64,000 nucleotides of DNA, from positions 496,001 through 560,000 of the forward strand of contig JAQJDB010000007.1 of the NCBI GenBank assembly GCA_032139905.1. Reading direction: 5' to 3'. Below are positions 1 to 64,000 of the stretch, piece by piece. This stretch comes from Nitrospira sp. MA-1. Lineage in GTDB: Bacteria; Nitrospirota; Nitrospiria; Nitrospirales; UBA8639. The translations under genes were made by a program, and so were the position numbers. The notes beneath the pieces are model-generated. The model was not told where the DNA came from and made no database searches. It was given only the letters and a program-made list of their open reading frames with translations. Numbering within the stretch: position 1 is the stretch's first letter; each line of letters starts with the position of its first letter.

Positions 1-1
1 T

Positions 2-1897
2 TTTCCGATTGCCGACCTAACTCCAGTTTATGGTTGCTCCCTACAACGGCCCTCTGTGGCTTTTGACGGAAGTAACTATCTGGTTGTCTTCAAGCAAGTA
101 ACCGAAACGGGGAGAACGGACATTGTGGGGGCTAGAATTACCCCGGCCAGTGCCGTACTTGACGGGCCAAGGGGATTCACGATTCTCCAAGATGTGGTGG
201 GAGCTGCCGTTGTTGCGTTCGACGGTTCCAACTATCTTGTCGTGTCAGATAGATATAGTGATGCCACCCTTCACGACATCATTGGAGCCAGAGTGAATTC
301 TGACGGACATGTGTTAGATGAATTTCCGATATTTACCGCCCCGGGTGGTCAAGTCTTACCTTCAATTGCATTTGATGGCAACAACTACCTCGTCATTTGG
401 TCGGATACAAGAAGTGGATCACCCATAGGAACGGATGCCAATATTTATGGCACCCGGGTGTCTCCGCTGGGCCTGGTGTTGGATCCAGGGGGAATCCCGA
501 TCTCTACTGCTCCGGGTAGTCAAGGATTTAATGATGTCATTTTTGACGGAGAGAATTATTTTGCCGTCTGGGATGACACACGCAATGGTCTAGGCGGTTT
601 TGATCTCAAAATAGACATTTATGGTACGCGCATAACCCCTTCCGGTGTATTACTCGATGGATCACCGGACACAGGGGGGATTGCTATTAGCACTCATCCC
701 CGCCCTCAGGAGCGTCCTGTGGTCAGTTTCACTGGCACAGAATATTTTGTCACTTGGGGGATGTCATATTTTCTAGATCCCCCAGAAGGAATATTTGCAG
801 CGAGGGTCTCTACTGGGGGTGTTCTCCTTGATGGGCCGCCTGGTGTTGGAGGGATACTGATAAGTAATCCGAAAAACAACGACTCCAAATTCGTTTCGCC
901 TAATAGTTACTTCAATGGGAGCAATGTGCTTCTGAGTTGGATTAATAACAGAGAATTAGGTGGAACCTTCAAGGATCTCTTCGGTGTTTTGGTATCAGAT
1001 ACATCACATACCCCCTATGACCTGAATGGGGACAGCAATGCCGATATTCTCTGGCGTAACACCAGTGATGGCAACATTGCCATCTGGTTCATGAATGGGA
1101 TGGCCACGGCCTCTTTCAGCTTTCCCGGTGCGGTATCCTTGGCTTGGAAAATCGCGGGGGTTGGCGATGTGAATGCAGATGGCAAAGGGGATGTCATCTG
1201 GCACAATCAGACCAGTGGCGCGGTTGCCATCTGGCTGATGAACGGCGGGACCGTGACAGCGGTGGGCTTTCCCGGTACCGCCCCGACGACTTGGAGCATT
1301 CAGGCCGTTGGGGATATCAACGGCGATGGCAAGGCGGACCTGATCTGGCGCAACACCAGTGAGGGTCATACGGCCATCTGGTTTATGAATGGGACCGCCA
1401 TGGCTTCCTCCAGGTTTCCGGGCGGGGTGCCAATGGCCTGGCAGATCGCACAAGTGGGCGATGTGGATGGCGATGGCAAAGCGGAAGTCATTTGGCGCCA
1501 TAGCACCAGTGGTGCAGTGGCGATCTGGCTGATGAATGACGGGACTGTGACAGGGGTGGGCTTTCCCGGCGCCGCCCCGACGGCGTGGAGGATTCAGGCG
1601 GTCGGCGATGTGGACGGTGATAGGAGGGCGGATCTGTTGTGGCGCAACACCAGGGATGGTAACACTGCCATTTGGTTCATGAATGGGACTGCTGTGGTTG
1701 CCGCAGCCTTTCGAGACGGTGTGCCCTTAGTGTGGCAGATTGAACAGGCGGCCGATGTGAATGGGGATAGCAAGGCCGACATCATTTGGCGCAATGCCAT
1801 CCGCGGCACAGTGGCCATCTGGTTGATGGATGGGCTAACTGTGACGGCGGTAGGATTTCCCGGCAGTGTGTCGACGGGGTGGAAGATCCAACCGTAG
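2..1897 (+). CDS. Secreted/surface FG-GAP (VCBS-like) repeat protein, 5' end cut by window
   Basis: The reading frame is open from base 2, so the true start and any signal peptide lie upstream of the window; the GTG at 56 is only the first possible start inside it. The first ~310 visible residues contain about six degenerate repeats built on 'FDGxNYLVVW...IYGTRVxPxGxVLD', a beta-propeller-like pattern. From about base 1019 to the stop there are six units of ~49 residues of the type 'DVNGDGKADxIWRN...AIWxMNG'. They alternate between a WFMNG form and a WLMNG form, giving three A-B pairs. The DGD-rich loops resemble calcium-binding FG-GAP/VCBS blades of extracellular proteins. A second gene at 3729 ends in the same six-unit block. 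Adhesion or matrix binding is inferred; no enzyme domain is seen in the visible part. Confidence 0.85.
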   Translation, partial: FPIADLTPVYGCSLQRPSVAFDGSNYLVVFKQVTETGRTDIVGARITPASAVLDGPRGFTILQDVVGAAVVAFDGSNYLVVSDRYSDATLHDIIGARVNSDGHVLDEFPIFTAPGGQVLPSIAFDGNNYLVIWSDTRSGSPIGTDANIYGTRVSPLGLVLDPGGIPISTAPGSQGFNDVIFDGENYFAVWDDTRNGLGGFDLKIDIYGTRITPSGVLLDGSPDTGGIAISTHPRPQERPVVSFTGTEYFVTWGMSYFLDPPEGIFAARVSTGGVLLDGPPGVGGILISNPKNNDSKFVSPNSYFNGSNVLLSWINNRELGGTFKDLFGVLVSDTSHTPYDLNGDSNADILWRNTSDGNIAIWFMNGMATASFSFPGAVSLAWKIAGVGDVNADGKGDVIWHNQTSGAVAIWLMNGGTVTAVGFPGTAPTTWSIQAVGDINGDGKADLIWRNTSEGHTAIWFMNGTAMASSRFPGGVPMAWQIAQVGDVDGDGKAEVIWRHSTSGAVAIWLMNDGTVTGVGFPGAAPTAWRIQAVGDVDGDRRADLLWRNTRDGNTAIWFMNGTAVVAAAFRDGVPLVWQIEQAADVNGDSKADIIWRNAIRGTVAIWLMDGLTVTAVGFPGSVSTGWKIQP

Positions 1898-1907
1898 GCG
1901 GAGGCCC

Positions 1908-1957
1908 CACTCAATTTCCCGCATTGAGGTGGCGTCTTACGGGGTTGGGCTTTTTTT
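1908..1957 (+). terminator. Probable intrinsic terminator after the FG-GAP repeat gene
   Basis: Eleven bases after the stop codon, CACTCAAT can pair with ATTGAG(G)TG around a short loop. The outer CCCC/GGGG can extend the stem, and a run of seven T follows at 1951-1957. The stem is imperfect, so confidence is moderate. Confidence 0.45.
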
Positions 1958-2490
1958 GTGATGGAAAGCCTGAATAAGGTCCAGGTGATTGACCGAAAAA
2001 AGTCCTCTCTTTCCCAGGTCTATTTTCTACATCTTCAGCTTGCCCTCAGTTATCTCCAGGTTTAGCTCCAGATTCTGAATCGATGTAAGGTAAGGATGAT
2101 AGGTGGTATGCAAAAAGTGTAAATATTTTGTGTTAATGATGCGGCTGGCACTCCGTCACCATAGATATATGGTTCCCCGCCTTTTGATTTTGTAGATTTT
2201 CGGAACTGGCTGCCCAGGTTCGATCTTTGGTTTTCCAGCCAAAAACTTTCCCCTTTTCTCCTAAATTAACCAACAATCTTCGTCAGACCTGAAATCTACA
2301 ACGGAATTCTTAGATTTCCTTTTGGCCTCAAAAACGGGTTGCCGGTCCGTATTGTTGAATTGGTTGTATAATCCTGAGAAGATTAAAGCGCAAAGGGATG
2401 ATTAACTCAGAATGGAGTTGGAGGGTGTGGCGTTGGATCTAACGGACCCAATATCACATTTCAAAGAATTACCATTTAGGAGGGGACGCT
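1958..2490. other. Gene-free interval
   Basis: No credible coding frame on either strand. A perfect TATAAT lies at 2367-2372, about 120 bases before the next gene, but no good -35 at 16-18 bp spacing was found, so it is only a possible -10 element. The stretch is AT-rich towards its middle. Confidence 0.4.
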
Positions 2491-2766
2491 ATGAATCTTC
2501 ATCAACGGGGCGCCGAGCTGATTAATGGATTAAAGGATCATATTCTAGAGGTTCTTCGTGGGCATCCGGATGCAGAGTCCGAGGGAATGGGCGTTATTCA
2601 GGAAGAAATTGCCCGGCGGGCAGGGTTGCATAATATGGGCACCGGGGAATTGGATCACACCTGTGGGGAAATGTTGCGGTTGCTTCAGAAGGAAGGCCTA
2701 ATCCAACTGGTGGTAGAGGGTGAGCCGGATGAAAAGAGGAAGCGGTGGCGTTTGTGCTCACGATAA
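2491..2766 (+). CDS. Small winged-helix-like protein, 91 aa
   Basis: A strong ribosome binding site (AGGAGGGG, ending 6 bases before the ATG) supports the start. The protein is short and soluble with no signal peptide. The layout of a helix at 5-25, a helix-rich middle ('GVIQEEIARRAG') and a later 'LLQKEGLIQLVVE...KRWRL' reads like a winged helix domain with a beta-hairpin wing, as in small DNA-binding or domain-only regulators. This is a fold impression only; no family was recognised. It stands alone between surface-protein genes and may be a local regulator or unrelated. Confidence 0.7.
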   Translation: MNLHQRGAELINGLKDHILEVLRGHPDAESEGMGVIQEEIARRAGLHNMGTGELDHTCGEMLRLLQKEGLIQLVVEGEPDEKRKRWRLCSR

Positions 2767-2838
2767 GTTATGACTCGTTTCTCCAATTTTGCACTTCAAT
2801 TTTGAATTCATTTCTCTCCGACTGAAAATCGTTGCTCA

Positions 2839-3048
2839 TCAAGGGCGCCAACAAGGGGTATCCCCGCGATAGCCGAGCTGCTCGTCGGCCACGGTCTTGC
2901 TTCCGCTTTTCTCCCGTCCTAAGTATTCCGGGACCTCCTGTTCCGGAATATCTTGAAGCCAGCCTTGAATCTTCCGACGGGCATAAGTCTTCAGACAGCC
3001 GTAAGGCAGGTACTTGCCTCTCCCGCTCCGTGGTGCTTTCCTTTTCAT
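2839..3048 (-). pseudogene. Truncated transposase N-terminus, IS256/mutator-like
   Basis: On the minus strand an ATG at 3048, preceded by an AAGGAT motif, opens a frame reading 'KIQGWLQDIPEQEVPEYLG' followed by 'REKSG..TVADEQLGYR'. This matches the pattern at the N-terminus of IS256/mutator transposases (an amphipathic helix, then '(E)FLGR.K......GYRNG'). The frame loses the expected pattern right after GYR, and nothing resembling the catalytic DDE part is found downstream. About 70 residues of a family that is normally ~400 long remain. The family call rests on motif memory and is moderate. Confidence 0.4.
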
Positions 3049-3334
3049 TGGCCTATCCTTACTCCGTCGGTCCGGGCAAACAGGGTGTGGGGGAACCTTC
3101 ACCCGAAAGGCTATGCCTCCCTTCACCATTATTGACAGACTTTTAATTGTAGCTCGTTGGCCGGAAAATATGACATACTTTTTTAAGGAAACACCATGGA
3201 TTTCCTTTTTTAGTTGTCATAGCCGAAACGGAATATTAGATTAAATAGAAATGCCAGAATGATTTTCTTTGATAGGGTTCTCTCTGAATTTTTCCCCAAA
3301 GAAAAAAGGGAAGTTGTTGAATGGAGGAAATGAA

Positions 3335-3700
3335 ATGAAAATTGTGGCGCCACTATTTGTCATGTTTTGGATTATGCTGAGTAGTGACCCTCTCCTGCAA
3401 GCAGAGGTCATTATTGTAGCAGATGGTGGAGAGGAGGAAGAATTGACTCTTAAGCATCGTAAGGGAGCTAAAGCACCCATGCGGATTGAAGAGCCCGATG
3501 GAACGCTACAACCCCTTCCATTGGGCTCGATTCCCGAGAGTCGTATGAGTAAGGAGGGTTTGCGGTATGTTCCAGATGCAGGCGGTGGAACAATGGTCAA
3601 TGTTGAAGGCCGGTTTCAGTCAATTTTAAAGGTGCCAGATGGCGCTGACCATGCGATTCATCACCATGAATCTGTGGATTTACAGTCCTTGAAACCCTGA
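3335..3700 (+). CDS. Small secreted protein of unknown function, 121 aa
   Basis: The start at 3335 is chosen over an upstream in-frame ATG because GGAGG lies 7 bases before it and translation then begins directly with a signal peptide (MK-IVAPLFVMFWIMLSS..LLQA). The mature part is ~100 residues, begins 'EVIIVADGGEEEELTLKHRK', and has no cysteines. It ends 28 bases before the metalloprotease/FG-GAP gene on the same strand, suggesting a two-gene transcription unit. No family was recognised. It could be a periplasmic or extracellular partner of the downstream protease, by neighbourhood only. Confidence 0.7.
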   Translation: MKIVAPLFVMFWIMLSSDPLLQAEVIIVADGGEEEELTLKHRKGAKAPMRIEEPDGTLQPLPLGSIPESRMSKEGLRYVPDAGGGTMVNVEGRFQSILKVPDGADHAIHHHESVDLQSLKP

Positions 3701-3728
3701 AAACTTTCCAAGGCTACCATTTGGGTTC

Positions 3729-5609
3729 ATGAATGATCCTAATGCCAATATGCTGAGAGGTCCCTCTCAGCTGCCGATATCCTTCAGCCTGTGTGTGGCT
3801 GGGTTTCTGGTTGTCTTACTCTTTGGCGGCCTTGGCCTCTTGGCCGAGACCGACGCAGCCACCATTGTTATTGTGAATAAAGATAGCCCTGGTGAGGGAT
3901 TTAACGATCCTGCCCCTTTTACCCCAGTGGGTGGGAATACCGCGACAACGCTTGGGCAGGCGAGGTTGAAAGCCTTTGAGTATGCGGCAAATATTTTAGC
4001 GCAGGGATTGGTGAGTACGGTGGGCATTCGAGTCGATGCTCGAATTGATTCCTTAGGAGCAGGAATCCTGGGATCGGCTGGCCCTAATACCGTCCATCGG
4101 AATTTCCCCAATGCTCCGGTGGCGAATACCTGGTATGTTCAATCCTTGGCAAATAAATTTGCAGAACAGGACCTGGATCTGACTACCAGTGATATAAGTG
4201 CCACCTTCAGTGCAAATTTCACGAATTGGTATTTTGGGCTGGATGCCAACCCCCCAGCGGGACAATTTGATTTTGTCACCGTGGTACTTCATGAAATTAT
4301 CCATGGCCTTGGGTTTTTGTCATTGGTCGACGCCCTGACTGGAGAGACATTCCTTGGAGGCAATGATGCTTTTATGCGCTGGTTAGAGCATCATGGAGCC
4401 AGCCCGGCCGATTATCTTTCAATGACCGACCTGCAACGGCAATCTGCGAATGTTTCTTGGCAGAATCTTCATTTTGTTGGTGCCAGTCTTCAAGGGGCAT
4501 CTGGGACATTGACGGCCGGACGAACAAACACACATGTGCAAATGTATGCCCCGAACCCGGTTGAATTGGGTTCGTCGGTGTCTCATTTCACGAACACGAT
4601 TAAGCCAGATCAGCTTATGGAGCCTGGAATAGCTTCCGGAAGGGCGATTCATGATCTCGGGTTGGCTCAACCTCTGTTGCAGGATTTAGGATGGGTATTT
4701 GAAGCTGACGTGAGTTTTCCAATTCGAAATGATGTCAATGGGGACGAAAAGGCAGACCTCGTCTGGCGCAATACCAGCACGTGGGCTGTTGCGATTTGGT
4801 TGATGAACGGTCCTACGATTGCTTCCTCCGGTTCATTGGGCGTGGTGTCGTCGAAGTGGCAGGTTGCCGGTACCGGAGATGTCAATGAGGATGGGAAAGC
4901 AGATGTGATCTGGCGCCACAGCGATACCGGAACGGTAGCGGTGTGGCTGATGAATGGTCTCACTGTCATGTCGGTGGGTTTTCCGGGTAGTGTCTCTCTG
5001 GATTGGCAAATAGCGAGTGTGGGTGATGTTAACGGCGATGGGAGGGCAGACGTCGTTTGGCTAAACACGAGTAGTGGAGAAGTGACGATTTGGTTAATGA
5101 GCGGCTCCACGATTGCTTCTTCCGGCCACTTGGGTGCGGTGCCGTTGGAGTGGAAAATGGCCGGAATGGGAGATATGAATGCCGATGGAAAAGCGGATCT
5201 TATATGGAGGAATACCCTTACCGGCGCAGTGGAAACGTGGCTAATGCAGGGGCTCACGGTCCTGTCAATAGGTTTCACCGGTGGGGTCTCCACGGATTGG
5301 CAGATTGCGGGGGTGGGTGATGTGAATGATGACGGGATGGGGGATTTGGTTTGGCGCAAAACGAGTAACGGGGAGGTTGCAATTTGGTTGATGAATGGAG
5401 TGACTCTCAGTTCGCCGGGGTTTTTTGGCGTGGTGCCTCAGGGGTGGGAGATTGCTAACACCAGTGATGTCAATGGGGATGGGCGCGCAGATATTATTTG
5501 GCGTAATAAGCAGACGGGTACGGTGGCGGTGTGGATAATGAATGGGCTCGCAATCACGTCGATAGGCTTTCCGGGAAGTGCCTCAACCAACTGGAAAATT
5601 CAGCATTAG
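3729..5609 (+). CDS. Secreted zinc metalloprotease with six C-terminal FG-GAP-like repeats
   Basis: An N-terminal hydrophobic segment (residues ~15-45, ending near 'ETDAAT') is a signal peptide or anchor. The protease-like part spans ~45-330 and carries 'VVLHEIIHGLGF' (about residue 190), a metzincin-type HExxH zinc site with the following Gly. The usual third histidine of HExxHxxGxxH is a serine here. A later 'SSVSHFTN...DQLMEP' stretch may supply a ligand and the Met-turn. From base 4731 to the stop there are six ~49-residue blades ('DVNGDGKADxIWRN..AIWLMNG'), alternating two forms as in the gene at the start of the window. Peptidase activity is inferred from the motif. Confidence 0.82.
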   Translation: MNDPNANMLRGPSQLPISFSLCVAGFLVVLLFGGLGLLAETDAATIVIVNKDSPGEGFNDPAPFTPVGGNTATTLGQARLKAFEYAANILAQGLVSTVGIRVDARIDSLGAGILGSAGPNTVHRNFPNAPVANTWYVQSLANKFAEQDLDLTTSDISATFSANFTNWYFGLDANPPAGQFDFVTVVLHEIIHGLGFLSLVDALTGETFLGGNDAFMRWLEHHGASPADYLSMTDLQRQSANVSWQNLHFVGASLQGASGTLTAGRTNTHVQMYAPNPVELGSSVSHFTNTIKPDQLMEPGIASGRAIHDLGLAQPLLQDLGWVFEADVSFPIRNDVNGDEKADLVWRNTSTWAVAIWLMNGPTIASSGSLGVVSSKWQVAGTGDVNEDGKADVIWRHSDTGTVAVWLMNGLTVMSVGFPGSVSLDWQIASVGDVNGDGRADVVWLNTSSGEVTIWLMSGSTIASSGHLGAVPLEWKMAGMGDMNADGKADLIWRNTLTGAVETWLMQGLTVLSIGFTGGVSTDWQIAGVGDVNDDGMGDLVWRKTSNGEVAIWLMNGVTLSSPGFFGVVPQGWEIANTSDVNGDGRADIIWRNKQTGTVAVWIMNGLAITSIGFPGSASTNWKIQH

Positions 5610-5894
5610 GTGAATTGTATAAGGAGGTTTACAACCCTGTGTCCTAGCCAAACTAAAGTGATGAAAATAAAGGGTCTTCTCCTAATGTAGGCTCGTTCAA
5701 GTGCGAGAGGCACATGACCAGGGGTTTGGGTAGCCGTTTTGAATGTGGAGCTAGAAAAGTTTACTCAAGTGGACCCTGCCTCTGGCAGGTTGCTCTTGCA
5801 CGTTGATCTGTTTTTATACGGTCAAATTGTGTTGAGCCATTTTTCATTGAGATTATTTTAACTGGGAATGCATGCTTTGTATGGGAGCGTGAAT

Positions 5895-6149
5895 ATGCTG
5901 ATGGTCAATGTGAAATGGTGGTGGGCAGCTATGCTTGGAGGCAGCATTTTGCTTGCAGTACCTGGGCATTCCGAAATTAGTGCGATTATGGGCGATGTGA
6001 TTGGGCACTTTTTTTCTGCGCTGATCTTAGCGATTGTGCCGATTCTGGGATATCGTCTTTTTTATCATCGAATCGGTGAGAATGAAATCACATATATCTT
6101 TGGTGCTGCCTGGGTCTATCTTGTTATATCGCAATTGTTTGGATGGTGA
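5895..6149 (+). CDS. Small inner-membrane protein, 84 aa
   Basis: The start at 5895 is preferred over the ATG at 5868 because GGGAG lies 8 bases upstream of it. The protein has a hydrophobic segment near residues 8-22, another at ~36-55 ('HFFSALILAIVPILGYRLF') and a third at the C-terminus ('IFGAAWVYLVISQLFGW'). No family was recognised. It lies alone, 285 bases after the metalloprotease gene, and the next ~600 bases are empty. The coding call rests on codon-length openness, RBS and membrane pattern. Confidence 0.5.
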   Translation: MLMVNVKWWWAAMLGGSILLAVPGHSEISAIMGDVIGHFFSALILAIVPILGYRLFYHRIGENEITYIFGAAWVYLVISQLFGW

Positions 6150-6740
6150 GGGAAATTTCAACTTCAAACACTCGATTATAGACATTCCCTTGGATTTAAG
6201 GCTTGGTCTACCCATTTTAACTCAAAAAGTAGGGGAGAGGATCATAGAACGGTTGAAGTTCATTAATGTGGTAGATTCCCACACTCCAGAGGTGGAATGC
6301 TTGGTGGTACCCCTGGGCAGAGCGATGCGTTGGCAGGGTTCGCTCGCTCTCTGTGGGATGTCCGTACAAAAGCTTTATTTTGATCCCAGGGAATGAAGGA
6401 AAACTAATAACAGACATGTCCATGTTTGGTAATTGTAACGCACCTGGTAGTTTCTTGAGAAAAGGAATTTCTTCACTGAATCCTTATGGACCGAGCCATG
6501 TGGAGATTTTCAATGACTGGCCAAACTTCTTGGATTTCGGACTGGGCAATATTAGGTTAGAGGTTCGTTAGATTATTGCGTCTGTCAATCATAGTATTGA
6601 GTCATGAATCATACTATTCATTTCCTTATTTTTTGTGATTAAGGTTCGGCCGATTTCATAAATTCTTGAGAAATTGACAGTTCCCTCCCCTAGCATTTAA
6701 GGATCTGGCAAATGTTCCGATGAAGCATCCAATATTAAAA
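6150..6740. other. Gene-free interval before the riboswitch
   Basis: Only short overlapping frames on both strands, none with a ribosome binding site or recognisable sequence. The promoter for the c-di-GMP riboswitch transcript must lie in the 3' part of this stretch, but no convincing -35/-10 pair could be picked. Confidence 0.35.
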
Positions 6741-6842
6741 ACGGTCATAACCTGAAAATGGCAAACCATCTGAAAGGGTGGGACGCAAAGCCATGGGCCT
6801 ACTTCTTGGAGTTCAAGATAAGGTTGCCAGGTTGCCAGGCAA
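6741..6842 (+). promoter_or_regulatory. c-di-GMP-I (GEMM) riboswitch aptamer
   Basis: The stretch at 6760-6803 carries the signature of the class I cyclic-di-GMP riboswitch: GGCAAACC, then a GAAA tetraloop hairpin (CATCTGAAAGGGTG), then GGGACGCAAAGCC and GGCCTA. The second hairpin and the tetraloop-receptor half follow as GGTTGCCAGGTTGCCAGG at 6822-6839. CCTG at 6751-6754 can pair with CAGG at 6836-6839 to close P1. The aptamer ends ~75 bases before the ATG of a secreted fibronectin-III gene, which it should control. Confidence 0.92.
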
Positions 6843-6848
6843 GTCACA

Positions 6849-6909
6849 GAGTCTCCTTGATCAAAAGCGACGTGGCTTCGCTCGGCATGACTCACATGCA
6901 TAAAGGAGA
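6849..6909 (+). promoter_or_regulatory. Expression platform: anti-Shine-Dalgarno arm and RBS of the riboswitch-controlled gene
   Basis: TCTCCTT at 6852-6858, directly after the aptamer, is a perfect complement of AAGGAGA at 6903-6909, the ribosome binding site of the ATG at 6916. Between them AGCGA and TCGCT can form a small hairpin that brings the two arms together. A competing GAGTC (6849-6853)/GACTC (6889-6893) pairing would free the site. This predicts translational control; which state c-di-GMP favours cannot be read from sequence alone. Confidence 0.6.
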
Positions 6910-6915
6910 TCTCGT

Positions 6916-7317
6916 ATGGCAGACGATCAAGGTTTCTCTCGAGTAGGTGTTCCCCGTCCCCATTCTTCCCGATTCGCGGTTAGTTTATTATGGGCCATTG
7001 TCATTTTTCTCTGCTTCTCCCACTCCAATGCATTGGCGGGAGAAGTCACCCTAGCCTGGAATCCTCCTTCCGCTGAATATGGAGGATTTATCATAGCCTA
7101 CGGGACTTCAAGCGGCAGTTATACTCAGAATCAAGATGTCGGATCCCAAGCCATCTATACCTTAACAAGCCTGATTCCCGGTCAAACGTATTATATTGCG
7201 GTCAAGGCATACGACCGGAATCGGAAAATCGAAAGTCCCTATTCGAACCAGGTCAGTGTTACTGTGCCTATTGTTGCGGCACGCCCTGCTCCTCCTCGGA
7301 ATGTCCAAGTTTATTGA
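6916..7317 (+). CDS. Secreted fibronectin type III domain protein under c-di-GMP riboswitch control
   Basis: A 133-residue protein with a strong AAGGAG site 8 bases before the ATG. After a short basic start, residues ~19-42 form a hydrophobic export signal ending near 'SNALAGEVTLAW'. Residues ~42-120 are one fibronectin type III domain, with the landmarks 'VTLAWNPP', 'GFIIAYGTSSG', 'YTLTSLIPGQTYYIAVKAYDRN' and 'SPYSNQVSVTV'. No catalytic domain or repeat follows. FN3 domains mediate protein or polysaccharide contact on extracellular proteins. With c-di-GMP control upstream and a polysaccharide locus downstream, a role in biofilm matrix or surface attachment is the natural inference. Confidence 0.85.
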   Translation: MADDQGFSRVGVPRPHSSRFAVSLLWAIVIFLCFSHSNALAGEVTLAWNPPSAEYGGFIIAYGTSSGSYTQNQDVGSQAIYTLTSLIPGQTYYIAVKAYDRNRKIESPYSNQVSVTVPIVAARPAPPRNVQVY

Positions 7318-8125
7318 AACTCAACATCGTCATCTGCGGCAAATATTTATTGGGAGTTTGTATTGGTAGCCAGGGTGCATCCCCGGATATGTGGTTAGCT
7401 GAATTCTCCTGGGTCTTGTACGGTGAGATCCGTCATAATGAAGACGCCTACTTCCGGGACAATTTGCAGAACGAGGATGTTCTGCAAAGGGCGCATTTAA
7501 AAATAATTTTTCTCAGGCGATATGGCGTTAATTATAAGGATGGATTGTCTAAAGGAGTCGAGCACATAATATCTCATAAGTATTCTTCGATTTTTTTAAA
7601 TCTCACTTCGTCGAATTTTTGCTAACCCTCCCCAAGTAACTTTACGGGAAATTCGGCATCCCTGCCGGATTGCACCAATCCAATATTCATGGAATAGTTT
7701 GTTCTGCTTCGCAAGCGTCGTTTATCTTCTCCTATTGGGCTTCGACAGACATGGTTTCCCCGAATTTAACTGTACGCCGTAGGGTATTCTTGGTTCCCCC
7801 TACCCTAGATCGACTTTATCCTGTAATTTTGGTAATCATCCCTTCGCAAGAAAAATTCTCCTAGAAGGAAAATATTCTCATACCAAAATCGATGACTGTT
7901 TCTTCTATCGGTTCCTATGGTAAGGTCCGTTCCTTATCGGAGCACTCATTTTGTAATTGACTTAGCAAGGGGATGAGGGCACCATATTTAAATGTGATTA
8001 AGATCCACTATTTTTGCTCTTCTGAATCCACCCGGATATTTGAATCGATTAGTGAGTATGGTTATTTGATGATTAATTGCGTATGGCCAAAAACTAGAGC
8101 GCTACGCCTTTTCCCATTTTGCACG
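7318..8125. other. Mostly non-coding interval
   Basis: A 103-codon frame at 7314-7625 would need a TTG start with no ribosome binding site and shows no recognisable sequence. Nothing else supports a gene. The in-frame extension of the downstream beta-barrel gene up to an ATG at 7973 falls here and is judged untranslated because the signal peptide begins at 8126. Confidence 0.35.
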
Positions 8126-9457
8126 ATGCGTGAGCGGAAATGGGGTCTTGTTCTTTTTCTAACATGTCTCGTTTCTTGTGAGGTTTTTGTCCCGGGCACG
8201 GTGAAGGCTCAATCCTTTTCTGATATGGGACTATTTTATTTCACTGGGTCTCACCGACCTATCCAAAATCGGAGCGGGCTTTTTCGTGAATATCTGGCGG
8301 GAAATGGTATGGGGGATGGTCTCAAAGCCGGTCCGGTTCAGCTCCATCCGTTTTTAGGTGTATCGGAAGTGTTTACAGACAATGTGTTTAAGAGAGACAC
8401 AAACACGAAAAGTGACTTTCTTACGACCATCGCACCAGGGATTCAGGCGTTCATGCCGTTTGGTGGAGGTAAGCATTCCGTTCTTCTTGACTACCGCGCT
8501 GCCCAATTTCTCTACAAAAAATTTACCGACAATAATGCTTTGGCTCAAGATGCTCTTGGCCATGTAAGCTTGAATTATCCTGGTGGGTTAGCAATAGACT
8601 TGCAAGGAGGCCATTTAGAAGGGTTTGACCCGAGAGGGTCGGAGGTGGATACTCAACAAAAGGATATTACCAAGTGGAATGTGAATCAGTTTTTAGGTCA
8701 AATTGAATTCACGGGGCAAAAGGCAGGTATCCGTCTTCGCACGTATTTTGATGATATAAATTACACAAACAATGGTCAGGATGCCCCGCGGGACCGGACC
8801 CGTGCTGGGGCCAACCTCAGTGTATCTGTAAGTGTAACCCACTCAACTCGAGCCCTTCTTGGCGTTCGAATGGTCAACAATGATTATAATACGAATACGC
8901 AGCAGAATAGTTTCGGTTACGGGGCGTATACGGGCTTCAGTATAGCTCCTACCCGCCAGTTATCGGGAGAACTTAATGTAGGGTACCAGGTTTTAAATTT
9001 TGACCATGCGGCTATCGATGAAAACTCCGCCCGTGGCCAAGACCTTCTTTCAAAGGGCTTAAGCTTAGGATCGGCACAGCGGACCTTCTTTTACATGCGA
9101 GGAAATTTGGATTGGAACCCTACGTCTCGGTTAAGTTTTCGTCTCCGTCCCTTTTCAACAATTAATCAGTCAGCGGTTCAGAATACTTCCACGTATAAGC
9201 GAATAGGCGTTGACCTTTATGGGAAACAGTCATTTACGGACCGGTTTGCCCTGCGTGGAAATTTCTACTACGCCAACGATAATTTTGATACCAATAGAAC
9301 GGATGATCGATTTCGTTTGCGGATAGGACCGGAATATCGTACGGTTAAATGGTTGGGATTTCGTTTGGATTATATTTTCGAGAAGAGAACCTCAAACATC
9401 GACAATTTTGATTTCAATAGTAATACGATCATGCTTTCAATCCAAGGGATTATCTAG
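8126..9457 (+). CDS. Outer-membrane beta-barrel protein (BBP2-like porin family)
   Basis: The ATG at 8126 places the signal peptide (MRERKWGLVLFLTCLVS...GTVKAQ) at the N-terminus; in-frame ATGs at 7973 and 8069 would add 51 or 19 residues before it. No site has a convincing RBS. The mature ~415 residues are made of alternating hydrophobic/polar strands with aromatic girdles, such as 'HSVLLDYRAAQFLYKKF' and 'GIRLRTYFDDINYTN', ending in 'FDFNSNTIMLSIQGII'. An early 'LHPFLGVSEVFTDNVF' is typical of outer-membrane proteins of exopolysaccharide clusters. Role as an outer-membrane component for polymer export or assembly is inferred from family resemblance and from the nearby polysaccharide locus. 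Confidence 0.75.
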   Translation: MRERKWGLVLFLTCLVSCEVFVPGTVKAQSFSDMGLFYFTGSHRPIQNRSGLFREYLAGNGMGDGLKAGPVQLHPFLGVSEVFTDNVFKRDTNTKSDFLTTIAPGIQAFMPFGGGKHSVLLDYRAAQFLYKKFTDNNALAQDALGHVSLNYPGGLAIDLQGGHLEGFDPRGSEVDTQQKDITKWNVNQFLGQIEFTGQKAGIRLRTYFDDINYTNNGQDAPRDRTRAGANLSVSVSVTHSTRALLGVRMVNNDYNTNTQQNSFGYGAYTGFSIAPTRQLSGELNVGYQVLNFDHAAIDENSARGQDLLSKGLSLGSAQRTFFYMRGNLDWNPTSRLSFRLRPFSTINQSAVQNTSTYKRIGVDLYGKQSFTDRFALRGNFYYANDNFDTNRTDDRFRLRIGPEYRTVKWLGFRLDYIFEKRTSNIDNFDFNSNTIMLSIQGII

Positions 9458-9786
9458 TAAAACAGAATCCACCGTTGATCCGCCCCAATTCTTTCCAAAC
9501 TGTTCCTTGCCCTTTGACAGTTGTGTGACAAGTATTTTCCTGTTCTCTTGAGATCACCCTGTGGCGGTAATCCCCCTATCTCGTTTGATCAGCATGCGGA
9601 GAAATCCTCATGGATCTCTCCAATATGAGTTTCAAAATTTTCGCACTCTTAACTCTTGCTCAGGAGATTGAGATTAATTGAGAGTGATGCGAAAATATGA
9701 AAAATAGATAGAGGTTTGAGGGTTTTCGTCTACTTCAGATTGAAATTGAGCTAGTTCAACTGTTTGATTGGGAAAGGAGATGTGCC
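9458..9786. other. Intergenic leader upstream of the STN-like gene
   Basis: No gene. It holds the 60-base inverted repeat listed separately and the strong ribosome binding site (AAAGGAGA) of the next gene. Confidence 0.4.
9637..9696. repeat. Imperfect inverted repeat upstream of the STN-like gene
   Basis: ATTTTCGCA (9637-9645) is exactly complementary to TGCGAAAAT (9688-9696). Inside, CTCT pairs with AGAG after a 3-base bulge, and CTC/GAG can pair again near the centre. It ends 90 bases before the ATG at 9787. There is no T-run after it, so it looks more like an operator or an RNA leader structure than a terminator. Confidence 0.45.
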
Positions 9787-10587
9787 ATGAGATCCGGTCA
9801 AAAAATACTGTCTAGATGGATAAATGGGCTGATTCTGGCCGCCTTACTCCTTTTGGTATGCCTCAGGGGAGGGGTACTCGCTTTGACACCGGAGGTCCCT
9901 CTACAGGTTGAGGGGGATCGGATAACAGGTCATCTGTCACAGGTGACCTTACGAACGGTATTGGAGCAATTACAGAAACAGTTGGGTATAAAATATGAGG
10001 CCCCCGTTGAGGAAATGAATAAAGTCATTTCCGTCGATTTGCAGCAGGACAAGATACTTCCTGCATTGGCAAAAATTTTGGCGCAGTGGGATTACGCATT
10101 CACGGTCAATGCGGCGGGACGCTTACAATTTCTCTATGTGACACCAAAAGCCTTACCAGCAGAAACGGTGTCTGAGGCGAGGAACCCATCAGAGGTTGAT
10201 TCTCCAAATGCATTGGGCGAAACGGATTTCCGTTCGGACCGACAGGGGGAGCCATGGCAAGAAGAATTGGATGCCCCTCCATTTCTGTCTCAGGATGGGG
10301 AGCCTGATGAAAACTTTTCATCATCGGCCTCATCCTTTTCATCTTCTCCGGAAGGGAGCTCTGACTTAAGAGCTCCTGTGGTGGGTGTCCCCATGGATAT
10401 TCAGCCGGTACCGGCTGGAACCACCATGCCCATGATTCCGGCAAGTAGTGGTAGTGGGATGCAAGTGACGCCTTCGGCCAATTCGCCGGACATGCCAATC
10501 ATTCCGGCCACAGCCTACCCACCGATGGAGATTGAGCCGGTGCCAAGCTACCTGCAAGATGAGATGCTTCGGAATATGCAACCGTAA
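9787..10587 (+). CDS. Secreted STN-like domain protein with proline-rich tail
   Basis: AAGGAGA upstream supports the ATG. Residues 1-32 are a signal peptide (basic start, 'LILAALLLLVCLRGGVLAL'). Residues ~35-120 look like a secretin/TonB N-terminal (STN) short domain: 'VPLQVEGDRITGHLSQVTLRT', 'LEQLQKQLGIKYEAP', 'ISVDLQQDKILPALAKIL', 'YAFTVNAAGRLQFLYV'. The remaining ~145 residues are low-complexity, acidic and Ser-rich, then Pro/Met-rich with a repeated 'PMxIxPVP' theme. No secretin or TonB-receptor barrel follows, so the domain stands alone, perhaps bridging periplasmic partners. Its position after the beta-barrel gene suggests a shared envelope role. Confidence 0.7.
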   Translation: MRSGQKILSRWINGLILAALLLLVCLRGGVLALTPEVPLQVEGDRITGHLSQVTLRTVLEQLQKQLGIKYEAPVEEMNKVISVDLQQDKILPALAKILAQWDYAFTVNAAGRLQFLYVTPKALPAETVSEARNPSEVDSPNALGETDFRSDRQGEPWQEELDAPPFLSQDGEPDENFSSSASSFSSSPEGSSDLRAPVVGVPMDIQPVPAGTTMPMIPASSGSGMQVTPSANSPDMPIIPATAYPPMEIEPVPSYLQDEMLRNMQP

Positions 10588-10663
10588 TCGGAGAGTCGAG
10601 TGAGAAAAGATATCTTAGTCTATGAGTCTTAAGCCTTGAAAGTCTCATGAGAATAGACGAGAA

Positions 10664-10690
10664 AACCCCCGAAACGCGAGTCGAGGGGTT
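10664..10690. terminator. Hairpin downstream of the STN-like gene, possible terminator
   Basis: AACCCCCGA pairs with TCG(A)GGGGTT around an 8-base loop, with one bulged A. There is no T-run on the plus strand; on the minus strand the stem is followed by TTTTC. It may be a weak or bidirectional terminator about 75 bases after the stop codon. Confidence 0.35.
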
Positions 10691-12397
10691 GAGTCTTGCC
10701 ACGCGGGGTTTATTGTGAAGATCTCTGCCCCCACCATCCCTGAGGGCTTGTTGGTTTATGGGAGAGCTGTCTTCAGTTGTGAGTCCCTATCTTTTTACTC
10801 TCTCAAAAAATTTTCTCCAATTGACATGAATGCCGTCAATGCCCTCAACAGCGCTTAAAATGTTTGCTAGGATTTTTCTGCAACTGGTTAGGGGAAGAAA
10901 TGGGCACCGTTTTTGGTGTCCCTGATTTTGTCGGATTTAGTGTAGGATGCAAAGGGATACATATTTAAGGGTTTGTGACGAAAGTTTATTGGAAGTGATT
11001 AGAGGGGAGGTTGTAATTGAGCGTGGCGATTAACTTCAGTTGCTTCCCAAGTCTGCTGTGGAAGATACGGTTGTCGCTGAGCCTGCAAAATCTCCAGTAT
11101 AGTCAACTAGGTTCTCGAATCCGTGATGACGCACAGATGGAACCCTAGATTCCCCAAAAGCCGGCATTCATGCGAAATGCTTGTGTGTCCCGTGATTGCC
11201 AGAAGGAGAGCCCGTTCAGGATCTGATAAAGTATTGTTTTCGAAATTTTAAATAAAGGGTATGAACTCTGAATCTTAGTAGCGCAACATGCAGACGCCAA
11301 TCCTCTTGTGGCCGAGAATGCTGGGGACAACAATCGTTTTTTGCCGCACAGTAGCATGTTTTGGCATGTGCTTTTGTCCAGTAACGACCTTTTGTCAGCT
11401 AGAAACAAATAAAATGCGATCAATGACTTGAATTGGCCTCACTTGTCCATATCCAGTATATGGGGTTTGTCTGGGGGATTGAGATGCTGTCCTATCAGAT
11501 ACCTTGAGGTTCCTACCGAAGTGTTGATCGCGGAAGTGCGCAAAGGTCTTACGGGTTTCCCTCCCCAGTACACTGAAATGCCATCTAGCCGATCCCCTGT
11601 GTTTTGAGAATCTTTTGTGATTAATGCTTTGGACTCTGGGTGAGGAGCGGCCTAATCTAAGGCTTTCAGCTACTGGCCGGGAGAGGGCTAACTGCTGGCC
11701 TGTGTTGGCTCGGTGGTTCGTGGCTATTTTGGTGACCTGCGCAGGTTGTATCGGGTACAGGAGGAAACGTTTTCCCTGCATCCAAATGCTTTGCTGGTTT
11801 ACCGGGCAATGGAGAATGGGCTAATATTTGTTGGCATGGTACTCATTTGTTTTTTTTTACCATGGCTGATAGGGTGTCGGACTGAGCACCCATGAGGATG
11901 GGTTTATCCTCACTAGGTTTTCAATATTTCTCCTATTTTTCCCAAAAATACGGCAATGGAATCTTGAGAAAGCCTTGGCAGAGTAAATGGCCCAGTCCAT
12001 GTTGGCCGTATACTTGATGATATGGTGTTGATTTGATATACGTTAAAATTGTTCTATTTGGCCTTTTCCCCCCTTCAGTAATGAAAATGAAATCTTCCCG
12101 AAACTTGAGTGGGTAGATCCTTTCTGCCGCATACCCCAAATGGATATTTAGGATTTTTCCACTTCCTGGTCACCCACCCCTTTAATTCCATCGGTTTATT
12201 TGCTGGTTTTGAGAATGTAGGTTGAAGGTTCGAGTCAAGGGCCTGTCAGTGTGAGGATTTCATGCTGAGAGATTTGCTAACTTAGCCTTGCAGATAAAGG
12301 GTGTTGCATGAGGGAGGAATGATTTTTTAACTTCCCACTCGGTCCATCTACTGAAATTAGGGCAACGATAATTTTGGATGAGATTGATAATTAACCA
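10691..12397. other. 1.7-kb interval without a recognisable gene
   Basis: Frames of up to 128 codons occur on the minus strand (11395-11781), without ribosome binding sites or family resemblance. Plus-strand fragments such as 'EVLIAEVRKGLTGFPPQ' (around 11515) and 'LRRLYRVQEETFSLHPN' (around 11730) look protein-like but are cut by stops. This suggests a decayed gene or mobile element that could not be identified. The stretch separates the surface-protein genes from the polysaccharide exporter and must hold the exporter's promoter. Confidence 0.4.
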
Positions 12398-13213
12398 ATG
12401 AATAATGCGTATAATCCCTTTGCGCCATTGATCTGTGCCTGGGAGCACAGAACTTTGATTGCTCGTCTTGCCAAGCGAGAGATCGATGCGCGTTATCGAG
12501 GGTCGATGCTTGGGGTCATCTGGGCCTTTGTTGTCCCGATATTGATGCTGGGGGTGTATACGTTTGTTTTTTCTGTGGTGTTTCGAATTCGATGGGAGGT
12601 GCCCATGGAGGAAAATGGCGCCTTTGCTCTGTTATTATTTTCTGGGTTGATTATTTTTAATTTATTTTCCGAATGCGTCACCCGTGCTCCGGGTCTTATG
12701 CTCGAAAATGTATCATATATTAAAAAGGTAGTGTTTCCTCTGGAAATAATGCCTTGGGTGTCAATGCAGGTGGCACTGTTTAACGCCGCCGTGAGTCTTT
12801 TGATTTTGTTGGTTTTTTACCTCGTAGTCCATGGCCTTCCACCAGTAACGGTATTGCTGTTGCCGGTCGTACTCTTTCCGTTTGTGTTGTTGATTGTAGG
12901 GTTGGGCTGGTTTCTGGCCTCAGTGGGGGTTTTTCTTCGTGATGTCCAACCTTTGGTCGGGGTGATGGTGACGATGATGATGTTTCTCAGTCCTATTTTT
13001 TATCCGCTGTCTGCTATTCCTGAAGCCTATCGAGGGTTGATTCAGCTCAATCCATTGACACCTGTTCTGAATGCGTCGAAATCAGTCATATTTTGGGGAC
13101 AAATGCCGGAATGGTTAGACTGGTTCCTGTATATGGTTGTGTTTTGGATGGTGGGTTGGTTGGGTTATGCATGGTTCCAAAAAACGCGAAAAGGATTTGC
13201 TGATGTCGTCTGA
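12398..13213 (+). CDS. wzm: Polysaccharide ABC exporter, permease subunit (Wzm family)
   Basis: A 271-residue ABC-2 type permease with six hydrophobic segments (about 35-57, 75-95, 110-145, 150-175, 185-205 and 235-258). It carries the family features 'LIARLAKREIDARYRGSMLG' at the N-terminus, 'NVSYIKKVVFPLEI' in the middle and 'LSPIFYPLSAIPE..RGLIQLNPLTP' near the C-terminus. Wzm forms the inner-membrane channel through which a lipid-linked O-antigen or other glycan is moved to the periplasm. Its last 11 bases overlap the start of the ATPase gene, so the two subunits are translationally coupled. It is the first gene of the polysaccharide locus. Confidence 0.92.
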   Translation: MNNAYNPFAPLICAWEHRTLIARLAKREIDARYRGSMLGVIWAFVVPILMLGVYTFVFSVVFRIRWEVPMEENGAFALLLFSGLIIFNLFSECVTRAPGLMLENVSYIKKVVFPLEIMPWVSMQVALFNAAVSLLILLVFYLVVHGLPPVTVLLLPVVLFPFVLLIVGLGWFLASVGVFLRDVQPLVGVMVTMMMFLSPIFYPLSAIPEAYRGLIQLNPLTPVLNASKSVIFWGQMPEWLDWFLYMVVFWMVGWLGYAWFQKTRKGFADVV

Positions 13214-14555
13214 ACTGGCTATACGCGTTCAAGGACTTGGAAAGGCCTATCAGATCTTTCGAAAGCCTGAAGATCGGTTGAAGCAGATGTTATGGAGAGG
13301 GCACCGACAGTTCTATGAAGAGTTTTGGGGCCTTCAGGGTGTGGATCTGAGCGTGTATCGAGGAGAAACGGTCGGGATTATTGGTCGAAATGGATCCGGG
13401 AAGTCGACGTTTTTACAAATGGTGTGCGGCACACTCTCGCCGACCTGTGGCGATTTGACTGTCAAGGGCCGAGTCGCGGCGCTGCTGGAATTGGGATCGA
13501 GTTTTAATCCTGAATTTACCGGGAAAGAAAATGTGTATTTGGCTGCCTCCATTCTTGGCCTAACCAGTGAGCAGATCGATTCCCGGTATGAATCCATAAC
13601 GGAATTTGCCGCCATTGGAGATTTCATTAATCATCCGGTTAAAATTTTTTCGAGTGGAATGTATGCGCGGTTGGCCTTTTCCCTTGTCGCTCATGTGGAT
13701 GCCGATATTCTGATTATCGATGAAATCCTTGCCGTGGGTGATGCCGCCTTTACTCAAAAATGTATGCGTTTCCTTCATCAATTTCGGGAAAAAGGCACGC
13801 TCCTGTTTGTCTCCCATGATACGGCTTCGGTGACTAATCTTTGCAACCGGGTTGTTTGGCTTGATAATGGGGCCGTCAGGGAAATTGGTCCCGCAAAAGA
13901 GGTCTGTCATAATTTCCTTGCTGCGCTGTATCACGAGCAGGAAAATGCCAATACCTTTCGTATTGGTGGAAGCCGCAAAGCTCCAACGGATTTAGCCATG
14001 CCGGTAAAAGATCCACGGAGTGAAATGTTAAAGAACTCTTCACATCGAAATGAGTTGGAGATTTTCGATTTCGATCCAAATGCTCCATGGTTTGGTGAAC
14101 GCGGAGCCAGTATTTGCGAAGTGGCGCTTTCCGATCAACATGGCTCTCTCCTGACAACGCTAGATGGCGGAGAGGAAGTCACGTTGACCATCCGGTGTGT
14201 GTCGGAACGACCTTTAGCGCGACCCATCCTTGGATTTTACGTGAAAGATCGACTAGGCCAGTATTTGTTTGGCGACAATACGTTTCTGATGTATCGTGAA
14301 GTTGACCGCTCCATTGAGAAGGGGCAACGATTTCACGCGATGTTTCGTTTCCAGCTTCCATATCTCCCAACCGGTGATTATTCGGTGATCGCGGCGATAG
14401 CCGAGGGGACTCCAGAGAATCACGCTCTTCATCATTGGATCGATGATGCCCTGTTTTTTCGAGTTCACTCAAGTCACGTCCTACGAGGGCTAATTGGCAT
14501 TCCGATGTTGGCGATTGAATTTGAATCTTCGGTGATGCCTTTGGCCCCGTCATGA
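13203..14555 (+). CDS. wzt: Polysaccharide ABC exporter ATPase with C-terminal carbohydrate-binding domain (Wzt)
   Basis: The ATG at 13203 (AAGGA upstream) gives the usual Wzt N-terminus 'MSSELAIRVQGLGKAYQIF'; a start at 13137 would add 22 residues inside the permease gene. The nucleotide-binding domain (1-250) has Walker A 'GRNGSGKST' at ~61-69, the signature 'FSSGMYARLAFSL', Walker B 'ILIIDE' at ~173 and a switch His in 'FVSHD'. Residues ~295-440 form a beta-rich Wzt_C domain ('GASICEVALSD', 'GEEVTLTIRCVSE', 'LGFYVKDRLGQYLFGDNT', 'TGDYSVIAAIAEG'). In known systems this domain recognises the capped non-reducing end of the glycan before export. This implies a chain with a terminator group, possibly a methyl or other cap made by neighbouring methyltransferases. 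Confidence 0.93.
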   Translation: MSSELAIRVQGLGKAYQIFRKPEDRLKQMLWRGHRQFYEEFWGLQGVDLSVYRGETVGIIGRNGSGKSTFLQMVCGTLSPTCGDLTVKGRVAALLELGSSFNPEFTGKENVYLAASILGLTSEQIDSRYESITEFAAIGDFINHPVKIFSSGMYARLAFSLVAHVDADILIIDEILAVGDAAFTQKCMRFLHQFREKGTLLFVSHDTASVTNLCNRVVWLDNGAVREIGPAKEVCHNFLAALYHEQENANTFRIGGSRKAPTDLAMPVKDPRSEMLKNSSHRNELEIFDFDPNAPWFGERGASICEVALSDQHGSLLTTLDGGEEVTLTIRCVSERPLARPILGFYVKDRLGQYLFGDNTFLMYREVDRSIEKGQRFHAMFRFQLPYLPTGDYSVIAAIAEGTPENHALHHWIDDALFFRVHSSHVLRGLIGIPMLAIEFESSVMPLAPS

Positions 14556-14693
14556 GAACTCCGGGATACACGGTCCGGTTCAAAGTGTTCTATGTTGTTC
14601 CTGTCCGGCCGGAATGAGGATTTGGTGGGATGGGGGTGAAGGTGCTAATTTAGCCCTGGCTTGGTGGTGATTAATGATGTATAGAGCCAAATC

Positions 14694-17600
14694 ATGAAAA
14701 AGATTGACGAACAGGTCTCCTCCGGGAGGATGCCATCGTTACCCGATGCAGATCAGGAAGGGGATGCCATTGAATCAAATTCAATCTTTCTGTCCTCCAC
14801 TGAAACAAAACAGGGCATTATTGCCGATGTGACAGAACCGCCAGATCTTCCGTGGACAGGCGAACGCTATGTTCCGGGAGTCATTGGAGATATTGAGCTA
14901 GAGCATTTGCATCGCTATTACCTTGCCCGTGAACTGGCGGTAGGGAAGGATGTGCTCGATATCGCATGTGGGGAGGGGTATGGTTCAGCCGTATTGGCTG
15001 AGGTTGCCCGGAATGTCGTGGGCGTTGATGTTTCGGAGGAGGTCATACGGTATGCAGCTGAACGCTATCAGCGTTCGAATGTCCAGTTTAAACATGGTGC
15101 ATGTGATCACATTCCCCTCCCTGATGCCAGCATGGACCTTATTGTGAGTTTTGAAACGCTTGAACATCATGATGTGCATCATGAAATGATGCGAGAGTTT
15201 GTTCGAGTTCTACGCCCGGACGGGCTGGTTCTCATCTCCAGCCCGGATAAGGCTGAATATTCCGATAAGCCACAGTTCGTCAATTCCTTTCATGTGAAGG
15301 AACTCTATTTCGAAGAGTTCCAAGAACTGTTGTTGAATTATTTCGGGCATGCGCAGTTTTATGGCCAGCGAGTGCGATATGGGTCATGTATTGGTCCGCT
15401 TCATAACGCTTCAACGCCGCCGGCAAACTTTCGATTATCCCAAGGGCGAGCCCATAAGTTTTTGAGTATTCCTGAGCCTGTCTATTTCGTGGCCATCGTC
15501 GGGAACGGAGAGTTACCCGTCCTTCCTTCTGGGATATTTGTTCCGGAAGTTCCAGAGTATTGGCATCAACACCTGGCGTTGCAGGCTGGCATTGAAGAAC
15601 GCGATCAACAGCTTAGCCATCTTCAAAGTCAGTTGTTGAGTGCCACGGCTGAACATGCACGTGTCCTTGAGGAACGGGATCAGCGCCTTAACAACCTGTA
15701 TGCCCGACTGCTGACGAAAGAGGAAGAATTACGTTGCATACATTCCTCCTTGCTATGGCGAAACATCAGCAAAGTAAGGATTTTGAGAGAACGGCTTTGT
15801 CCTGAGGGCTCACGCCGTGGCCGGGCCTGTGCCAGTTTTGTGCATTGGTTAAAGGGGTCAGGTGGTTCTGGCAATTCTAATGTGAAATCAAACGGTGGGT
15901 CACTTGATCGAATACTCGTGGTTGCAAAATCGATGGTGCCCGTTTCTTCTCACCGAAAACACCAATTGGTGGCGTTTGTCTTTTCACGGTTTGGCTCCTT
16001 TTTCCAACAGACGGCGAGTTATCGGCGGTGGAAGGACATGCAATTGCCTGCGCTTAAGGAGTCTGGAAATCTGGATTGCCTTACTCAGGGCCCTCCTCGC
16101 AAGATGCCTTTTCTCATTCAGCTTGGGCCGGGTGGGGTGACAGCGCTCGTCCAGTCATTCAATTTCACTGATGTGAATCAGCCTTTGGTGTCCATTGTGA
16201 TCCCTGTCTATAACCACTTGGAATACACCGTCTGTTGTTTGGCTTCTATTTTGAAACATGTGCCTCAGTGTAGTTTTGAGGTGATCGTCGTTGACGATGG
16301 ATCTCAGGATGAGACTTCAAATATTCTCTCAACCATAGATAATATCCGTTATTGTCGGAATGAGGACAACGTTGGGTTTCTGCGTTCGTGCAATACAGGC
16401 GCGTCATTGGCCAGAGGCCAATATCTGCTGTTTCTGAATAATGATACACAGGTGCTTGAGGGATGGTTGGATGAATTAGTAAACACGTTTCAAGAACAAT
16501 CGGATGTTGGCCTTGTGGGTTCAAAATTGCTGTATCCAAATGGTGTGCTTCAGGAGGCCGGGGCCATTATTAAGCCAGATGGTTCAGCAGAACTTGTGGG
16601 GTTGAATGGTGACCCGGACAGGCCTGAATATAATGTGGTGCGGGAGGTCGATTATTGCTCCGGGGCTAGTGTGCTCATAGAGGCCGAGGTGTTTAAGGCC
16701 TTGGGTGGATTCGATGATATTTATGCGCCCTGTTATTGTGAAGATTCCGATTTAGCCTTTAGGGTTAGAAAGGAGGGGAAGCGGGTCTTCTATCAACCGC
16801 GTTCCGTAGTCATTCACCATCTCAGTGTCAGTACCAATGATTCCAGACACGAAAAAACGCCTCTGGTGGCTCGCAATGTCAATACCTTTGTTCAACGGTG
16901 GAGCGATGAGCTGAAGAAGTTAAATGAGGTTCGTGCGATCGCTTTTTTTCTCCCACAATATCATCCCATTCCTGAAAATGATCTGTGGTGGGGAAAAGGT
17001 TTTACGGAATGGACGAATGTGACGAAAGCGCGACCGAATTTCAAAGGTCATTATCAACCCCATCTGCCAGCGGACTTGGGATTTTATGATTTACGTATGC
17101 CTGAGGTACGCGAAGAGCAGGCGCGTTTGGCTCGTCAGTATGGCATTTCAGCCTTCTGCTATTACTACTATTGGTTTGCCGGAAAGAAGCTCCTGAATCG
17201 CCCCCTCGACGAAGTGTTGCAATCCGGTGCTCCGGACTTTCCGTTCTGCCTCTGTTGGGCCAATGAGAACTGGACGAGGCGATGGGATGGGTGTGAAGAG
17301 GATATTCTCATCGCACAGAGTCATACCGAGGCGGATCATGCGGGCTTTATTGCAGAGATTGCCCCTGCATTGCTGGATCCACGATATGTCAGGATTCATG
17401 GAAAACCCCTCTTGATCGTGTATCGGCTCGGCCAGCTCCCAGATCCCAGACGTACGGCAGATCTGTGGCGGGAATTCTGTGTGAATGCGGGGATTGGGGA
17501 AATTTACTTAGCCTATGTACAGAGCTTTGAACGTATGACGATGGGAGACGATCCAAGTCTCTATGGGTTTGATGCGGCTATTGAATTTCCCCCTCATCGG

Positions 17601-17975
17601 TATCCGGTGCAAGCTGAGTTTCCACAACCCCTAATTAATCAAGATTATCAGGGTGTATTGTTTGACTATGGTCAGACATCCGAAAACTTTATACGAAGAA
17701 CTTGGCCATCCTACAAACTCTTTAAGGGCGTGATGCCTTCGTGGGACAATACCGCGCGTCGGCAGGATGTCTCTCATGTCTTTGTGGGTGCAACTCCTGA
17801 ACGATATGAATACTGGTTGCGACGGGTCGTTGAACAAACACGTCGGCTTCACTTTGGAGATGAACGGATAGTCTTTATTAATGCGTGGAACGAATGGGCC
17901 GAAGGTAATCACTTAGAGCCTGATCGGGAATTTGGTCATCAATATCTGGTGGCCACCAAAAATGCTCTCGGATAA
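14694..17975 (+). CDS. Three-domain enzyme: SAM methyltransferase - GT2 glycosyltransferase - WbsX-type glycosyltransferase
   Basis: 1093 residues. Residues ~50-290 are a class I methyltransferase (motif I '[11 protein letters not shown]' at ~87, then '[11 protein letters not shown]', '[11 protein letters not shown]', '[13 protein letters not shown]'). Residues ~290-345 are a coiled coil ('[16 protein letters not shown]', '[16 protein letters not shown]'). After a linker, residues ~497-720 are a GT-A fold family 2 transferase ('[16 protein letters not shown]', '[12 protein letters not shown]', 'FLNNDTQ', '[18 protein letters not shown]'). Residues ~745-1093 match the WbsX/GH99-like family ('[20 protein letters not shown]', '[15 protein letters not shown]', '[18 protein letters not shown]'). 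The layout resembles chain-terminating methyltransferase-coiled-coil proteins that work with Wzt_C exporters. This one could cap or extend the exported glycan; the exact substrates are unknown. Confidence 0.9.
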   Translation: [1093 protein letters not shown]

Positions 17976-18010
17976 ACTACTATTCACATTTTTTATCCGA
18001 AAAACTGTAC

Positions 18011-18169
18011 ATGTTTAATTGGTTTCATGGAAAACGCAAAATCCCCATTACATGGAACAGATATAGCCATATCAACTCGAGGTTGAGTGGGTTGCTTTCT
18101 CAATCTGAGATGCGTGGAAGCTTTATGGCTAAAAGCCTTCGAAGAAAGTTATGCAGAATGTTTGACTGA
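18011..18169 (+). CDS. Possible small basic protein, 52 aa
   Basis: An ATG-started frame of 52 codons reading 'MFNWFHGKRKIPITWNRY', rich in Arg/Lys and aromatic residues, ending 'RRKLCRMFD'. It lies in the ~300-base gap between the three-domain enzyme and the convergent radical SAM gene. No clear ribosome binding site was found, so it may be chance or the rest of a degraded gene. Confidence 0.22.
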   Translation: MFNWFHGKRKIPITWNRYSHINSRLSGLLSQSEMRGSFMAKSLRRKLCRMFD

Positions 18170-18282
18170 CCATCTTTGTTTTTAGGAAGGCTTTGTTTGT
18201 GAGTATTTTTTTTAAGACCTTATCGTCATGAACAAGGCGTTATAGGCCTTGTTCTTTCCCTCGGATATGCGAACAAAGGAGC

Positions 18283-19272
18283 TTATGATTGCTTTATTCG
18301 TTCTTGAAGAATTCCCTTGGTTGGGGCAGGAATGATTTGTATTAATTTATCTAGAACGGATTTCCTTGCCAGATCTGGAGTTTCCTTAAATCTATTCGCA
18401 AAAGACCTTTTCAATGTCTCCTGTTCTTTGAAAGTTGCTGGTCTTCGTTCCCAGGCGCATGAATTGCACATTGGATGGGTATAACGCCTCAGAAGGATCT
18501 CCTCCTTCGACAATTCTAGGTAAGGGCCGATCCTGAGAAAATCGAAATTTCCATAGGCACAACACAGATAGACGTCACCGGCGTGATTAATCGCGATATG
18601 CTCGAAAATCAGGGGGCAGACGTGTCCATGGCTTTCATGGGGACGTTCAGCTGAGAAATGTGCCAGGCGGTCACGGACTGCCTCACCCGCTTGATCATCT
18701 AATGCCCACTTGATTGGATGGCCTGATGCGGGAAGTACTTCGAAGTTTAGGCCGAGATTGGATGCGTAATCTGAAAGTTTCGTTTCCTGGTCAGCGTTGT
18801 AATCGAATTTAAGAAACCTTAGGCTTACCAAAGTCCTGATTGCTCCAGTCCTGAGCAAACGGGAGATAGTTTCAAGATGGTGTTTGACATAGTCGATGTT
18901 CCCCCCGACGTGATTAACCTCGTAAACCTCCTGATCAATGCCTGAGACTGAGACGGTTAGGCTATTGGTGTTGACGAGGGTTTCTTCTAAATTATGAATC
19001 CTTGGGAGGGACAGTGCGCTAGAGATCCCACAAGGCAGTCCAGCGTCCTTGACGACATTGGTGTATTCATGTAGATTTTTGTTGAGAAATGGCTCTATCC
19101 AATTGAATAAATCCACCTGATGAACGTCCCCATCATCCTTGGCCTTTTCAACGATTTGTCGGAACATTGCTAAGGACATTTTCTCGCCTGTGTTTGGGAG
19201 TGCTCTTGAACCTCTAACGCATGTGGGACACTTCAAATTACATGCATCTATAGTGTCAACATAAAGCAACAT
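18283..19272 (-). CDS. Radical SAM/SPASM domain protein
   Basis: The start at 19272 is chosen because GAGG lies 6 bases upstream; an in-frame ATG at 19284 adds only four residues. The CX3CX2C iron-sulfur motif 'CNLKCPTC' sits at about residues 11-18 (radical S-adenosylmethionine cluster). C-terminal cysteines 'HVCPLIF', 'VYLCCAYGNF' and 'CNSCAWERR' (residues ~215-285) form a SPASM-type auxiliary cluster site. Such enzymes modify peptides, sugars or cofactors. It is the only minus-strand gene in the polysaccharide locus and no small precursor-peptide gene was recognised beside it, so a carbohydrate or lipid role is possible; the substrate is unknown. Confidence 0.85.
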   Translation of the reverse strand: MLLYVDTIDACNLKCPTCVRGSRALPNTGEKMSLAMFRQIVEKAKDDGDVHQVDLFNWIEPFLNKNLHEYTNVVKDAGLPCGISSALSLPRIHNLEETLVNTNSLTVSVSGIDQEVYEVNHVGGNIDYVKHHLETISRLLRTGAIRTLVSLRFLKFDYNADQETKLSDYASNLGLNFEVLPASGHPIKWALDDQAGEAVRDRLAHFSAERPHESHGHVCPLIFEHIAINHAGDVYLCCAYGNFDFLRIGPYLELSKEEILLRRYTHPMCNSCAWERRPATFKEQETLKRSFANRFKETPDLARKSVLDKLIQIIPAPTKGILQERIKQS

Positions 19273-19574
19273 GGTGCACCTCATATTTGGATTTGTGGAA
19301 GGCGATGCAACTGAGAGGTTAGCATGGGTGAATCAGTTTAAGATATGATTTTTTTAAATTTTCAGGGCGTTGGAAGGGGGCACGTTGGTCAAGGCATATA
19401 ATAAAACTGATGTGGACCACTTGGTTAAATGTAAATCCTTGTCTCAAATGCTTGCAGGAAATAATTTTTGGGCTGGCGTAGGAAATTTGAATTTTCTATG
19501 CTGGGTTTGTGCGATTTCAGTTCTCAACTCGGCCATTAGCAGTCGAATCGGCTGCTGAAACCCTTGTTTAGGGG

Positions 19575-19870
19575 GAGTGACTTCCCGGACGGCCGAAGAT
19601 TTGGTGGGCATTCATCGTTAAATAGGTATTTACTGTTACCATCGTTGACGAATAATCATGGCTTGGCAGATCGAAAGGGTTTGGACGGTTGTAGGAGCCA
19701 TTGAGCTGGATGAATCCTATTGGTGGTAGACGCGAAGGGAACCGCAGGCAGGGTGCCCGCTTTTGGTATTTTACAACGGGGAGGTAAGGTGTCACCCAAT
19801 GTCATTTTTGCTGCCACACTCTCAGAATCATTTGTCCATCATCCGGGAGAGGTTGCGCTTAGAATTGCCT
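19575..19870 (+). pseudogene. Decayed IS1595-family transposase fragment
   Basis: Reading through frameshifts recovers a transposase core. 'RTAEDLVGIHR' and 'RIIM' (from ~19590) come first, then 'AIELDESYW' at 19700-19723 in one frame, 'GGRREGNRRQGA' in the next, and 'AGRVPAFGILQRGGKVSPNV' at 19744-19803 in the third. This matches the 'IELDESYFGG.RKGKRGRGAAGKVPVFGLLKRGGKV' block of IS1595/IS1016-type DDE transposases. Two frameshifts and stop codons make it non-functional; the C-terminal catalytic half is not recognisable. Confidence 0.7.
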
Positions 19871-20137
19871 ATAATGCCCCTTATTGATCCAACAAGGCAT
19901 TAGATAAATCCGAGTTGAAGCATTCTCGAATGAACCACCGCTGACTCTTTGTGGACACCCCCCTCCCAACATTCTATCAAGAACTTTGGGAATTCGGTAA
20001 AACGTCATTTGCCTCAATTCAAAGGTATTCTCACACAACAGTCCTGTTCTGAAAAGAAGGTAAATAGTGGTTTCACGATGGTTCTCCCAAGCAAGTGAAA
20101 AAGTCTCTACGTCACTAGGTAAAACTCGCTCATTCAT
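19859..20137 (-). CDS. Doubtful 92-aa open frame
   Basis: The frame starts at an ATG preceded by GAGGGAG at good spacing (an ATG one codon upstream is also possible) and reads 'MNERVLPSDVETFSLAWENH'. No domain, signal peptide or membrane segment is seen. It lies directly beyond the IS1595 relic, in a region with no other gene, and could be a short orphan protein or debris of a larger gene. Confidence 0.25.
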   Translation of the reverse strand: MNERVLPSDVETFSLAWENHRETTIYLLFRTGLLCENTFELRQMTFYRIPKVLDRMLGGGCPQRVSGGSFENASTRIYLMPCWINKGHYRQF

Positions 20138-20390
20138 CATGACTCCCTCTGCCAGTCATATATTATTTATTATTGGACTCAAATAACTGTGGATCAAGAC
20201 AGCCAAAACTAGCACAACTAGGGCGATATTTTGGTAAGGTCTGGCCGGAGGATTCCTGCTTTTTCAAAGTTGGACCCCTTTGCTGTCTAAAAGAAAGTGG
20301 CCTATGGATATTGGGGGAGCCCCTCTTCATATTCTGTTTTGGACAAACAACAAAGAGTTATTATCAATTGAAATTGGGCTAGCATAATCA

Positions 20391-21761
20391 ATGGGAACTT
20401 TTATTGATTTAGTGGATGTGGCAAAACAAGCTATCCGTCATCATGGAGGGGTTTCCATGGTGTTTCGGCGTCTGTGGCAGGTCATCGCCTTTGAGGGTTT
20501 CTCTGGGCTCCCAAAAAAAATTAGGCAGTTGCTGGCTAATCGAAAAGCGTTCTCGTCCAGTCACGAATCAGATGGAACGGTGCGAATAGACGCAGCCATC
20601 AATTCTGAAGAAATCTTTAGCTCCAGGAGGGCTGTCCTTACTTCTGGAGCCCTATTACTTGGACATCCTTTTGGGGTGCTTGGGATGGGTGAGCATGTTC
20701 GATTGTCGGCTTCAGCGTTTTCGGCTGCAGAGGTCCCATTCAGTATTCGTAATATTTATGGAGAATATGGATTGCATCTTGCCGAGATCCATCAGGATTT
20801 CCCGTTTCGAGACAAAATTGCCCAAAATGGTTCCTACAGAGCCAATGTCTTTCACATAAATGCAGACGAAATGGTGAATGCGAAAATACACCTAGGCAAG
20901 GATATTTTTGCGGATCGATACAATATTGGATATTGGGCATGGGAGTTGAGCCGGTTCCCTCATGCGTGGTGTTCGGCTCTTCAGCTTGTCGATGAGGTGT
21001 GGGCTCCGTCACGGTTCATTGAACAGGCGATTGCCGATGCGACCTCTTCACCCGTCATCAGAATGCCACTGGCCGTTGAGTTTCCGGCGCCAAACGGGAT
21101 GACCAGGGAATCTTTCGGATTGCCCGATGATCGGTTTTTGTTTTTATTCTTTTTCGATTTTACCTCGTATGTCCAACGTAAAAATCCAGAGGGAGCCATT
21201 CGGGCATTTTTGCAGGCATTTCCGGATGTGGATGATGAACGGGTGGGTATTGTGATAAAAATGAATGGCATGGACTTACGTCCTCAGGAATACCAGGCAT
21301 TTATTCAATCAATTGATTGTGAGGATCCTCGAATTATTTTGATGGATAGGGTGTTGACTGACCGGGAAACGAAGTCTCTGGTAAACCTGTGCGATTGTTT
21401 TTTGTCACTGCATCGGTCAGAAGGTTTTGGGCGGGGGTTGGCGGAAGCCATGTATCTGGGAAAACCGGTAATTGCGACCGGATATTCGGGGAATCTTGAT
21501 TTTACGAACGCGTCCAATTCGTGTCTCGTCGATTATCGGCTTATTCCGGTCAGGGAACATGAATATCCTTTTGCAGAGGGTCAGAAATGGGCTGATCCTG
21601 ACATTGAGCATGCTGTGTGGTTTATGAAGCGAATCGTCAAGGATACGCATTATGCCAATACAATTGGCATGCATGCGGCAGATTTCATTAAAACCAACCA
21701 TAGCTTACGGGCGGTGGGTGCAAAGTATCGAGCAAGGCTTGCGGCTTTAAACTTAATTTAA
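20391..21761 (+). CDS. Family 4 (GT-B fold) glycosyltransferase
   Basis: 456 residues, cytoplasmic. The C-terminal half shows the GT4 donor-binding pattern: 'FLFLFFFDFTSYVQRKNPEG' (start of the C-terminal Rossmann domain), 'VLTDRETKSLVNLCDCFLSL', 'HRSEGFGRGLAEAMYLGKP' (E-x7-E type motif) and 'VIATGYSGNLDF'. The N-terminal acceptor domain includes 'NVFHINADEM' and 'YNIGYWAWELSRFPH', which is common in GT4 enzymes of O-antigen clusters. It transfers a sugar from a nucleotide donor; donor and linkage cannot be read. It is followed on the same strand by two methyltransferases and hddA. Confidence 0.87.
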   Translation: MGTFIDLVDVAKQAIRHHGGVSMVFRRLWQVIAFEGFSGLPKKIRQLLANRKAFSSSHESDGTVRIDAAINSEEIFSSRRAVLTSGALLLGHPFGVLGMGEHVRLSASAFSAAEVPFSIRNIYGEYGLHLAEIHQDFPFRDKIAQNGSYRANVFHINADEMVNAKIHLGKDIFADRYNIGYWAWELSRFPHAWCSALQLVDEVWAPSRFIEQAIADATSSPVIRMPLAVEFPAPNGMTRESFGLPDDRFLFLFFFDFTSYVQRKNPEGAIRAFLQAFPDVDDERVGIVIKMNGMDLRPQEYQAFIQSIDCEDPRIILMDRVLTDRETKSLVNLCDCFLSLHRSEGFGRGLAEAMYLGKPVIATGYSGNLDFTNASNSCLVDYRLIPVREHEYPFAEGQKWADPDIEHAVWFMKRIVKDTHYANTIGMHAADFIKTNHSLRAVGAKYRARLAALNLI

Positions 21762-21876
21762 GAGTTGTGAAGTGAAATACGATCCCCTTTTTGGATAAAT
21801 GGATCTTGATAGGCCCGGTTCTCAAGCGGTGCTGTATAAGGACTTTGATTGTGTGTAACACAGGGATGCCAGTGAA

Positions 21877-22653
21877 ATGAAGCCTGACCTGAGTGAAGTG
21901 GAAATGGTCTTTAGTTTATTAGTTCCCCCTTTCGGAGGAGACTACCCCATCCGGAAGTCCCGGAATGTTCGCGATGGCTATGCCAGAGGATGGGGATTGC
22001 AATGCGGCCAGTTGCGCGAGTTAGTGCGGAAGGATGCGTTATATCAAGAAGCCTGCAGGCTGGCTGCTGGTCGCACGGTGGTCTCTGAAGATAACCGGAT
22101 GAATCTTTTTTTGATTCTGAAGTATTTCCTTCCCTATATCCCTTTTGGGCACATTGTCGAATTCGGATCGTATAAGGGGGGGAACGCGCTGTTTATGGCT
22201 TATGTCGTCGATCAACTGTATCCTGGCAGAAAAGTTTACGCTTTGGATACCTTTGCAGGGATGCCGGCCACCGAACCGGCTATCGATGCCCATGGAGCGG
22301 GAGATTTTCAAGACGTCGATTTGGATGAGTTGCGAGAATTTGCCGAGCGAGAGGGTGTGAGAAATGTGGAGTTTATCAAAGGGTTATTTCAGGAAACCGG
22401 TCCCTCTGTTGTTGATAGGGTTGGAAGCATTGTCTTGGCGCATATCGATTGCGATATTTATTCGGCGGTGGCCTTTTCGTATGATCTTGTAAAGAGCTAC
22501 ATGGTTCAAGGTGGATATGTGGTGTTTGATGATGCGACCACCTCCAGTTGTTTAGGTGCAACCGAAGTAGTGGAAGAATTGGTGATTCGTCGCGACGGTC
22601 TGCATAGTGAGCAAATTTTCCCGCAGTTTGTCTTTCGGTTCCCTGGAGTTTGA
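21877..22653 (+). CDS. TylF/MycF-family O-methyltransferase
   Basis: 258 residues with the S-adenosylmethionine site 'IVEFGSYKGGNALFMA' (~90-105) and the family markers 'VYALDTFAGMP', 'NVEFIKGLFQET', 'AHIDCDIYSA' and 'GGYVVFDDATTSSCLGA', where acidic residues bind the metal. TylF-type enzymes methylate sugar hydroxyl groups, so a methylated hexose or heptose in the surface polymer is likely. It sits 33 bases before a second methyltransferase, in the same transcriptional run as the GT4 and the GDP-heptose genes. Confidence 0.85.
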   Translation: MKPDLSEVEMVFSLLVPPFGGDYPIRKSRNVRDGYARGWGLQCGQLRELVRKDALYQEACRLAAGRTVVSEDNRMNLFLILKYFLPYIPFGHIVEFGSYKGGNALFMAYVVDQLYPGRKVYALDTFAGMPATEPAIDAHGAGDFQDVDLDELREFAEREGVRNVEFIKGLFQETGPSVVDRVGSIVLAHIDCDIYSAVAFSYDLVKSYMVQGGYVVFDDATTSSCLGATEVVEELVIRRDGLHSEQIFPQFVFRFPGV

Positions 22654-22686
22654 TAACCATTTTTCACATTATGAGTCACCCAGATT

Positions 22687-23424
22687 ATGAAGGAATGTAG
22701 TAAGTCGATTGCCCGGCGCTTATCCGAGCCAAACTTCATAAACCGATTTTTCGTTGGTAAGGGCCTGGATATTGGTGGGCACCCTGATCCGTTGGGGTTA
22801 TATCAGGAATTGTTTTGTCGGATGGAAAATGTGAAGACGTGGGACCTGGTTGATGGAAACGCGCAGTTTCTGGAGGGGGTGTCGGATGAGACATTCGACT
22901 TTGTCCATAGCAGTCATTGCCTGGAACATCTGCAGGATCCGATAGTAGGACTTAGAAATTGGTTTAGGGTGTTGCGACCAGGTGGCCATCTCGTGATTAC
23001 CGTCCCGGATGAAGATTTATATGAACAGGGTCAGTTTCCGAGCACATTTAATGCGGATCATAAATGGACATTTACCATTTTCAAGATGCGGTCATGGAGT
23101 GAACAGTCTCTGAATGTCCTGGATTTGGTGCGTGGTCTTGGTTCTGCTGCCGAGCCGGTCAAAATTGAACAGCTTGTGTCGACCTATCGGTTTAATCTTC
23201 CCAGATACGATCAGACGTTGAGCTCGGTCGGGGAATGCGGGATCGAAATTGTCATTCGTAAGCGTCCCGTTGCGGAAGTGAATGCCGGTGGGCGTTGGGG
23301 GCGGCCCACAGACCAACCTCGAGAAGAAGTCCGGATTCATTGGAATCAGTACCGTGACGATCTTCAAACGCTTAAACATGTCAATCGGGAAAAACCACCG
23401 TTTCACAATGACCAGCCGCTCTGA
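22687..23424 (+). CDS. SAM-dependent methyltransferase (type 11-like)
   Basis: 245 residues. Motif I is the variant 'GLDIGGHPDPLG' (~23-34) instead of the usual GxGxG. It is followed by 'TWDLVDGNAQFLEGV', 'FDFVHSSHCLEHL' and 'VLRPGGHLVITVPDEDLYEQ', all standard for class I methyltransferases. The tail from ~190 is charged. It ends 15 bases before hddA, suggesting one operon. Substrate unknown; sugar or lipid-linked glycan is likely from context. Confidence 0.82.
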   Translation: MKECSKSIARRLSEPNFINRFFVGKGLDIGGHPDPLGLYQELFCRMENVKTWDLVDGNAQFLEGVSDETFDFVHSSHCLEHLQDPIVGLRNWFRVLRPGGHLVITVPDEDLYEQGQFPSTFNADHKWTFTIFKMRSWSEQSLNVLDLVRGLGSAAEPVKIEQLVSTYRFNLPRYDQTLSSVGECGIEIVIRKRPVAEVNAGGRWGRPTDQPREEVRIHWNQYRDDLQTLKHVNREKPPFHNDQPL

Positions 23425-23439
23425 TATCTGGAGGGATCG

Positions 23440-24468
23440 ATGATCATTCGCGCGCGTGCGCCTCTTCGGCTAGGTCTGGCAGGGGGAGGGACAGATGTAT
23501 CGCCCTATTGTGATTTGTATGGCGGATGTGTGCTCAATGCCACGATTGATCGATATGCCTATGCTGTCTTGGAGGTGTTGACGGGCAATAAGGTGCAGTT
23601 TTGTTCTGCTGATCGCCAGCATTTTAGTGAATATCAGTTGGGAGAAACCATTCCATACAATGGATGCGTCGATTTACATCGAGCCGTCTATCTGTGCATG
23701 GTTGAGCAGTTTAATGAAGGACGCCCGTTGCCTGTGAAAGTTACCACGTACTGTGATGCCCCTGTGGGGTCTGGGCTTGGATCCTCTTCGACGCTGGTCG
23801 TGGCGATGCTCAAGGCCTTTGTGGAATTGCTGAATGTACCGATTGACGACTACGCATTGGCTCATCTGGCATTTAAAGTTGAGCGAGTAGATTGTGGGTT
23901 GCAAGGTGGGAGGCAGGATCAATACGCCGCGACATTTGGGGGGGTTAACTTTATTGAGTTTTATGCGGACGATCGGGTAATCGTCAATCCGTTGCGCATC
24001 AAAAACTGGATCATCTGTGAGTTGGAGGCCTCATTAGTGCTTTTTTTTACTGGTGTGTCACGATCTTCCGAAAAGATCATTGCCGATCAACGTACAAATG
24101 TCGAGGCTGGCACGGTCTTGGCACTTTCTGCCATGCATGCTATGAAGCGTGAAGCCTGTGCGATGAAGGAATGTCTGTTGAAAGGCGATTTCACTGGATT
24201 GGTTGAGTCCATGCGTGAGGGATGGGACAGCAAGAAGCGATCAGCCAAGAGTGTGTCCAACGCACATCTCGATGAAATCTATGAAGCGGCTATCAAAGCA
24301 GGAGCCTTGGCCGGCAAGGTGTCCGGGGCTGGCGGGGGAGGGTTTATGATGTTTTTTGTCGCGCCGGAAAAACGAATGGATGTAATTTTTGCGTTGAAAA
24401 AATTCTCGGGCCAGGTCAGTAACTGTCATTTTACCAAATACGGGATGCAAGGTTGGAAGATAGATTAA
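23440..24468 (+). CDS. hddA: D-glycero-alpha-D-manno-heptose 7-phosphate kinase (GHMP kinase)
   Basis: A GGAGGG site precedes the ATG. The 342-residue protein begins 'MIIRARAPLRLGLAGGGTDV', has the GHMP ATP loop 'APVGSGLGSSSTLVVAMLKA' (~107-126) and ends with 'GKVSGAGGGGFMMFFV', all typical of HddA. The enzyme phosphorylates D,D-heptose 7-phosphate at C1 on the way to GDP-D-glycero-alpha-D-manno-heptose, used in S-layer or O-antigen glycans. Its pathway partner hddC lies 1.3 kb downstream, separated by a deacetylase gene. The isomerase gmhA and a phosphatase were not found in the window. Related GHMP kinases for other sugars are the alternative. Confidence 0.85.
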   Translation: MIIRARAPLRLGLAGGGTDVSPYCDLYGGCVLNATIDRYAYAVLEVLTGNKVQFCSADRQHFSEYQLGETIPYNGCVDLHRAVYLCMVEQFNEGRPLPVKVTTYCDAPVGSGLGSSSTLVVAMLKAFVELLNVPIDDYALAHLAFKVERVDCGLQGGRQDQYAATFGGVNFIEFYADDRVIVNPLRIKNWIICELEASLVLFFTGVSRSSEKIIADQRTNVEAGTVLALSAMHAMKREACAMKECLLKGDFTGLVESMREGWDSKKRSAKSVSNAHLDEIYEAAIKAGALAGKVSGAGGGGFMMFFVAPEKRMDVIFALKKFSGQVSNCHFTKYGMQGWKID

Positions 24469-24540
24469 ATCGAATCGTGTAGAAGAAGTCAGACCGTGTT
24501 TGATCTCTTCTGAACCGTTGTCTTGAAAGAGGTCCCTTGC

Positions 24541-25563
24541 ATGTTCTCTGATCGTATGCGGAAACTGGCTTATGGCTCCGGCCTGCTCGGCCTCTATCAT
24601 CGCCTTCGAAATCAACGCACGCTGACCGTGGTTATGTTCCATCGTGTGCTAGAGATTTCCGATCCGCGATGGCATTCCTGCGATCCGGAATATACGCTTG
24701 AAGTGGGTTTATTCGAATGTTGTCTTGCTTTCTTCAGGCGGCATTATAACATTGTATCGGTCGATGACGTCATCGCGGCTCGCAGGGGTGCTAGAGCATT
24801 GCCGCCACGCGCCTTGCTAATTACCTTTGACGATGGCTGGTCGGATAACGTCGATTTCGCCTTGCCCCGCTTACGTGCTGCATCTATGCCTGGCCTGCTG
24901 TTCGTGGTTGCCGATGTGATAGGTCGTCGGCTGCCCTTTTACCAGGAACGCCTTGTGGGTGGCTGGCGCCTTGGCAGAATCATTGCGGGAAAATTGCTGG
25001 CTGCGACAGGCAGCGCACAACTGTTGCGTGGGAATACCCTCGTGGACTTACGCCTTGCCATTGCGGTCCTCGAAAAACTGGATGATAACGCACGCGAACG
25101 GGTCCTCTCAGCATTTGCAGATGAAACTGATGACGGCCTGAGCCACATGGTGGCTAGCGAAGACCTCAGGACACTCGAGTTGGGTGGAATAGCAATTGGT
25201 CTGCACGGCAAGACCCATACGCCAATGACCCGCGCCAGTGATCTCGACGCGGAGCTTGGCGGGGCCCGTGGGATTGTTGCTGAATATCTTGAGTCAACCA
25301 AGCCACCCGTGACGATGTCATTTCCGCATGGAAGCTACGATCCGGCCATTGTGCAGTGTGCATGCGAGGCCGGGTATGAGCTGGTCTTCACCAGCGACCC
25401 GACACTCAATTTACTGGAGTCGCGGCCGGGGTGGTTGCTTGGCCGGGTCGGCTTTGAGCAGTCGGACATCGTCGATCGCCATGGGGCATTCCGTGCCGAC
25501 AAACTTGCCCTTCTGCTGTTCTGCAAGCCCCAACGAGTACTGGCTACGGACAGCACGGACTAG
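24541..25563 (+). CDS. Polysaccharide deacetylase (NodB-homology) family protein
   Basis: The ATG at 24541 has GAGG 9 bases upstream; an in-frame TTG at 24523 is less likely. 340 residues. The NodB pattern is visible as 'LTVVMFHRV' (~23), 'LLITFDDGWSDN' (~92, with the catalytic/metal-binding DD), 'GIAIGLHGKTH' (~217, metal-binding H-x3-H) and 'VTMSFPHGSYDP'. These enzymes remove acyl groups from hexosamines. Two counted 60-base lines here are 58% and 65% G+C, against 42-57% in lines of the flanking genes, and codons favour G/C endings. It interrupts the hddA/hddC pair, which suggests a separate origin. Confidence 0.83.
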   Translation: MFSDRMRKLAYGSGLLGLYHRLRNQRTLTVVMFHRVLEISDPRWHSCDPEYTLEVGLFECCLAFFRRHYNIVSVDDVIAARRGARALPPRALLITFDDGWSDNVDFALPRLRAASMPGLLFVVADVIGRRLPFYQERLVGGWRLGRIIAGKLLAATGSAQLLRGNTLVDLRLAIAVLEKLDDNARERVLSAFADETDDGLSHMVASEDLRTLELGGIAIGLHGKTHTPMTRASDLDAELGGARGIVAEYLESTKPPVTMSFPHGSYDPAIVQCACEAGYELVFTSDPTLNLLESRPGWLLGRVGFEQSDIVDRHGAFRADKLALLLFCKPQRVLATDSTD

Positions 25564-25806
25564 GCAATAGTACTATTCAGCTTTGTGCGCTGAGGTTGGG
25601 TGCCAATTGCTGAAGTGGATAGGTGTCCCTTCATCTGCTATTGGGGGTAAATGGTTGATCATATTAGGTCAATTTTCTACAGGCAGAGATGTTAATTTTT
25701 GGGTGTTGTTGCCTTATGCGTCATCAGCTGAATTGTTCGTAAAAAATCCCCTTGTGTCGTCATTGGCTGGTGTTTGGTTTCACGTGTGTAGACAGGAGCG
25801 TTTCAT

Positions 25807-26529
25807 TTGGTTCAAATAGGAATCAGAAAAGCCATTGTTCTGGCTGGGGGACGTGGTGAAAGACTTCAGTCTGTCGTTCCGGATCTGCCTAAACCCATGG
25901 CACCTGTTGGAGGTCGGCCATTTTTGGAATATATTCTCGATAAAATTGTCGATGCTGGTGTGACCGATGTCATTATATCGGTTGGATACAAGGCCGAGGT
26001 CATTCAAGAGCATTTTGGTCGCGCTTACCGCTCACTTCAAATCAGATATTCAAGGGAAAGCTATCCTTTAGGAACCGGAGGAGCGATGGCCTTAGCTCTA
26101 AAAGGGGAAGATTCTTCTCCGGCATTGGTCTTCAATGGGGATACGCTTGTTGACATTGATTATTCCGCACTGATGGTCTGGTATGAACAGACCATAGCTC
26201 AGGTTGCAATAGTCCTTCGGCAAGTTCCTGATGTGAGCCGGTTTGGTTCCGTCATACTTTTGGGAGAACGAGTCGTTGAATTTCAAGAAAAAGGTCAACA
26301 GGGTCCAGGGCTGGTGAACGCAGGTGTGTATGTTGTTCGACCGGAAATATTTTCCCAATATGAATTTGGAAGTGGAGAGCACTTTTCCTTTGAGACAGAT
26401 ATCCTTCAAGCATATTGCCGAGAGCTGCAACCTCGCGCATTCCTCACCAAAGGATACTTTATTGATATCGGCACGCCAGGCGATTATGAACGCGCTCAGA
26501 AAGAAGCGGTCTTCAGTCGGTTTAACTGA
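25807..26529 (+). CDS. hddC: D-glycero-alpha-D-manno-heptose 1-phosphate guanylyltransferase
   Basis: A TTG start is chosen because AGGAG lies 8 bases upstream and no ATG is near. 240 residues of nucleotidyltransferase fold: 'AIVLAGGRGERLQSVVPDLPKPM' pattern (G-G-x-G-x-R-L plus Lys), 'PLGTGGAMALAL', 'VFNGDTLVDIDY' (metal-binding Asp) and 'FIDIGTPGDYERAQ'. This is the HddC/RmlA-like family that activates heptose 1-phosphate with GTP. Together with hddA it predicts GDP-D,D-heptose as a donor for the glycosyltransferases of this locus. Other NDP-sugar pyrophosphorylase substrates cannot be excluded from sequence alone. Confidence 0.83.
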   Translation: MVQIGIRKAIVLAGGRGERLQSVVPDLPKPMAPVGGRPFLEYILDKIVDAGVTDVIISVGYKAEVIQEHFGRAYRSLQIRYSRESYPLGTGGAMALALKGEDSSPALVFNGDTLVDIDYSALMVWYEQTIAQVAIVLRQVPDVSRFGSVILLGERVVEFQEKGQQGPGLVNAGVYVVRPEIFSQYEFGSGEHFSFETDILQAYCRELQPRAFLTKGYFIDIGTPGDYERAQKEAVFSRFN

Positions 26530-26561
26530 GCGGCATCGGTTCCGCAACAATGGAGAGTGAG

Positions 26562-27365
26562 ATGGGATACGAGAAAGAGTTCGAACAGTTTTGGGAAAAG
26601 GGTTACCTCATTGTTCCAAACCTGTTCGATCAGGAAGAAATGCATATTCTGAAAAATATCATCGTGAATCATGATGGTATGAAGCAGCGGACCGAAGGTC
26701 TTGTGCAAAAAATGTCTCAAGGAAAGCGTCCTTCATTTGAAACAATTTTTGTGTGGAATGATACAGCCGGAAATGACGTCTTTGCCAAAGCCACTCGTCG
26801 TGCGTCGATTTTCGATCGATTGGGATTTTTCTTCAACGATTCTATCTATGTGTATCATAATAAAATTGCCTTAAAATATCCTGGTATGGTTGGATTTCGC
26901 TATCATCAGGATTATGCGTATTGGTATGGAATGGGGAATTTATATCCGGATATGGCTACGGTACTCATTGCCGTTGATCCGATGACCAGGGAAAATGGGT
27001 GTTTGAAGATTCTCGAGGGGTCCCACAAGATGGGTAGGATTGACCATGTGTTTCATGATGGAGTGTCCGACAGCGGTGTGTGTCAGGACCGACTCGCCGT
27101 GATTGAAACACGTTTGCCAGAAGTGTTTGTTGAATTGAAACGGGGAGATGTGGTCATGTTTCATTGTAATACCCTGCATGGTTCTAATGATAACCATTCG
27201 GCCCATTCCCGAATCGCCTTAATCGGTTGTTATAACACCAAAGCAAATAATCCGTATAAGTCGGCGGGGGGCCATCCCTTTTATCATCCCCAAGAACGAG
27301 TATTGGAGAAAATTACCGAACAAGATTCAAGAAGCCTTCCTGATTTTGATTTGCAATTTTCCTGA
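26562..27365 (+). CDS. Phytanoyl-CoA dioxygenase (PhyH) family Fe(II)/2-oxoglutarate oxygenase
   Basis: The ATG at 26562 has GGAG 6 bases upstream; the ATG at 26550 lacks a site. 267 residues of double-stranded beta-helix enzyme. The iron ligands are visible as 'FRYHQDYAYW' (HxD, ~113-115) and 'FHCNTLHGSNDNHS' (distal His, ~205), followed by 'SRIALIGCYNT' with an Arg for 2-oxoglutarate. It lies 32 bases after hddC, so the likely substrate is a sugar, nucleotide-sugar or lipid carrier rather than a fatty acid. Hydroxylation or oxidation of a heptose is an inference from context. Confidence 0.83.
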   Translation: MGYEKEFEQFWEKGYLIVPNLFDQEEMHILKNIIVNHDGMKQRTEGLVQKMSQGKRPSFETIFVWNDTAGNDVFAKATRRASIFDRLGFFFNDSIYVYHNKIALKYPGMVGFRYHQDYAYWYGMGNLYPDMATVLIAVDPMTRENGCLKILEGSHKMGRIDHVFHDGVSDSGVCQDRLAVIETRLPEVFVELKRGDVVMFHCNTLHGSNDNHSAHSRIALIGCYNTKANNPYKSAGGHPFYHPQERVLEKITEQDSRSLPDFDLQFS

Positions 27366-27487
27366 TTTTACTTCAGAGTTGGTACCGAAGGATGACTGAC
27401 CCGTTACCGATTGACGATAATTGATGTACAAATAAGGATCGAATCTGAAATGAACAGGGAGTTAATAGTCCAGGGAGGTAAAAGCAA

Positions 27488-27724
27488 ATGAGATATTTAG
27501 GGAGTTTCCTTGTAGTCAGTATTATTGTCATTGTGTTCGGATTCGAAGGTTTGGCATCAGCTTATCTTGATCCTGGTACCGGAAGCATGGTGTTACAGCT
27601 CTTGTTGGGTGGTATCGCCGGTGCCGTGGTGATTCTCAAATTGTATTGGAGGCGATTTGTCGGACTATTTCGTGGAAATGCTCAAGAAGAATCTGAACAT
27701 CCCTCTTCCGAAGATCAAAAGTAA
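27488..27724 (+). CDS. Small 'YLDPGTGS' membrane protein, 78 aa
   Basis: GGAGG 10 bases before the ATG. An N-terminal hydrophobic segment (6-24) is followed by 'YLDPGTGSMVLQLLLGGIAG' and a second membrane segment leading into 'KLYWRRFVGLF' and an acidic tail. The YLDPGTGS-LLQ motif recurs, in my recollection, in small unnamed proteins next to methyltransferase and sulfatase-like genes in polysaccharide loci; no function is established. Its stop codon overlaps the start of the next gene (TAATG), so the two are translationally coupled, suggesting a stoichiometric partner or anchor. Confidence 0.8.
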   Translation: MRYLGSFLVVSIIVIVFGFEGLASAYLDPGTGSMVLQLLLGGIAGAVVILKLYWRRFVGLFRGNAQEESEHPSSEDQK

Positions 27725-29124
27725 TGGGTGGCGTTCAACCCCTTCCAGGATCTTTCCGGGATCCCAGTGGGAACGTGTATCAGGTTGAGGGGGGTATCTT
27801 TAGGACGGTCAATGAATGCTTTTCTCAGGATTTTGATTTTGTCACTTCAACAGGGCTATTCAAGAAACTTGCAGCCGAAGACTTGCTCCTTCCTTTTGAG
27901 GTCGTATCTTCAGAAGTTCTGAATCTCTCAGATCCTAAGCCTCGGTATGTGTTGAAAGCTCCCAGGCTCCCATTTATCTCCTATCCGTATGAATGGTCAT
28001 TTCCGGCTTTGAAAGCCGCTGCCCTCCTTCATTTACGCATCCATTTGCAGGCATTGGAAGTGGGTGCCACGCTCTCCGATGCCTCGGCTTACAATATTCA
28101 ATTTCAGGGAAATCACCCTGTTTTTATTGATCACCTCTCTTTTAGGCGCTACCAATCCGGTGAAATGTGGGTTGGTCATCGTCAATTTTGCGAACAATTC
28201 CTGAATCCTCTGTTACTTCGTGCATTGTTCGGAATATCCCACAACGCCTGGTTTCGAGGGACGCAGGAAGGAATTGGAACTGGAGAAATCCGAAGACTAC
28301 TGAAGGGGCGACACTACTGGAAGTGGAATGTATTGACCCACGTCGTCTTGCAAGATCTTTTCCAAAAAACCTCCACCAAACGTACTAAAAGCTTGCAGGA
28401 TCATTCGTTAGCCAAGGCCTCGCTCCCTCTTTCTTCTTTCAAGGCGATGCTGGGAAAAATGTCTCATTGGATTAGCCAATTGAAACCTCTGAATAAGGGA
28501 GGAAGTACCTGGGGAGACTACGATAAGACCTGTAGTTATTCTTCAATGGAAACCAAATCTAAAAAACAATTCATTCTTGAATTTGCCCAAAAGGTCCAGC
28601 CCTCACTGTTATGGGATTTTGGATGCAATACCGGGGAATATTCGGAAACGGCATTGAATGGCGGGGCCAGGAACGTAATAGGGTTTGACTTTGATCAGGG
28701 AGCCTTGGAGGGTAGTTATTATCGAGCCGTCGAGAGGCGTCTCTCCTTTCAGGCTCTCTTTATGGATGCGGCGAATCCGAGTCCAAGCCAAGGGTGGAAT
28801 GGTCGCGAGCGAGAAGGTCTGCAGTCCAGGGCCTCAGCGGATGCCGTATTAGCACTGGCTCTTGTTCACCATCTGGCTATTGCCAGGAATATCCCTTTGG
28901 TCCAGGTCATTAAATGGCTGATCACGCTTGCGCCACAGGGAGTCATTGAATTTGTTCCGAAAAATGATCCTATGGTGCAAGAGTTATTAAGCCTGCGTCA
29001 GGATATTTTCCCTGATTACACCGCTGAACATTTTATGGCGCTTCTTACAAAAAAGGCAGTGATCATTAAGAGCGAAACCGTCTCAAAAAGCGGACGGCTG
29101 TTGGTGTGGTTTAAACGAATGTAA
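27724..29124 (+). CDS. Class I SAM methyltransferase with long N-terminal domain
   Basis: 466 residues, ATG overlapping the previous stop. The N-terminal ~270 residues ('SFRDPSGNVYQVEGGIFRTV', 'LQALEVGATLSDASAYNIQF', 'PVFIDHLSFRRY', 'FCEQFLNPLLLRAL') form a domain with a kinase-like flavour ('DASAYNIQF..PVFIDHLSF'). The methyltransferase core follows at ~280-440: 'LLWDFGCNTGEYSETALNGG', 'VIGFDFDQGALE', 'DAVLALALVHHLAIARNIPL'. The combination resembles nodulation-type NoeA-like proteins. Coupled to the YLDPGTGS gene and followed by the AlkP-superfamily enzyme, it probably modifies a membrane- or lipid-linked glycan. Confidence 0.83.
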   Translation: MGGVQPLPGSFRDPSGNVYQVEGGIFRTVNECFSQDFDFVTSTGLFKKLAAEDLLLPFEVVSSEVLNLSDPKPRYVLKAPRLPFISYPYEWSFPALKAAALLHLRIHLQALEVGATLSDASAYNIQFQGNHPVFIDHLSFRRYQSGEMWVGHRQFCEQFLNPLLLRALFGISHNAWFRGTQEGIGTGEIRRLLKGRHYWKWNVLTHVVLQDLFQKTSTKRTKSLQDHSLAKASLPLSSFKAMLGKMSHWISQLKPLNKGGSTWGDYDKTCSYSSMETKSKKQFILEFAQKVQPSLLWDFGCNTGEYSETALNGGARNVIGFDFDQGALEGSYYRAVERRLSFQALFMDAANPSPSQGWNGREREGLQSRASADAVLALALVHHLAIARNIPLVQVIKWLITLAPQGVIEFVPKNDPMVQELLSLRQDIFPDYTAEHFMALLTKKAVIIKSETVSKSGRLLVWFKRM

Positions 29125-29323
29125 TTCAGAAATCTAATACCTGGTCAAATGTACGTGAAAATTTGAACCATCATGAAAATTCCGAGGTGTCGCTGAAAAA
29201 CGCCTTGAACTTTTCTGCACGTTTTCCTCAAAGACACTTTTCATCCTCCCCATAAAATCTGTATTTGAGCTTTACCTTTTTCTCTAGGGACCTAAATGAC
29301 CACTTCGTCAGGTGAGCCAAAAA

Positions 29324-31903
29324 ATGACTGGTAAGCGTATTGTCTTGAATGATTTTTTGCATTTGTTTGCTCTCGTTGGCTTTGCCATTGCCCAGCCCCT
29401 TTATGATCTTCTTGGACAAAACCCCGAGTTTTTTGTCTCTCATAAAGCCAGTTCTGGGCTTATCATGGGTATGATCTTTGTCCTATCAATGTGTATGCCT
29501 TTAGGTCTGGTGCTGCTTGAGCTCGCCGCTTGGGTGGTTGGTGAACGTGTTCGAAATAGCCTGCATCTCATATTTGTCTTTGCCCTGGCGTTTCTCATTG
29601 TCCTGCCTCCGGCGCAGCGATTGGTCGATGGGACCGATTTCTTGGTTGTCGGGTTTGCATTGTTAACCGGATTATTCTTTTCGGTCCTTTATGTTCGCTG
29701 GCAAGCGACCCGTCTATTCCTTACGGTGCTCTCACCCGTGGTGGTAGCATTTCCGCTTTGGTTTTTAATGTTTACTCCCGCCGGTCGTCTTGTTATGCCT
29801 GATGTCACTGAAGCACAGAACGATATTGTGATTACTAACCCGGTCCCGGTTGTCCTGGTGGTGCTGGATGAATTCAACATTACAGCATTATTAGATGCCA
29901 AAGGTCTGATTGATCCTGTGCGATTTCCTAACTTTGCGGCCTTGGCTTCGGAAAGCCAGTGGTTTACCAACGCCGCTGCAACGTATGTAGAAACCGCAGT
30001 TGCGGTGTCTGCAATTTTGACCGGGCGGAAACCCAGAGCCGATGTTCGACTCAACCCGACGGCAACAGATCATCCTCAAAATCTGTTCACACTATTGGGG
30101 GACCATTATCGTCTTAATGTTATTGAGTCGCTGACAAGATTATGTCCTCATGAACGTTGCAAGGAAGAAGAGGGTGCGGATGAATCCTTTCGTGATAAGT
30201 CGTTTTTTGCAGATCTGGTGGTGATATTTTTACATATCATTTCTCCCAAAAAATTAGCACGACACTTACCACCGCTTCATGCTCAATGGACGGGTTTCGG
30301 AGAGAAATTGTTGAAAAAAGGGATTTTCTCTCAGGCTAAGGTTGGTAGCCATTTCGATCCTTCTCCTGGCGGAAATAACTCCAGAGAGACGCGCCTTACC
30401 TCTTTCCTTTCCCAGATAAAAGAAAGCTCCAGTCCTGTTCTCCATTTTCTTCATGTGGTTCTTCCTCATACGAAATATGAGTATCTGGTGTCGGGGCATC
30501 AATATTCCTCCAAAGGAGGACACATTCCTGACGGTTGGATTGATGGACCTGGTTGGGGGGGGAGATGGATTGGAAAAGAGCCGATGATTCTCACCGCGTA
30601 CCACCAATATCTCCAGCAAATTGGATATGTTGACCAGTTTTTAGGGAAATTGCGCAGTTCACTTGAAAATGCACATCTTTATGATAAGGCTCTTATAATT
30701 GTCACAGCCGATCATGGTGTCTCCTTTCAGCGTGGGCTATCCATGCGAGAAGTGCAAAAAGGAAATGAAAGCGATATTCTAAAAGTTCCCATGTTCGTCA
30801 AATTGCCTGGGCAACATCAAGGGAGCATCAATGAGCGACTTGTCAGCGGGATTGATGTGTTACCAACTATTGCTGATGTCCTTGACTTCAAGATCCCCCG
30901 GGATATAGATGGGCTTTCTATGTTGGATAATGTAACCCCGCCAAGGGATGAGATAGATTTTCTCGGAGTTGGAAATATCAAAGCCCAGGACCTGAAGGGA
31001 TTTCCTCGTCTCAATTGGCAGGTAGAATATTTTGGAGAGCACACTTCACTTGATCGGCTTGTGCCAAAGGGGCCGGCTTCAAGCCTGATTGGACGAGACC
31101 CTTCCGATTTGGTCATTGGGCATTCGGCTTCGCTGCATTATATAAATGAAAATCTTAATCAATTAGATCAGGTGGATCCTGATGGCGCATACCTGCCTGC
31201 TCTTTTTAGCGGACAAATTGTCGGAACGAGCCGTCGGGACTTGCCCATTGCTGTTTCGCTTAATGGTCGAATTTGGGCCACCACGGAAACGTCCCAATGG
31301 GATGGAAAACTGAATTATTTCTCAGTTTTATTCCCTCCTTCAGCCTTCCAGGCAGGGGAAAATGAAATCAGTGTTTTTTTGATCCAGGAAAATCGTGGGG
31401 AATTAGCTCACATATCTTTGTTACATCCAGGTGCTGGGAGTGATGAGCCGTCAATGATCAGTTTGCGCCAAGAAACGTCTGGACAAATGAAACTTGTTTT
31501 CCCCGATGAGCGAGAGATCCTGGTCGATGTGGGTAAAACACACCTGACTGGCAATCTGGATCGTGTCACTCTTTCAGGGGGGGCATTTATTATAGAAGGA
31601 TGGGCTGCTGATCTTGAAAAGAATCAACCGGCTGAAGAGGTATGTATTTTTGCGGGCGGCCAATTAGTGGCTAGAGTGGCACTTGGAATATCGAGGCAGG
31701 ATGTCGTTGAGGCGCACCAGGAGGAAACTTTATTATACAGCGGATTCAGTATTAAAATCCCCCAGAAAGTGATCAAACTGTATTCGAGTTCGATCAATTT
31801 GATTGTTGTTTCACAAAACAACCGGGCACGGGAATTCTCATTTTCCCTCAAACAAACGGATTTTATGCGATCCACTCTTGAGAAAGACATTTTCACGCAA
31901 TAA
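29324..31903 (+). CDS. Membrane AlkP-superfamily (sulfatase-like) enzyme
   Basis: The ATG at 29324 has AGGTGAG 7 bases upstream; the GTG at 29312 has none. 859 residues. Residues ~5-150 contain four or five membrane segments. From ~180 the alkaline-phosphatase/sulfatase fold begins: 'VLVVLDEFN' (metal-binding Asp), 'TYVETAVAVSAILTGRKPR' (region of the nucleophilic Thr/Ser), 'HVVLPHTKYEYL' and 'LIIVTADHGVSF' (metal-binding DH), then 'VPMFVKLPGQ' and 'GIDVLPTIADVL'. A C-terminal beta-rich part (~600-859) is unassigned. Relatives transfer phosphoethanolamine or phosphoglycerol to surface glycans or cleave sulfate. The active site should face the periplasm. Confidence 0.83.
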   Translation: MTGKRIVLNDFLHLFALVGFAIAQPLYDLLGQNPEFFVSHKASSGLIMGMIFVLSMCMPLGLVLLELAAWVVGERVRNSLHLIFVFALAFLIVLPPAQRLVDGTDFLVVGFALLTGLFFSVLYVRWQATRLFLTVLSPVVVAFPLWFLMFTPAGRLVMPDVTEAQNDIVITNPVPVVLVVLDEFNITALLDAKGLIDPVRFPNFAALASESQWFTNAAATYVETAVAVSAILTGRKPRADVRLNPTATDHPQNLFTLLGDHYRLNVIESLTRLCPHERCKEEEGADESFRDKSFFADLVVIFLHIISPKKLARHLPPLHAQWTGFGEKLLKKGIFSQAKVGSHFDPSPGGNNSRETRLTSFLSQIKESSSPVLHFLHVVLPHTKYEYLVSGHQYSSKGGHIPDGWIDGPGWGGRWIGKEPMILTAYHQYLQQIGYVDQFLGKLRSSLENAHLYDKALIIVTADHGVSFQRGLSMREVQKGNESDILKVPMFVKLPGQHQGSINERLVSGIDVLPTIADVLDFKIPRDIDGLSMLDNVTPPRDEIDFLGVGNIKAQDLKGFPRLNWQVEYFGEHTSLDRLVPKGPASSLIGRDPSDLVIGHSASLHYINENLNQLDQVDPDGAYLPALFSGQIVGTSRRDLPIAVSLNGRIWATTETSQWDGKLNYFSVLFPPSAFQAGENEISVFLIQENRGELAHISLLHPGAGSDEPSMISLRQETSGQMKLVFPDEREILVDVGKTHLTGNLDRVTLSGGAFIIEGWAADLEKNQPAEEVCIFAGGQLVARVALGISRQDVVEAHQEETLLYSGFSIKIPQKVIKLYSSSINLIVVSQNNRAREFSFSLKQTDFMRSTLEKDIFTQ

Positions 31904-32307
31904 CCCCAGCCTGTAATGGCATATTCAATCATTTGTCATTGCAAGGCCAAGCTAGAACTCAACCGGAGAAAAATAGATACGTTTTAGTGTGTGAGGAGTA
32001 GTTCCAGCTTTTGAATCAGCGTGGTTCCCAAATCCTGGCATTCGAGCCTTTTTAGGATTAAAAGTGAAGTCTCCTGGGGTTGGAATGAGTGGGGCATGTT
32101 TTGTGGATTCGTCTGATCTGAGATTTTTGGAAGCTACACGTGCTTTTGTCCGTCTGGTTCTGGAGGAACCAATAGTTTGTTCTTGCTGCAATTGTTATTC
32201 GTAAAGCAGGGGCTGGGTGCCGAACCGGTTTCCCAAAAAGTATTTCATACGAAAATTATTGGCAGAATTGAAACCTCCCCTTCCGGCTCATTGGCGAGAA
32301 GTTAGCC
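31904..32307. other. Gene-free interval
   Basis: A 79-codon minus-strand frame (31952-32191) has no ribosome binding site or recognisable features. Nothing else was seen; a promoter for the SGNH gene is possible but was not located. Confidence 0.35.
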
Positions 32308-33534
32308 GTGCAATCCTTAAAACGAATGAAAAAGAACTCTGTCATTGTTATGGGATCAACCATTATTGCTATTTTTATCATGGAAGCTTTACTACGTGGG
32401 ATTGGGGTTCCATCTAAACTTAACTCGGGTTGGGGATGGGAAAATTCTGCGGGTAGAAAATTGTCAAAATATGATGCTTTGACAACCAATCAGTTTGGAT
32501 ATCGAGGACAAAACATTAACTATGATGCCGATGACTATGTGGTGCTGCTTGTGGGCGACAGCCAGGTCGAAGCGTATGCAGGTCGGCCGGAACATATGCC
32601 TGAACAGTTTCTTCAGGAATTCCTTACTAGTCAGTTGCATAAACCAGTGAAGGTATTTTCTCTTGCTGCTTCAGGGTGGGGACAGGACCAACAGCTCCTG
32701 GCCATTCAAGAATATTTTAGGGTTTATAGGGCAGACTTGGTTTTATTATGGGCAACCCCGGGAAATGACTTTTGGGAAAATGCGTTTCCAGATAGAAGCG
32801 TGACTCCGCTAGCGGGCCCTTTGAAGCCAACCTTTAGGTTGATAGATGGGAAGCTCTCTGGCCCTTATTTTACATCAGAATCCTACTTGCACAATAGCGC
32901 TATGGCTCAATTAATTGAGACTGTGATGGCAAATATGCAACAGGAAACATTAGAACAACGCATTCTTCGTCGTTGGCTTCAAAAGATGCCATCGTCCCAT
33001 ACAACCCATAAACCCGATAATGAAAATGTGTGTGGGGGACTGACAGTTGTTAATCAAGTAGAGTTTTTTAACACGATTTTTGATCTCAATAAGGATATTG
33101 GTTATACGGTTAAGTCTGGACAGGATGTCGTGAATAGCAGAAGTCTCTTTTCTGCTTATATGTTAGATCCATCCAATCGAGATGAATATCTTGTTGCGAT
33201 TACTGAAAGTCTTTTGTGGCATGTAAAAACGGAAGTGAAAAAGAATCATTCGGAATTTCTTGCTTTTTATCCTGTTCGGGAAGATTTTGATAAGCGAGGA
33301 ATGCAAATGGTGAGATGTGTGGCGGATTTTCAAGGAAATATATTTAGGGTTTCTTTGGACTTTACAAGTCGCTTGCAAGATGTAATCTCTTCTGAAGACT
33401 TAGTTGTCTTTGATTTGCTTGGTGGTAATGAAATTGTTGTTTCACCGGAAGATAGGCATTTAAATGATTTCGGAAACGAATTAGTGATGAAGAAACTGTC
33501 CTTAACTCTTATGGAGCGTTCGATATTCAATTGA
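32308..33534 (+). CDS. Membrane-anchored SGNH/GDSL-type hydrolase-like protein
   Basis: The GTG at 32308 (GAGAAG upstream) or ATG at 32326 gives a cytoplasmic basic start, then one membrane segment (~13-32, 'VIVMGSTIIAIFIMEALL') and a periplasmic body. 'VVLLVGDSQVEAYAGRPE' (~75-90) is SGNH block I with the catalytic Ser. 'VFSLAASGWGQDQQLLA' fits block II, 'DLVLLWATPGNDF' block III with Asn, and 'SPEDRHLNDFGNELV' near the C-terminus supplies Asp/His of block V. Such proteins act as O-acetyl transferases or esterases of extracellular polysaccharides. It follows the AlkP-type enzyme on the same strand and plausibly edits the same polymer. Confidence 0.78.
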   Translation: MQSLKRMKKNSVIVMGSTIIAIFIMEALLRGIGVPSKLNSGWGWENSAGRKLSKYDALTTNQFGYRGQNINYDADDYVVLLVGDSQVEAYAGRPEHMPEQFLQEFLTSQLHKPVKVFSLAASGWGQDQQLLAIQEYFRVYRADLVLLWATPGNDFWENAFPDRSVTPLAGPLKPTFRLIDGKLSGPYFTSESYLHNSAMAQLIETVMANMQQETLEQRILRRWLQKMPSSHTTHKPDNENVCGGLTVVNQVEFFNTIFDLNKDIGYTVKSGQDVVNSRSLFSAYMLDPSNRDEYLVAITESLLWHVKTEVKKNHSEFLAFYPVREDFDKRGMQMVRCVADFQGNIFRVSLDFTSRLQDVISSEDLVVFDLLGGNEIVVSPEDRHLNDFGNELVMKKLSLTLMERSIFN

Positions 33535-33757
33535 TAGGAATGGTTCCCCTCCGGGGCATCAATGCATTTATTTCGATGGGGTTGGATTAGGCATGCAGGC
33601 ATTTCCGCCAGCGCGCTGACGAAATTCCCTGGTCTAATGCTATATGTAACCCATGGAAAAGGATGTTATCTTTAGTACATGTCCCCCAGGGTGAGTCTGT
33701 TAGCAGTCAGCTGTCTAATAGACCGTATCTATGTAACCTAATAGGAAATCTGGATCA

Positions 33758-34657
33758 ATGGAGGGTATTCCGACTACGCAAAAGCTCTGTTCCATCATCA
33801 TTGTGACCTATAATTCGAGTTCCTGCATCGGTGCCTGTCTGAGTTCCTTACTAAACATTTCCGATATTGAGCTCGTGGTTGTAGATAATGATTCAAAGGA
33901 TGGTACTGCAGCAAAATTGCAGAAAGAATTTCCACAGATCACTCTTATTGCCCTTCAAAATAATATTGGTTTTGGGCGTGCGTGTAATATCGGGTTGGCG
34001 GCTTCGGGTGGCTCCTTTGCCCTATTTTTGAATCCGGACACCATTGCGAATGAAAAGGCCATTCGGACTCTTGTCCAATTTTATGAGAAGCATCCGCGAG
34101 TTGGAATTATCGGAGGCCGTCTTGTTGATCCGTGTGGCAAGCCTTTGCAATCAATGGGGGATACGCCTTCTTTGACTGGCCTTGTGCTGGATAAGCCCTT
34201 GGCCTGGGTGGCTAAGCGTGTGGGGGCTCAAGGGGTCTTTCGTCGGATATTAGGCCGATGTTCGGCAAAATTTTTAATGCCTCCTGAAGCAGAGCCCGTG
34301 GCCTGGGTGTCGGGTGCATTTCTTTGTTGCCGGCGTTCAATCTGGGATACAATTGGCGGCTTTGATGAAAAATTTTTTTTGTATTATGAAGATGTCGATC
34401 TGTGCCTCAGGGCCAAGCAGGCTGGTTGGGAGGTGTGGCACGTTCCTGAAGCGGTTGTAGAGCATCAGTCCGGGGCTTCATTTGGAGGCGATCTTTTTAA
34501 ACAAAAAGAAATTTATTATGCTAATCAATATTATTTTTTTCGGAAACATTTTGGTCGTCCGATCGCATGGGCCTTGTGGATTTTGCAGAGTGTCTATTCT
34601 CGATTAGGAATGTACCGTCGCCTTGGAACCGACCGAATTGGTCGTGGGTTGTTATAG
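33758..34657 (+). CDS. Family 2 glycosyltransferase, rhamnosyltransferase-like
   Basis: 299 residues. GT-A fold landmarks: 'CSIIIVTYNSSSCIGACLSS' (~11), 'IELVVVDNDSKDGTA' (~44), 'NIGFGRACNIGL', 'LFLNPDT' (DxD-like, ~89), 'WVSGAFLCCRRSIWDTIGGF' and 'FFLYYEDVDLCLRAKQAGW'. The 'EDVDLCLR' block is characteristic of the WbbL/RfbF rhamnosyltransferase branch. dTDP-rhamnose synthesis genes lie at 46.9-50.3 kb, so rhamnose is a reasonable donor; this is inference. It starts a compact four-gene run ending with the WcaJ-type transferase. Confidence 0.88.
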   Translation: MEGIPTTQKLCSIIIVTYNSSSCIGACLSSLLNISDIELVVVDNDSKDGTAAKLQKEFPQITLIALQNNIGFGRACNIGLAASGGSFALFLNPDTIANEKAIRTLVQFYEKHPRVGIIGGRLVDPCGKPLQSMGDTPSLTGLVLDKPLAWVAKRVGAQGVFRRILGRCSAKFLMPPEAEPVAWVSGAFLCCRRSIWDTIGGFDEKFFLYYEDVDLCLRAKQAGWEVWHVPEAVVEHQSGASFGGDLFKQKEIYYANQYYFFRKHFGRPIAWALWILQSVYSRLGMYRRLGTDRIGRGLL

Positions 34658-34706
34658 TGTTGATGGGGAGAAACACAGAGAGTCTGTATGAGAAATTGGG
34701 GCCGTA

Positions 34707-35777
34707 ATGCGGGTTCTCCAAATTGTTGCCGATGGTAAACCCGGGGGAGGCACAACGCATGTGCTTCAGATCCTCAAAGGTTTACGGCATGCCGTCTCTT
34801 TTCAACTCATTACGGAAGAACAATCATATTTAATGAAGGAAGCCGGTGCTCTTGGAATTCCCTGCCAGGGGCTTCGTTTTTTTATTAGCCGGCTTAATCT
34901 TGCCCTTCCTTTCCAGCTTCGTGCGCTGGTTTTGGCCCTTCAACCTGATCTGGTTCATGTCCATGGTGGGCGTGCGGGGTTTTTCTTTGCGTTATCTCTA
35001 TTGAAAATCCCGATGGTATATACCGTCCATGGATTTCATTTTATTGAAAAGTCCCCGAGAATTCGCCGGATGGCATTAATGGCGGAACGTTGGAATTTTC
35101 GACGTGCTTGCCATTCTATTTTCGTGTCGAAGTATGATGTGACTCTTGCAGAAAATTCTCGATTACTATCAGGTTGTGACAAAAGGGTCGTCATCTATCC
35201 TGGTTTTTCTTTGAAAAATCTTCCGAAGGCTCACCCGCGTACGCTCCTACATATTGGGTTTCTTGGACGATTGGAATATCAAAAGGATCCTCTCTTGTTT
35301 TTAGAAATGATGGCCTATCTGCCTGAGTATTCGGCCACGATTGTTGGTGATGGGGCGTTGGCTCCGATGATCAAGCAGGAAATTGCCAAGAGGGGTTTAT
35401 GCGGACGGGTTCACATGGTTGGGGAGTTGTCTCATGGAGAGGCTCTGGAAATTCTCGCTACTTTCAGCGTTGTGGTTTTAACCTCCAGGTGGGAAGGCTT
35501 GCCGGTTTTGGTCTTAGAATCTATGGGTATTGGGGTTCCGGTCGTGAGCATGAATGTGAGTGGATTGGAAGAAATCATTCATCACGAGGTAAATGGAATG
35601 CTGGTAGAGAAAAGAAGAGGGGAAGATCTTGCGGATAAAGTTAGAATAATTACCCACAATGAGGGTCTCAGGGCTTTCCTCATTAAGAATGCACAAGCGA
35701 CTATTCACGAGGAATTTTCCATGGACAATATGCTGGGTTCGATCTTGAAAATATATCAAGAAGCATCTGTTGCATAG
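34707..35777 (+). CDS. Family 4 glycosyltransferase (GT-B fold)
   Basis: 356 residues. The N-terminal domain begins 'MRVLQIVADGKPGGGTTHVL', a typical GT4 start, with 'PDLVHVHGGRAGFFFALSLL' and 'PMVYTVHGFHFIEK'. The C-terminal donor domain has 'LHIGFLGRLEYQKDPLLFLE', 'ATIVGDGALAPMIKQ', 'VVVLTSRWEGLPVLVLESMG' (E-x7-E motif) and 'VSMNVSGLEEIIHHEVNGML'. It transfers an NDP-sugar to a lipid-linked intermediate at the cytoplasmic face; the sugar is not readable. It lies 22 bases before another GT4 gene. Confidence 0.9.
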   Translation: MRVLQIVADGKPGGGTTHVLQILKGLRHAVSFQLITEEQSYLMKEAGALGIPCQGLRFFISRLNLALPFQLRALVLALQPDLVHVHGGRAGFFFALSLLKIPMVYTVHGFHFIEKSPRIRRMALMAERWNFRRACHSIFVSKYDVTLAENSRLLSGCDKRVVIYPGFSLKNLPKAHPRTLLHIGFLGRLEYQKDPLLFLEMMAYLPEYSATIVGDGALAPMIKQEIAKRGLCGRVHMVGELSHGEALEILATFSVVVLTSRWEGLPVLVLESMGIGVPVVSMNVSGLEEIIHHEVNGMLVEKRRGEDLADKVRIITHNEGLRAFLIKNAQATIHEEFSMDNMLGSILKIYQEASVA

Positions 35778-35799
35778 CGGTCGGTTATAAAGGACACAA

Positions 35800-36984
35800 G
35801 TGAAGGTTGCGCTGGTTCATGATTGGCTTACTGGAATGCGAGGGGGGGAGCGGTGCCTTGAAGCGTTGTGTGAACTGTTTCCTGATGCGCCAATTTATAC
35901 GTTGTTCCACGTAAAAGGCAGTGTGTCGGATACGATTGAGCGGCATCCCATTATTCCAAGCTTTCTAAATAGAATCCCGTTTGCGAAGAGCCGATATCGG
36001 TATTTGCTCCCTTTCTTTCCTTCAGCCATTCAGCGGTTAGAAATTCAACAGTATGACTTGGTGGTGAGTTCGAGCCACTGCGTGGCCAAGGGTATTCGAG
36101 TGCCTCGCGAGACCTGCCATATATCCTATGTTCATACCCCCATGCGATATATCTGGGATGGATTTGATACCTATTTCGGAAACGCAGGATTTTGGAATGT
36201 TGGCAGGTTAGGAATGGCCCTTTTTCGGGCGCGACTTCAGCAGTGGGATATGGAATCCAATGCCCATGTGAGTCGTTTTATTGCCAATTCCCACAACGTG
36301 GCAGAACGAATCACGCGACAGTATGGGAGACCGGCATACGTGGTCTACCCACCCGTCGATTGGCAGGGCCATCAGGTGTCGCGTTGCCATGAAGGATTTT
36401 TCTTGATGGTCACGGCCTTTGCGCCTTACAAAAAAGTTGACCTGGCCATTGCCGCAGCGAATGAATTAGAGATTCGATTGAAAATTATTGGCCAAGGACA
36501 GGATGAAAAACGATTAAAGCGAATGGCCGGCCCTACTGTCGAGTTTCTTGGCTGGCAGCCAGACCATCGTGTCAGAGACTTTTACAGTCGGTGTCTGGCT
36601 GTTCTCTTCCCCGGTGAAGAGGATTTTGGTATTGTGCCATTGGAGGCAATGGCCACCGGGAAACCGGTAATTGCCTATGGAAAGGGTGGAGCCCTTGAAA
36701 CCATCGTTCCTCTCAATCCTTTGCCTAAGCTAGGCGAAAATCATTTAGAATGGGGCGCTCAAACGAGGGAATCTCATTCCGGGCTGACCGGGGTCTTCCA
36801 CTATGAGCAGTCGGTCCAAGCAATCATCGAAGCCATTCAGTTATTCAAACAGCACCTCACTGAGTTCGACCCGGATGCGATTCGGGACCATGTTGAACCA
36901 TTTGATCGCTCGCATTTCAAAGAGCAGGTGCAGCAAGTTATCATGTCCGCTTACCATGAGTTTCGTCGGGTCCCACTATGTTGA
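35800..36984 (+). CDS. Family 4 glycosyltransferase (mannosyltransferase-like)
   Basis: A GTG start with AAGGA upstream. 394 residues, opening 'MKVALVHDWLTGMRGGERCL', a hallmark of a GT4 subgroup often annotated as mannosyl- or GDP-sugar transferases. Further landmarks are 'SHCVAKGIRVP...HISYVHTPMRYIWD', 'AYKKVDLAIAAAN' (in 'TAFAPYKKVDLAIAAAN'), 'VEFLGWQPDHRVRDFYSRC' and 'PGEEDFGIVPLEAMATGKPV'. Its last seven bases overlap the initiating transferase gene. Use of GDP-heptose or GDP-mannose is a guess from the family and from hddA/hddC. Confidence 0.9.
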   Translation: MKVALVHDWLTGMRGGERCLEALCELFPDAPIYTLFHVKGSVSDTIERHPIIPSFLNRIPFAKSRYRYLLPFFPSAIQRLEIQQYDLVVSSSHCVAKGIRVPRETCHISYVHTPMRYIWDGFDTYFGNAGFWNVGRLGMALFRARLQQWDMESNAHVSRFIANSHNVAERITRQYGRPAYVVYPPVDWQGHQVSRCHEGFFLMVTAFAPYKKVDLAIAAANELEIRLKIIGQGQDEKRLKRMAGPTVEFLGWQPDHRVRDFYSRCLAVLFPGEEDFGIVPLEAMATGKPVIAYGKGGALETIVPLNPLPKLGENHLEWGAQTRESHSGLTGVFHYEQSVQAIIEAIQLFKQHLTEFDPDAIRDHVEPFDRSHFKEQVQQVIMSAYHEFRRVPLC

Positions 36985-38378
36985 AACGTCACAGTGAGTT
37001 TTTAAAAAATCTTCTCTTCCTCTCCGATTTGGTTGTGATCTGCGTATGTTGGGTTGGCGCCTACTTCATTCGTTTTTCTGTGCCGCTATTTCCCATTACC
37101 AAGGGCATTCCTTCCATTGACCCGTATCTCTGGCTGCTTTTTCCAATTGTCGCCGTATGGGGAATTTGTTTTTATTCATTTAATCTCTATCGGCCTAGAA
37201 GAATGGGATCTCACCTGGCGGAATTTGTCGACATTGCCAAGGCCAATACGCTGAGTATCCTGATCTTGGTCGCATTGACCTTTTTCTCGAAGCCGTTTGA
37301 GTTTTCCCGTTTGGTGATCATGTATTTTTGGTTGTTGAATTTGGTGGTATTGGGTTTTTCCAGGATGGTTTTTCGGGAAATTCTCAGGGTATTCAGGCGT
37401 ATGGGATACAACCAACGCCAGGTGGTGATTATCGGAGCAGGAAAACTTGGGCAGAGGGTGGGAGATACACTCAAAATGCATCCAGAGCTTGGCCTCCAGG
37501 TTCGCGGGTATTTGACCAGGAATGCTGAAAAGGTTGGTCAAACGTTGGAAGGGACACCTGTCATTGGAACATTTGACCAGGCGGCAGAAGTTTTAACCAG
37601 CAATGTGGATATCGTATTTTTGTGCTTGCCTCCTGAAGTGGAAAGTGAAGCTGAGGGACTGATGAAAATTCTGTCTGCCACCACAGCAGGAGTGAAGATC
37701 ATTCCATCCATTTATGAGTTCGTGACGTTGCGGGCGGAAGCCGAAATGTTCGAGGGCCTTCCTATTATTACTCTCCAGGGATCTCCGCTTTACGGGTGGA
37801 ATTTGTTTTTGAAACGGATGGTTGACGTTTGTGGTGCCGCCGTGGCCCTGGTGGTGGCCTCACCAATCGCATTGATGATTGCGGTACTCATTAAACTCAC
37901 CTCTCCAGGCCCTGTCTTTTACCGGCAGACTCGTGTTGGCCTTGATGGGAAATCGTTCAATATTGTGAAAATTCGGACCATGCGTATGGATGCCGAAGAA
38001 AAGACAGGTCCCGTCTGGACAAAAGCCCACGACCCACGCAGGACGCCCATCGGGACGTTTCTGCGACGAACCAGTTTGGATGAATTGCCGCAATTCTGGA
38101 ATGTCTTAAAGGGAGAGATGAGTATTGTGGGGCCGCGTCCCGAGCGACCGGAGTTTATCGAGAAATTCAGGGCCCAGATTCCCCAATATAACCTGCGTCA
38201 CACCATGAAAGCCGGAATTACGGGTTGGGCACAAATTAATGGATTGCGCGGAAATACCTCTTGGGAAAAACGTTTAGCCTACGATATGTATTATATTGAG
38301 CATTGGTCGTTATGGCTGGATGTGAAGATTATGATTATGACTCTTTGGAAGGGGTTGGTCCATCGGGAGGCGTATTAG
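36978..38378 (+). CDS. Undecaprenyl-phosphate glucose phosphotransferase-type initiating enzyme (WcaJ/PssY family)
   Basis: 466 residues. Four membrane segments in the first ~130 residues are followed by a Rossmann-like domain ('RQVVIIGAGKLGQRVGDTL', ~151) and the membrane re-entrant helix at ~275-305 ('FLKRMVDVCGAAVALVVASP'). The catalytic domain has 'GPVFYRQTRVGLDGKSFNI', 'KIRTMRMDAE', 'RRTSLDELPQFWNVLKGEMS', 'IVGPRPERPEF' and 'GITGWAQINGLRGN'. It adds a sugar 1-phosphate to undecaprenyl phosphate, the first step of repeat-unit or primer synthesis. It ends the polysaccharide locus, convergent to metG. Confidence 0.92.
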   Translation: MLKRHSEFLKNLLFLSDLVVICVCWVGAYFIRFSVPLFPITKGIPSIDPYLWLLFPIVAVWGICFYSFNLYRPRRMGSHLAEFVDIAKANTLSILILVALTFFSKPFEFSRLVIMYFWLLNLVVLGFSRMVFREILRVFRRMGYNQRQVVIIGAGKLGQRVGDTLKMHPELGLQVRGYLTRNAEKVGQTLEGTPVIGTFDQAAEVLTSNVDIVFLCLPPEVESEAEGLMKILSATTAGVKIIPSIYEFVTLRAEAEMFEGLPIITLQGSPLYGWNLFLKRMVDVCGAAVALVVASPIALMIAVLIKLTSPGPVFYRQTRVGLDGKSFNIVKIRTMRMDAEEKTGPVWTKAHDPRRTPIGTFLRRTSLDELPQFWNVLKGEMSIVGPRPERPEFIEKFRAQIPQYNLRHTMKAGITGWAQINGLRGNTSWEKRLAYDMYYIEHWSLWLDVKIMIMTLWKGLVHREAY

Positions 38379-38583
38379 CCTTTCACTCTTTGTGCAGCGA
38401 CACGGAACCCTTCCATGTAAGTCTCTTTGGCAATCGGGTTGAATTTCTTTCCTCGTAATTATTCCTGACATTTTCCCGAGGATGTAGTTTCTTCATTGCG
38501 TGAAAGGGCATCAGCGATTCTTTTCAAGAAAAATTTGGGGGGAGACGTCCCTGAATTTGTGAGTAACAGAAGCATAGAGGATT

Positions 38584-40569
38584 TCATTTGATCCTTGTCC
38601 CTGCAGGGATCTCCTGCGACATGTTTAAAAGTTCAAGGACCTCTTGATCTCCTGCAGCTAACACCATCCCTTGGGATTCAATCCCCATCAGTTTTGCCGG
38701 CTTGAGATTCGCCACGACAACAATGGTTCGCCCTACCAATTCCTCCGGGGCATATTTTTTCCCAATTCCAGCTACGATCTGACGCTGTTCTGTGCCGATA
38801 TCCACCTGGAGCTTGAGAAGTTTTTCGGACTTTGGAACTCGCTCTGCCGTTAAGATTTTGGCGACCTTTAATTGAATTTTTTGGAAATCGGCAATGCTGA
38901 TCAGTATGGCGTCGACTGAGGCTGTTTGCTGTTGGGTCGATTGAACGGTCTGAGGTGTTTCCATGTGTGTCCTGTTCGGGTGAATGGTCATTTTCTGTTC
39001 AGGGCTCTTCTGGGATTCCTGTGGGGAGGAATCTCTTCTGGGGAATAGCGAAGGGCCTTTACTGGTTTGTCCCTTATAGAGGTAGGCCCCCCAACGAGGG
39101 AATTCTTGCAATGCGGGTGTGGAAAAATTGGTCGACAACCCCAGTCGAGTTTTCATGGTTTCGGCGATCTGTGGCATAAATGGATACACCGCCAACGTAA
39201 GAAATCGCAAGACCTCCGTGAGATGAAACAACACGGTGTGAAGACGAGGGGTGTTCCCAGGATCCTTAGCCAACTTCCATGGAGCGGTTTTATCAATATA
39301 TTGATTGGCTGACTGGACCAAACCCCAGGTCGTTTCCAATGCGCGATTAAATTCTAAGTGGCGAAGGTGCGCGTCAATGGTAGGGAAAAGGGATGAAGCC
39401 GCATGTTGGAGTTGACGATCCTGATCCGTTTCGTGCTGGGCGTCAGGCTGAGGAACGGAATTGTTGGAAAAATTCGCCAGCATCGTGAGCGTGCGGGAGA
39501 GCAGATTGCCAAGATCGTTTGCCAGTTCTGCGTTATACCGGTTCCCGAATGCTGAGATGGAAAAATCTCCATCCTGGCCGAATGGCACTTCCCTCAAAAG
39601 AAAATAGCGAAAGGCATCTGCGCCGAATTCTTCTACCACGGCATAGGGATCAACGACATTCCCTCGACTTTTTGACATCTTTTCTCCATTTACGGTCCAC
39701 CAGCCATGCGCAAAGATGGATTGAGGGAGAGGCAGTTCCAAACCCATTAACATGGTTGACCAGTAGACGGCATGGGTGGTCAGGATATCTTTTCCGACCA
39801 GATGGAGGGAGGCGGGCCAGAATGTTGAGGTGCTGGGAGTTGGAGAGATGTACTCCAGTGCTGACAGGTAATTAACCAGGGCGTCGAACCACACATAGGC
39901 TACGCAATCCCGATCAAATGGCAATTCGACACCCCACGACAACCGTGACTTGGGTCGGGAAATTGACAGATCTTCCAGGGGCTTTTGGAGAAACCCTAAG
40001 ACCTCATTGCGACGGGAGTCGGGTTGAATGAAATCGGGGTTTTGTTGGATATGCTCCTTCAACCGGCTCTGAAACCGACTCATGCGAAAAAAGTAATTTC
40101 GTTCACTCACTTGTTCTACTAGTCGCCGACAATCCGGACACAGGCCGTTCTCCACATCCTTTTCTGTCCAAAATCGCTCATCAAATGTGCAATACCAACC
40201 GGTGTATTCGGCTTGATAAATCAAGTCTTTGTCGTAGAGGACTTGAAGGTACCGCTGTACGATTGCCTGATGTTGGAGATCGGTGGTGCGAATAAACCCA
40301 TTGTTGGAGATATGCAATTGCGACCAGAGATTCTTGAACTTTGGCGTGAGGAGGTCACAATGTGCTTGCGGATCGATCCCGGCCTTCGCGGCAGCCTGTT
40401 GAACTTTTTGCCCATGTTCGTCTAATCCGGTGAGGAAAAACACCTCGTGGCCTGTTAGCCGGTAAAACCGGGCTAGAACATCGGCGGCGATGGTGGTGTA
40501 GGCGTGTCCGATGTGAGGCACATCGTTGACGTAATAGATAGGAGTGGTGACGTAAAACGTGTTGGACAT
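38584..40569 (-). CDS. metG: Methionyl-tRNA synthetase
   Basis: 661 residues. It charges tRNA-Met. The class I signature 'HIGH' is at 19-22 and 'KMSKS' at 297-301. One Cys pair of the connective peptide is present ('WYC...CPDC', ~127-147). The anticodon-binding helical domain follows to ~500. A low-complexity linker (~505-555) leads into a C-terminal EMAP/Trbp-type tRNA-binding domain (~560-661; 'FQKIQLKVAKILTAERVPKS', 'KLLKLQVDIG', 'MGIESQGMVLAA') that mediates dimerisation and tRNA binding. Last gene of the minus-strand run tmk-holB-metG. Confidence 0.97.
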   Translation of the reverse strand: MSNTFYVTTPIYYVNDVPHIGHAYTTIAADVLARFYRLTGHEVFFLTGLDEHGQKVQQAAAKAGIDPQAHCDLLTPKFKNLWSQLHISNNGFIRTTDLQHQAIVQRYLQVLYDKDLIYQAEYTGWYCTFDERFWTEKDVENGLCPDCRRLVEQVSERNYFFRMSRFQSRLKEHIQQNPDFIQPDSRRNEVLGFLQKPLEDLSISRPKSRLSWGVELPFDRDCVAYVWFDALVNYLSALEYISPTPSTSTFWPASLHLVGKDILTTHAVYWSTMLMGLELPLPQSIFAHGWWTVNGEKMSKSRGNVVDPYAVVEEFGADAFRYFLLREVPFGQDGDFSISAFGNRYNAELANDLGNLLSRTLTMLANFSNNSVPQPDAQHETDQDRQLQHAASSLFPTIDAHLRHLEFNRALETTWGLVQSANQYIDKTAPWKLAKDPGNTPRLHTVLFHLTEVLRFLTLAVYPFMPQIAETMKTRLGLSTNFSTPALQEFPRWGAYLYKGQTSKGPSLFPRRDSSPQESQKSPEQKMTIHPNRTHMETPQTVQSTQQQTASVDAILISIADFQKIQLKVAKILTAERVPKSEKLLKLQVDIGTEQRQIVAGIGKKYAPEELVGRTIVVVANLKPAKLMGIESQGMVLAAGDQEVLELLNMSQEIPAGTRIK

Positions 40570-40658
40570 GACAATACATCCTCTGTTAACTCCGAACCCT
40601 CATGTGTAAAACGACTCGGGTGGTCGTTGAACCGGGGTAAGCAGGCAATTGATGGTTG

Positions 40659-41690
40659 TTAGGCGAGCTCTGGTGAATTCGATAATTCCAATTGGTCGTG
40701 GAGATGAAAGAAAAATTGCTCCAATCCGATTTGCACATTAAGATTTCGTTGTTGTCCTCGCTCGAGTTGGTTGAGTTCATGGATTAAGGCCAGAAGTGAA
40801 GAAGGGGTAATCAGTTGGGCCAACTCGCGAAGAGCAGATTCTTTATCCTGGTACAACGTGGGAGACAAGGAATGATCCAGGGTCAGCAACAGCAAGTCCC
40901 TGAGCCCTGCCCAAAACCAATGAATCGCTTCCTGTACCTGGTTAGATTTGACCAGCCCTTCACTCATATCCATCACCCGTGAAGCCGACGCAGTATGTTC
41001 CCCAAATAGCAGATCCCAGTACTGACGGAGTTTCACCTTTAATTCTACGGGGTCACAAGACAAAGCTGAACCCAATCGGCCTTCCGCAAATGCCGCGATT
41101 AACCGGGCATCCGAGGCTTCTCTACCCGTCCGGTCTCTCAGGAATTCATAAATGCTGGTAGAGGAAAGTGGCGCAAATCGTAATGTAATGCATCGGGACC
41201 GAATCGTCGTCAGTAGGTGTTCTGGACGGCTGGTGATCAAGAGAAAGAGGCAATGGTCTGGAGGATCCTCCAATGTCTTGAGCAAGGCATTGGCCGCTTC
41301 CTTGGTCATGGAGTCGGCCTGATCAATAAGACATATTTTATGTGACCCCAGGAGAGGACGATAAATGACCAGATGTTCGATATTGCGAATTTGATCAATG
41401 GGAATTTTGGGATTCTGTTTCTGGGTATCTTCGGGTTGAATCAACAGAAAGTCGGGGTGTGTGGCTTGGGCAATTTGGTGGCATGACCGGCAGAGGCCGC
41501 AGGCATCAGGTGTGGGTGCCGTCTGGGGTGCCTCACAGTGCAGATATTGGGCGAGCGCGACAGCGGTCAGTCGTTTCCCAATGGTCGGTTCTCCATGAAA
41601 CAGATAGGCATGTCCCAGATGATTCGTGGAGACCGCTGTTTGGAGCCATTTAATCGGTCGTTGATGCCCGACGAGATCTCGAAATGCCAT
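40659..41690 (-). CDS. holB: DNA polymerase III delta' subunit
   Basis: 343 residues of AAA+ clamp-loader fold: 'FRDLVGHQRPIKWLQ' at the start, a degenerate P-loop 'FHGEPTIGKRLTAVAL' (~32), the zinc-binding cysteines 'HCEAPQ...ACGLCRSC', 'KICLIDQADSMTKEAANALL', and 'SRPEHLLTTIRSRC' with the SRC arginine motif. The P-loop lacks the usual Ser/Thr after GK, consistent with delta' not hydrolysing ATP. It is one of the clamp-loader subunits of the replicase. The first 41 bases overlap the end of tmk; metG follows after 89 bases. Confidence 0.93.
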   Translation of the reverse strand: MAFRDLVGHQRPIKWLQTAVSTNHLGHAYLFHGEPTIGKRLTAVALAQYLHCEAPQTAPTPDACGLCRSCHQIAQATHPDFLLIQPEDTQKQNPKIPIDQIRNIEHLVIYRPLLGSHKICLIDQADSMTKEAANALLKTLEDPPDHCLFLLITSRPEHLLTTIRSRCITLRFAPLSSTSIYEFLRDRTGREASDARLIAAFAEGRLGSALSCDPVELKVKLRQYWDLLFGEHTASASRVMDMSEGLVKSNQVQEAIHWFWAGLRDLLLLTLDHSLSPTLYQDKESALRELAQLITPSSLLALIHELNQLERGQQRNLNVQIGLEQFFFHLHDQLELSNSPELA

Positions 41691-42447
41691 GTTGAGGAGC
41701 CCCTTTCGTCTGGACGCGCTTGGTAGGGCGGCTGGGTTGATGAATTGTTTGAGTCAGGCATGTCGATGGCAACGTCTGAATGAGATGTGACATCATGGAC
41801 GCGATGAGCGTGTTCAGGATATCAGGAGACTGCCTGGCATCCAATTTTTGAATACGTTGGGGGTTCTCCTTTGCGAGGGCGAGGAAGCCTCGACGCACGC
41901 GTTGATGGAAATCCAAGGATTCCTGGTCAAGCCGATTTTGGTGTCCGGCCTGTTGTCGTCTGGTCAACCCTTCTTGGGTCGGGAGATCGAGTAAAAAGGT
42001 GAGGTGTGGAGTCAGTCCTTCTGTAGCAAATCGGTGGGAATGCTTAAGAAAAGTGATATCACGGTGTCGTCCGTATCCCTGGTAGGCCAGGGTTGAATCA
42101 AAAAACCTGTCACAGAGCACAATGATGCCTTTGGCAAGAGCTGGCCGAATCACATGAGCCACATGTTGGGATCGGGCAGCCAGGATCAGAGATGTTTCAC
42201 ATTCTGGAGTGATGATTTCATTATTGGATTTCGTTATAGAGTAGGAAAGCAAAAGACGACGAATGGCCTCGGCAAAGGGGGTGCCCCCAGGCTCTCGAGT
42301 TTCTAATACCTGATAGCCTTGAGCACGAAGTGCTCGAGCCAACCGATGGCATTGCGTAGTTTTTCCGGACCCTTCTGTACCTTCAAAGGTAATGAATAAC
42401 CCGGAAGGCAGTTCACCTTTTCCGTTTTTGTGGTTTCTTGGTTTCAT
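41650..42447 (-). CDS. tmk: Thymidylate kinase
   Basis: 265 residues. It phosphorylates dTMP to dTDP. The P-loop 'FEGTEGSGKTTQCHRLARAL' is at ~21-40, the DR(F/Y) motif 'VLCDRFFDSTLAYQGYGR' at ~110 and the lid region 'RRQQAGHQNRLDQESLDFHQ' at ~163. Typical enzymes are 200-215 residues; here ~50 extra residues rich in Thr, Gln, Arg and Ser follow 'MMSHLIQTLP', and their last part is encoded inside the start of holB. The tail may be non-functional read-on to the next stop. First gene of the minus-strand run. Confidence 0.95.
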   Translation of the reverse strand: MKPRNHKNGKGELPSGLFITFEGTEGSGKTTQCHRLARALRAQGYQVLETREPGGTPFAEAIRRLLLSYSITKSNNEIITPECETSLILAARSQHVAHVIRPALAKGIIVLCDRFFDSTLAYQGYGRHRDITFLKHSHRFATEGLTPHLTFLLDLPTQEGLTRRQQAGHQNRLDQESLDFHQRVRRGFLALAKENPQRIQKLDARQSPDILNTLIASMMSHLIQTLPSTCLTQTIHQPSRPTKRVQTKGAPQHGISRSRRASTTD

Positions 42448-42608
42448 GGAAATTTACACTGAGCGATCCTAGTCTAAGTCATTGAAATTCGCAAGAAAAG
42501 TCTTGCGGGAATCCAGTCCTAATTGTAAGATGCGGTAACATCCCTGTGGCTTCCTTCCTTAAGTAATGACCCTGCCTGCCTATGTAGCGGGTACAAGGCA
42601 ATCTTTTC

Positions 42609-43286
42609 ATGAATACCCTTCGCGCCTCCCTCAGACGCTATTTTTTGACAGGCCTGTTGGTGATTACCCCAATTTGGGGAACCATTCTCATTTTAAAAAC
42701 CCTGTTTGTGACTGTGGATAGTATTCTGGGAACCGCATTAGCGGATTTGGTGTTGCCCGATTATTACTTCCCTGGTCTAGGTATTTTGGCATTATTGCTG
42801 TTAATTTTTTCTGCCGGGGTCTTTGCCACCAATTTTTTGGGTAAACGATTAGTTGTCCGGTGGGAAGAATTTTTAGACCGTGTTCCGATCGTACGTGGGA
42901 TTTACGCAACACTAAAGTCGATGATGGATATTTTGTCCTTTAAACAACGTGAAAAATATAACAAAGTGGTGATGATTCAATTTCCAAAAGAGGGACACTA
43001 TTGTTTATCGTTTGTCACGGGGGAGACCAGAAAGGAAATCCAGAATCTGGCTCCAGAGCCTCTGATTCATGTGTTTGTCCCCACGTCTCCAAATCCCACT
43101 TCCGGGTATTTTCTCCTGGTTCCCGAGAGAGAAATTGTTCCTGTAGATATGGGAGTTGAGGAAGCCATGAAGCTTATTGTGTCAGGTGGGTTCTATTCTC
43201 CTCCAGATAAATCCTCTAGCATTGAAATTGCAAAAAAACGGGATAGAATGACGATCAAGGACTCACCAAAAGTCCAAACCCCATAA
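42609..43286 (+). CDS. DUF502 family membrane protein
   Basis: 225 residues, two membrane segments (~12-38 'YFLTGLLVITPIWGTILILK' and ~55-78 'LGILALLLLIFSAGVFATNF'). After these comes the conserved DUF502 region: 'RVPIVRGIYATLKSMMDIL', 'VVMIQFPKEGHYCLSFVTGE', 'HVFVPTSPNPTSGYFLLVPE', 'DMGVEEAMKLIVSGG'. Function is not established. It is divergent from tmk and lies 23 bases before glmU, so it may share a transcript with cell-wall precursor genes. Confidence 0.9.
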   Translation: MNTLRASLRRYFLTGLLVITPIWGTILILKTLFVTVDSILGTALADLVLPDYYFPGLGILALLLLIFSAGVFATNFLGKRLVVRWEEFLDRVPIVRGIYATLKSMMDILSFKQREKYNKVVMIQFPKEGHYCLSFVTGETRKEIQNLAPEPLIHVFVPTSPNPTSGYFLLVPEREIVPVDMGVEEAMKLIVSGGFYSPPDKSSSIEIAKKRDRMTIKDSPKVQTP

Positions 43287-43309
43287 ACAAGTAACCTTTG
43301 ACCAATGGC

Positions 43310-44833
43310 ATGACAAGCGTAATGAGTGGTAAAAAAAACACGGCCGCGATGATTCTGGCTGCGGGGCAAGGTACCCGGATGAAATCGGCTTTGCCCAAAG
43401 TCTTGCATCAAGTGGCCGGTCGTCCCATGCTGTGGTACGCCGCGACCTTGGCCAGGAAAGTGGCGACACAGACCGTTGCCATTGTGGTCGGCCATGGATC
43501 GGAACAGGTCCAGGCCTATCTCGAACAGGAAAAGGCTGATTTTGAGCCGTTTGAAGTGGTGATCCAGGAGAAGCAATTGGGGACGGGGCATGCGGTTCAA
43601 CAGGCTTATCCCGTGTGTACCAGGAACGACGCTAACCAGGCCGACCAATTCTTGATTCTTAATGGAGATACCCCCTTATTAACCCAAAGCACCCTGGCTT
43701 CACTTGTTGATTATCATCAATCTGAAAAGGCTGGCCTGACAATTTTAACGACGGTCATACCGGAATCACATGGATACGGGCGAGTGGTTCGCGGGCCATC
43801 AGGCGAGATCCGCCGTGTCGTCGAGCATCAAGATGCTTCAGCGGAAGAACGCGGTATTTCGGAAATTAATGTTGGGACATATGTCGTAGACGCCAGCTTC
43901 CTTGGGAAGGCATTGAGCCAATTGCGTCCGCAAAATGCCCAAGGGGAATTTTATATTACCGATATTATTGAAATGGCGGTTCAGCAAGGCCTGAAAGTTG
44001 CGGGATGGGTGACGAATGATTATTTGGAGACGACTGGGATAAACACAAGAGAACATCTGGCCATAGCCGAGAAAGAAATGCGACGACGAATTTGCCAGCG
44101 TCTCATGTTGTCCGGGGTCACCATGTTGGATCCTGAACGTGTGATTGTTGACGATGGGGTTGAGGTCGGAAGGGATACCAGTCTGTATCCTGGAGTGATG
44201 CTGGAAGGTCGGACCGTCATTGGAACCAATTGCGTTATTCACGGCAATTCGAGGTTGAACAATTGCTTGGTCGGCAATAACGTCCTCATTCAGGATTCGT
44301 GCGTGTTGCTGGACGCCCAAATAGAAGAAGGGGCGGTCATCGGGCCATTTGCACATTTGCGTCCTGGTAGCGTCATTCATCGAAAAGGCAAAGTGGGTAA
44401 TTTTGTAGAATTGAAGCAGACTGAAGTTGGAGAAGGGTCTAAGGTCAACCATTTAAGTTATCTCGGAGATACGGTGATTGGCAGGAATGTGAATGTCGGC
44501 GCCGGGACCATTACCTGTAACTACGATGGATTTCGAAAGGCACGGACACAGATTGAGGACAATGTCTTTATTGGGAGCGATGTGCAGTTAATTGCTCCGG
44601 TTACGATAGGAGAAGGGGCGTTGATTGCGGCAGGGACCACCGTTACGAAAAATGTTCCACCCAATGCATTGGGAATTTCTCGAGTGGCGCAAATCAATAA
44701 AGAAGGTACGGCCGCAAAACGGCGAGAAATTCTGTCTTCATCCTCAGCTGCCCATACTCAGGCCAAACAGCATGATGACCCGGAACCATCGTCACTCGGA
44801 TCGAACCTTCAACAAAAAAAAGACTCTGTCTAG
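43310..44833 (+). CDS. glmU: Bifunctional GlmU: GlcN-1-P acetyltransferase / GlcNAc-1-P uridylyltransferase
   Basis: The start is uncertain (TTG 43298, ATG 43310, ATG 43322; none has a clear RBS); 43310 is used. The N-terminal uridylyltransferase domain shows 'MILAAGQGTRMKSALPKVLH', 'LGTGHAVQQA', 'LILNGDTPLL' and 'EINVGTYVVDA'. The C-terminal left-handed beta-helix (~250-460) has 'RPGSVIHRKGKVGNFVELKQ', 'NHLSYLGDTVIGRNVNVGAG' and 'TCNYDGFRKARTQIEDNVFI', with the catalytic His. It makes UDP-GlcNAc for peptidoglycan, LPS and the surface polymer. glmS follows, so both steps of the pathway are adjacent. Confidence 0.96.
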   Translation: MTSVMSGKKNTAAMILAAGQGTRMKSALPKVLHQVAGRPMLWYAATLARKVATQTVAIVVGHGSEQVQAYLEQEKADFEPFEVVIQEKQLGTGHAVQQAYPVCTRNDANQADQFLILNGDTPLLTQSTLASLVDYHQSEKAGLTILTTVIPESHGYGRVVRGPSGEIRRVVEHQDASAEERGISEINVGTYVVDASFLGKALSQLRPQNAQGEFYITDIIEMAVQQGLKVAGWVTNDYLETTGINTREHLAIAEKEMRRRICQRLMLSGVTMLDPERVIVDDGVEVGRDTSLYPGVMLEGRTVIGTNCVIHGNSRLNNCLVGNNVLIQDSCVLLDAQIEEGAVIGPFAHLRPGSVIHRKGKVGNFVELKQTEVGEGSKVNHLSYLGDTVIGRNVNVGAGTITCNYDGFRKARTQIEDNVFIGSDVQLIAPVTIGEGALIAAGTTVTKNVPPNALGISRVAQINKEGTAAKRREILSSSSAAHTQAKQHDDPEPSSLGSNLQQKKDSV

Positions 44834-44970
44834 TGTCCCCTATTGATGAACGAAGCCGAGCGATGTCTGGCTGGACTCATGTGTTTTCGTTCCAGATTTC
44901 ACTGGTCGATACCATCCTGATCTTTCCCATAAAAATAAAAAACATCATGAGATGTAAGGAGCGTTAGATT

Positions 44971-46800
44971 ATGTGTGGAATCATCGGATATGTTGGAGGT
45001 GAATTAGCGACCCCTATTTTAGTGGCCGGGCTACAACAGCTGGAATATCGAGGGTACGATTCCGCCGGGATTGCGATTCAACATAATGGAGAGCTGACGA
45101 TTCGAAGGACGGTGGGCAAGCTCACCAATCTCCAGGCCGTTTTGCAAAACGGAGCTGTCGCTGGAACAATAGGAATTGGTCATACCCGTTGGGCCACGCA
45201 TGGTCGGCCATCTGAACAAAATGCCCATCCTCACCGTTCGGGAGAGATCGTCCTCGTTCATAACGGTATCATTGAAAATTTCCTGGATCTCCGCCATCGA
45301 TTGGAATTAGAAGGCTTTCGATTTGAGTCTGAAACCGACACTGAGGTTATTGCGCATTTATTATCCTCGCTGACGTTAAAAGGGCATGGGCTTCAAGAGG
45401 CGGTCAGGTTAATGGCCAATGACCTGCATGGGAGTTATGCCATCGCCGTAATGTCGTTGGCTGAGCCAGGATGTATCGTCGTCAGTCGTTCAGGATGCCC
45501 CCTGGTGATTGGCCAAAATGGAAAAGGGGCATTTTTGGCTTCTGATGTCACTCCTCTCCTGGCCCATATGCGGGAGGTAGTGTTTCTTGAAGACGGAGAT
45601 ATCGGCATTTTGAAAAATTCTGGTATTGCCATTTTGGATTCGGACGGCCAACCGAAAAATTTCAAACCGGTTACGATTGACTGGGATGCTGAGGCAGCTG
45701 AAAAGGGGGGCTATCCGGATTTCATGATGAAGGAAATCCATGAACAGCCACAGGTGATCATGGATACGCTTCGGGGCCGGTTTCAATATGAAACGGGCGA
45801 AGCGGATCTTCCCGATTTGGCCATGACCGATGAGGAGTTGCTCAATGCCAGGCGAATCTGGATCGTTGCCTGTGGGACGTCCTGGCATTCAGGGCTCGTC
45901 GGGAAATATTTATTCGAAGAAATGATTCGACGTCCCGTTCAAGTGGATATTGGATCCGAGTTCCGGTACCGGGAGCCCATGATTCAAAAGGATGATTTAT
46001 TTATTGCTATTTCACAATCAGGCGAGACGGCGGACACCCTGGCGGCGGCACGGGAAGCTAAGCACCGAGGGGCTCGTGTTCTGGCGATTGTGAATGTGGT
46101 GGGGAGTACTCTGGCTCGCGAAGCCGATGGGGTGATTTATACGAGATGTGGTCCTGAAATTAGCGTGGCTTCCACGAAAGCCTTTACCGGACAGGTGATT
46201 GCCTTATATCTATTGGCCTTGCATGTGGGACGGGTGCGTGGCACGTTAAGTCCGGAGGAAGGACGGTGGTGGTTGGATCATTTCCTCAAGCTTCCCGGCC
46301 AAGTCGAGTATATTCTCAAGCAAGAAGCGGCTGTTCAAGCCATTGCCAATCGGTATTATCAAAAACGAAATTTTTTGTATTTGGGTCGTGGGATTAATTA
46401 TCCCATTGCCCTGGAAGGTGCCTTGAAACTCAAAGAAATCTCATATATCCATGCAGAGGGGTATGCAGCGGGGGAGATGAAGCATGGTCCTATTGCGTTG
46501 ATTGATGAAGACATGCCCGTAGTCGTCCTATCGCCTAAAGATCGGCTCTATGAAAAGTCTGTCAGTAATCTGATGGAAGTGCGCGCCAGGAGTGCCCCCG
46601 TGATTGCATTTGTAACCGAAGGGGATCATGCCTTGGATCAGGTTGCCGATCACGTGTTCGCGATTCCTGCTGTCCATGCGCTCTTGACCCCGATTCTGTT
46701 TACCGTCGGTCTTCAACTGCTGGCCTATCATATCGCGGTGTTGCGAGGGGTAGATATTGACCGTCCGAGAAATCTTGCCAAGAGTGTGACGGTTGAGTAA
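44971..46800 (+). CDS. glmS: Glutamine-fructose-6-phosphate aminotransferase (isomerizing)
   Basis: AAGGAGCG precedes the ATG. 609 residues, full length. Cys2 of 'MCGIIGYVGG' is the glutaminase nucleophile, with 'GIGHTRWATHGRPSEQNAHP' and 'HNGIIENF' in the N-terminal amidotransferase. Two SIS domains follow ('ACGTSWHSGLVGKYL', 'AISQSGETADTLAA', 'CGPEISVASTKAFTGQ', 'GRGINYPIALEGALKLKEIS'). The C-terminus 'RNLAKSVTVE' is the canonical loop ending. It makes glucosamine 6-phosphate, the first step toward UDP-GlcNAc completed by GlmU encoded just upstream. No glmS ribozyme was recognised in the 137-base gap. Confidence 0.98.
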   Translation: MCGIIGYVGGELATPILVAGLQQLEYRGYDSAGIAIQHNGELTIRRTVGKLTNLQAVLQNGAVAGTIGIGHTRWATHGRPSEQNAHPHRSGEIVLVHNGIIENFLDLRHRLELEGFRFESETDTEVIAHLLSSLTLKGHGLQEAVRLMANDLHGSYAIAVMSLAEPGCIVVSRSGCPLVIGQNGKGAFLASDVTPLLAHMREVVFLEDGDIGILKNSGIAILDSDGQPKNFKPVTIDWDAEAAEKGGYPDFMMKEIHEQPQVIMDTLRGRFQYETGEADLPDLAMTDEELLNARRIWIVACGTSWHSGLVGKYLFEEMIRRPVQVDIGSEFRYREPMIQKDDLFIAISQSGETADTLAAAREAKHRGARVLAIVNVVGSTLAREADGVIYTRCGPEISVASTKAFTGQVIALYLLALHVGRVRGTLSPEEGRWWLDHFLKLPGQVEYILKQEAAVQAIANRYYQKRNFLYLGRGINYPIALEGALKLKEISYIHAEGYAAGEMKHGPIALIDEDMPVVVLSPKDRLYEKSVSNLMEVRARSAPVIAFVTEGDHALDQVADHVFAIPAVHALLTPILFTVGLQLLAYHIAVLRGVDIDRPRNLAKSVTVE

Positions 46801-46876
46801 GGCGTTCTTCCGATATCTCACCGGAGTTTATCCTGGTTTGTCCCCAAGGCTTCTATCAATTGGAAAGTATTGATTC

Positions 46877-47971
46877 ATGGAGACCATGATTGTGACCGGA
46901 GGCGCCGGGTTTATTGGCGCCAATTTTGTTCGGATGGCTCTACGCAAGACCGAGGCACGGATTGTTGTCGTGGATAAATTGACGTATGCGGGTCATCGAG
47001 AAAGCCTTGAAGGATTATGGGACCATCCCCGTCTAGATTTTGTCCAGGCAGATATTGCCGATGCGGGAGAAATGACCAGGGTCATGGATTCATTCTCTCC
47101 CAGGTGGTTGTTGAATTTTGCCGCTGAATCGCATGTAGACCGGTCCATTGACGACCCGTATCCCTTTATCCATACCAATGTCACGGGAACGCTGGTGTTG
47201 TTAAACGTGGTCCGGCGTTTCCTGAAGCATCGCACTCCCGAGCACCAACGGGAATTTCGGTTCCTGCATGTTTCGACTGATGAAGTGTATGGAACGTTAG
47301 GCCCAACAGGGTTGTTCTCCGAAGAGACGCCCTATGCCCCCAATTCCCCCTATGCGGCCTCGAAAGCCAGTGCCGATCATTTAGTGCGCGCATTTTATCA
47401 CACCTATGCTCTTCCGACGTTGATGACCAATTGCTCGAATAATTATGGGCCTTTTCAATTTCCCGAAAAGCTCATTCCTCTCATGGTCTTAAATGCCTTG
47501 GAAGGGAAGCCTCTTCCGATTTATGGGGACGGTCAGAATATACGGGACTGGTTGTTTGTTGAAGACCATTGTGAAGGCTTACTCCTGGTCCTTCAGCAAG
47601 GCATACCTGGAGAAAAATATAATCTTGGCGGGCGTTCGGAACGATCAAATCTTGACGTCGTCGACGCCCTATGCCGGATCTTGGAAGATGTCGTACCCAG
47701 CGGTTTGAATTCCTCCCTGTCTCAACGTGGCATTATACGATACGCAGACCTGAAAGTATTTGTGACTGACCGTCCCGGTCATGATTTTCGTTATGGAATT
47801 GATACCACCAAAGTTCAAACGCAATTGGGTTGGAGCCCCCGCCACTCTTTCGAGTCCGGGCTGCAGCGGACCATTGAATGGTACGCTGCCAATCGACAAT
47901 GGTGTCAGTCTGTGACCGCGAACTCCTATCAACGCGAACGACTTGGATTAGCCTCGGTTCCATCGACATAG
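46877..47971 (+). CDS. rfbB: dTDP-glucose 4,6-dehydratase
   Basis: 364 residues of extended SDR. NAD site 'MIVTGGAGFIGANFVRMAL' at the N-terminus, 'NFAAESHVDRSIDDPYPFIH', 'HVSTDEVYGTLG' (catalytic Thr/Asp/Glu region), 'SPYAASKASADHLVRAF' (YxxxK), 'TNCSNNYGPFQFPEKLIPLM' and 'RPGHDFRYGID'. It converts dTDP-glucose to the 4-keto-6-deoxy intermediate, step 2 of dTDP-L-rhamnose synthesis. The four genes rfbB-rfbA-rfbC-rfbD are consecutive and supply rhamnose to the polysaccharide locus upstream. Confidence 0.97.
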   Translation: METMIVTGGAGFIGANFVRMALRKTEARIVVVDKLTYAGHRESLEGLWDHPRLDFVQADIADAGEMTRVMDSFSPRWLLNFAAESHVDRSIDDPYPFIHTNVTGTLVLLNVVRRFLKHRTPEHQREFRFLHVSTDEVYGTLGPTGLFSEETPYAPNSPYAASKASADHLVRAFYHTYALPTLMTNCSNNYGPFQFPEKLIPLMVLNALEGKPLPIYGDGQNIRDWLFVEDHCEGLLLVLQQGIPGEKYNLGGRSERSNLDVVDALCRILEDVVPSGLNSSLSQRGIIRYADLKVFVTDRPGHDFRYGIDTTKVQTQLGWSPRHSFESGLQRTIEWYAANRQWCQSVTANSYQRERLGLASVPST

Positions 47972-48043
47972 GGGCAGGGACGTTCTTTCATTTTGGCAAG
48001 GTACCATGAGAAGGACGAAGACATTAGAATACAAAGGGGCACG

Positions 48044-48919
48044 ATGAAGGGAATTATCCTAGCGGGTGGATCGGGAACTCGGCTTTATCCCTTAACCCAC
48101 GCCGTGAGCAAACAGCTCATGCCGGTTTTTGATAAACCGATGGTCTATTATCCGTTGTCGACCCTCATGCTTGCTGGAGTCCGCGAGATTCTGGTGATCA
48201 CGACTCCGCATGAGCAGGAAGGGTTCGTCCGGTTGTTAGGTGATGGCAGTCATCTCGGGTTAGCAATCCGCTACCAGGTTCAACCCCGACCGGAGGGAAT
48301 TGCGCAAGCCTTTGTAATTGGGCGGGAGTTTATCGGGCGGGATCGGGTGGCGCTCATTCTGGGTGATAATATTTTTTATGGGCATGGGCTGTCTCGCTAT
48401 CTTCAGGAAGCGGCCTCTCAGGCCTCAGGTGCGCAAGTTTTTGCCTATCAGGTTCGGGACCCTGAACGATACGGTGTGGTGACCTTTAACGATCACGGAC
48501 AAGCCACTAGCCTGGAGGAAAAACCCCTACATCCCAAATCACCCTATGCGGTAACCGGGTTATATTTTTATGACAATCGGGTTGTGGCCATAGCCGATTC
48601 TCTCAAGCCTTCGGCGAGAGGAGAGTTAGAAATCACCGATGTGAATAGAACCTATTTAGAGGCAGGATTGCTGCATGTGCGGGTGTTGGGGCGTGGGATT
48701 GCCTGGTTGGATACGGGGACTCACGAATCGCTCATGCAAGCGGCCCATTATATTCAAGTTTTGCAAGAGCGACAGGGTCTGATGGTTTCCTGTCCGGAAG
48801 AAATCGCCTACAAAATGGGTTACATTCAATCCGATGACGTGTCCCGCTTAGCCACGAAAATGAAAGACAACGGGTATGGGCAATACTTGCTGCATTTAGT
48901 GAATCAGGGGCAGGAGTAA
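48044..48919 (+). CDS. rfbA: Glucose-1-phosphate thymidylyltransferase
   Basis: The ATG at 48044 (AAAGGGG upstream) gives the standard '[20 protein letters not shown]' start and 291 residues; the upstream TTG frame extension is rejected. Further motifs are '[20 protein letters not shown]', '[14 protein letters not shown]', '[14 protein letters not shown]' and '[19 protein letters not shown]'. It makes dTDP-glucose from glucose 1-phosphate and dTTP, the first step of the rhamnose pathway. rfbC begins 6 bases after its stop. Confidence 0.97.
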
Positions 48920-48925
48920 CCGGGC

Positions 48926-49480
48926 ATGAAATTTCTCCCAACCAGCCTGACGGAGGTTCTGATTGTTGAGCCTGATGTGTATCGGGATCCCCGTGGATGG
49001 TTTTTAGAAACGTATCATCTTCAAAAGTATCAGGAGGCAGGAATCCCGCTTCCTTTTGTGCAGGATAACTGTTCATCGTCGGTCCGCGGGACGCTTCGGG
49101 GTCTTCACCTTCAAAGGACCCGCCCACAAGGGAAGCTTATTCGGGTGATCCGAGGGGAAATTTTTGATGTCGCGGTCGATATTCGAAAGGGGTCGCCGAC
49201 TTTTGCCTCATGGGTGGGAGTGAACTTAACGGCAGAGGATTTCAAACAAATTTATATTCCTCCGGGTTTTGCCCATGGATTTTGTGTCCTCAGCGAGGTG
49301 GCGGAAGTGGAGTACAAATGTACCGATGTCTATGCGCCTGGCGGTGAGGTGACCATTCGATGGGATGACCCACGTATTGGCATTCAATGGCCGATCGATC
49401 GGCCACTGCTCTCCACAAAGGATGCTGCTGGGCAGTTACTTGACGACCTGTGCGATCACCTTCCGGTTTATCAACCATGA
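48926..49480 (+). CDS. rfbC: dTDP-4-dehydrorhamnose 3,5-epimerase
   Basis: 184 residues, cupin fold. The RBS AGGAG overlaps the rfbA stop. Motifs: 'EVLIVEPDVYRDPRGWFLET', 'FVQDNCSSSVRGTLRGLHLQ' (catalytic His), 'PQGKLIRVIRGEIFDVAVDI', 'QIYIPPGFAHGFCVLSE' and 'YKCTDVYAPGGEVTIRWDDP'. It epimerises the 4-keto sugar at C3 and C5. Its stop codon overlaps the rfbD start (ATGA), indicating coupling. Confidence 0.96.
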   Translation: MKFLPTSLTEVLIVEPDVYRDPRGWFLETYHLQKYQEAGIPLPFVQDNCSSSVRGTLRGLHLQRTRPQGKLIRVIRGEIFDVAVDIRKGSPTFASWVGVNLTAEDFKQIYIPPGFAHGFCVLSEVAEVEYKCTDVYAPGGEVTIRWDDPRIGIQWPIDRPLLSTKDAAGQLLDDLCDHLPVYQP

Positions 49481-50313
49481 GGCAGAGTCGAATTTTAATC
49501 ACAGGGGCCCAGGGGCAATTAGGGCAGGCACTACAACGGCAATATGCCGACCATGAGGTCACAGCCTGGGATCTTCAGGATCTGGATATCACGGAATTTG
49601 AGGAAGTTAAGAAAGCCCTTGATCAACTACGACCACACATCGTGATTAATGCGGCTGCTTTTACGCAGGTGGATGAGGCAGAAGTGAAACAGGATGCTGC
49701 ATTCCGTGGCAATGCCCTGGGCCCGAGAAATCTTGCCGTGGTGACGAATGACTTGGGAATGACTCTTATCCATTTTTCCACCGATTATGTGTTTGATGGT
49801 CAGCAGAATCGGCCGTATCATGAATTCGATCGTACGAATCCGTTAGGCGTCTATGGGCAGAGTAAATTAGCCGGTGAATCGGCGGTTCGGACAGCGAACC
49901 CACGGCATTTTATTGTCCGGACGGCCTGGCTTTATCACACTGTGGGGAAGAACTTTCCCAGTACGATTTGTCGAATGGCGGGACGAGAGGTTGTCAAAGT
50001 CGTCAGCGACCAGTATGGGTCACCGACCTTTGCCCCCCATCTTGCCCAGGCAGTATTCCAGTTGGGTGAGACCGATGCCTTTGGGACCTATCACATGGCC
50101 GGTGCAGGCGGAGCCAGTTGGTACGAATTAACCCAAGCGCTTTATCAGGCGTTGGATATTCAAACCTCGGTTGTGCCTATAGCCACCGCGCAATTTCCTC
50201 GACCTGCTCGAAGACCACCCTATGCCGTGCTGACCTCTCTGCAGAACCCCTTGATTGAATTGCCATCCTGGGAAGAGGGCGTTCGTGATTTTGCCAGTCA
50301 GTGGAAAGGCTAG
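49477..50313 (+). CDS. rfbD: dTDP-4-dehydrorhamnose reductase
   Basis: The ATG at 49477 overlaps the rfbC stop and gives 278 residues starting 'MRQSRILITGAQGQLGQALQ' (NADPH-binding Rossmann motif). Other family marks are 'VVINAAAFTQVDEAE', 'ALGPRNLAVV', 'STDYVFDGQQNRPYHEFD', 'YGQSKLAGESAVR' (YxxxK) and 'RTAWLYHTVGKNFPSTICRM'. It completes dTDP-L-rhamnose, the probable donor of the WbbL-like transferase at 33.8 kb. Confidence 0.96.
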   Translation: MRQSRILITGAQGQLGQALQRQYADHEVTAWDLQDLDITEFEEVKKALDQLRPHIVINAAAFTQVDEAEVKQDAAFRGNALGPRNLAVVTNDLGMTLIHFSTDYVFDGQQNRPYHEFDRTNPLGVYGQSKLAGESAVRTANPRHFIVRTAWLYHTVGKNFPSTICRMAGREVVKVVSDQYGSPTFAPHLAQAVFQLGETDAFGTYHMAGAGGASWYELTQALYQALDIQTSVVPIATAQFPRPARRPPYAVLTSLQNPLIELPSWEEGVRDFASQWKG

Positions 50314-50380
50314 GAATCGTCCTCTGTTCCGTGAATTATCTTCTGCTGATCACCAACTAAAAGAAAGGCATTCATAAACG

Positions 50381-51190
50381 ATGGGCTACATCGAAGCGGT
50401 GGTGCTTGCGGTCATACAAGGACTCACAGAATTCCTCCCGGTATCCTCTTCGGGACATTTGGTTCTGGCTCAACATTGGTTTGGTCATTTCAGTGAGACC
50501 AATTTGTTGTATGACATTATGTTGCATCTCGCGACGGTGACCGCGATCCTTGTGTATTTTCGGCATGATCTCCTCACATTGGGTTTGGGATATGTTGGAA
50601 GGACCACAATGCAAGGCAGCCTGTTTCAAGGATATGAGCGGCGGACAATCCATTATGTCCTGCTTGCATCCGTTCCCACCGGGATCATTGGATTGGGTAT
50701 TCGATCAATCGGTCTTGAAACATTAGTCCGGCCCTCCGTCGTGGGCATTATGTTGCTAACTACCGGAGTGATTCTCTGGTTAGGGCGAGGGAGAAACAGT
50801 GTCCGGGGGATCCAGGACATGAGCATTCGGGATGCCGTGGTGATCGGTATTGTGCAAGGTGTGGCAGTCTTTCCCGGAATTTCCCGGTCCGGATCAACCA
50901 TTGCCAGTGGAGTGTTGTTGGGTTTGGATCGGGAATTATCGGCCCGGTTTTCTCTCCTGATTTCTATACCAGCTATCGTGGGAGCGACGATTTTGGAAAT
51001 TGGGAAGGGAATAGATCAGATGCATGAACCGATAGGGGTTTATGTGGTCGGAATGGTGGTCGCGGCGTTGGTGGGCTATGGATCAATTTCATTGATTATT
51101 AAGCTCGTCAGACAGGATCACTTTCATTTATTTTCCTATTATCTGTGGCCACTCGGAATCAGTATTCTCCTTTGGGATACGTTGAAATAA
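50381..51190 (+). CDS. uppP: Undecaprenyl-diphosphatase (UppP/BacA)
   Basis: 269 residues, about eight hydrophobic segments. The two catalytic motifs are present: 'VIQGLTEFLPVSSSGHLVLA' near the N-terminus and 'VAVFPGISRSGSTIASGVLL' at ~165-185. It dephosphorylates undecaprenyl diphosphate to regenerate the lipid carrier used for peptidoglycan and surface glycans, and confers bacitracin tolerance when overproduced. It follows the rhamnose genes on the same strand, matching the carrier demand of the locus. Confidence 0.95.
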   Translation: MGYIEAVVLAVIQGLTEFLPVSSSGHLVLAQHWFGHFSETNLLYDIMLHLATVTAILVYFRHDLLTLGLGYVGRTTMQGSLFQGYERRTIHYVLLASVPTGIIGLGIRSIGLETLVRPSVVGIMLLTTGVILWLGRGRNSVRGIQDMSIRDAVVIGIVQGVAVFPGISRSGSTIASGVLLGLDRELSARFSLLISIPAIVGATILEIGKGIDQMHEPIGVYVVGMVVAALVGYGSISLIIKLVRQDHFHLFSYYLWPLGISILLWDTLK

Positions 51191-51229
51191 ATCCCGCTGG
51201 TTTTTTCCCTCTCTTGGGACTTCCTGCTT

Positions 51230-52711
51230 TTACATGTCCTCTTCCATGTCCTTTTTTGTCCGACGGGCCATTCCGGAATCAATTGCTGCCTGAGAGACGG
51301 CCTTGGCGACTTTGGGCACGACCTGTTTGTCGAACACGCTGGGGATAATATATTCCTCACTGAGTGCAGAGTCAGGAATCATCTTTGAGAGGGCATGAGC
51401 GGCAGCAATGAGCATGGGTTCATTGATCGTTTTAGCTTGCACATCAAGGGCTCCACGAAAGATGCCGGGGAACGACAGGAGGTTGTTACATTGATTGGGA
51501 TAATCCGATCGCCCGCTTGCATACACGCGACAATGGGGAATGGCTGCCTCGGGTAGGATTTCGGGGTCAGGATTGGCTAAAGCAAACACAATGGGATCCT
51601 TGGCCATTAAGGCTAAATCTTCGGGTTTTAAAATGTTGGCCGTGGAAAGACCAATCACCACGTGGGCGTCTTTCAGTGCGTCCTGAACGGTTCCCGTCGG
51701 CTGATCATACTGAATGAGGCTGCGAAGAGTATGGCGATGCGGCAGAAGGTCTTCCACTGGTCGATCCAACACCAGACCCTGCTTGTCACATCCCTTAAGT
51801 CTGGTAACTCCGGCTCCTAAAAGTAATTCACAACAGGCTGTGCCTGCGGCCCCCAATCCGACGACCACGACGGTAATTTCATCGATGGTTCGACGTGTGA
51901 CTTTTAAGGCATTAAGCAGTGCCCCCAAAATGACCACAGCCGTTCCATGTTGATCATCATGCATCACCGGAATATCCAGCTCGGCTTGCAGTCGGCGCTC
52001 AATGTCAAAGCATCGGGGAGCACTGATGTCTTCCAGATTAATGCCTCCGAATGAGGGAGAAACGGCTAGCACCGTACGGATAATCTCTTCCGAATCCTGG
52101 GTATTGAGACAGAGAGGCCAGGCATCGATTCCGGCAAATTGATGAAACAGCATCGCCTTGCCTTCCATAACCGGCAAGGCTGCGAGAGGGCCGAGATTTC
52201 CTAATCCCAGAATGGCCGACCCGTCGGTCACGACAGCAATACTGTTATTTTTCGTCGTAAAGGAATAGGCTTTTTTCTCATCCGCGGCAATCGCTTTGAC
52301 GACGCGCCCGACTCCAGGCGTATAGACCATGGACAGGGTATTTCTGGTTTTCACGGGGAACTTGCTCTCCACCCGGATTTTTCCACCTAAATGCATGAGG
52401 AAAATCCGATCGGAAGAGGCGATGACCCGGACATCGGCCAACGAATTTAGCCGTTTCATGACTCGTTCGCCATGTTCTTCACTCTGGACATCCAGGGTAA
52501 TATCCCGAATTACTTTGGTGCGAGTGGCCGAGACCATATCGTACGCGCCCAAACTGGCGCCTTCTTCCGCGATGGCCGTGGCGAGTTGTGCGAATACGCC
52601 GGTCCGTTGAGTCAATTCTAATCGCACGGCCATGCGGTAATTGGAATAGGGGCCGATGTCTTGAGAGGAGCTCTGACCATTTTGCTGCCGTTTAAAAAAA
52701 TTCCACACCAA
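51230..52711 (-). CDS. NAD(P)-dependent malic enzyme with N-terminal ACT-like domain
   Basis: The TTG at 52711 (or the GTG at 52708) is preceded by AGGAGGG. 493 residues. Residues ~22-100 look like an ACT regulatory domain ('RMAVRLELTQRTGVFAQLAT' ... 'TKVIRDITLDVQS'). The malic enzyme domain follows: 'NTLSMVYTPGVGRVVKAIAA', 'NSIAVVTDGSAILGLGNLGP' (catalytic Lys just downstream), 'ISAPRCFDIERRL', 'MHDDQHGTA' (metal) and 'VVVVGLGAAGTACCELLLGA' (NAD(P) site). It decarboxylates malate to pyruvate. An ACT domain suggests control by a small ligand. Not related to the polysaccharide genes. Confidence 0.93.
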   Translation of the reverse strand: MVWNFFKRQQNGQSSSQDIGPYSNYRMAVRLELTQRTGVFAQLATAIAEEGASLGAYDMVSATRTKVIRDITLDVQSEEHGERVMKRLNSLADVRVIASSDRIFLMHLGGKIRVESKFPVKTRNTLSMVYTPGVGRVVKAIAADEKKAYSFTTKNNSIAVVTDGSAILGLGNLGPLAALPVMEGKAMLFHQFAGIDAWPLCLNTQDSEEIIRTVLAVSPSFGGINLEDISAPRCFDIERRLQAELDIPVMHDDQHGTAVVILGALLNALKVTRRTIDEITVVVVGLGAAGTACCELLLGAGVTRLKGCDKQGLVLDRPVEDLLPHRHTLRSLIQYDQPTGTVQDALKDAHVVIGLSTANILKPEDLALMAKDPIVFALANPDPEILPEAAIPHCRVYASGRSDYPNQCNNLLSFPGIFRGALDVQAKTINEPMLIAAAHALSKMIPDSALSEEYIIPSVFDKQVVPKVAKAVSQAAIDSGMARRTKKDMEEDM

Positions 52712-53207
52712 GGAGTCCCTCCTCTTCAGTTGCGCAATGAATGAATCTTGATCGGGTTACTCATAGGCTACAGACTTTTTTCTTATATTGTATCGGATAA
52801 ACCAAATTAGGGATATGTGCTGCTGGCTGGAAATGGGCCATTACTTTAGGCTAGAAAGGTTTTAAGAAATAAACGAAATGATGCCGGGGTTTGTCTCGGT
52901 AGCCGAGGTCAAATTACATAGTGGGTTCCAAGGGGCGCCACCCTCCCTTCGTAACAAGACTCCAATCAAGTGGCTCTTGGCGCGGTCCAAGGGATACCCT
53001 GCGATGCTCGCCCTCTTTCCACTTTCTCTTCGCGTCTTTGCCTGATAAAAGCACCAGATTCTTAGACGTATAGAATACGCAATATGCGGTAATGGCGAAT
53101 ATGTTGCTGGCGGTGCCCAGTGGCGTCCGTATCGAGCATATCACCTGGAAATCATGTTATCCTTCCTGGTTTTTTACGAAGGCGAAAAGTCCTTGTACCC
53201 GTGAGAC
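52712..53207. other. Gene-free interval between divergent genes
   Basis: Promoter region of malic enzyme (minus) and the CPBP protease (plus). A 76-codon minus-strand frame (52914-53144) has no ribosome binding site and no family resemblance. No further feature could be supported. Confidence 0.35.
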
Positions 53208-54674
53208 ATGAGCATGGAATCAGAGCAATCAGTTGATCTCACATCCGATACCCGTCCGGATCTTCGGGAAGAATTTCGATTTTCCCTATTGCTGACCGTA
53301 CTGTGTTTGTTGGTGTGTGGGGCGGGTATGGGATTGTTGTTTTGGGCGGTGACGCTTTCTGATGATGTACGCCTGGCTTCACCTGAAAGCAGGGATCTTG
53401 AGCGTATCGCCAGCCGAATGCTGGGTTTTGAATCTCGTTTGCCTGAACTCTCCTTGTTGGAACAAGTGATGTATCGTTTGGGGGGACAGGACGGGGAGAC
53501 CCAGGAGCAAATCCAACGGTGGTATGAAGAAAGAGTTAATGAACGATCCAGGCCATTAGATGGATTGTATCTGGGAATGATCTATGGAGAAGCGGGTTTA
53601 ACGAATCAACTCAGCCGAATTGTGGAGAATTGGGAGAGTGAGAGAAATCTTTATGCTCTTTTTCGTGAGTTTTTGGAAGTGGGATATGGCCAGAGCGAAA
53701 CGTCGTCTCCAGATTATCCCTTCTTGCAAGCAAGGTTAGCTGAAGAGGTCCCCACAAATTGGTTTTACTTTCATCTTGCACGACGAATAGCTGTTCAGGC
53801 CGGCGATCGAAATTTACAGGCAAATCTTCAATTGCAAGAGTATCAGTTGACCGACCCTCCGTTATGGAAATGGCGTGCGCTATTGGTGGGTGAGGTTGTG
53901 GTGATCGGGATTGGGGTGGTCCTGCTTCTCCGTCTTGGTATTGCTCGCCTGAGAGGCAGGGCGTCACCGATCCAAACCGGCTTCATCAAAAGGGGCATAC
54001 CTTGGACATTCCGGGAAGGAATCGCCGTTTTAGCCCGTGGAGGGGCCTTGACGATTTTGTTGATGGGGCTGGTGGCGGTCATACCTGATGGCATAGGAAT
54101 TATTGAGGATTTCGGGATTGCTTTACTGTATCTTCCTCCCGTCGTCCTGACCGCTATTCTGTTGTGTCGAACCAGGAAACAATCGTTGCTACAGGTGGTG
54201 GGCTGTTCGAATGTGTGGCAACGATTGAAAGACTGTCTGCCATTGGTCGTGATGTTGGTGACGTTTGGCCTTGTTGGGGACTGGCTGATTGTGCTCGGGG
54301 GGGATGCGTTTCAATCTTCCGTTCATTGGACCGAATGGTTTGTCCCACAGCTGATTTGGGGAACGCGGATGGAACTCATCAAAACCACTGTTGACTTCGT
54401 TCTTCTGGCGCCCTTTTTCGAAGAACTTATTTTCCGCGGAATTCTCTATACGACACTTCGAACCAAATTTAGTTTTCCCCTCTCCATGGTCGCAAGTGGG
54501 TTGATCTTCGCCTTGGCCCATGGCTATGGGCTGATCGCGTTTCTGACGGTTTTCTGGAGTGGGTTGTTGTGGGCATGGGCCTACGAACGAACCGGGAGTG
54601 TGATTCCCGGTATGGCGGCGCATGCCGTCAATAACGGAGTGGTGGTGTATTCTCTTGTCTCATTTTTCCGCTAA
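53208..54674 (+). CDS. CPBP-family intramembrane metalloprotease (Abi/CAAX-like)
   Basis: 488 residues. One membrane segment near the N-terminus (~27-50) is followed by a ~170-residue soluble helical part and then six or more membrane helices from ~215. The C-terminal CPBP domain has the glutamate pair 'PFFEELIFRGILYTTLRT' (EExxxR), the first His in 'GLIFALAHGYGL' and the second in 'PGMAAHAVNNGVV'. These enzymes cleave membrane-embedded substrates; roles include protein maturation and bacteriocin self-immunity. The long soluble insert is unusual compared with ~220-residue members. Substrate unknown. Confidence 0.88.
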   Translation: MSMESEQSVDLTSDTRPDLREEFRFSLLLTVLCLLVCGAGMGLLFWAVTLSDDVRLASPESRDLERIASRMLGFESRLPELSLLEQVMYRLGGQDGETQEQIQRWYEERVNERSRPLDGLYLGMIYGEAGLTNQLSRIVENWESERNLYALFREFLEVGYGQSETSSPDYPFLQARLAEEVPTNWFYFHLARRIAVQAGDRNLQANLQLQEYQLTDPPLWKWRALLVGEVVVIGIGVVLLLRLGIARLRGRASPIQTGFIKRGIPWTFREGIAVLARGGALTILLMGLVAVIPDGIGIIEDFGIALLYLPPVVLTAILLCRTRKQSLLQVVGCSNVWQRLKDCLPLVVMLVTFGLVGDWLIVLGGDAFQSSVHWTEWFVPQLIWGTRMELIKTTVDFVLLAPFFEELIFRGILYTTLRTKFSFPLSMVASGLIFALAHGYGLIAFLTVFWSGLLWAWAYERTGSVIPGMAAHAVNNGVVVYSLVSFFR

Positions 54675-54708
54675 AAATGATCAGGGAGCTGCTTGTTGTG
54701 ATGAGTTT

Positions 54709-55506
54709 TCATGATGATGAATGCCGTTCAATGTCGTCCAAGGCCTGATAGAGGTCAGGAAATCGAAGGGTATAGTGAAGGGTGGTGAGGAGTTTATGAA
54801 TGGAGACCTGTTTGCCGATTTCTCGATGGGGCGTGGGTGGGGGAATAGGCATGCTCCACTTTTCTGACGCAATTGAGAAAATCTCTGTCCAGGTCCGTGG
54901 GGTCCCATCGCTAGCCAAAAATGTGGTACCTTTCTGAGCCCGTTCAAGGGCTCGCAAACAGATTCCTGCAGCATCTTCCACATGGAGGAGATTGACCCAC
55001 TTGGGAGTATTGTGAATCCTCCCGTTTCTCATCCAATTCAACACATGACGACCTGGCCCGTATAGTCCTGCCAACCGAATGATGACGGCGCCCAATTGTG
55101 TCCGAAGATATTCTTCTCCCTGAACCCGGGGAAGGTCCAGGTTCACAGGAGCCTGTTCGGTCACGATTCCGCAGTTTGTGCCATAGGCCGATGTGCTGCC
55201 CATGACCAGAATTCTGCCGGAATCCATGGGGCGGGTGGCGAAGAAGGCTTGCACGAGGCTCAATGGCGTCGCCGGAAAACACCAGATGAGATGGGCTGGG
55301 CTGGGAATGAATCGCCAGGTTTCAGTTTGGGTCAAGTCAAAAGCAATTCTAGATTCAGGTGGAATATCTGAGAGATGAACATCAGGCATACGGCTTGTCG
55401 AGAAGGTGTTCCATCCTGCATTGACTGCCTGGTGAAAGAGCCGTCGACCGGTATAGCCGGTTCCCAGAATGACCAGCGGAATGTGTTGGAGAGAAGAGCG
55501 GCTCAC
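54709..55506 (-). CDS. SDR-family NAD(P)-dependent epimerase/dehydratase-like protein (YeeZ-like)
   Basis: 265 residues with a nucleotide-binding start 'IPLVILGTGYTGRRLFHQAV', then 'RILVMGSTSAYG' (catalytic Ser region), 'VIIRLAGLYGPGRHVLNWM' and 'WVNLLHVEDAAGICLRALE', as in the atypical SDR group including YeeZ. The YxxxK motif is not obvious, which is common in that group. Product unknown. Last gene of the minus-strand run that begins with thiD; it converges on the CPBP gene with a 34-base gap. Confidence 0.82.
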   Translation of the reverse strand: MSRSSLQHIPLVILGTGYTGRRLFHQAVNAGWNTFSTSRMPDVHLSDIPPESRIAFDLTQTETWRFIPSPAHLIWCFPATPLSLVQAFFATRPMDSGRILVMGSTSAYGTNCGIVTEQAPVNLDLPRVQGEEYLRTQLGAVIIRLAGLYGPGRHVLNWMRNGRIHNTPKWVNLLHVEDAAGICLRALERAQKGTTFLASDGTPRTWTEIFSIASEKWSMPIPPPTPHREIGKQVSIHKLLTTLHYTLRFPDLYQALDDIERHSSS

Positions 55507-55596
55507 GGAAAAGGTCTTGTCGAAGTGTGTGGTTAGGAAGAGGAATCTTTCCAGAGCCAGGGCATACCGTGGTTGGAGCTTGATGGAATTCCGATA

Positions 55597-56115
55597 TTAC
55601 CCATTCTGTTCTTCGACATATTGTTGTGCGTATCGAATGTAGTTCCCGGCGGATTCTTTGATCCACTGGACTTCGGCATCCGTCAACAGGCGTTTCACTT
55701 TGGCCGGAGACCCCATGACCAGGCTCCTCGAGGGGATGTGGATATTTCCCGTTATTAAGGCTCCAGCGCCAATGACACAGTCTTCTTCGATCACGACGCC
55801 ATCCATGATGATGGTCCCCATCCCGATTAATACCCGATCATGAATCGTGCATCCATGGAGCACCACATGATGACCGACGGTGATGTCATCGCCAAGAGTG
55901 AGGGGGTGCGTATCATGTGTGACGTGCAACAGACAGAGGTCTTGAATATTGGTCCGATGGCCAATGCGGATACTATGTACGTCTCCGCGTATAACGGCAT
56001 TGAACCAGACGCTCGATTCCGATCCGATGGCCACATCGCCGATGACGATGGCCGTGTCTTCGATAAACGCGCTGGGAGCGATGGTTGGGGCAATGCCTCG
56101 ATAAGTTTTTAACAT
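55597..56115 (-). CDS. Gamma carbonic anhydrase-like hexapeptide-repeat protein
   Basis: The ATG at 56115 (AAAGGA upstream) gives 172 residues starting 'MLKTYRGIAPTIAPSAFIED'; the longer upstream frame has unrelated sequence. Left-handed beta-helix hexapeptide repeats run through most of the protein. The zinc-ligand histidines are seen in 'LLHVTHDTHPLT' and 'GHHVVLHGCTI', with 'SSVWFNAVIRGDV' before them. It ends in the usual C-terminal helix ('YIRYAQQYVEE'). Family members may hydrate CO2 or have other roles (YrdA/PaaY-like); activity is unproven. Confidence 0.9.
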   Translation of the reverse strand: MLKTYRGIAPTIAPSAFIEDTAIVIGDVAIGSESSVWFNAVIRGDVHSIRIGHRTNIQDLCLLHVTHDTHPLTLGDDITVGHHVVLHGCTIHDRVLIGMGTIIMDGVVIEEDCVIGAGALITGNIHIPSRSLVMGSPAKVKRLLTDAEVQWIKESAGNYIRYAQQYVEEQNG

Positions 56116-56170
56116 GAGGGCGGTCCTTTCGCCGAATATGGGTTCTCCGTGTGAGGACGTTTGGTGAAGG

Positions 56171-56647
56171 CTAGAGTCGAATGAGTATGGCGCAGATAAC
56201 CAGGCCTGAGAGAACCGCGAGGATGGTGAGGTACGTCGCCACACTTCGATCCGAGAGCCAGTCGGTTTGCCAATGTTGAGGATAGGCGGTTTTCCCCGAA
56301 GAAATCCAGCCTTCCTGGTACAGTCCGATTCCCCTCTCGAGTTCAATTAACTGTTGTTTGGCCATTCGGTGTCGAGTGGCTTGTTGAAGAATCAGATAGG
56401 CCACAAACCCTGACAGTATGCCCACCCCCAAAATGGCCAACCAACGCATGGCCAAGTCTGGGTGTCCGGGGGAAATCACCGCTATGGTCATAATCAGCAG
56501 CACTAATACCGTATTGTAGAATGCGGACAACCGGCTCATGTATTCCCGCCGCCGGAGCACCTCGTTTTTAAATAACGGATATAGCACGCGAAAGACTTCG
56601 AGTTGCTCTTTGGGTAATTCCTTGTTGGTATTTGGTGGATCAGGCAT
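56171..56647 (-). CDS. Conserved-looking membrane protein, 158 aa, unknown function
   Basis: A soluble basic/acidic N-terminus ('VFRVLYPLFKNEVLRRREYM') is followed by two adjacent membrane segments (~45-63 'NTVLVLLIMTIAVISPGH' and ~70-92), a ~45-residue cytoplasmic stretch rich in Gln/Arg and a C-terminal membrane helix (~138-157). No family name could be assigned. It lies 18 bases after the alpha/beta hydrolase gene and 55 bases before the carbonic-anhydrase-like gene in the same run. Confidence 0.8.
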   Translation of the reverse strand: MPDPPNTNKELPKEQLEVFRVLYPLFKNEVLRRREYMSRLSAFYNTVLVLLIMTIAVISPGHPDLAMRWLAILGVGILSGFVAYLILQQATRHRMAKQQLIELERGIGLYQEGWISSGKTAYPQHWQTDWLSDRSVATYLTILAVLSGLVICAILIRL

Positions 56648-56665
56648 GAAACCGGTCTTTTCCCA

Positions 56666-57475
56666 TCATGAGGGAGGCAAATAAGCGATCATCCACTTGG
56701 CCAGATGGTTGGTCATCAGACGAAAATCTTCAGGTCTTCCAAATTGGTGGTTCGCACCGGGAATGAGCCGAAAATCCTTTGACACGTTGAGAGAAGTCAG
56801 TAAGCGATCAATCTGATGAGCGGGAATGATTTCGTCTTGATCACCATGCACAATCACTGTGGGGGCTTGAATACACGAAGCAGAGTGGTAGCCGTTGTAG
56901 GTGAGGCATTCCTCGAAAAATGCATACGGCAACCGTGTTGGAAGGTCGCCCCCAAAGACGTTGGGTATATGATCGGTGATTTTCCATTGGTTCATGGCGT
57001 CCGCCCCCAATTCCAGGCGAAGCACTTCAGAAAAATCAACCACCGGGCATTTCAGGCCAAGGGCCTGTAGTTGGGGATACCGGGAAGCTGAAAGAATGGT
57101 CATGAATCCACCAAAACTGGATCCAATCAGTCCGAGAGCCTTCATGGATCGTTCGGTGAGAAAGTGAACGGCGGCATCCAGTTGATCCTCACATTTTTTG
57201 ATGCTGAAGGTTGTCAATGGTTCCGGTGAGTCACCCATGCCATACCAATCAAAACGAAGAGTTGCGATGGATTGAGGAATGAGAAGTTCCGTCAGTCGCC
57301 GATTGGTTCGACTGTTCTTATCGGAGGGAAAGCCATGACAAAGGATTACCGCTCGATTCGTGGGAGCAGCAGGCTGAGCGAAAATCCCTGTCGTCACAAT
57401 GCCGGATGGACCGGTAACGTTGACAGGGGTTTCAGTCCCCCCGTCCCCGCTTTCTGTGGGCGATGCGGTCTCCAC
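56666..57475 (-). CDS. Alpha/beta hydrolase
   Basis: 269 residues, GTG start, 8 bases after thiD. The catalytic triad is visible: nucleophile Ser in 'GLIGSSFGGFMTILSASRYP' (~118), Asp in 'VIVHGDQDEIIPAHQI' (~211) and His in 'IPGANHQFGRP' (~240). The oxyanion region is 'AVILCHGFPSDKNSRTNRRL'. No lid-heavy insert or signal peptide. The dienelactone hydrolase/esterase-like group is the best guess; the substrate is unknown. Confidence 0.88.
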   Translation of the reverse strand: METASPTESGDGGTETPVNVTGPSGIVTTGIFAQPAAPTNRAVILCHGFPSDKNSRTNRRLTELLIPQSIATLRFDWYGMGDSPEPLTTFSIKKCEDQLDAAVHFLTERSMKALGLIGSSFGGFMTILSASRYPQLQALGLKCPVVDFSEVLRLELGADAMNQWKITDHIPNVFGGDLPTRLPYAFFEECLTYNGYHSASCIQAPTVIVHGDQDEIIPAHQIDRLLTSLNVSKDFRLIPGANHQFGRPEDFRLMTNHLAKWMIAYLPPS

Positions 57476-57483
57476 GAATTGCG

Positions 57484-58275
57484 CTATGATTGAAGAAAGT
57501 AGAAGTGGTCGGTAGGGCCATTCCCCTGGCCAAGGGCTAGACCGTGACGAATGGCCTCGGTGGTATAGTGTTTGGCAGCCTCAATTGCGTCGGGAATGGT
57601 TTTCCCCTTGGTGAGGTTGGCAGCAATGGCAGAGGCCAGGGTGCAGCCGGTTCCATGGGTCGTTTTCGTCTGAAGGAATTCACCCTTAAACATGCGAAAA
57701 AACCGGCCGTCATAGAGTAAATCGGTCCCCGGCTGTTCCAGCAGGTGCCCGCCCTTGATTAAAACATGCTTGCAGCCGAATTGATGGATTACTTTTGCCG
57801 CCTCTCTGGCATTGGCCAGGGTTTTAATGGAGAGGCCGGATAACAATTCGGCTTCGGCAATATTTGGGGTGAGAAGAGAGGCCTGAGGAAGCAATGCCGT
57901 TTTCAGTGTTGCCATCGCATCCTGTTCCAGCAGTGGGTATCCTCCTTTTGCAACCATAACCGGGTCGACAACCAGGTGTTCAAGATGTTGCTTGGCCAGA
58001 TTCCGACTGACTGTGGTGATGATATCGGAGGTCGCCAGCATGCCGGTTTTAGCGATCGTGATCGGAATGTCGGAGAAGAGTGCATCCAGTTGAGACTCAA
58101 TAATCGAAGAAGGCAGATGGAAAACGGCAGAGACGCCGCACGTGTTTTGTGCGGTTATGGATGTCAGCACCGACATGCCGAACACTCCATTGGCGGACAT
58201 GGCTTTGAGGTCGGCTTGGATTCCGGCTCCTCCACTGGAATCAGATCCGGCGATGGTGAGAACAGCTTTTTTCAT
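57484..58275 (-). CDS. thiD: Hydroxymethylpyrimidine (phosphate) kinase
   Basis: 263 residues, ribokinase-like fold. '[20 protein letters not shown]' at the N-terminus, '[16 protein letters not shown]', '[20 protein letters not shown]', '[14 protein letters not shown]' and '[20 protein letters not shown]' (catalytic Asp region replaced by the GTGC anion hole) are all standard for ThiD. It phosphorylates HMP and HMP-P in thiamine biosynthesis. No TPP riboswitch was recognised upstream. First gene of the minus-strand run down to 54.7 kb. Confidence 0.94.
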
Positions 58276-58517
58276 ATGTGTCAGCGAATGAGCGTGTGGA
58301 CGAACAGCGAGTCTAGCATGTCATATTCTGATGATCCAGGGATGAAGCCTCCTTATTTTATTTGGGTTGAAGACCCTGCTGTTCCATCTTACGTCTGAGT
58401 GTGTGGTGTTTTTGAGTATTTTTTCTTGACATTATAGAAAAAATATTTCATGGTGTTTGATTATAGAGTCACTCCTTGATGGTCTGGCCTTGCCGGGCTT
58501 TCAAGGATAGATGCTGT

Positions 58518-61500
58518 ATGGAATCTCCCCATCCTTCAAAGGCTTCTCCTCCTTCCGATAAAGAAGTGCATCGGGAGCACTTGGGAGATCTGACGCTTTC
58601 CCTTGGGTCTTCCCAAGGGTCCTCTGGACAATTATCTTCGGAATCTTCGAGCCACCATTACCGAGTTCGAGAGTCCCTCCAATCCAACCTGTCGCCAGGT
58701 ACCCCACATTCTGTTTCACATGAAGAATTGAATGCTCTCCGTCAGCAGGTGGAGCGGTTCATTTTTGCCTCTCAGGGCTCTCGTGAGGGGTTATGGGTGG
58801 CTGAAATTTGTCCGGATATTCCCTGGTATTCTCCAGATTGTCCGGTGTGGTATTCCCCTCAGTTTATCGCGATGTTGGGGTATGAGGAATCTGAGTTCCC
58901 AGGAGTGCGGGGAAGTTGGGAGCAACGGTTACATCCTGACGATCGGGAGCGGGTGTTTGCGGCTTTAACCAATCATATTGAAAAGAGGATTCCGTACCAT
59001 GTGGAGTCCAGATTACGCACTAAAGCCAATGGTTATCGTTGGTTTGAGGCCACCGGCGAGGGCACCTTTGATGCCGACGGCAAGTTACTTCGAGGTGGAG
59101 GAACCATACGCGATATTACGGAGCGTAAGTTGGCCGATGACATTTCAAGGCGAAACCACGCTCTGTTAGATGCGGTCCTTGAAGAAATGAGTGATGTGGT
59201 GTACGTCAAGGACCAGGATGGTCGTTACCTCCTGGTGAATCCTTCGGGAGCGGAGATCATGGGAAAGACCATACATGAGGTCATCGGAAAAACCGACCAG
59301 GAAATATTTGGGAACCATTCGCCGGCGTTGTTTGTTCAGGGTGATGCCCAGGTGATGGAATCTGCCGGGACTCAGACATTTGAAGTAGACGTACAGGAGC
59401 AGCATCCCGTGTCCCGAACGTTTTTAGTCACGAAAGACTCCTTTGGATCCTTAACGGAGGGTCAGAATGGGGTCTTGGGTTTTGCTCGTGATATTACGTT
59501 CAGAAAAGCCGCTGAGCTAACCATTCAGGAACGGGAAAAACGCTTTCGGGCCATTATGGAAAATGCCTATGACTTGATCACGGAAGCCGATTCGGAAGGA
59601 CGGTTCCTGTATGTGAGCCCTAATTTTAAAGAATCTCTGGGGTACAGCTCCCAAGATCTGCTAGGCACAAGTGTCTTTGCCCCAGTTCATCCCGAAGATC
59701 GAGAAATGGTGGAAGCAGAGTTTTGTCAAGGCATGAAGACACAAGGTTCCGGTCGGTCGGTGTATCGCTATCGACATCAGAATGGAGAGTACCGTTGGTT
59801 TGAAAGCACTGGGCGAGCTTTTCATACGGCGCTTGGTGAACTTCGAGCTGTCGTCATTTCACGGGATATTACGCAACGAAAACAATGGGAAGATGCCCTG
59901 GAATCGATTGTCAAAGGCAATGTGCTTCCTGGTTCTCCAGATTTCTTCGAAGTTCTAGTTGTCGAATTGGCGAAAGCTCTTCAGGTGTCCATGGTGTTTT
60001 TGTCGGAGCGGATTGAGAAAAATAACAGCAAAGCCCGGACATTGGCTTTTTGGAACCAAGACCATTTTGAGCCGTCAACGGTGTATGAATGTATGGGGGG
60101 GCCTTGCGAACTCGTCCTTGGGGGTGACCCTGTTGGCCATCCCTCCGGAGTTCAACAACTCTTTCCACACAGTGAAGCGATTCAAGCCTTGAAGGTGGAT
60201 GCGTATTATGGAACTCCTCTTTTTAATTCCAAGAATGAGGTTGTGGGAAATCTGGCGCTCCTGGATACGCAACAATTTGTTCTTTCCTCTCAAGGGCAAA
60301 ATCTTTTGAAAATTTTTGCGGCACGAGCGGGAGCTGAACTTGAGCGGAAGCGGGCACAGGAAGAGGTCCAGGAAAGCCAGGACCAGTATCGTGAGCTCTA
60401 CGATCAGACCCCATTAATATATTTTACGGTGAATAGTCAGGGTCTCGTCCTCTCCGTTAACCAGTATGGGGCTCAATTGTTAGGGTACCAGGTTGAGGAG
60501 TTATTGGGGACATCTGCGTTCTCCGTGGTCCATGAAGATGATCGTGACTTATTTAAATCAGGGCTGGAGAAGGGATTTCGTGAATCGACCAAAGGCGTTC
60601 TTCCTGAATTTCGGAAGGTAAAAAAAGATGGAACCATCCTTTGGGTGAAAGAAACAATTCAGGCCATTGAGAAACAATCCGGGCCTCGTGTGTGGTTACT
60701 ATCTTGTGAGGATATTACAGAGCGGAAACGGACCGAGGAGGCTTTGGTATTGAGTGAGACCCAATTGCGGCATACTCAAAAAATGGAGGCGATCGGTACC
60801 TTGGCCGGTGGTATTGCCCATGATTTTAATAATATTTTGGGTGCGATATTGGGATATTCTGAGTTGGCCATGGCTTATGCTACCAAGGATGAACGTCTGA
60901 AATCGTATTTAACTGAGGTGGTTGCCGCCGGGAATCGGGCTCGAGATTTGGTGAAGCAAATTTTAGCCTTTAGCCGTCGGTCGGAAAAAGATAAAGAAGC
61001 GATTGACCTGCGATTGGTGATCAATGATGTCCTGCAAATGCTGCGTGCCAGCTTTCCTTCCTCAATTGAAATTCGAACGTCATTAGATCTTGAGTCCACG
61101 GTTATTTATGGTGACCGTACCCAAATCCAGCAGGTGATTATGAATCTGTGTGCCAACGCAGAATATGCCATGCGGGAAGAGGGAGGTCTGTTGGAAATTG
61201 GCTTATGTCATGAGGGTATTCCCGAGGAAGGGATACCGGGCATGGGTATGCTTAAGGTCGGATCCTATCTTCAGCTTGTGATTCGTGACACGGGAAAGGG
61301 TATTCCCCTCGAAATGGTCGAGAGAATATTTGAGCCATTCTTTACTACAAAACCTGCTGGGGAAGGCACGGGACTCGGGCTGGCCGTCGTGCATGGTATC
61401 GTGCATAACCATGGTGGTGAGATTGCCGTGTCCAGTCCTCCAGGAGGGGGAACTACCTTCACGATACTCCTGCCGCGCCTGGATGTGGTGGTGCCCGTAA

Positions 61501-61928
61501 AACCCGAGGAAGTGATGGCCTGGCCGACTGGATCGGGAAGGATATTATTTGTGGATGATGAAGAAATGCTGACGCGCTGGGGGACGCAATTTCTCAGCCA
61601 TTTAGGCTATTCCGTTGTGGCAAGCGTCAATCCGTATGAAGCGTTAGATCTTTTCCGAGCACATCCGTGGGATTTTGACGTGGTCGTGACAGACCAAACC
61701 ATGCCGACGATGAGTGGTGAGGCCTTATCTCGTGCATTGTTAGGTATTCGAGCGGATATTCCTATTCTGTTGTGTACGGGGTTTAGCCACACCATGACTC
61801 AAGAAAAGGCCGAGCAACTTGGCATTCAGGCCTTCTTAATGAAGCCGGTCAACGGACTGTCTCTGGCTATTGCGCTCCGGGACATCCTGGACGGAGGTCC
61901 CACTCCGCACTCGAGCCAACATCAGTAA
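58518..61928 (+). CDS. Hybrid sensor histidine kinase with four PAS domains, GAF and receiver
   Basis: The ATG at 58518 (AAGGAT upstream) is preferred over the TTG at 58476. 1136 residues, no membrane segment, so a cytoplasmic sensor. In order: PAS/PAC (~80-200), PAS (~212-330, 'LDAVLEEMSDVVYVKDQDGR'), PAS (~340-460), GAF (~475-620), PAS (~628-745). Next is a dimerisation domain with the phospho-acceptor 'GGIAHDFNNILGAILGYSEL' (~765), then an ATPase ('QVIMNLCANAEYAM', 'VIRDTGKGIP', 'GEGTGLGLAVVHGIVHNHGG'). A receiver follows (~1005-1130; 'ILFVDDEEML', 'VVTDQTMPTMSG', 'LCTGFS', 'FLMKPV'). Output probably passes to a separate regulator. Confidence 0.94.
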   Translation: MESPHPSKASPPSDKEVHREHLGDLTLSLGSSQGSSGQLSSESSSHHYRVRESLQSNLSPGTPHSVSHEELNALRQQVERFIFASQGSREGLWVAEICPDIPWYSPDCPVWYSPQFIAMLGYEESEFPGVRGSWEQRLHPDDRERVFAALTNHIEKRIPYHVESRLRTKANGYRWFEATGEGTFDADGKLLRGGGTIRDITERKLADDISRRNHALLDAVLEEMSDVVYVKDQDGRYLLVNPSGAEIMGKTIHEVIGKTDQEIFGNHSPALFVQGDAQVMESAGTQTFEVDVQEQHPVSRTFLVTKDSFGSLTEGQNGVLGFARDITFRKAAELTIQEREKRFRAIMENAYDLITEADSEGRFLYVSPNFKESLGYSSQDLLGTSVFAPVHPEDREMVEAEFCQGMKTQGSGRSVYRYRHQNGEYRWFESTGRAFHTALGELRAVVISRDITQRKQWEDALESIVKGNVLPGSPDFFEVLVVELAKALQVSMVFLSERIEKNNSKARTLAFWNQDHFEPSTVYECMGGPCELVLGGDPVGHPSGVQQLFPHSEAIQALKVDAYYGTPLFNSKNEVVGNLALLDTQQFVLSSQGQNLLKIFAARAGAELERKRAQEEVQESQDQYRELYDQTPLIYFTVNSQGLVLSVNQYGAQLLGYQVEELLGTSAFSVVHEDDRDLFKSGLEKGFRESTKGVLPEFRKVKKDGTILWVKETIQAIEKQSGPRVWLLSCEDITERKRTEEALVLSETQLRHTQKMEAIGTLAGGIAHDFNNILGAILGYSELAMAYATKDERLKSYLTEVVAAGNRARDLVKQILAFSRRSEKDKEAIDLRLVINDVLQMLRASFPSSIEIRTSLDLESTVIYGDRTQIQQVIMNLCANAEYAMREEGGLLEIGLCHEGIPEEGIPGMGMLKVGSYLQLVIRDTGKGIPLEMVERIFEPFFTTKPAGEGTGLGLAVVHGIVHNHGGEIAVSSPPGGGTTFTILLPRLDVVVPVKPEEVMAWPTGSGRILFVDDEEMLTRWGTQFLSHLGYSVVASVNPYEALDLFRAHPWDFDVVVTDQTMPTMSGEALSRALLGIRADIPILLCTGFSHTMTQEKAEQLGIQAFLMKPVNGLSLAIALRDILDGGPTPHSSQHQ

Positions 61929-61960
61929 AGTTCGCTGCCCTTTGGGCGGGGAACTTTACT
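61924..61960 (+). terminator. Strong hairpin overlapping the histidine kinase stop codon
   Basis: AGTAAAGTTC (61924-61933) is perfectly complementary to GAACTTTACT (61951-61960), with an inner GCCC/GGGC stem and TTT loop. The stop codon TAA (61926-61928) lies in the 5' arm. There is no T-run after it, so it may be a stabilising 3' hairpin or a non-canonical terminator. Confidence 0.5.
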
Positions 61961-62214
61961 GATTATCCCGTTTCGGTCAATGATGATTATGACGAAGCTC
62001 TGACACATTCTTCGAGGTCGATCCCAGGAAGTAGGTTTTATCATGCAGGCAATATGTCCAGGGCACCTCTTAAAACCCGTAGTTATTGGACCTCCCTTCC
62101 CTGGCCTGCTTGAGTATTGGGCGGAAGGCCCTGAGCATCGTGTGCGTGAGAGGGCGTGGTTGCCTGGAGTTCGTTCAAGGCCTTTCCCGCTGCCCCCTGC
62201 TGCAGACTGGCGGC

Positions 62215-63050
62215 TGTGAGAAACGGCACCCGTGGGACGGTATCACCCTGATTCTTACGCCCGATCTTTGCTCGAGCTCGCCCCACCCACTCGCTCAAAT
62301 GAGCCGCCTCCCATCGCGGACATGTGGTGACTGAAGACCTATTCGACGCGAACGCGCGTCTGCGCTCGACGCCGATTCCGATCCTGTGGCTGCGTCGACA
62401 GAGGCTTGTCCCGATAGTCGTTTTCCTGCTTATGGGAGCGGAGGTCCTGGATGTTGTCTCCTGTGAGCTATAGGCGAATCCGCCCCCACGACCGGTCCGC
62501 CTGGCTCTGGGGGCTACCCGGCCTCCCGGGCGTGGCTGTCCTGCATGGTGGCTGGCGTTACGGTCTCTCGCCGAATCCGCTTATGCGGCCTGTCGACATT
62601 CACCTGATTCTTCTAACCCGAGTGATGGTCCCCCTGCGTGCTTGGCCAACGGGCATCTACATCGTTCTGCCGTCGTGGGGCCGGGTGGGCTTCCCACGCT
62701 GTGGCGCTTCTGCCCGCTTTCATCGCCGCAGTTTCTTCTCGGCTATGCCCTTGCTGCGGAACCGGGACCCAGGACGCATCAATCCGTTGGTCCCCTCGCG
62801 GTTGGAGTCCCTGATCGTCCAGCTAGGCGTCCCATGGCTCGACCAGGGCGTCGACCACGTCCGCTGCTGCCAAGGGTTCTCGAACCAGTCCGAGAGCCTT
62901 CGCATCGGGAATGCCTTGGGCCCGATCGAGGGAGAAGAGGCGCATACACGACACACGATCGCGGAGCTGATATTCCGTTTGGGAGTCGGACACATTCTAA
63001 AGGGCGTTGCCGAAGGCCGGTCAAAGGGCTTCCCGACCTGCGTATGGTGA
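62215..63050 (-). pseudogene. Decayed IS5-family transposase
   Basis: Reading the minus strand across frameshifts recovers almost the full length of an IS5-type DDE transposase. In order: 'SDSQTEYQLRDRVSCMRLF' and 'GIPDAKALGLVREPLAAADV', then 'IDASWVPVPQQGHSREE' (first catalytic Asp), 'NDVDARWPS', 'KNQVNVDRPHKRIRRETVT', 'ADS-AYS' with a one-base loss (second Asp), 'YRDKPLSTQPQDRNRRRAQ' and 'TRVRVE' (catalytic Glu). A TAG stop replaces the following His. 'VF', 'SAMGG' and 'RARAKIGRKN' complete the C-terminus. Many frameshifts and stops show it is dead. The stretch is visibly G+C-richer than its surroundings. Terminal inverted repeats were not found by eye. Confidence 0.8.
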
Positions 63051-63225
63051 GCTAAGGGATCGCCCCAGTGCCTGAGGGCCTACTAGCGTGTCGTAATATC
63101 AACGAATCCAAGTGGCCGCAGGGTCGACAGCGGTAAGTCCTCCTTGGACAGGCCGCATGGCATCCTTAAAGCCCTTTGCCAGGAATTTTTAGAGATTCCC
63201 TCTATTGAGGATGGAGGAAATATTC

Positions 63226-63699
63226 TTAGAGGTATCTTGCGGATGAGTATTTGTTGGTTGTCGATTGATGGATGTCAAACTTCGTGACCCAGTCCACGGC
63301 ATTACAAAGCTCTTGAAAGTCTAGGGGTTTTTCAAAGACCCGATTGACGCCGTTTTTAAATGCGCGAAGACGGACAATGTGGGATAATTCAGCAGTAATC
63401 AGAAAAATTGAGAGAATTTCCTGGGAATATTTATGATTGACTTGTTCAATAAAATCAAGTCCATCCATCTGTGGCATGTTGTTGTCGGTAATGATGATGG
63501 AGACCGCCTCTTTTTGCAAAGTTTCAAGCCCTTCCAGGCCATTTTCTGCTTCTGAACACAAATACCCCCGAAGTTCTAAAAATTCCTTCAGGCAAGTACG
63601 ATGATTTCGATCATCGTCAACTAACAAGATTCGGTCTTTAATGGGAACCTTGGGTGGATCGGGTTTTGGTGAATGCTGGTATACGCCTAAGATTTTCAT
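63226..63699 (-). CDS. Single-domain response regulator (CheY-like receiver)
   Basis: 157 residues: a short N-terminal extension (~1-22), then one receiver domain with the acidic pocket 'RILLVDDDRNHR', phospho-acceptor Asp in 'SIIITDNNMPQMDGLDF' (~72), the switch Thr in 'FLITAELS' and Lys in 'RVFEKPLDFQELC'. No DNA-binding or enzymatic output domain follows; the ~20-residue tail is polar. It could receive phosphate from the hybrid kinase upstream on the opposite strand, about 1.3 kb away across the IS5 relic. Confidence 0.88.
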   Translation of the reverse strand: MKILGVYQHSPKPDPPKVPIKDRILLVDDDRNHRTCLKEFLELRGYLCSEAENGLEGLETLQKEAVSIIITDNNMPQMDGLDFIEQVNHKYSQEILSIFLITAELSHIVRLRAFKNGVNRVFEKPLDFQELCNAVDWVTKFDIHQSTTNKYSSARYL

Positions 63700-64000
63700 G
63701 ATGTTTTAAATTTATTGGGGTCAGATTTGTTTCCTAAAAAGGTGGCGGAGGGACCTTTGAGAAGGTGGCTGATGAGAAGACCAGACTCCGGGTGCGGTCG
63801 AAATCGTAGTTCCCCTGAAACCAGTCCCTCCGCCGAGGCTCATATCGAGGCGCTTAAAACCAGTATTATCATGTGTCAAGTTGGTGGTTATGAAAGTCGA
63901 ATTGCGTCATTCTCCATGCTATTAGGTCGTAAAAGCGGAATATTTAAAAAAATGGCTTCGCCTCCAAAAAACTGGTGTGCAGTAATAGTTGATTGGTAAA
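63700..64000. other. Window end without a supported gene
   Basis: A 94-codon frame starting at a TTG (63715-63999) has no ribosome binding site and no recognisable family, although it reads as a basic, protein-like sequence. The upstream region of the response regulator (minus strand) lies here. Confidence 0.3.

Follow-up and report, generated by a model that had tools for sequence, protein, structure and literature searches.

A c-di-GMP-I riboswitch with a predicted translational OFF platform in front of a secreted FN3-domain gene in Nitrospirales

The FN3 locus and its conservation

The window, as we call the whole 64,000-nucleotide stretch of DNA analysed here, comes from a 4.76 Mb genome whose host is probably a nitrite-oxidizing bacterium of the Nitrospirales. 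On the forward strand, positions 6916-7317 encode a secreted protein of 133 amino acids with a single FN3 domain (Pfam PF00041, 34 bits against a gathering score of 25, residues 41-115) and an N-terminus that, read by eye, was hydrophobic and signal-peptide-like. A c-di-GMP-I (GEMM-I) aptamer was found upstream of it on the same strand, at 6750-6839. Downstream lies a BBP2_2 outer-membrane beta-barrel (7973-9457, forward strand; PF10082, 101 bits), which tblastn placed in synteny with the FN3 gene at every orthologous locus checked. Two large FG-GAP-repeat proteins of very similar type are encoded upstream (56-1897 and 3729-5609), and the synteny of the second with the FN3 gene is retained in relatives. 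The sequence-only reading had placed the gene next to a polysaccharide locus, and Pfam indeed found a Wzm-type ABC2 protein, Wzt_C, glycosyltransferases and Bac_transf nearby.

Close relatives of the FN3 protein were found in the same genus only, in Nitrospirales assemblies named, for example, UBA8639, NPIRA03, NPIRA06 and HKST-UBA08. Eight species, the window included, have an intact gene preceded by a readable leader, and the intact orthologues in the other species were 72-77% identical to the window protein. In G015 the FN3 copy is broken and the aptamer is 8 nt short, and in G005 the leader lies off the contig. The alignment of nine leaders comprises the eight intact-gene species and the broken-gene G015. 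Wherever the contig was long enough, the gene order was conserved: FG-GAP protein, small ORF, riboswitch and FN3 gene, BBP2_2 barrel, 9787-type protein.

DNA identity to the window was 86-92% in the aptamer, 83-93% in the platform, 78-82% in the coding sequence and 55-68% downstream; upstream it was 73-77%, but 90% in G010. Aptamer and platform are thus more conserved than the coding sequence, the downstream DNA and, mostly, the upstream DNA. The damaged aptamer and gene of G015 might suggest an orphan or decaying leader with no regulatory effect, but this is very improbable, given that the window and seven other species keep an intact aptamer and platform which are more conserved than the gene behind them.

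The aptamer and its pairing partners

The sequence-only reading had proposed a c-di-GMP-I riboswitch and named a covariance-model search as one check. Using cmscan against Rfam we obtained a full-length match to RF01051 (model positions 1-87) with 78.8 bits, an E-value of 8.2e-14 and a gathering score of 35, and this was the sole Rfam match in the whole 64-kb window. By alignment to the Vc2 numbering of PMC4744006, the contact residues G20, A47 (stacking) and C92 correspond to G6760, A6787 and about C6835. The GNRA-capped P1b stem is present, and the P1 5' strand CCUG (6751-6754, forward strand) pairs with CAGG at 6836-6839, as set out in the pairing table of the nine orthologues. In G008, P1 carries one double change from U-A to G-C, but has lost the outer pair. 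As a member of RF01051 the window aptamer is ordinary: it shares the full aptamer, the P1b cap and all three contact residues with the class, and nothing in it is distinctive. Its ligand would, by these residues, be c-di-GMP; canonical GGDEF motifs gave five matches in the window genome. Plasmid copies of the element were also considered and set aside, as the sole match was an 81-nt aptamer stretch in Cohnella.

Behind the aptamer, the strand GAGUCUCCUU (6849-6858, forward strand) faces the Shine-Dalgarno (SD) region AAGGAGAUCUC (6903-6913, forward strand), which is its exact complement with one bulged U. The earlier claim that TCTCCTT (6852-6858) complements AAGGAGA (6903-6909) stood and could be extended: GAG:CTC adds to the pairing, so that the stem has 10 of 10 pairs around the bulged U, and its core is kept in the orthologous leaders. 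Where the sequence-only reading had named one small hairpin between the two strands, two were present, AGCGA/UCGCU (6866-6882, forward strand; 97.8% of the cells of the table paired) and GCAUG/CAUGC (6885-6899, forward strand; 93.3%), both inside the anti-SD:SD arm. Over the nine leaders, 90% of the cells were paired for the anti-SD strand and 92.8% for the anti-SD arm, which fell to 58% or less when the partners were slid. In G007, G008 and G015 the anti-SD reads GATCC, and from the alignment it could be re-registered as GAUC:GAU(C/U) with a bulged C. Counting both strands, the 7-mer TCTCCTT is found 10 times in 64 kb, against 10.2 expected from shuffles, so that simple arithmetic puts the chance of finding it within the approx. 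45 nt between aptamer and SD near 0.004. Folded alone, the platform reached -21.7 kcal/mol in the anti-SD:SD stem, which is weakly significant (z = -1.5).

A second conserved helix, P-alt, competes with this arrangement. Its 5' strand GCC-A-GGC-AAGUCAC (6834-6847, forward strand) shares positions with the 3' strand of P1 and with the ligand-site C, and pairs with GUGGCUU-C-GCU-C-GGC (6872-6886, forward strand). All 13 of 13 pairs form in the window, and 98.3% of the cells were paired over the nine orthologues (at most 45% with the partners slid). The outer six pairs consume the P1 3' strand at 6836-6839 and the ligand-pairing C at about 6835, and the anti-SD sits in the P-alt loop; full P-alt is therefore incompatible with a ligand-bound aptamer as well as with the anti-SD:SD stem. 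Its 7-bp core, taken by itself, lies clear of the aptamer. Compensatory double changes were found neither in P-alt nor in the anti-SD arm of the nine leaders, and what is conserved is thus complementarity and not covariation, which is uninformative for P-alt and the anti-SD stem because identity is too high (93%).

The competitor suggested from the sequence alone had been another one, GAGTC (6849-6853) pairing with GACTC (6889-6893). Both motifs are present in the window, but the pairing is disrupted in four of the eight orthologues (G007, G008, G015 and G019; three of the seven with an intact aptamer), and alongside P-alt it could form only as a pseudoknot. We concluded that the better fit is P-alt, and no other conserved helix that would free the SD was found. 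No terminator-like site was detected between the aptamer and the start codon (6840-6916), and a transcription-terminating platform was rejected, there being no intrinsic terminator upstream of the start codon. An upstream strand complementary to the SD and a second, mutually exclusive conserved helix are both in place, and conserved complementarity together with helix exclusion supports the translational platform that had been proposed.

Computed switching and predicted polarity

The ensemble calculated for the window leader gave the SD core a probability of 0.37 of being free. When the aptamer and P1 were locked the value dropped to 0.00, with the SD fully paired to the anti-SD, and when the P-alt core was forced it rose to 0.77. 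With a ligand bonus of 0, 2, 4 and 6 kcal/mol the SD-free probability was 0.37, 0.31, 0.06 and 0.00. In the intermediates of the window leader ending at 6887-6902, P-alt exceeded 0.9 before the SD had been synthesized, so the choice can fall during RNA synthesis. Among shuffled platforms, 2.5% switched as strongly as that of the window. The masking of the SD by the locked aptamer, the ligand-bonus series, the early P-alt, the rarity among shuffles and the lack of a terminator lead to a predicted translational OFF switch, and we regard it as probable, on the folding model, that c-di-GMP turns the window leader off in this way.

Binding of c-di-GMP would lock P1 (6751-6754:6836-6839) together with the ligand site and bar P-alt from extending, leaving the anti-SD at 6849-6858 to pair with 6903-6913 and to mask the ribosome binding site that serves the FN3 gene. 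When no ligand is bound, the first helix to form during synthesis would be P-alt (6834-6847:6872-6886), which would dismantle P1 and the ligand site; the anti-SD would then be kept in the P-alt loop and the SD would stay open. The sequence-only reading, which gave no polarity, had spoken of linking the messenger of biofilm formation to a matrix-type protein. Taken as a hint at activation, this is the reverse of the computed switch.

An ON switch, in which c-di-GMP frees the SD, for instance by way of a pseudoknot or loop-loop contacts or by a kinetic trap beyond nearest-neighbour energies, and the FN3 protein is made in the biofilm, is in our judgement unlikely. Such a polarity would match the control of surface adhesins by c-di-GMP, which usually runs in an activating direction, and the SD would be set free if GAGTC:GACTC formed. 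In V. cholerae, Vc1-dependent expression of gbpA drops when c-di-GMP is lowered (PMC4744006), which also fits an ON switch. Against it stand the SD of the window, fully paired once aptamer and P1 are locked, the loss of GAGTC:GACTC in the four orthologues named above, and P-alt, which frees the SD by taking the P1 strand.

The orthologues did not all behave alike in the calculations. Besides the window, only G019 gave a clear equilibrium switch; the SD of G010, G001 and G002 was hidden in both calculated states, and SD exposure was predicted to differ little between the states in G007, G008 and G009. For G009 and G019, imposing the aptamer fold cost about 13 kcal/mol in a model that is blind to tertiary contacts of the aptamer, and the balance between the states may thus be misjudged. 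The orthologues showing no equilibrium change in SD exposure would fit a leader that senses c-di-GMP and acts mainly on mRNA stability or through Rho-dependent termination, mechanisms with precedent among other translational riboswitches. We consider such an output improbable as the main one, since the stretch complementary to the SD is long and local sequence changes have left its core intact.

A close known counterpart in mechanism is Vc2 (VC1722) of V. cholerae, a translational OFF riboswitch whose ligand masks a distant ribosome binding site, according to the summary of Inuzuka 2018 in PMC9262584. The window leader resembles Vc2 in class, in P1-centred control, in its OFF polarity (predicted for the window) and in a ribosome binding site far from the aptamer; it differs in its target gene and in a competing helix that also captures the ligand-site C.

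c-di-GMP-I elements in the genus and the base at position 20

The FN3 protein had been described as a lone one. The single domain bears this out for the domain content, but as a target the protein has company: four of the six c-di-GMP-I elements in the window genome precede FN3 proteins, and the other two a pilin and a sigma factor. Across the 21 genomes of the genus we counted 89 elements and classed them by the next gene. Secreted FN3 proteins, some with Big_7, follow 38 of them (nine window-like, and 20 and nine of two other classes), a sigma-70-type factor of 292 amino acids behind a terminator-like hairpin follows 20, and a Flp/Fap pilin 16; the remainder precede response regulators (7/89), small unknown proteins (2/89) and others (6/89). 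Rough folding of the other FN3-class platforms gave a hidden SD for class B (platform without aptamer) and a mixed picture for class E. The genomes to which both queries were applied gave 66 FN3 matches; a c-di-GMP-I element lay less than 500 nt upstream of 42 of them, and nine of these 42 belonged to other genera of the family.

Several of these loci deserve separate mention. Almost all genomes of the genus carry the sigma-70 (r2/r3/r4) arrangement with element and hairpin upstream (L005 and 19 related loci), and c-di-GMP may through this riboswitch act on a whole sigma regulon. The pilin gene starts approx. 95 nt past the element in L003 and 15 related loci. On contig C6 of the window genome, L004 and L006 are about 2.9 kb apart, each followed by an FN3 gene, which suggests a local duplication.

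At the equivalent of Vc2 G20, the window and six further orthologues have a G, and G001 (L029) and G002 (L010) an A. An A was also found in five FN3 class-B and three response-regulator leaders; besides L010 and L029, the leaders with A20 are L077, L078, L079, L080, L100, L111, L116 and L125. L121 of G001, in front of a response-regulator gene, has a C, a base unexpected for recognition of either c-di-GMP or cGAMP. In Geobacter, A20 reportedly goes with cGAMP sensing. Position 20 has been described as a selectivity factor (PMC9262584). The GEMM-Ib (cGAMP) riboswitches of Geobacter thus share A20 with the orthologous leaders of G001 and G002 and with some paralogous ones, whereas the window element has G6760. 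A strict motif search for Hypr-type GGDEF domains (Ser at the Hypr position) found none in the 21 genomes. A search for the DncV family gave no match, but it gave none in the control genomes either and thus carries no weight. With G20 present and no Ser-type GGDEF motif in the 21 genomes, we rejected cGAMP as the ligand of the window element.

For the orthologous leaders with A20, the base exchange may reflect a drift in ligand, a lower affinity or the sensing of two ligands. We regard it as improbable that the leader changed its ligand between sister species, from c-di-GMP (G20) to cGAMP or both (A20, in G001 and G002), in a genus where no Hypr synthase was detected.

GEMM-controlled FN3 genes have been reported from G. 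bemidjiensis (Gbem_1796/1798/1799; PMC2996986) and G. sulfurreducens (KN400_1971; PMC13194489). There, too, a GEMM riboswitch precedes a surface FN3-domain gene and the genes have multiplied; the window belongs to another phylum and has G20, and it is likened to them by domain and arrangement. What is added here to this known association is the prediction of polarity and the unexplained G20/A20 split. Among the papers searched, there was no relevant report of c-di-GMP riboswitches in Nitrospira or the Nitrospirales. With this locus, the abundant and hardly tractable Nitrospirales present a clear case of secreted FN3 proteins that form a set under predicted c-di-GMP control. The predicted polarity, in which the messenger would lower the amount of FN3 protein, offers a sharp and cheap test, and the natural G20/A20 split among the orthologues provides a ready comparison for ligand selectivity.

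Follow-up and report, generated by a model that had tools for sequence, protein, structure and literature searches.

A widespread module of a small YLDPGTGS protein, a NoeA homologue and a membrane AlkP enzyme, with predicted WbdD-type phosphate-methylating residues, in a Nitrospira polysaccharide cluster

NoeA and NoeB are rhizobial host-range proteins, reportedly described in 1995, and we know of no enzymatic activity for any NoeA. In Sinorhizobium meliloti they are encoded on the symbiosis plasmid, in a nodulation context, within an operon that reads nodL, an unnamed 71-aa ORF, noeA and noeB. The window analyzed here (64,000 nucleotides of Nitrospira sp. MA-1) carries a comparable set of genes, but inside a polysaccharide cluster (Table 1). 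The 71-aa ORF, which overlaps noeA, corresponds to the small protein of the window, and NoeB, an AlkP-fold partner directly downstream of noeA, to its membrane AlkP enzyme, with a weak match between these two (profile E 2e-7). The other system to be compared is WbdD, the chain terminator of the Escherichia coli O9a antigen, which like the NoeA homologue of the window combines a kinase and a methyltransferase in one protein in a Wzm/Wzt context. The order of domains differs, as WbdD runs methyltransferase, kinase and coiled coil, whereas NoeA has the kinase-like domain first and the methyltransferase last, and no coiled-coil tail. To our knowledge, WbdD has neither a small partner nor an AlkP enzyme.

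The kinase-methyltransferase family is known from Legionella, where it was catalogued in 2022 (Lani_1194) with the architecture seen here and conserved neighbors, one of them of alkaline phosphatase fold, and was handled as a family of putative effectors (PMC9758233). The window locus shares the full-length homology to NoeA, the AlkP-fold neighbor and the kinase residues, namely the catalytic Asp, the Asn, the Mg-binding Asp and an Arg at the position of Lys72. The initial annotation had put the locus forward as undescribed, which holds only in part, as NoeA and NoeB are homologues and both family and neighborhood are published (PMC9758233). What is new in this analysis is the match of NoeA to the residues essential for phosphate methylation in WbdD, together with the invariance of the kinase triad; neither a WbdD-type site nor the YLDPGTGS motif is mentioned in the excerpted Lani_1194 description (PMC9758233).

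Table 1. Features of the locus and of the polymer-export genes, in window coordinates
Feature	Position	Strand	Basis
Wzm-like ABC-2 permease, same polymer cluster	12398..13213	+	PF01061
Wzt-like ATPase with Wzt_C cap-recognition domain	13137..14555	+	PF00005 + PF14524
Ribosome-binding site of small ORF	27474..27481	+	good site, about AGGGAGGT, few nt 5' of ATG, read from sequence
78-aa small membrane protein gene	27488..27724	+	
YLDPGTGS codons, predicted mature N-terminus	27563..27586	+	AxA before Tyr in most relatives
NoeA homologue, 466 aa	27724..29124	+	44% identity to S. meliloti NoeA over 98% (residues 7-465)
Predicted kinase catalytic residues D119, N124, D136	28078..28131	+	invariant in 62 homologues
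H382-H383, aligned to WbdD H132-H133	28867..28872	+	profile alignment, invariant in 62
R458, aligned to WbdD R203	29095..29097	+	profile alignment, invariant in 62
Membrane AlkP-superfamily enzyme, 863 aa	29312..31903	+	PF00884, E 1.7e-23
Thr228, predicted nucleophile	29993..29995	+	Thr in 40/41 aligned sequences, Ser in 1/41; Thr in the window enzyme
SGNH-like protein, 408 aa, neighbor outside the conserved module	32308..33534	+	2/100 loci

Small protein, NoeA homologue and AlkP enzyme form a conserved module

The four ORFs named in the initial annotation lie where it had placed them, and the sequence confirms that the first two overlap, the TAA of the small ORF with the ATG of the methyltransferase gene (AGTAATGG). 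The small protein is composed of signal-peptide-like residues 1-25 (ending in ASA), YLDPGTGS at 26-33, a single hydrophobic helix and a basic tail. We confirmed at least 473 relatives; of 95 relatives, 93 have Q at +11 and 89 have W at +28, and A at -3, which was not selected for, is present in 74. One relative is a natural variant without the leader and begins MYLDPG. No Pfam or NCBIfam family was found for this protein and no solved-structure relative among PDB sequences, and the string YLDPGTGS was not mentioned in the literature searched. DUF1328 was rejected, as the match covers the hydrophobic leader only and is well below the cut-off.

The three-gene module proposed in the initial annotation proved to be genuine and widespread. 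With the small protein as the only seed, 73 of 80 loci contain the methyltransferase gene and 58 the AlkP gene, and the order of the three genes is shuffled between loci. Seeding in reverse, on the methyltransferase outside Nitrospirota, recovered the small protein in 7/7 loci, and the small protein is found beside the kinase-methyltransferase in at least 15 bacterial phyla. The small protein has a base rate of about 9% among 245 Nitrospirota genomes, yet it is encoded in 15 of the 16 with a strong NoeA match (Fisher p 2e-17, uncorrected for relatedness), the two genes lying within about 2 kb wherever they co-occur. Occurrence of the small protein by itself had been put forward as evidence against the module, and this is seen in part. 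The methyltransferase is missing from 7/80 global loci of the small protein and from 8 of the 23 Nitrospirota genomes encoding the small protein, which in some cases adjoins, or is fused to, another phospho-transfer enzyme. One fusion joins the leader-plus-helix to a CDP-glycerol glycerophosphotransferase-like enzyme, while neighbors of the small protein include enzymes of this type, PF01663 phosphodiesterases, a carbamoyltransferase and YidC. No AlkP gene was found nearby in 19 of the 73 NoeA-bearing loci.

The SGNH-like protein had been counted as a fourth member, a claim that we abandon, since its relatives are present in only 2 of 100 loci, both from the genus of the window. This protein carries GDSQ and DRHLNDFG blocks and matched no Pfam or NCBIfam family. 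Membership was likewise rejected for a PhyH dioxygenase (2/100 loci) and a polysaccharide deacetylase (0/100), as was a role in anti-phage defense, PADLOC having matched none of the four proteins. Phage cargo was dropped as a reading, NoeA being absent from 50,697 phage records. NoeA and the small protein were seen together on three IMG/VR contigs, which may be host DNA.

The two halves of NoeA and their relation to WbdD

The initial annotation saw a kinase-like fold in the N-terminal part of the methyltransferase, and this region is indeed a separate domain. The predicted model (pLDDT 91.5) has a kinase-like domain at about residues 1-250 and a C-terminal class I methyltransferase domain at about 259-466. 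R27, D119, N124 and D136 are invariant across 62 highly diverged NoeA homologues, which argues for nucleotide chemistry; the published roles given for the last three are those of D166, N171 and D184 of PKA (PMC9758233). In a profile comparison, sequence similarity of this half to the WbdD kinase was not detected (probability 0.7%), nor did it match any PDB chain by sequence. In a fold search with the 466-aa model, the match list was filled by the methyltransferase domain.

When the profile of the methyltransferase half was compared with PDB sequences, the four WbdD entries came out on top (E about 1e-4), and the profile alignment pairs D59, G61, H132, H133, E160 and R203 of WbdD with D298, G300, H382, H383, E409 and R458 of NoeA. 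Eight further methyltransferases, encoded at the same or at related loci, aligned poorly or around the SAM motif only. The substitutions H132A, H133A and R203A abolish phosphate methylation in WbdD, and neither NodS nor RebM conserves R203 (PMC3482155). The twin histidines by themselves occur also in N-methyltransferases such as NodS. For Y16, the essential Tyr of the WbdD methyltransferase, the profile alignment gave no clear pairing, and the invariant Y266, near in position, is only a candidate. Structure comparison gave Z scores of 16.8 to WbdD and 17.8 to the methylphosphate capping enzyme, tied with those to other methyltransferases.

AlkP enzyme and polymer-export context

The AlkP enzyme has N-terminal membrane helices, an extracytoplasmic catalytic domain at about residues 175-566 and extra C-terminal beta domains, and its predicted model (pLDDT 87) compares with sulfatases, phosphonate monoester hydrolases, YejM and LtaP (Z 25-28.7). 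The nucleophile and metal ligands are conserved (T228, D186, D467 and H468, also H381 and H386). A FGly type I sulfatase was dropped because the nucleophile is Thr, not Cys/Ser. A Thr nucleophile with conserved Asp and Asp-His metal ligands in an extracytoplasmic domain is shared with phosphotransferases of the LtaS/EptA type, and the succession of membrane helices and such a domain is that of LtaS, LtaP and YejM. In contrast to these, the window enzyme has the additional beta domains, and its sequence matches are largely confined to that half of the catalytic domain which holds the metal site.

The surface-polymer setting claimed in the initial annotation is borne out by Wzm- and Wzt-like genes in the same cluster. 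The Wzt-like ATPase, whose true start is probably downstream of 13137, is 33% identical to an O9-family Wzt over 411 aa, and a Wzt with a cap-recognition domain also directly adjoins the small protein and NoeA genes in two Rhizobiales loci. Among 58 well-flanked NoeA loci, polysaccharide genes were detected at only 23 (about 40%). The cap enzyme of this cluster could instead be a second protein, a methyltransferase-glycosyltransferase (14694-17975).

Proposed role of the module and alternative readings

With somewhat better than even confidence, we read the locus as a NoeA-type glycan phospho-modification module, in which a WbdD-like kinase/phosphate-methyltransferase works with a docking small protein and, in many loci, an AlkP phospho-transfer enzyme. 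Going beyond the conservation, NoeA homology, invariant active sites and WbdD match computed here, we infer its substrate, methyl-phosphate product, docking role and AlkP step as follows. Cytosolic NoeA would phosphorylate a hydroxyl of a glycan, probably lipid-linked, through its kinase-like domain, and its C-terminal domain would methylate that phosphate, as WbdD does on the O9a O antigen, leaving a methyl-phosphate substituent that caps or decorates lipid-linked glycans. With its leader cut off by signal peptidase behind AxA, the small protein would expose its Tyr-Leu-Asp-Pro-Gly tip on the outside, cross the membrane by its helix and keep its basic tail in the cytosol, so placed as to dock soluble NoeA at the membrane beside its AlkP partner. 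On the outer face, the latter, with its Thr nucleophile, may catalyze a phospho-transfer or a phosphodiester reaction. The product in the window would probably be a polymer that contains heptose and is exported through the Wzm/Wzt transporter of the cluster.

Another reading, rather unlikely in our view, makes the N-terminal domain a pseudokinase or sugar-binding regulator and the protein a simple O-methyltransferase acting on a glycan hydroxyl, while phosphoglycerol or phosphoethanolamine from phospholipid is added independently by the AlkP enzyme. In this family, Lys72 is indeed exchanged for Arg and no ion-pair Glu can be identified (PMC9758233), the methyltransferase fold is also near N- and O-methyltransferases such as NodS (Z 18.0), and one AlkP partner is annotated as LTA-synthase. 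However, a pseudokinase fits poorly with four residues invariant in such diverged sequences, and R458 matches the phosphate-binding Arg of WbdD that NodS lacks.

The closest methyltransferase, WbdD, has a glycan substrate, and the module lies among polysaccharide genes in the window and in the loci counted above, so a module for making or altering head groups of phospholipids or carrier lipids, with the small protein and AlkP enzyme handling lipids, seems distinctly unlikely, even if LtaS/LtaP and YejM act on or bind lipids and many NoeA loci have no detectable polysaccharide genes. The fusions and the varied neighbors of the small protein, carbamoyltransferase and YidC among them, could suggest a generic membrane-localization tag, with NoeA and AlkP in separate pathways. 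We consider this very unlikely, as the partners are mostly phospho-transfer enzymes, the linkage to NoeA is about 90% and the outward tip (Y, D, P, G) is extremely conserved, beyond the needs of an anchor.

Returning to the NoeA-type phospho-modification module, an extension of it that we regard as unlikely is a relay across the membrane, where NoeA would form methyl-phosphate on a carrier-linked sugar in the cytosol, the small protein would couple the two faces and the AlkP Thr would transfer the group to a polymer outside. If true, such a relay would make the module a glycan phospho-modification system of three components, present across bacterial phyla. The predicted sugar phosphorylation and phosphate methylation suggest a testable chemistry for NoeA, and the match to WbdD turns it into a concrete question, namely, whether NoeA forms methyl-phosphate on a glycan with ATP and SAM. 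It also brings the unnamed 71-aa gene of the noeA operon within direct reach of nodulation genetics, and a widespread family of small proteins gains a functional setting.

The module and its spread

The source genome of the window comprises 4.76 Mb in 7 contigs, and the four ORFs of the initial annotation are all present at the coordinates given there. The TAA of the small ORF shares one base with the ATG of the methyltransferase gene, and a clear ribosome-binding site can be read ahead of the small ORF.

Features of the module and its surroundings in the window
Feature	Position	Remarks
FG-GAP repeat protein	56-1897	left end of window
FG-GAP repeat protein	3729-5609	left end of window
Wzm-like permease	12398-13213	~13-15 kb upstream of module
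Wzt-like ATPase with Wzt_C domain	13137-14555	~13-15 kb upstream of module
Fusion, 1093 aa	14694-17975	methyltransferase, GT2 and WbsX glycosyltransferase domains
HddA-like GDP-heptose gene	23440	upstream of module; best NCBIfam match, below curated cut-off
HddC-like GDP-heptose gene	25807	upstream of module; best NCBIfam match, below curated cut-off
PhyH dioxygenase gene		upstream of module
Small YLDPGTGS protein, 78 aa	27488-27724 (+)	
Methyltransferase, 466 aa	27724-29124 (+)	
AlkP enzyme, 863 aa	29312-31903 (+)	
SGNH protein, 408 aa	32308-33534 (+)	
Glycosyltransferases		downstream of module
Bac_transf initiating transferase	36978-38378	downstream of module; same region as Wzm/Wzt

A world-wide scan seeded with the small protein alone gave at least 473 relatives, the best 80 loci of which were kept. 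Within the fetched DNA, the AlkP gene was found in 58 of these 80 and the methyltransferase in 73 (91%, a figure that describes the closest relatives of the small protein, uncorrected for relatedness, and is not an unbiased rate); for the 47 of these loci that extend over 13 kb or more, the counts were 35 and 44, respectively. Gene order among the 80 is shuffled (small-MT-AlkP, AlkP-small-MT, AlkP-MT-small, MT-AlkP-small, and divergent layouts, MT being the methyltransferase). Among the matches listed, the closest locus elsewhere is from a Nitrospirota bacterium (L056; small protein 85% identical), and record titles span at least 15 phyla, including Pseudomonadota, Nitrospirota, Acidobacteriota, Binatota, Bacteroidota, Actinomycetota, Chloroflexota, Planctomycetota, Armatimonadota, Elusimicrobiota, and Patescibacteria. 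In the reverse direction, all seven loci fetched via the methyltransferase (Planctomycetota, Gemmatimonadota, Deltaproteobacteria, Rhizobium, and three IMG/VR contigs) contain the small protein, its gene frequently left unannotated. The proposed module of four thus becomes one of three: small protein, methyltransferase, and AlkP enzyme associate, while SGNH relatives occur in just 2 of 100 loci, both of the window's genus.

NoeA as a putative phosphate methyltransferase

By sequence, the 466-aa methyltransferase (METHYLTRANSFERASE) is NoeA, with 44% identity over 98% to the Sinorhizobium protein. The S. meliloti operon runs nodL, a 71-aa hypothetical ORF, noeA, noeB, and since the translated 71-aa ORF consists of a leader with an AHA end followed by YLDPGTGSMLVQGL, the small protein sits nameless in the classical noeA operon. 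Ardourel et al. in 1995 reportedly detected no Nod factor change in noeA and noeB mutants. PMC9758233 words this result differently; it also predicts an AlkP fold for NoeB, which matched the AlkP profile weakly in our comparison. In the same paper the kinase-methyltransferase family goes by the name Lani_1194: of about two thousand relatives of the kinase, ~94% carry the methyltransferase, and Lani_1193 (65%) and Lani_1195 (38%) are conserved neighbors.

Strong NoeA hits came from 16 of 245 Nitrospirota genomes, and 15 of the 16 also encode the small protein, always nearby. Four Nitrospirota loci (L184-L187, from genomes G217, G207, G042, and G035) code for more divergent NoeA-like proteins, with no small protein detectable nearby. 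In a sister species (G262, contig 1 near 2056211-2057609; loci L028 and L035), the NoeA gene is broken into two overlapping frames, possibly a natural disruption or a sequencing error.

The predicted model of the window protein is confident (pLDDT 91.5). R27, D119, N124, and D136, which are assigned to the kinase site, are invariant in 62 relatives with 25-88% identity to it, and the D-x4-N spacing is that of D351/N356 in WbdD, the kinase-methyltransferase chain terminator of E. coli O9a. When the methyltransferase-domain profile was compared with all PDB sequences, the top four matches were the four WbdD entries (E ~1e-4). In a profile alignment with plasmid-encoded WbdD proteins, D59, G61, H132, H133, E160, and R203 of WbdD correspond to D298, G300, H382, H383, E409, and R458 of NoeA, the last four being invariant in 62/62. 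Eight control methyltransferases, taken from the same loci or related ones, aligned poorly or just around the SAM motif, and none paired HH and R together. WbdD loses phosphate methylation on change of H132, H133, R203, or Y16, and R203 is not conserved in NodS and RebM (PMC3482155). Our main new inference is that NoeA is probably a phosphate methyltransferase, methylating what its own kinase domain has phosphorylated. As profile comparison found no sequence similarity between the WbdD kinase and the kinase half of NoeA, and the domain order is reversed, NoeA would work like WbdD yet is no WbdD.

Membrane partners

The AlkP enzyme has membrane helices at its N-terminus, followed by the AlkP domain. 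Across 41 sequences, D186, H381, H386, D467, and H468 are invariant and the nucleophile position is Thr in 40, which rules out an FGly sulfatase and makes activity as a phosphotransferase or phosphodiesterase probable. Since 19 of the 73 NoeA loci (from the best 80 of at least 473) have no AlkP gene nearby, and AlkP sometimes accompanies the small protein without NoeA, its partnership is frequent but separable.

Three positions outside the search pattern are highly conserved among 95 relatives of the small protein: -3 (Ala in 74), +11 (Gln in 93), and +28 (Trp in 89). The core motif and the Ala at -1, by contrast, belonged to the pattern. The AxA ahead of Tyr is a predicted signal peptidase I site, and an IMG/VR relative that opens directly with MYLDPG supports a working protein that would start at this Tyr, with a single helix and then a basic tail. 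A Novosphingobium variant of the motif reads YLDAASAS. Other neighbors of the motif are a CDP-glycerol glycerophosphotransferase-like enzyme, PF01663 phosphodiesterases, a carbamoyltransferase, and YidC. In locus L050 (5673-6983, genome G018), a YLDPGSG leader is fused to a CDP-glycerol:poly(glycerophosphate) glycerophosphotransferase-like domain, and in locus L131 (7938-9781) the YLDPGTGS gene overlaps the YidC (60KD_IMP) gene directly after it. The small protein looks like a docking protein for envelope phospho-transfer enzymes, with NoeA as its main client.

Polysaccharide context

Wzm and a Wzt with a C-terminal cap-recognition domain point to an ABC-exported polymer in the region that also holds the Bac_transf transferase. 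The C-terminal domain of Wzt recognizes capped O antigens, and methylation and (methyl-)phosphorylation are among the known caps (PMC9445017); across 411 residues, the window Wzt shares 33% identity with an O9-family Wzt. Two Rhizobiales loci have Wzm/Wzt (with Wzt_C) and multi-domain glycosyltransferases directly adjoining small-NoeA. The methyltransferase-glycosyltransferase fusion is possibly an alternative chain-capping or chain-length protein, and could supply the cap instead of NoeA. Because of this rival, and because, of 58 well-flanked NoeA loci, only 23 showed a polysaccharide gene in a simple search, chain capping by NoeA is one option and internal decoration another. The module is real, very widespread, and partly known already; its newest elements are the specific biochemical prediction for NoeA and a recurrent membrane partner without a name.
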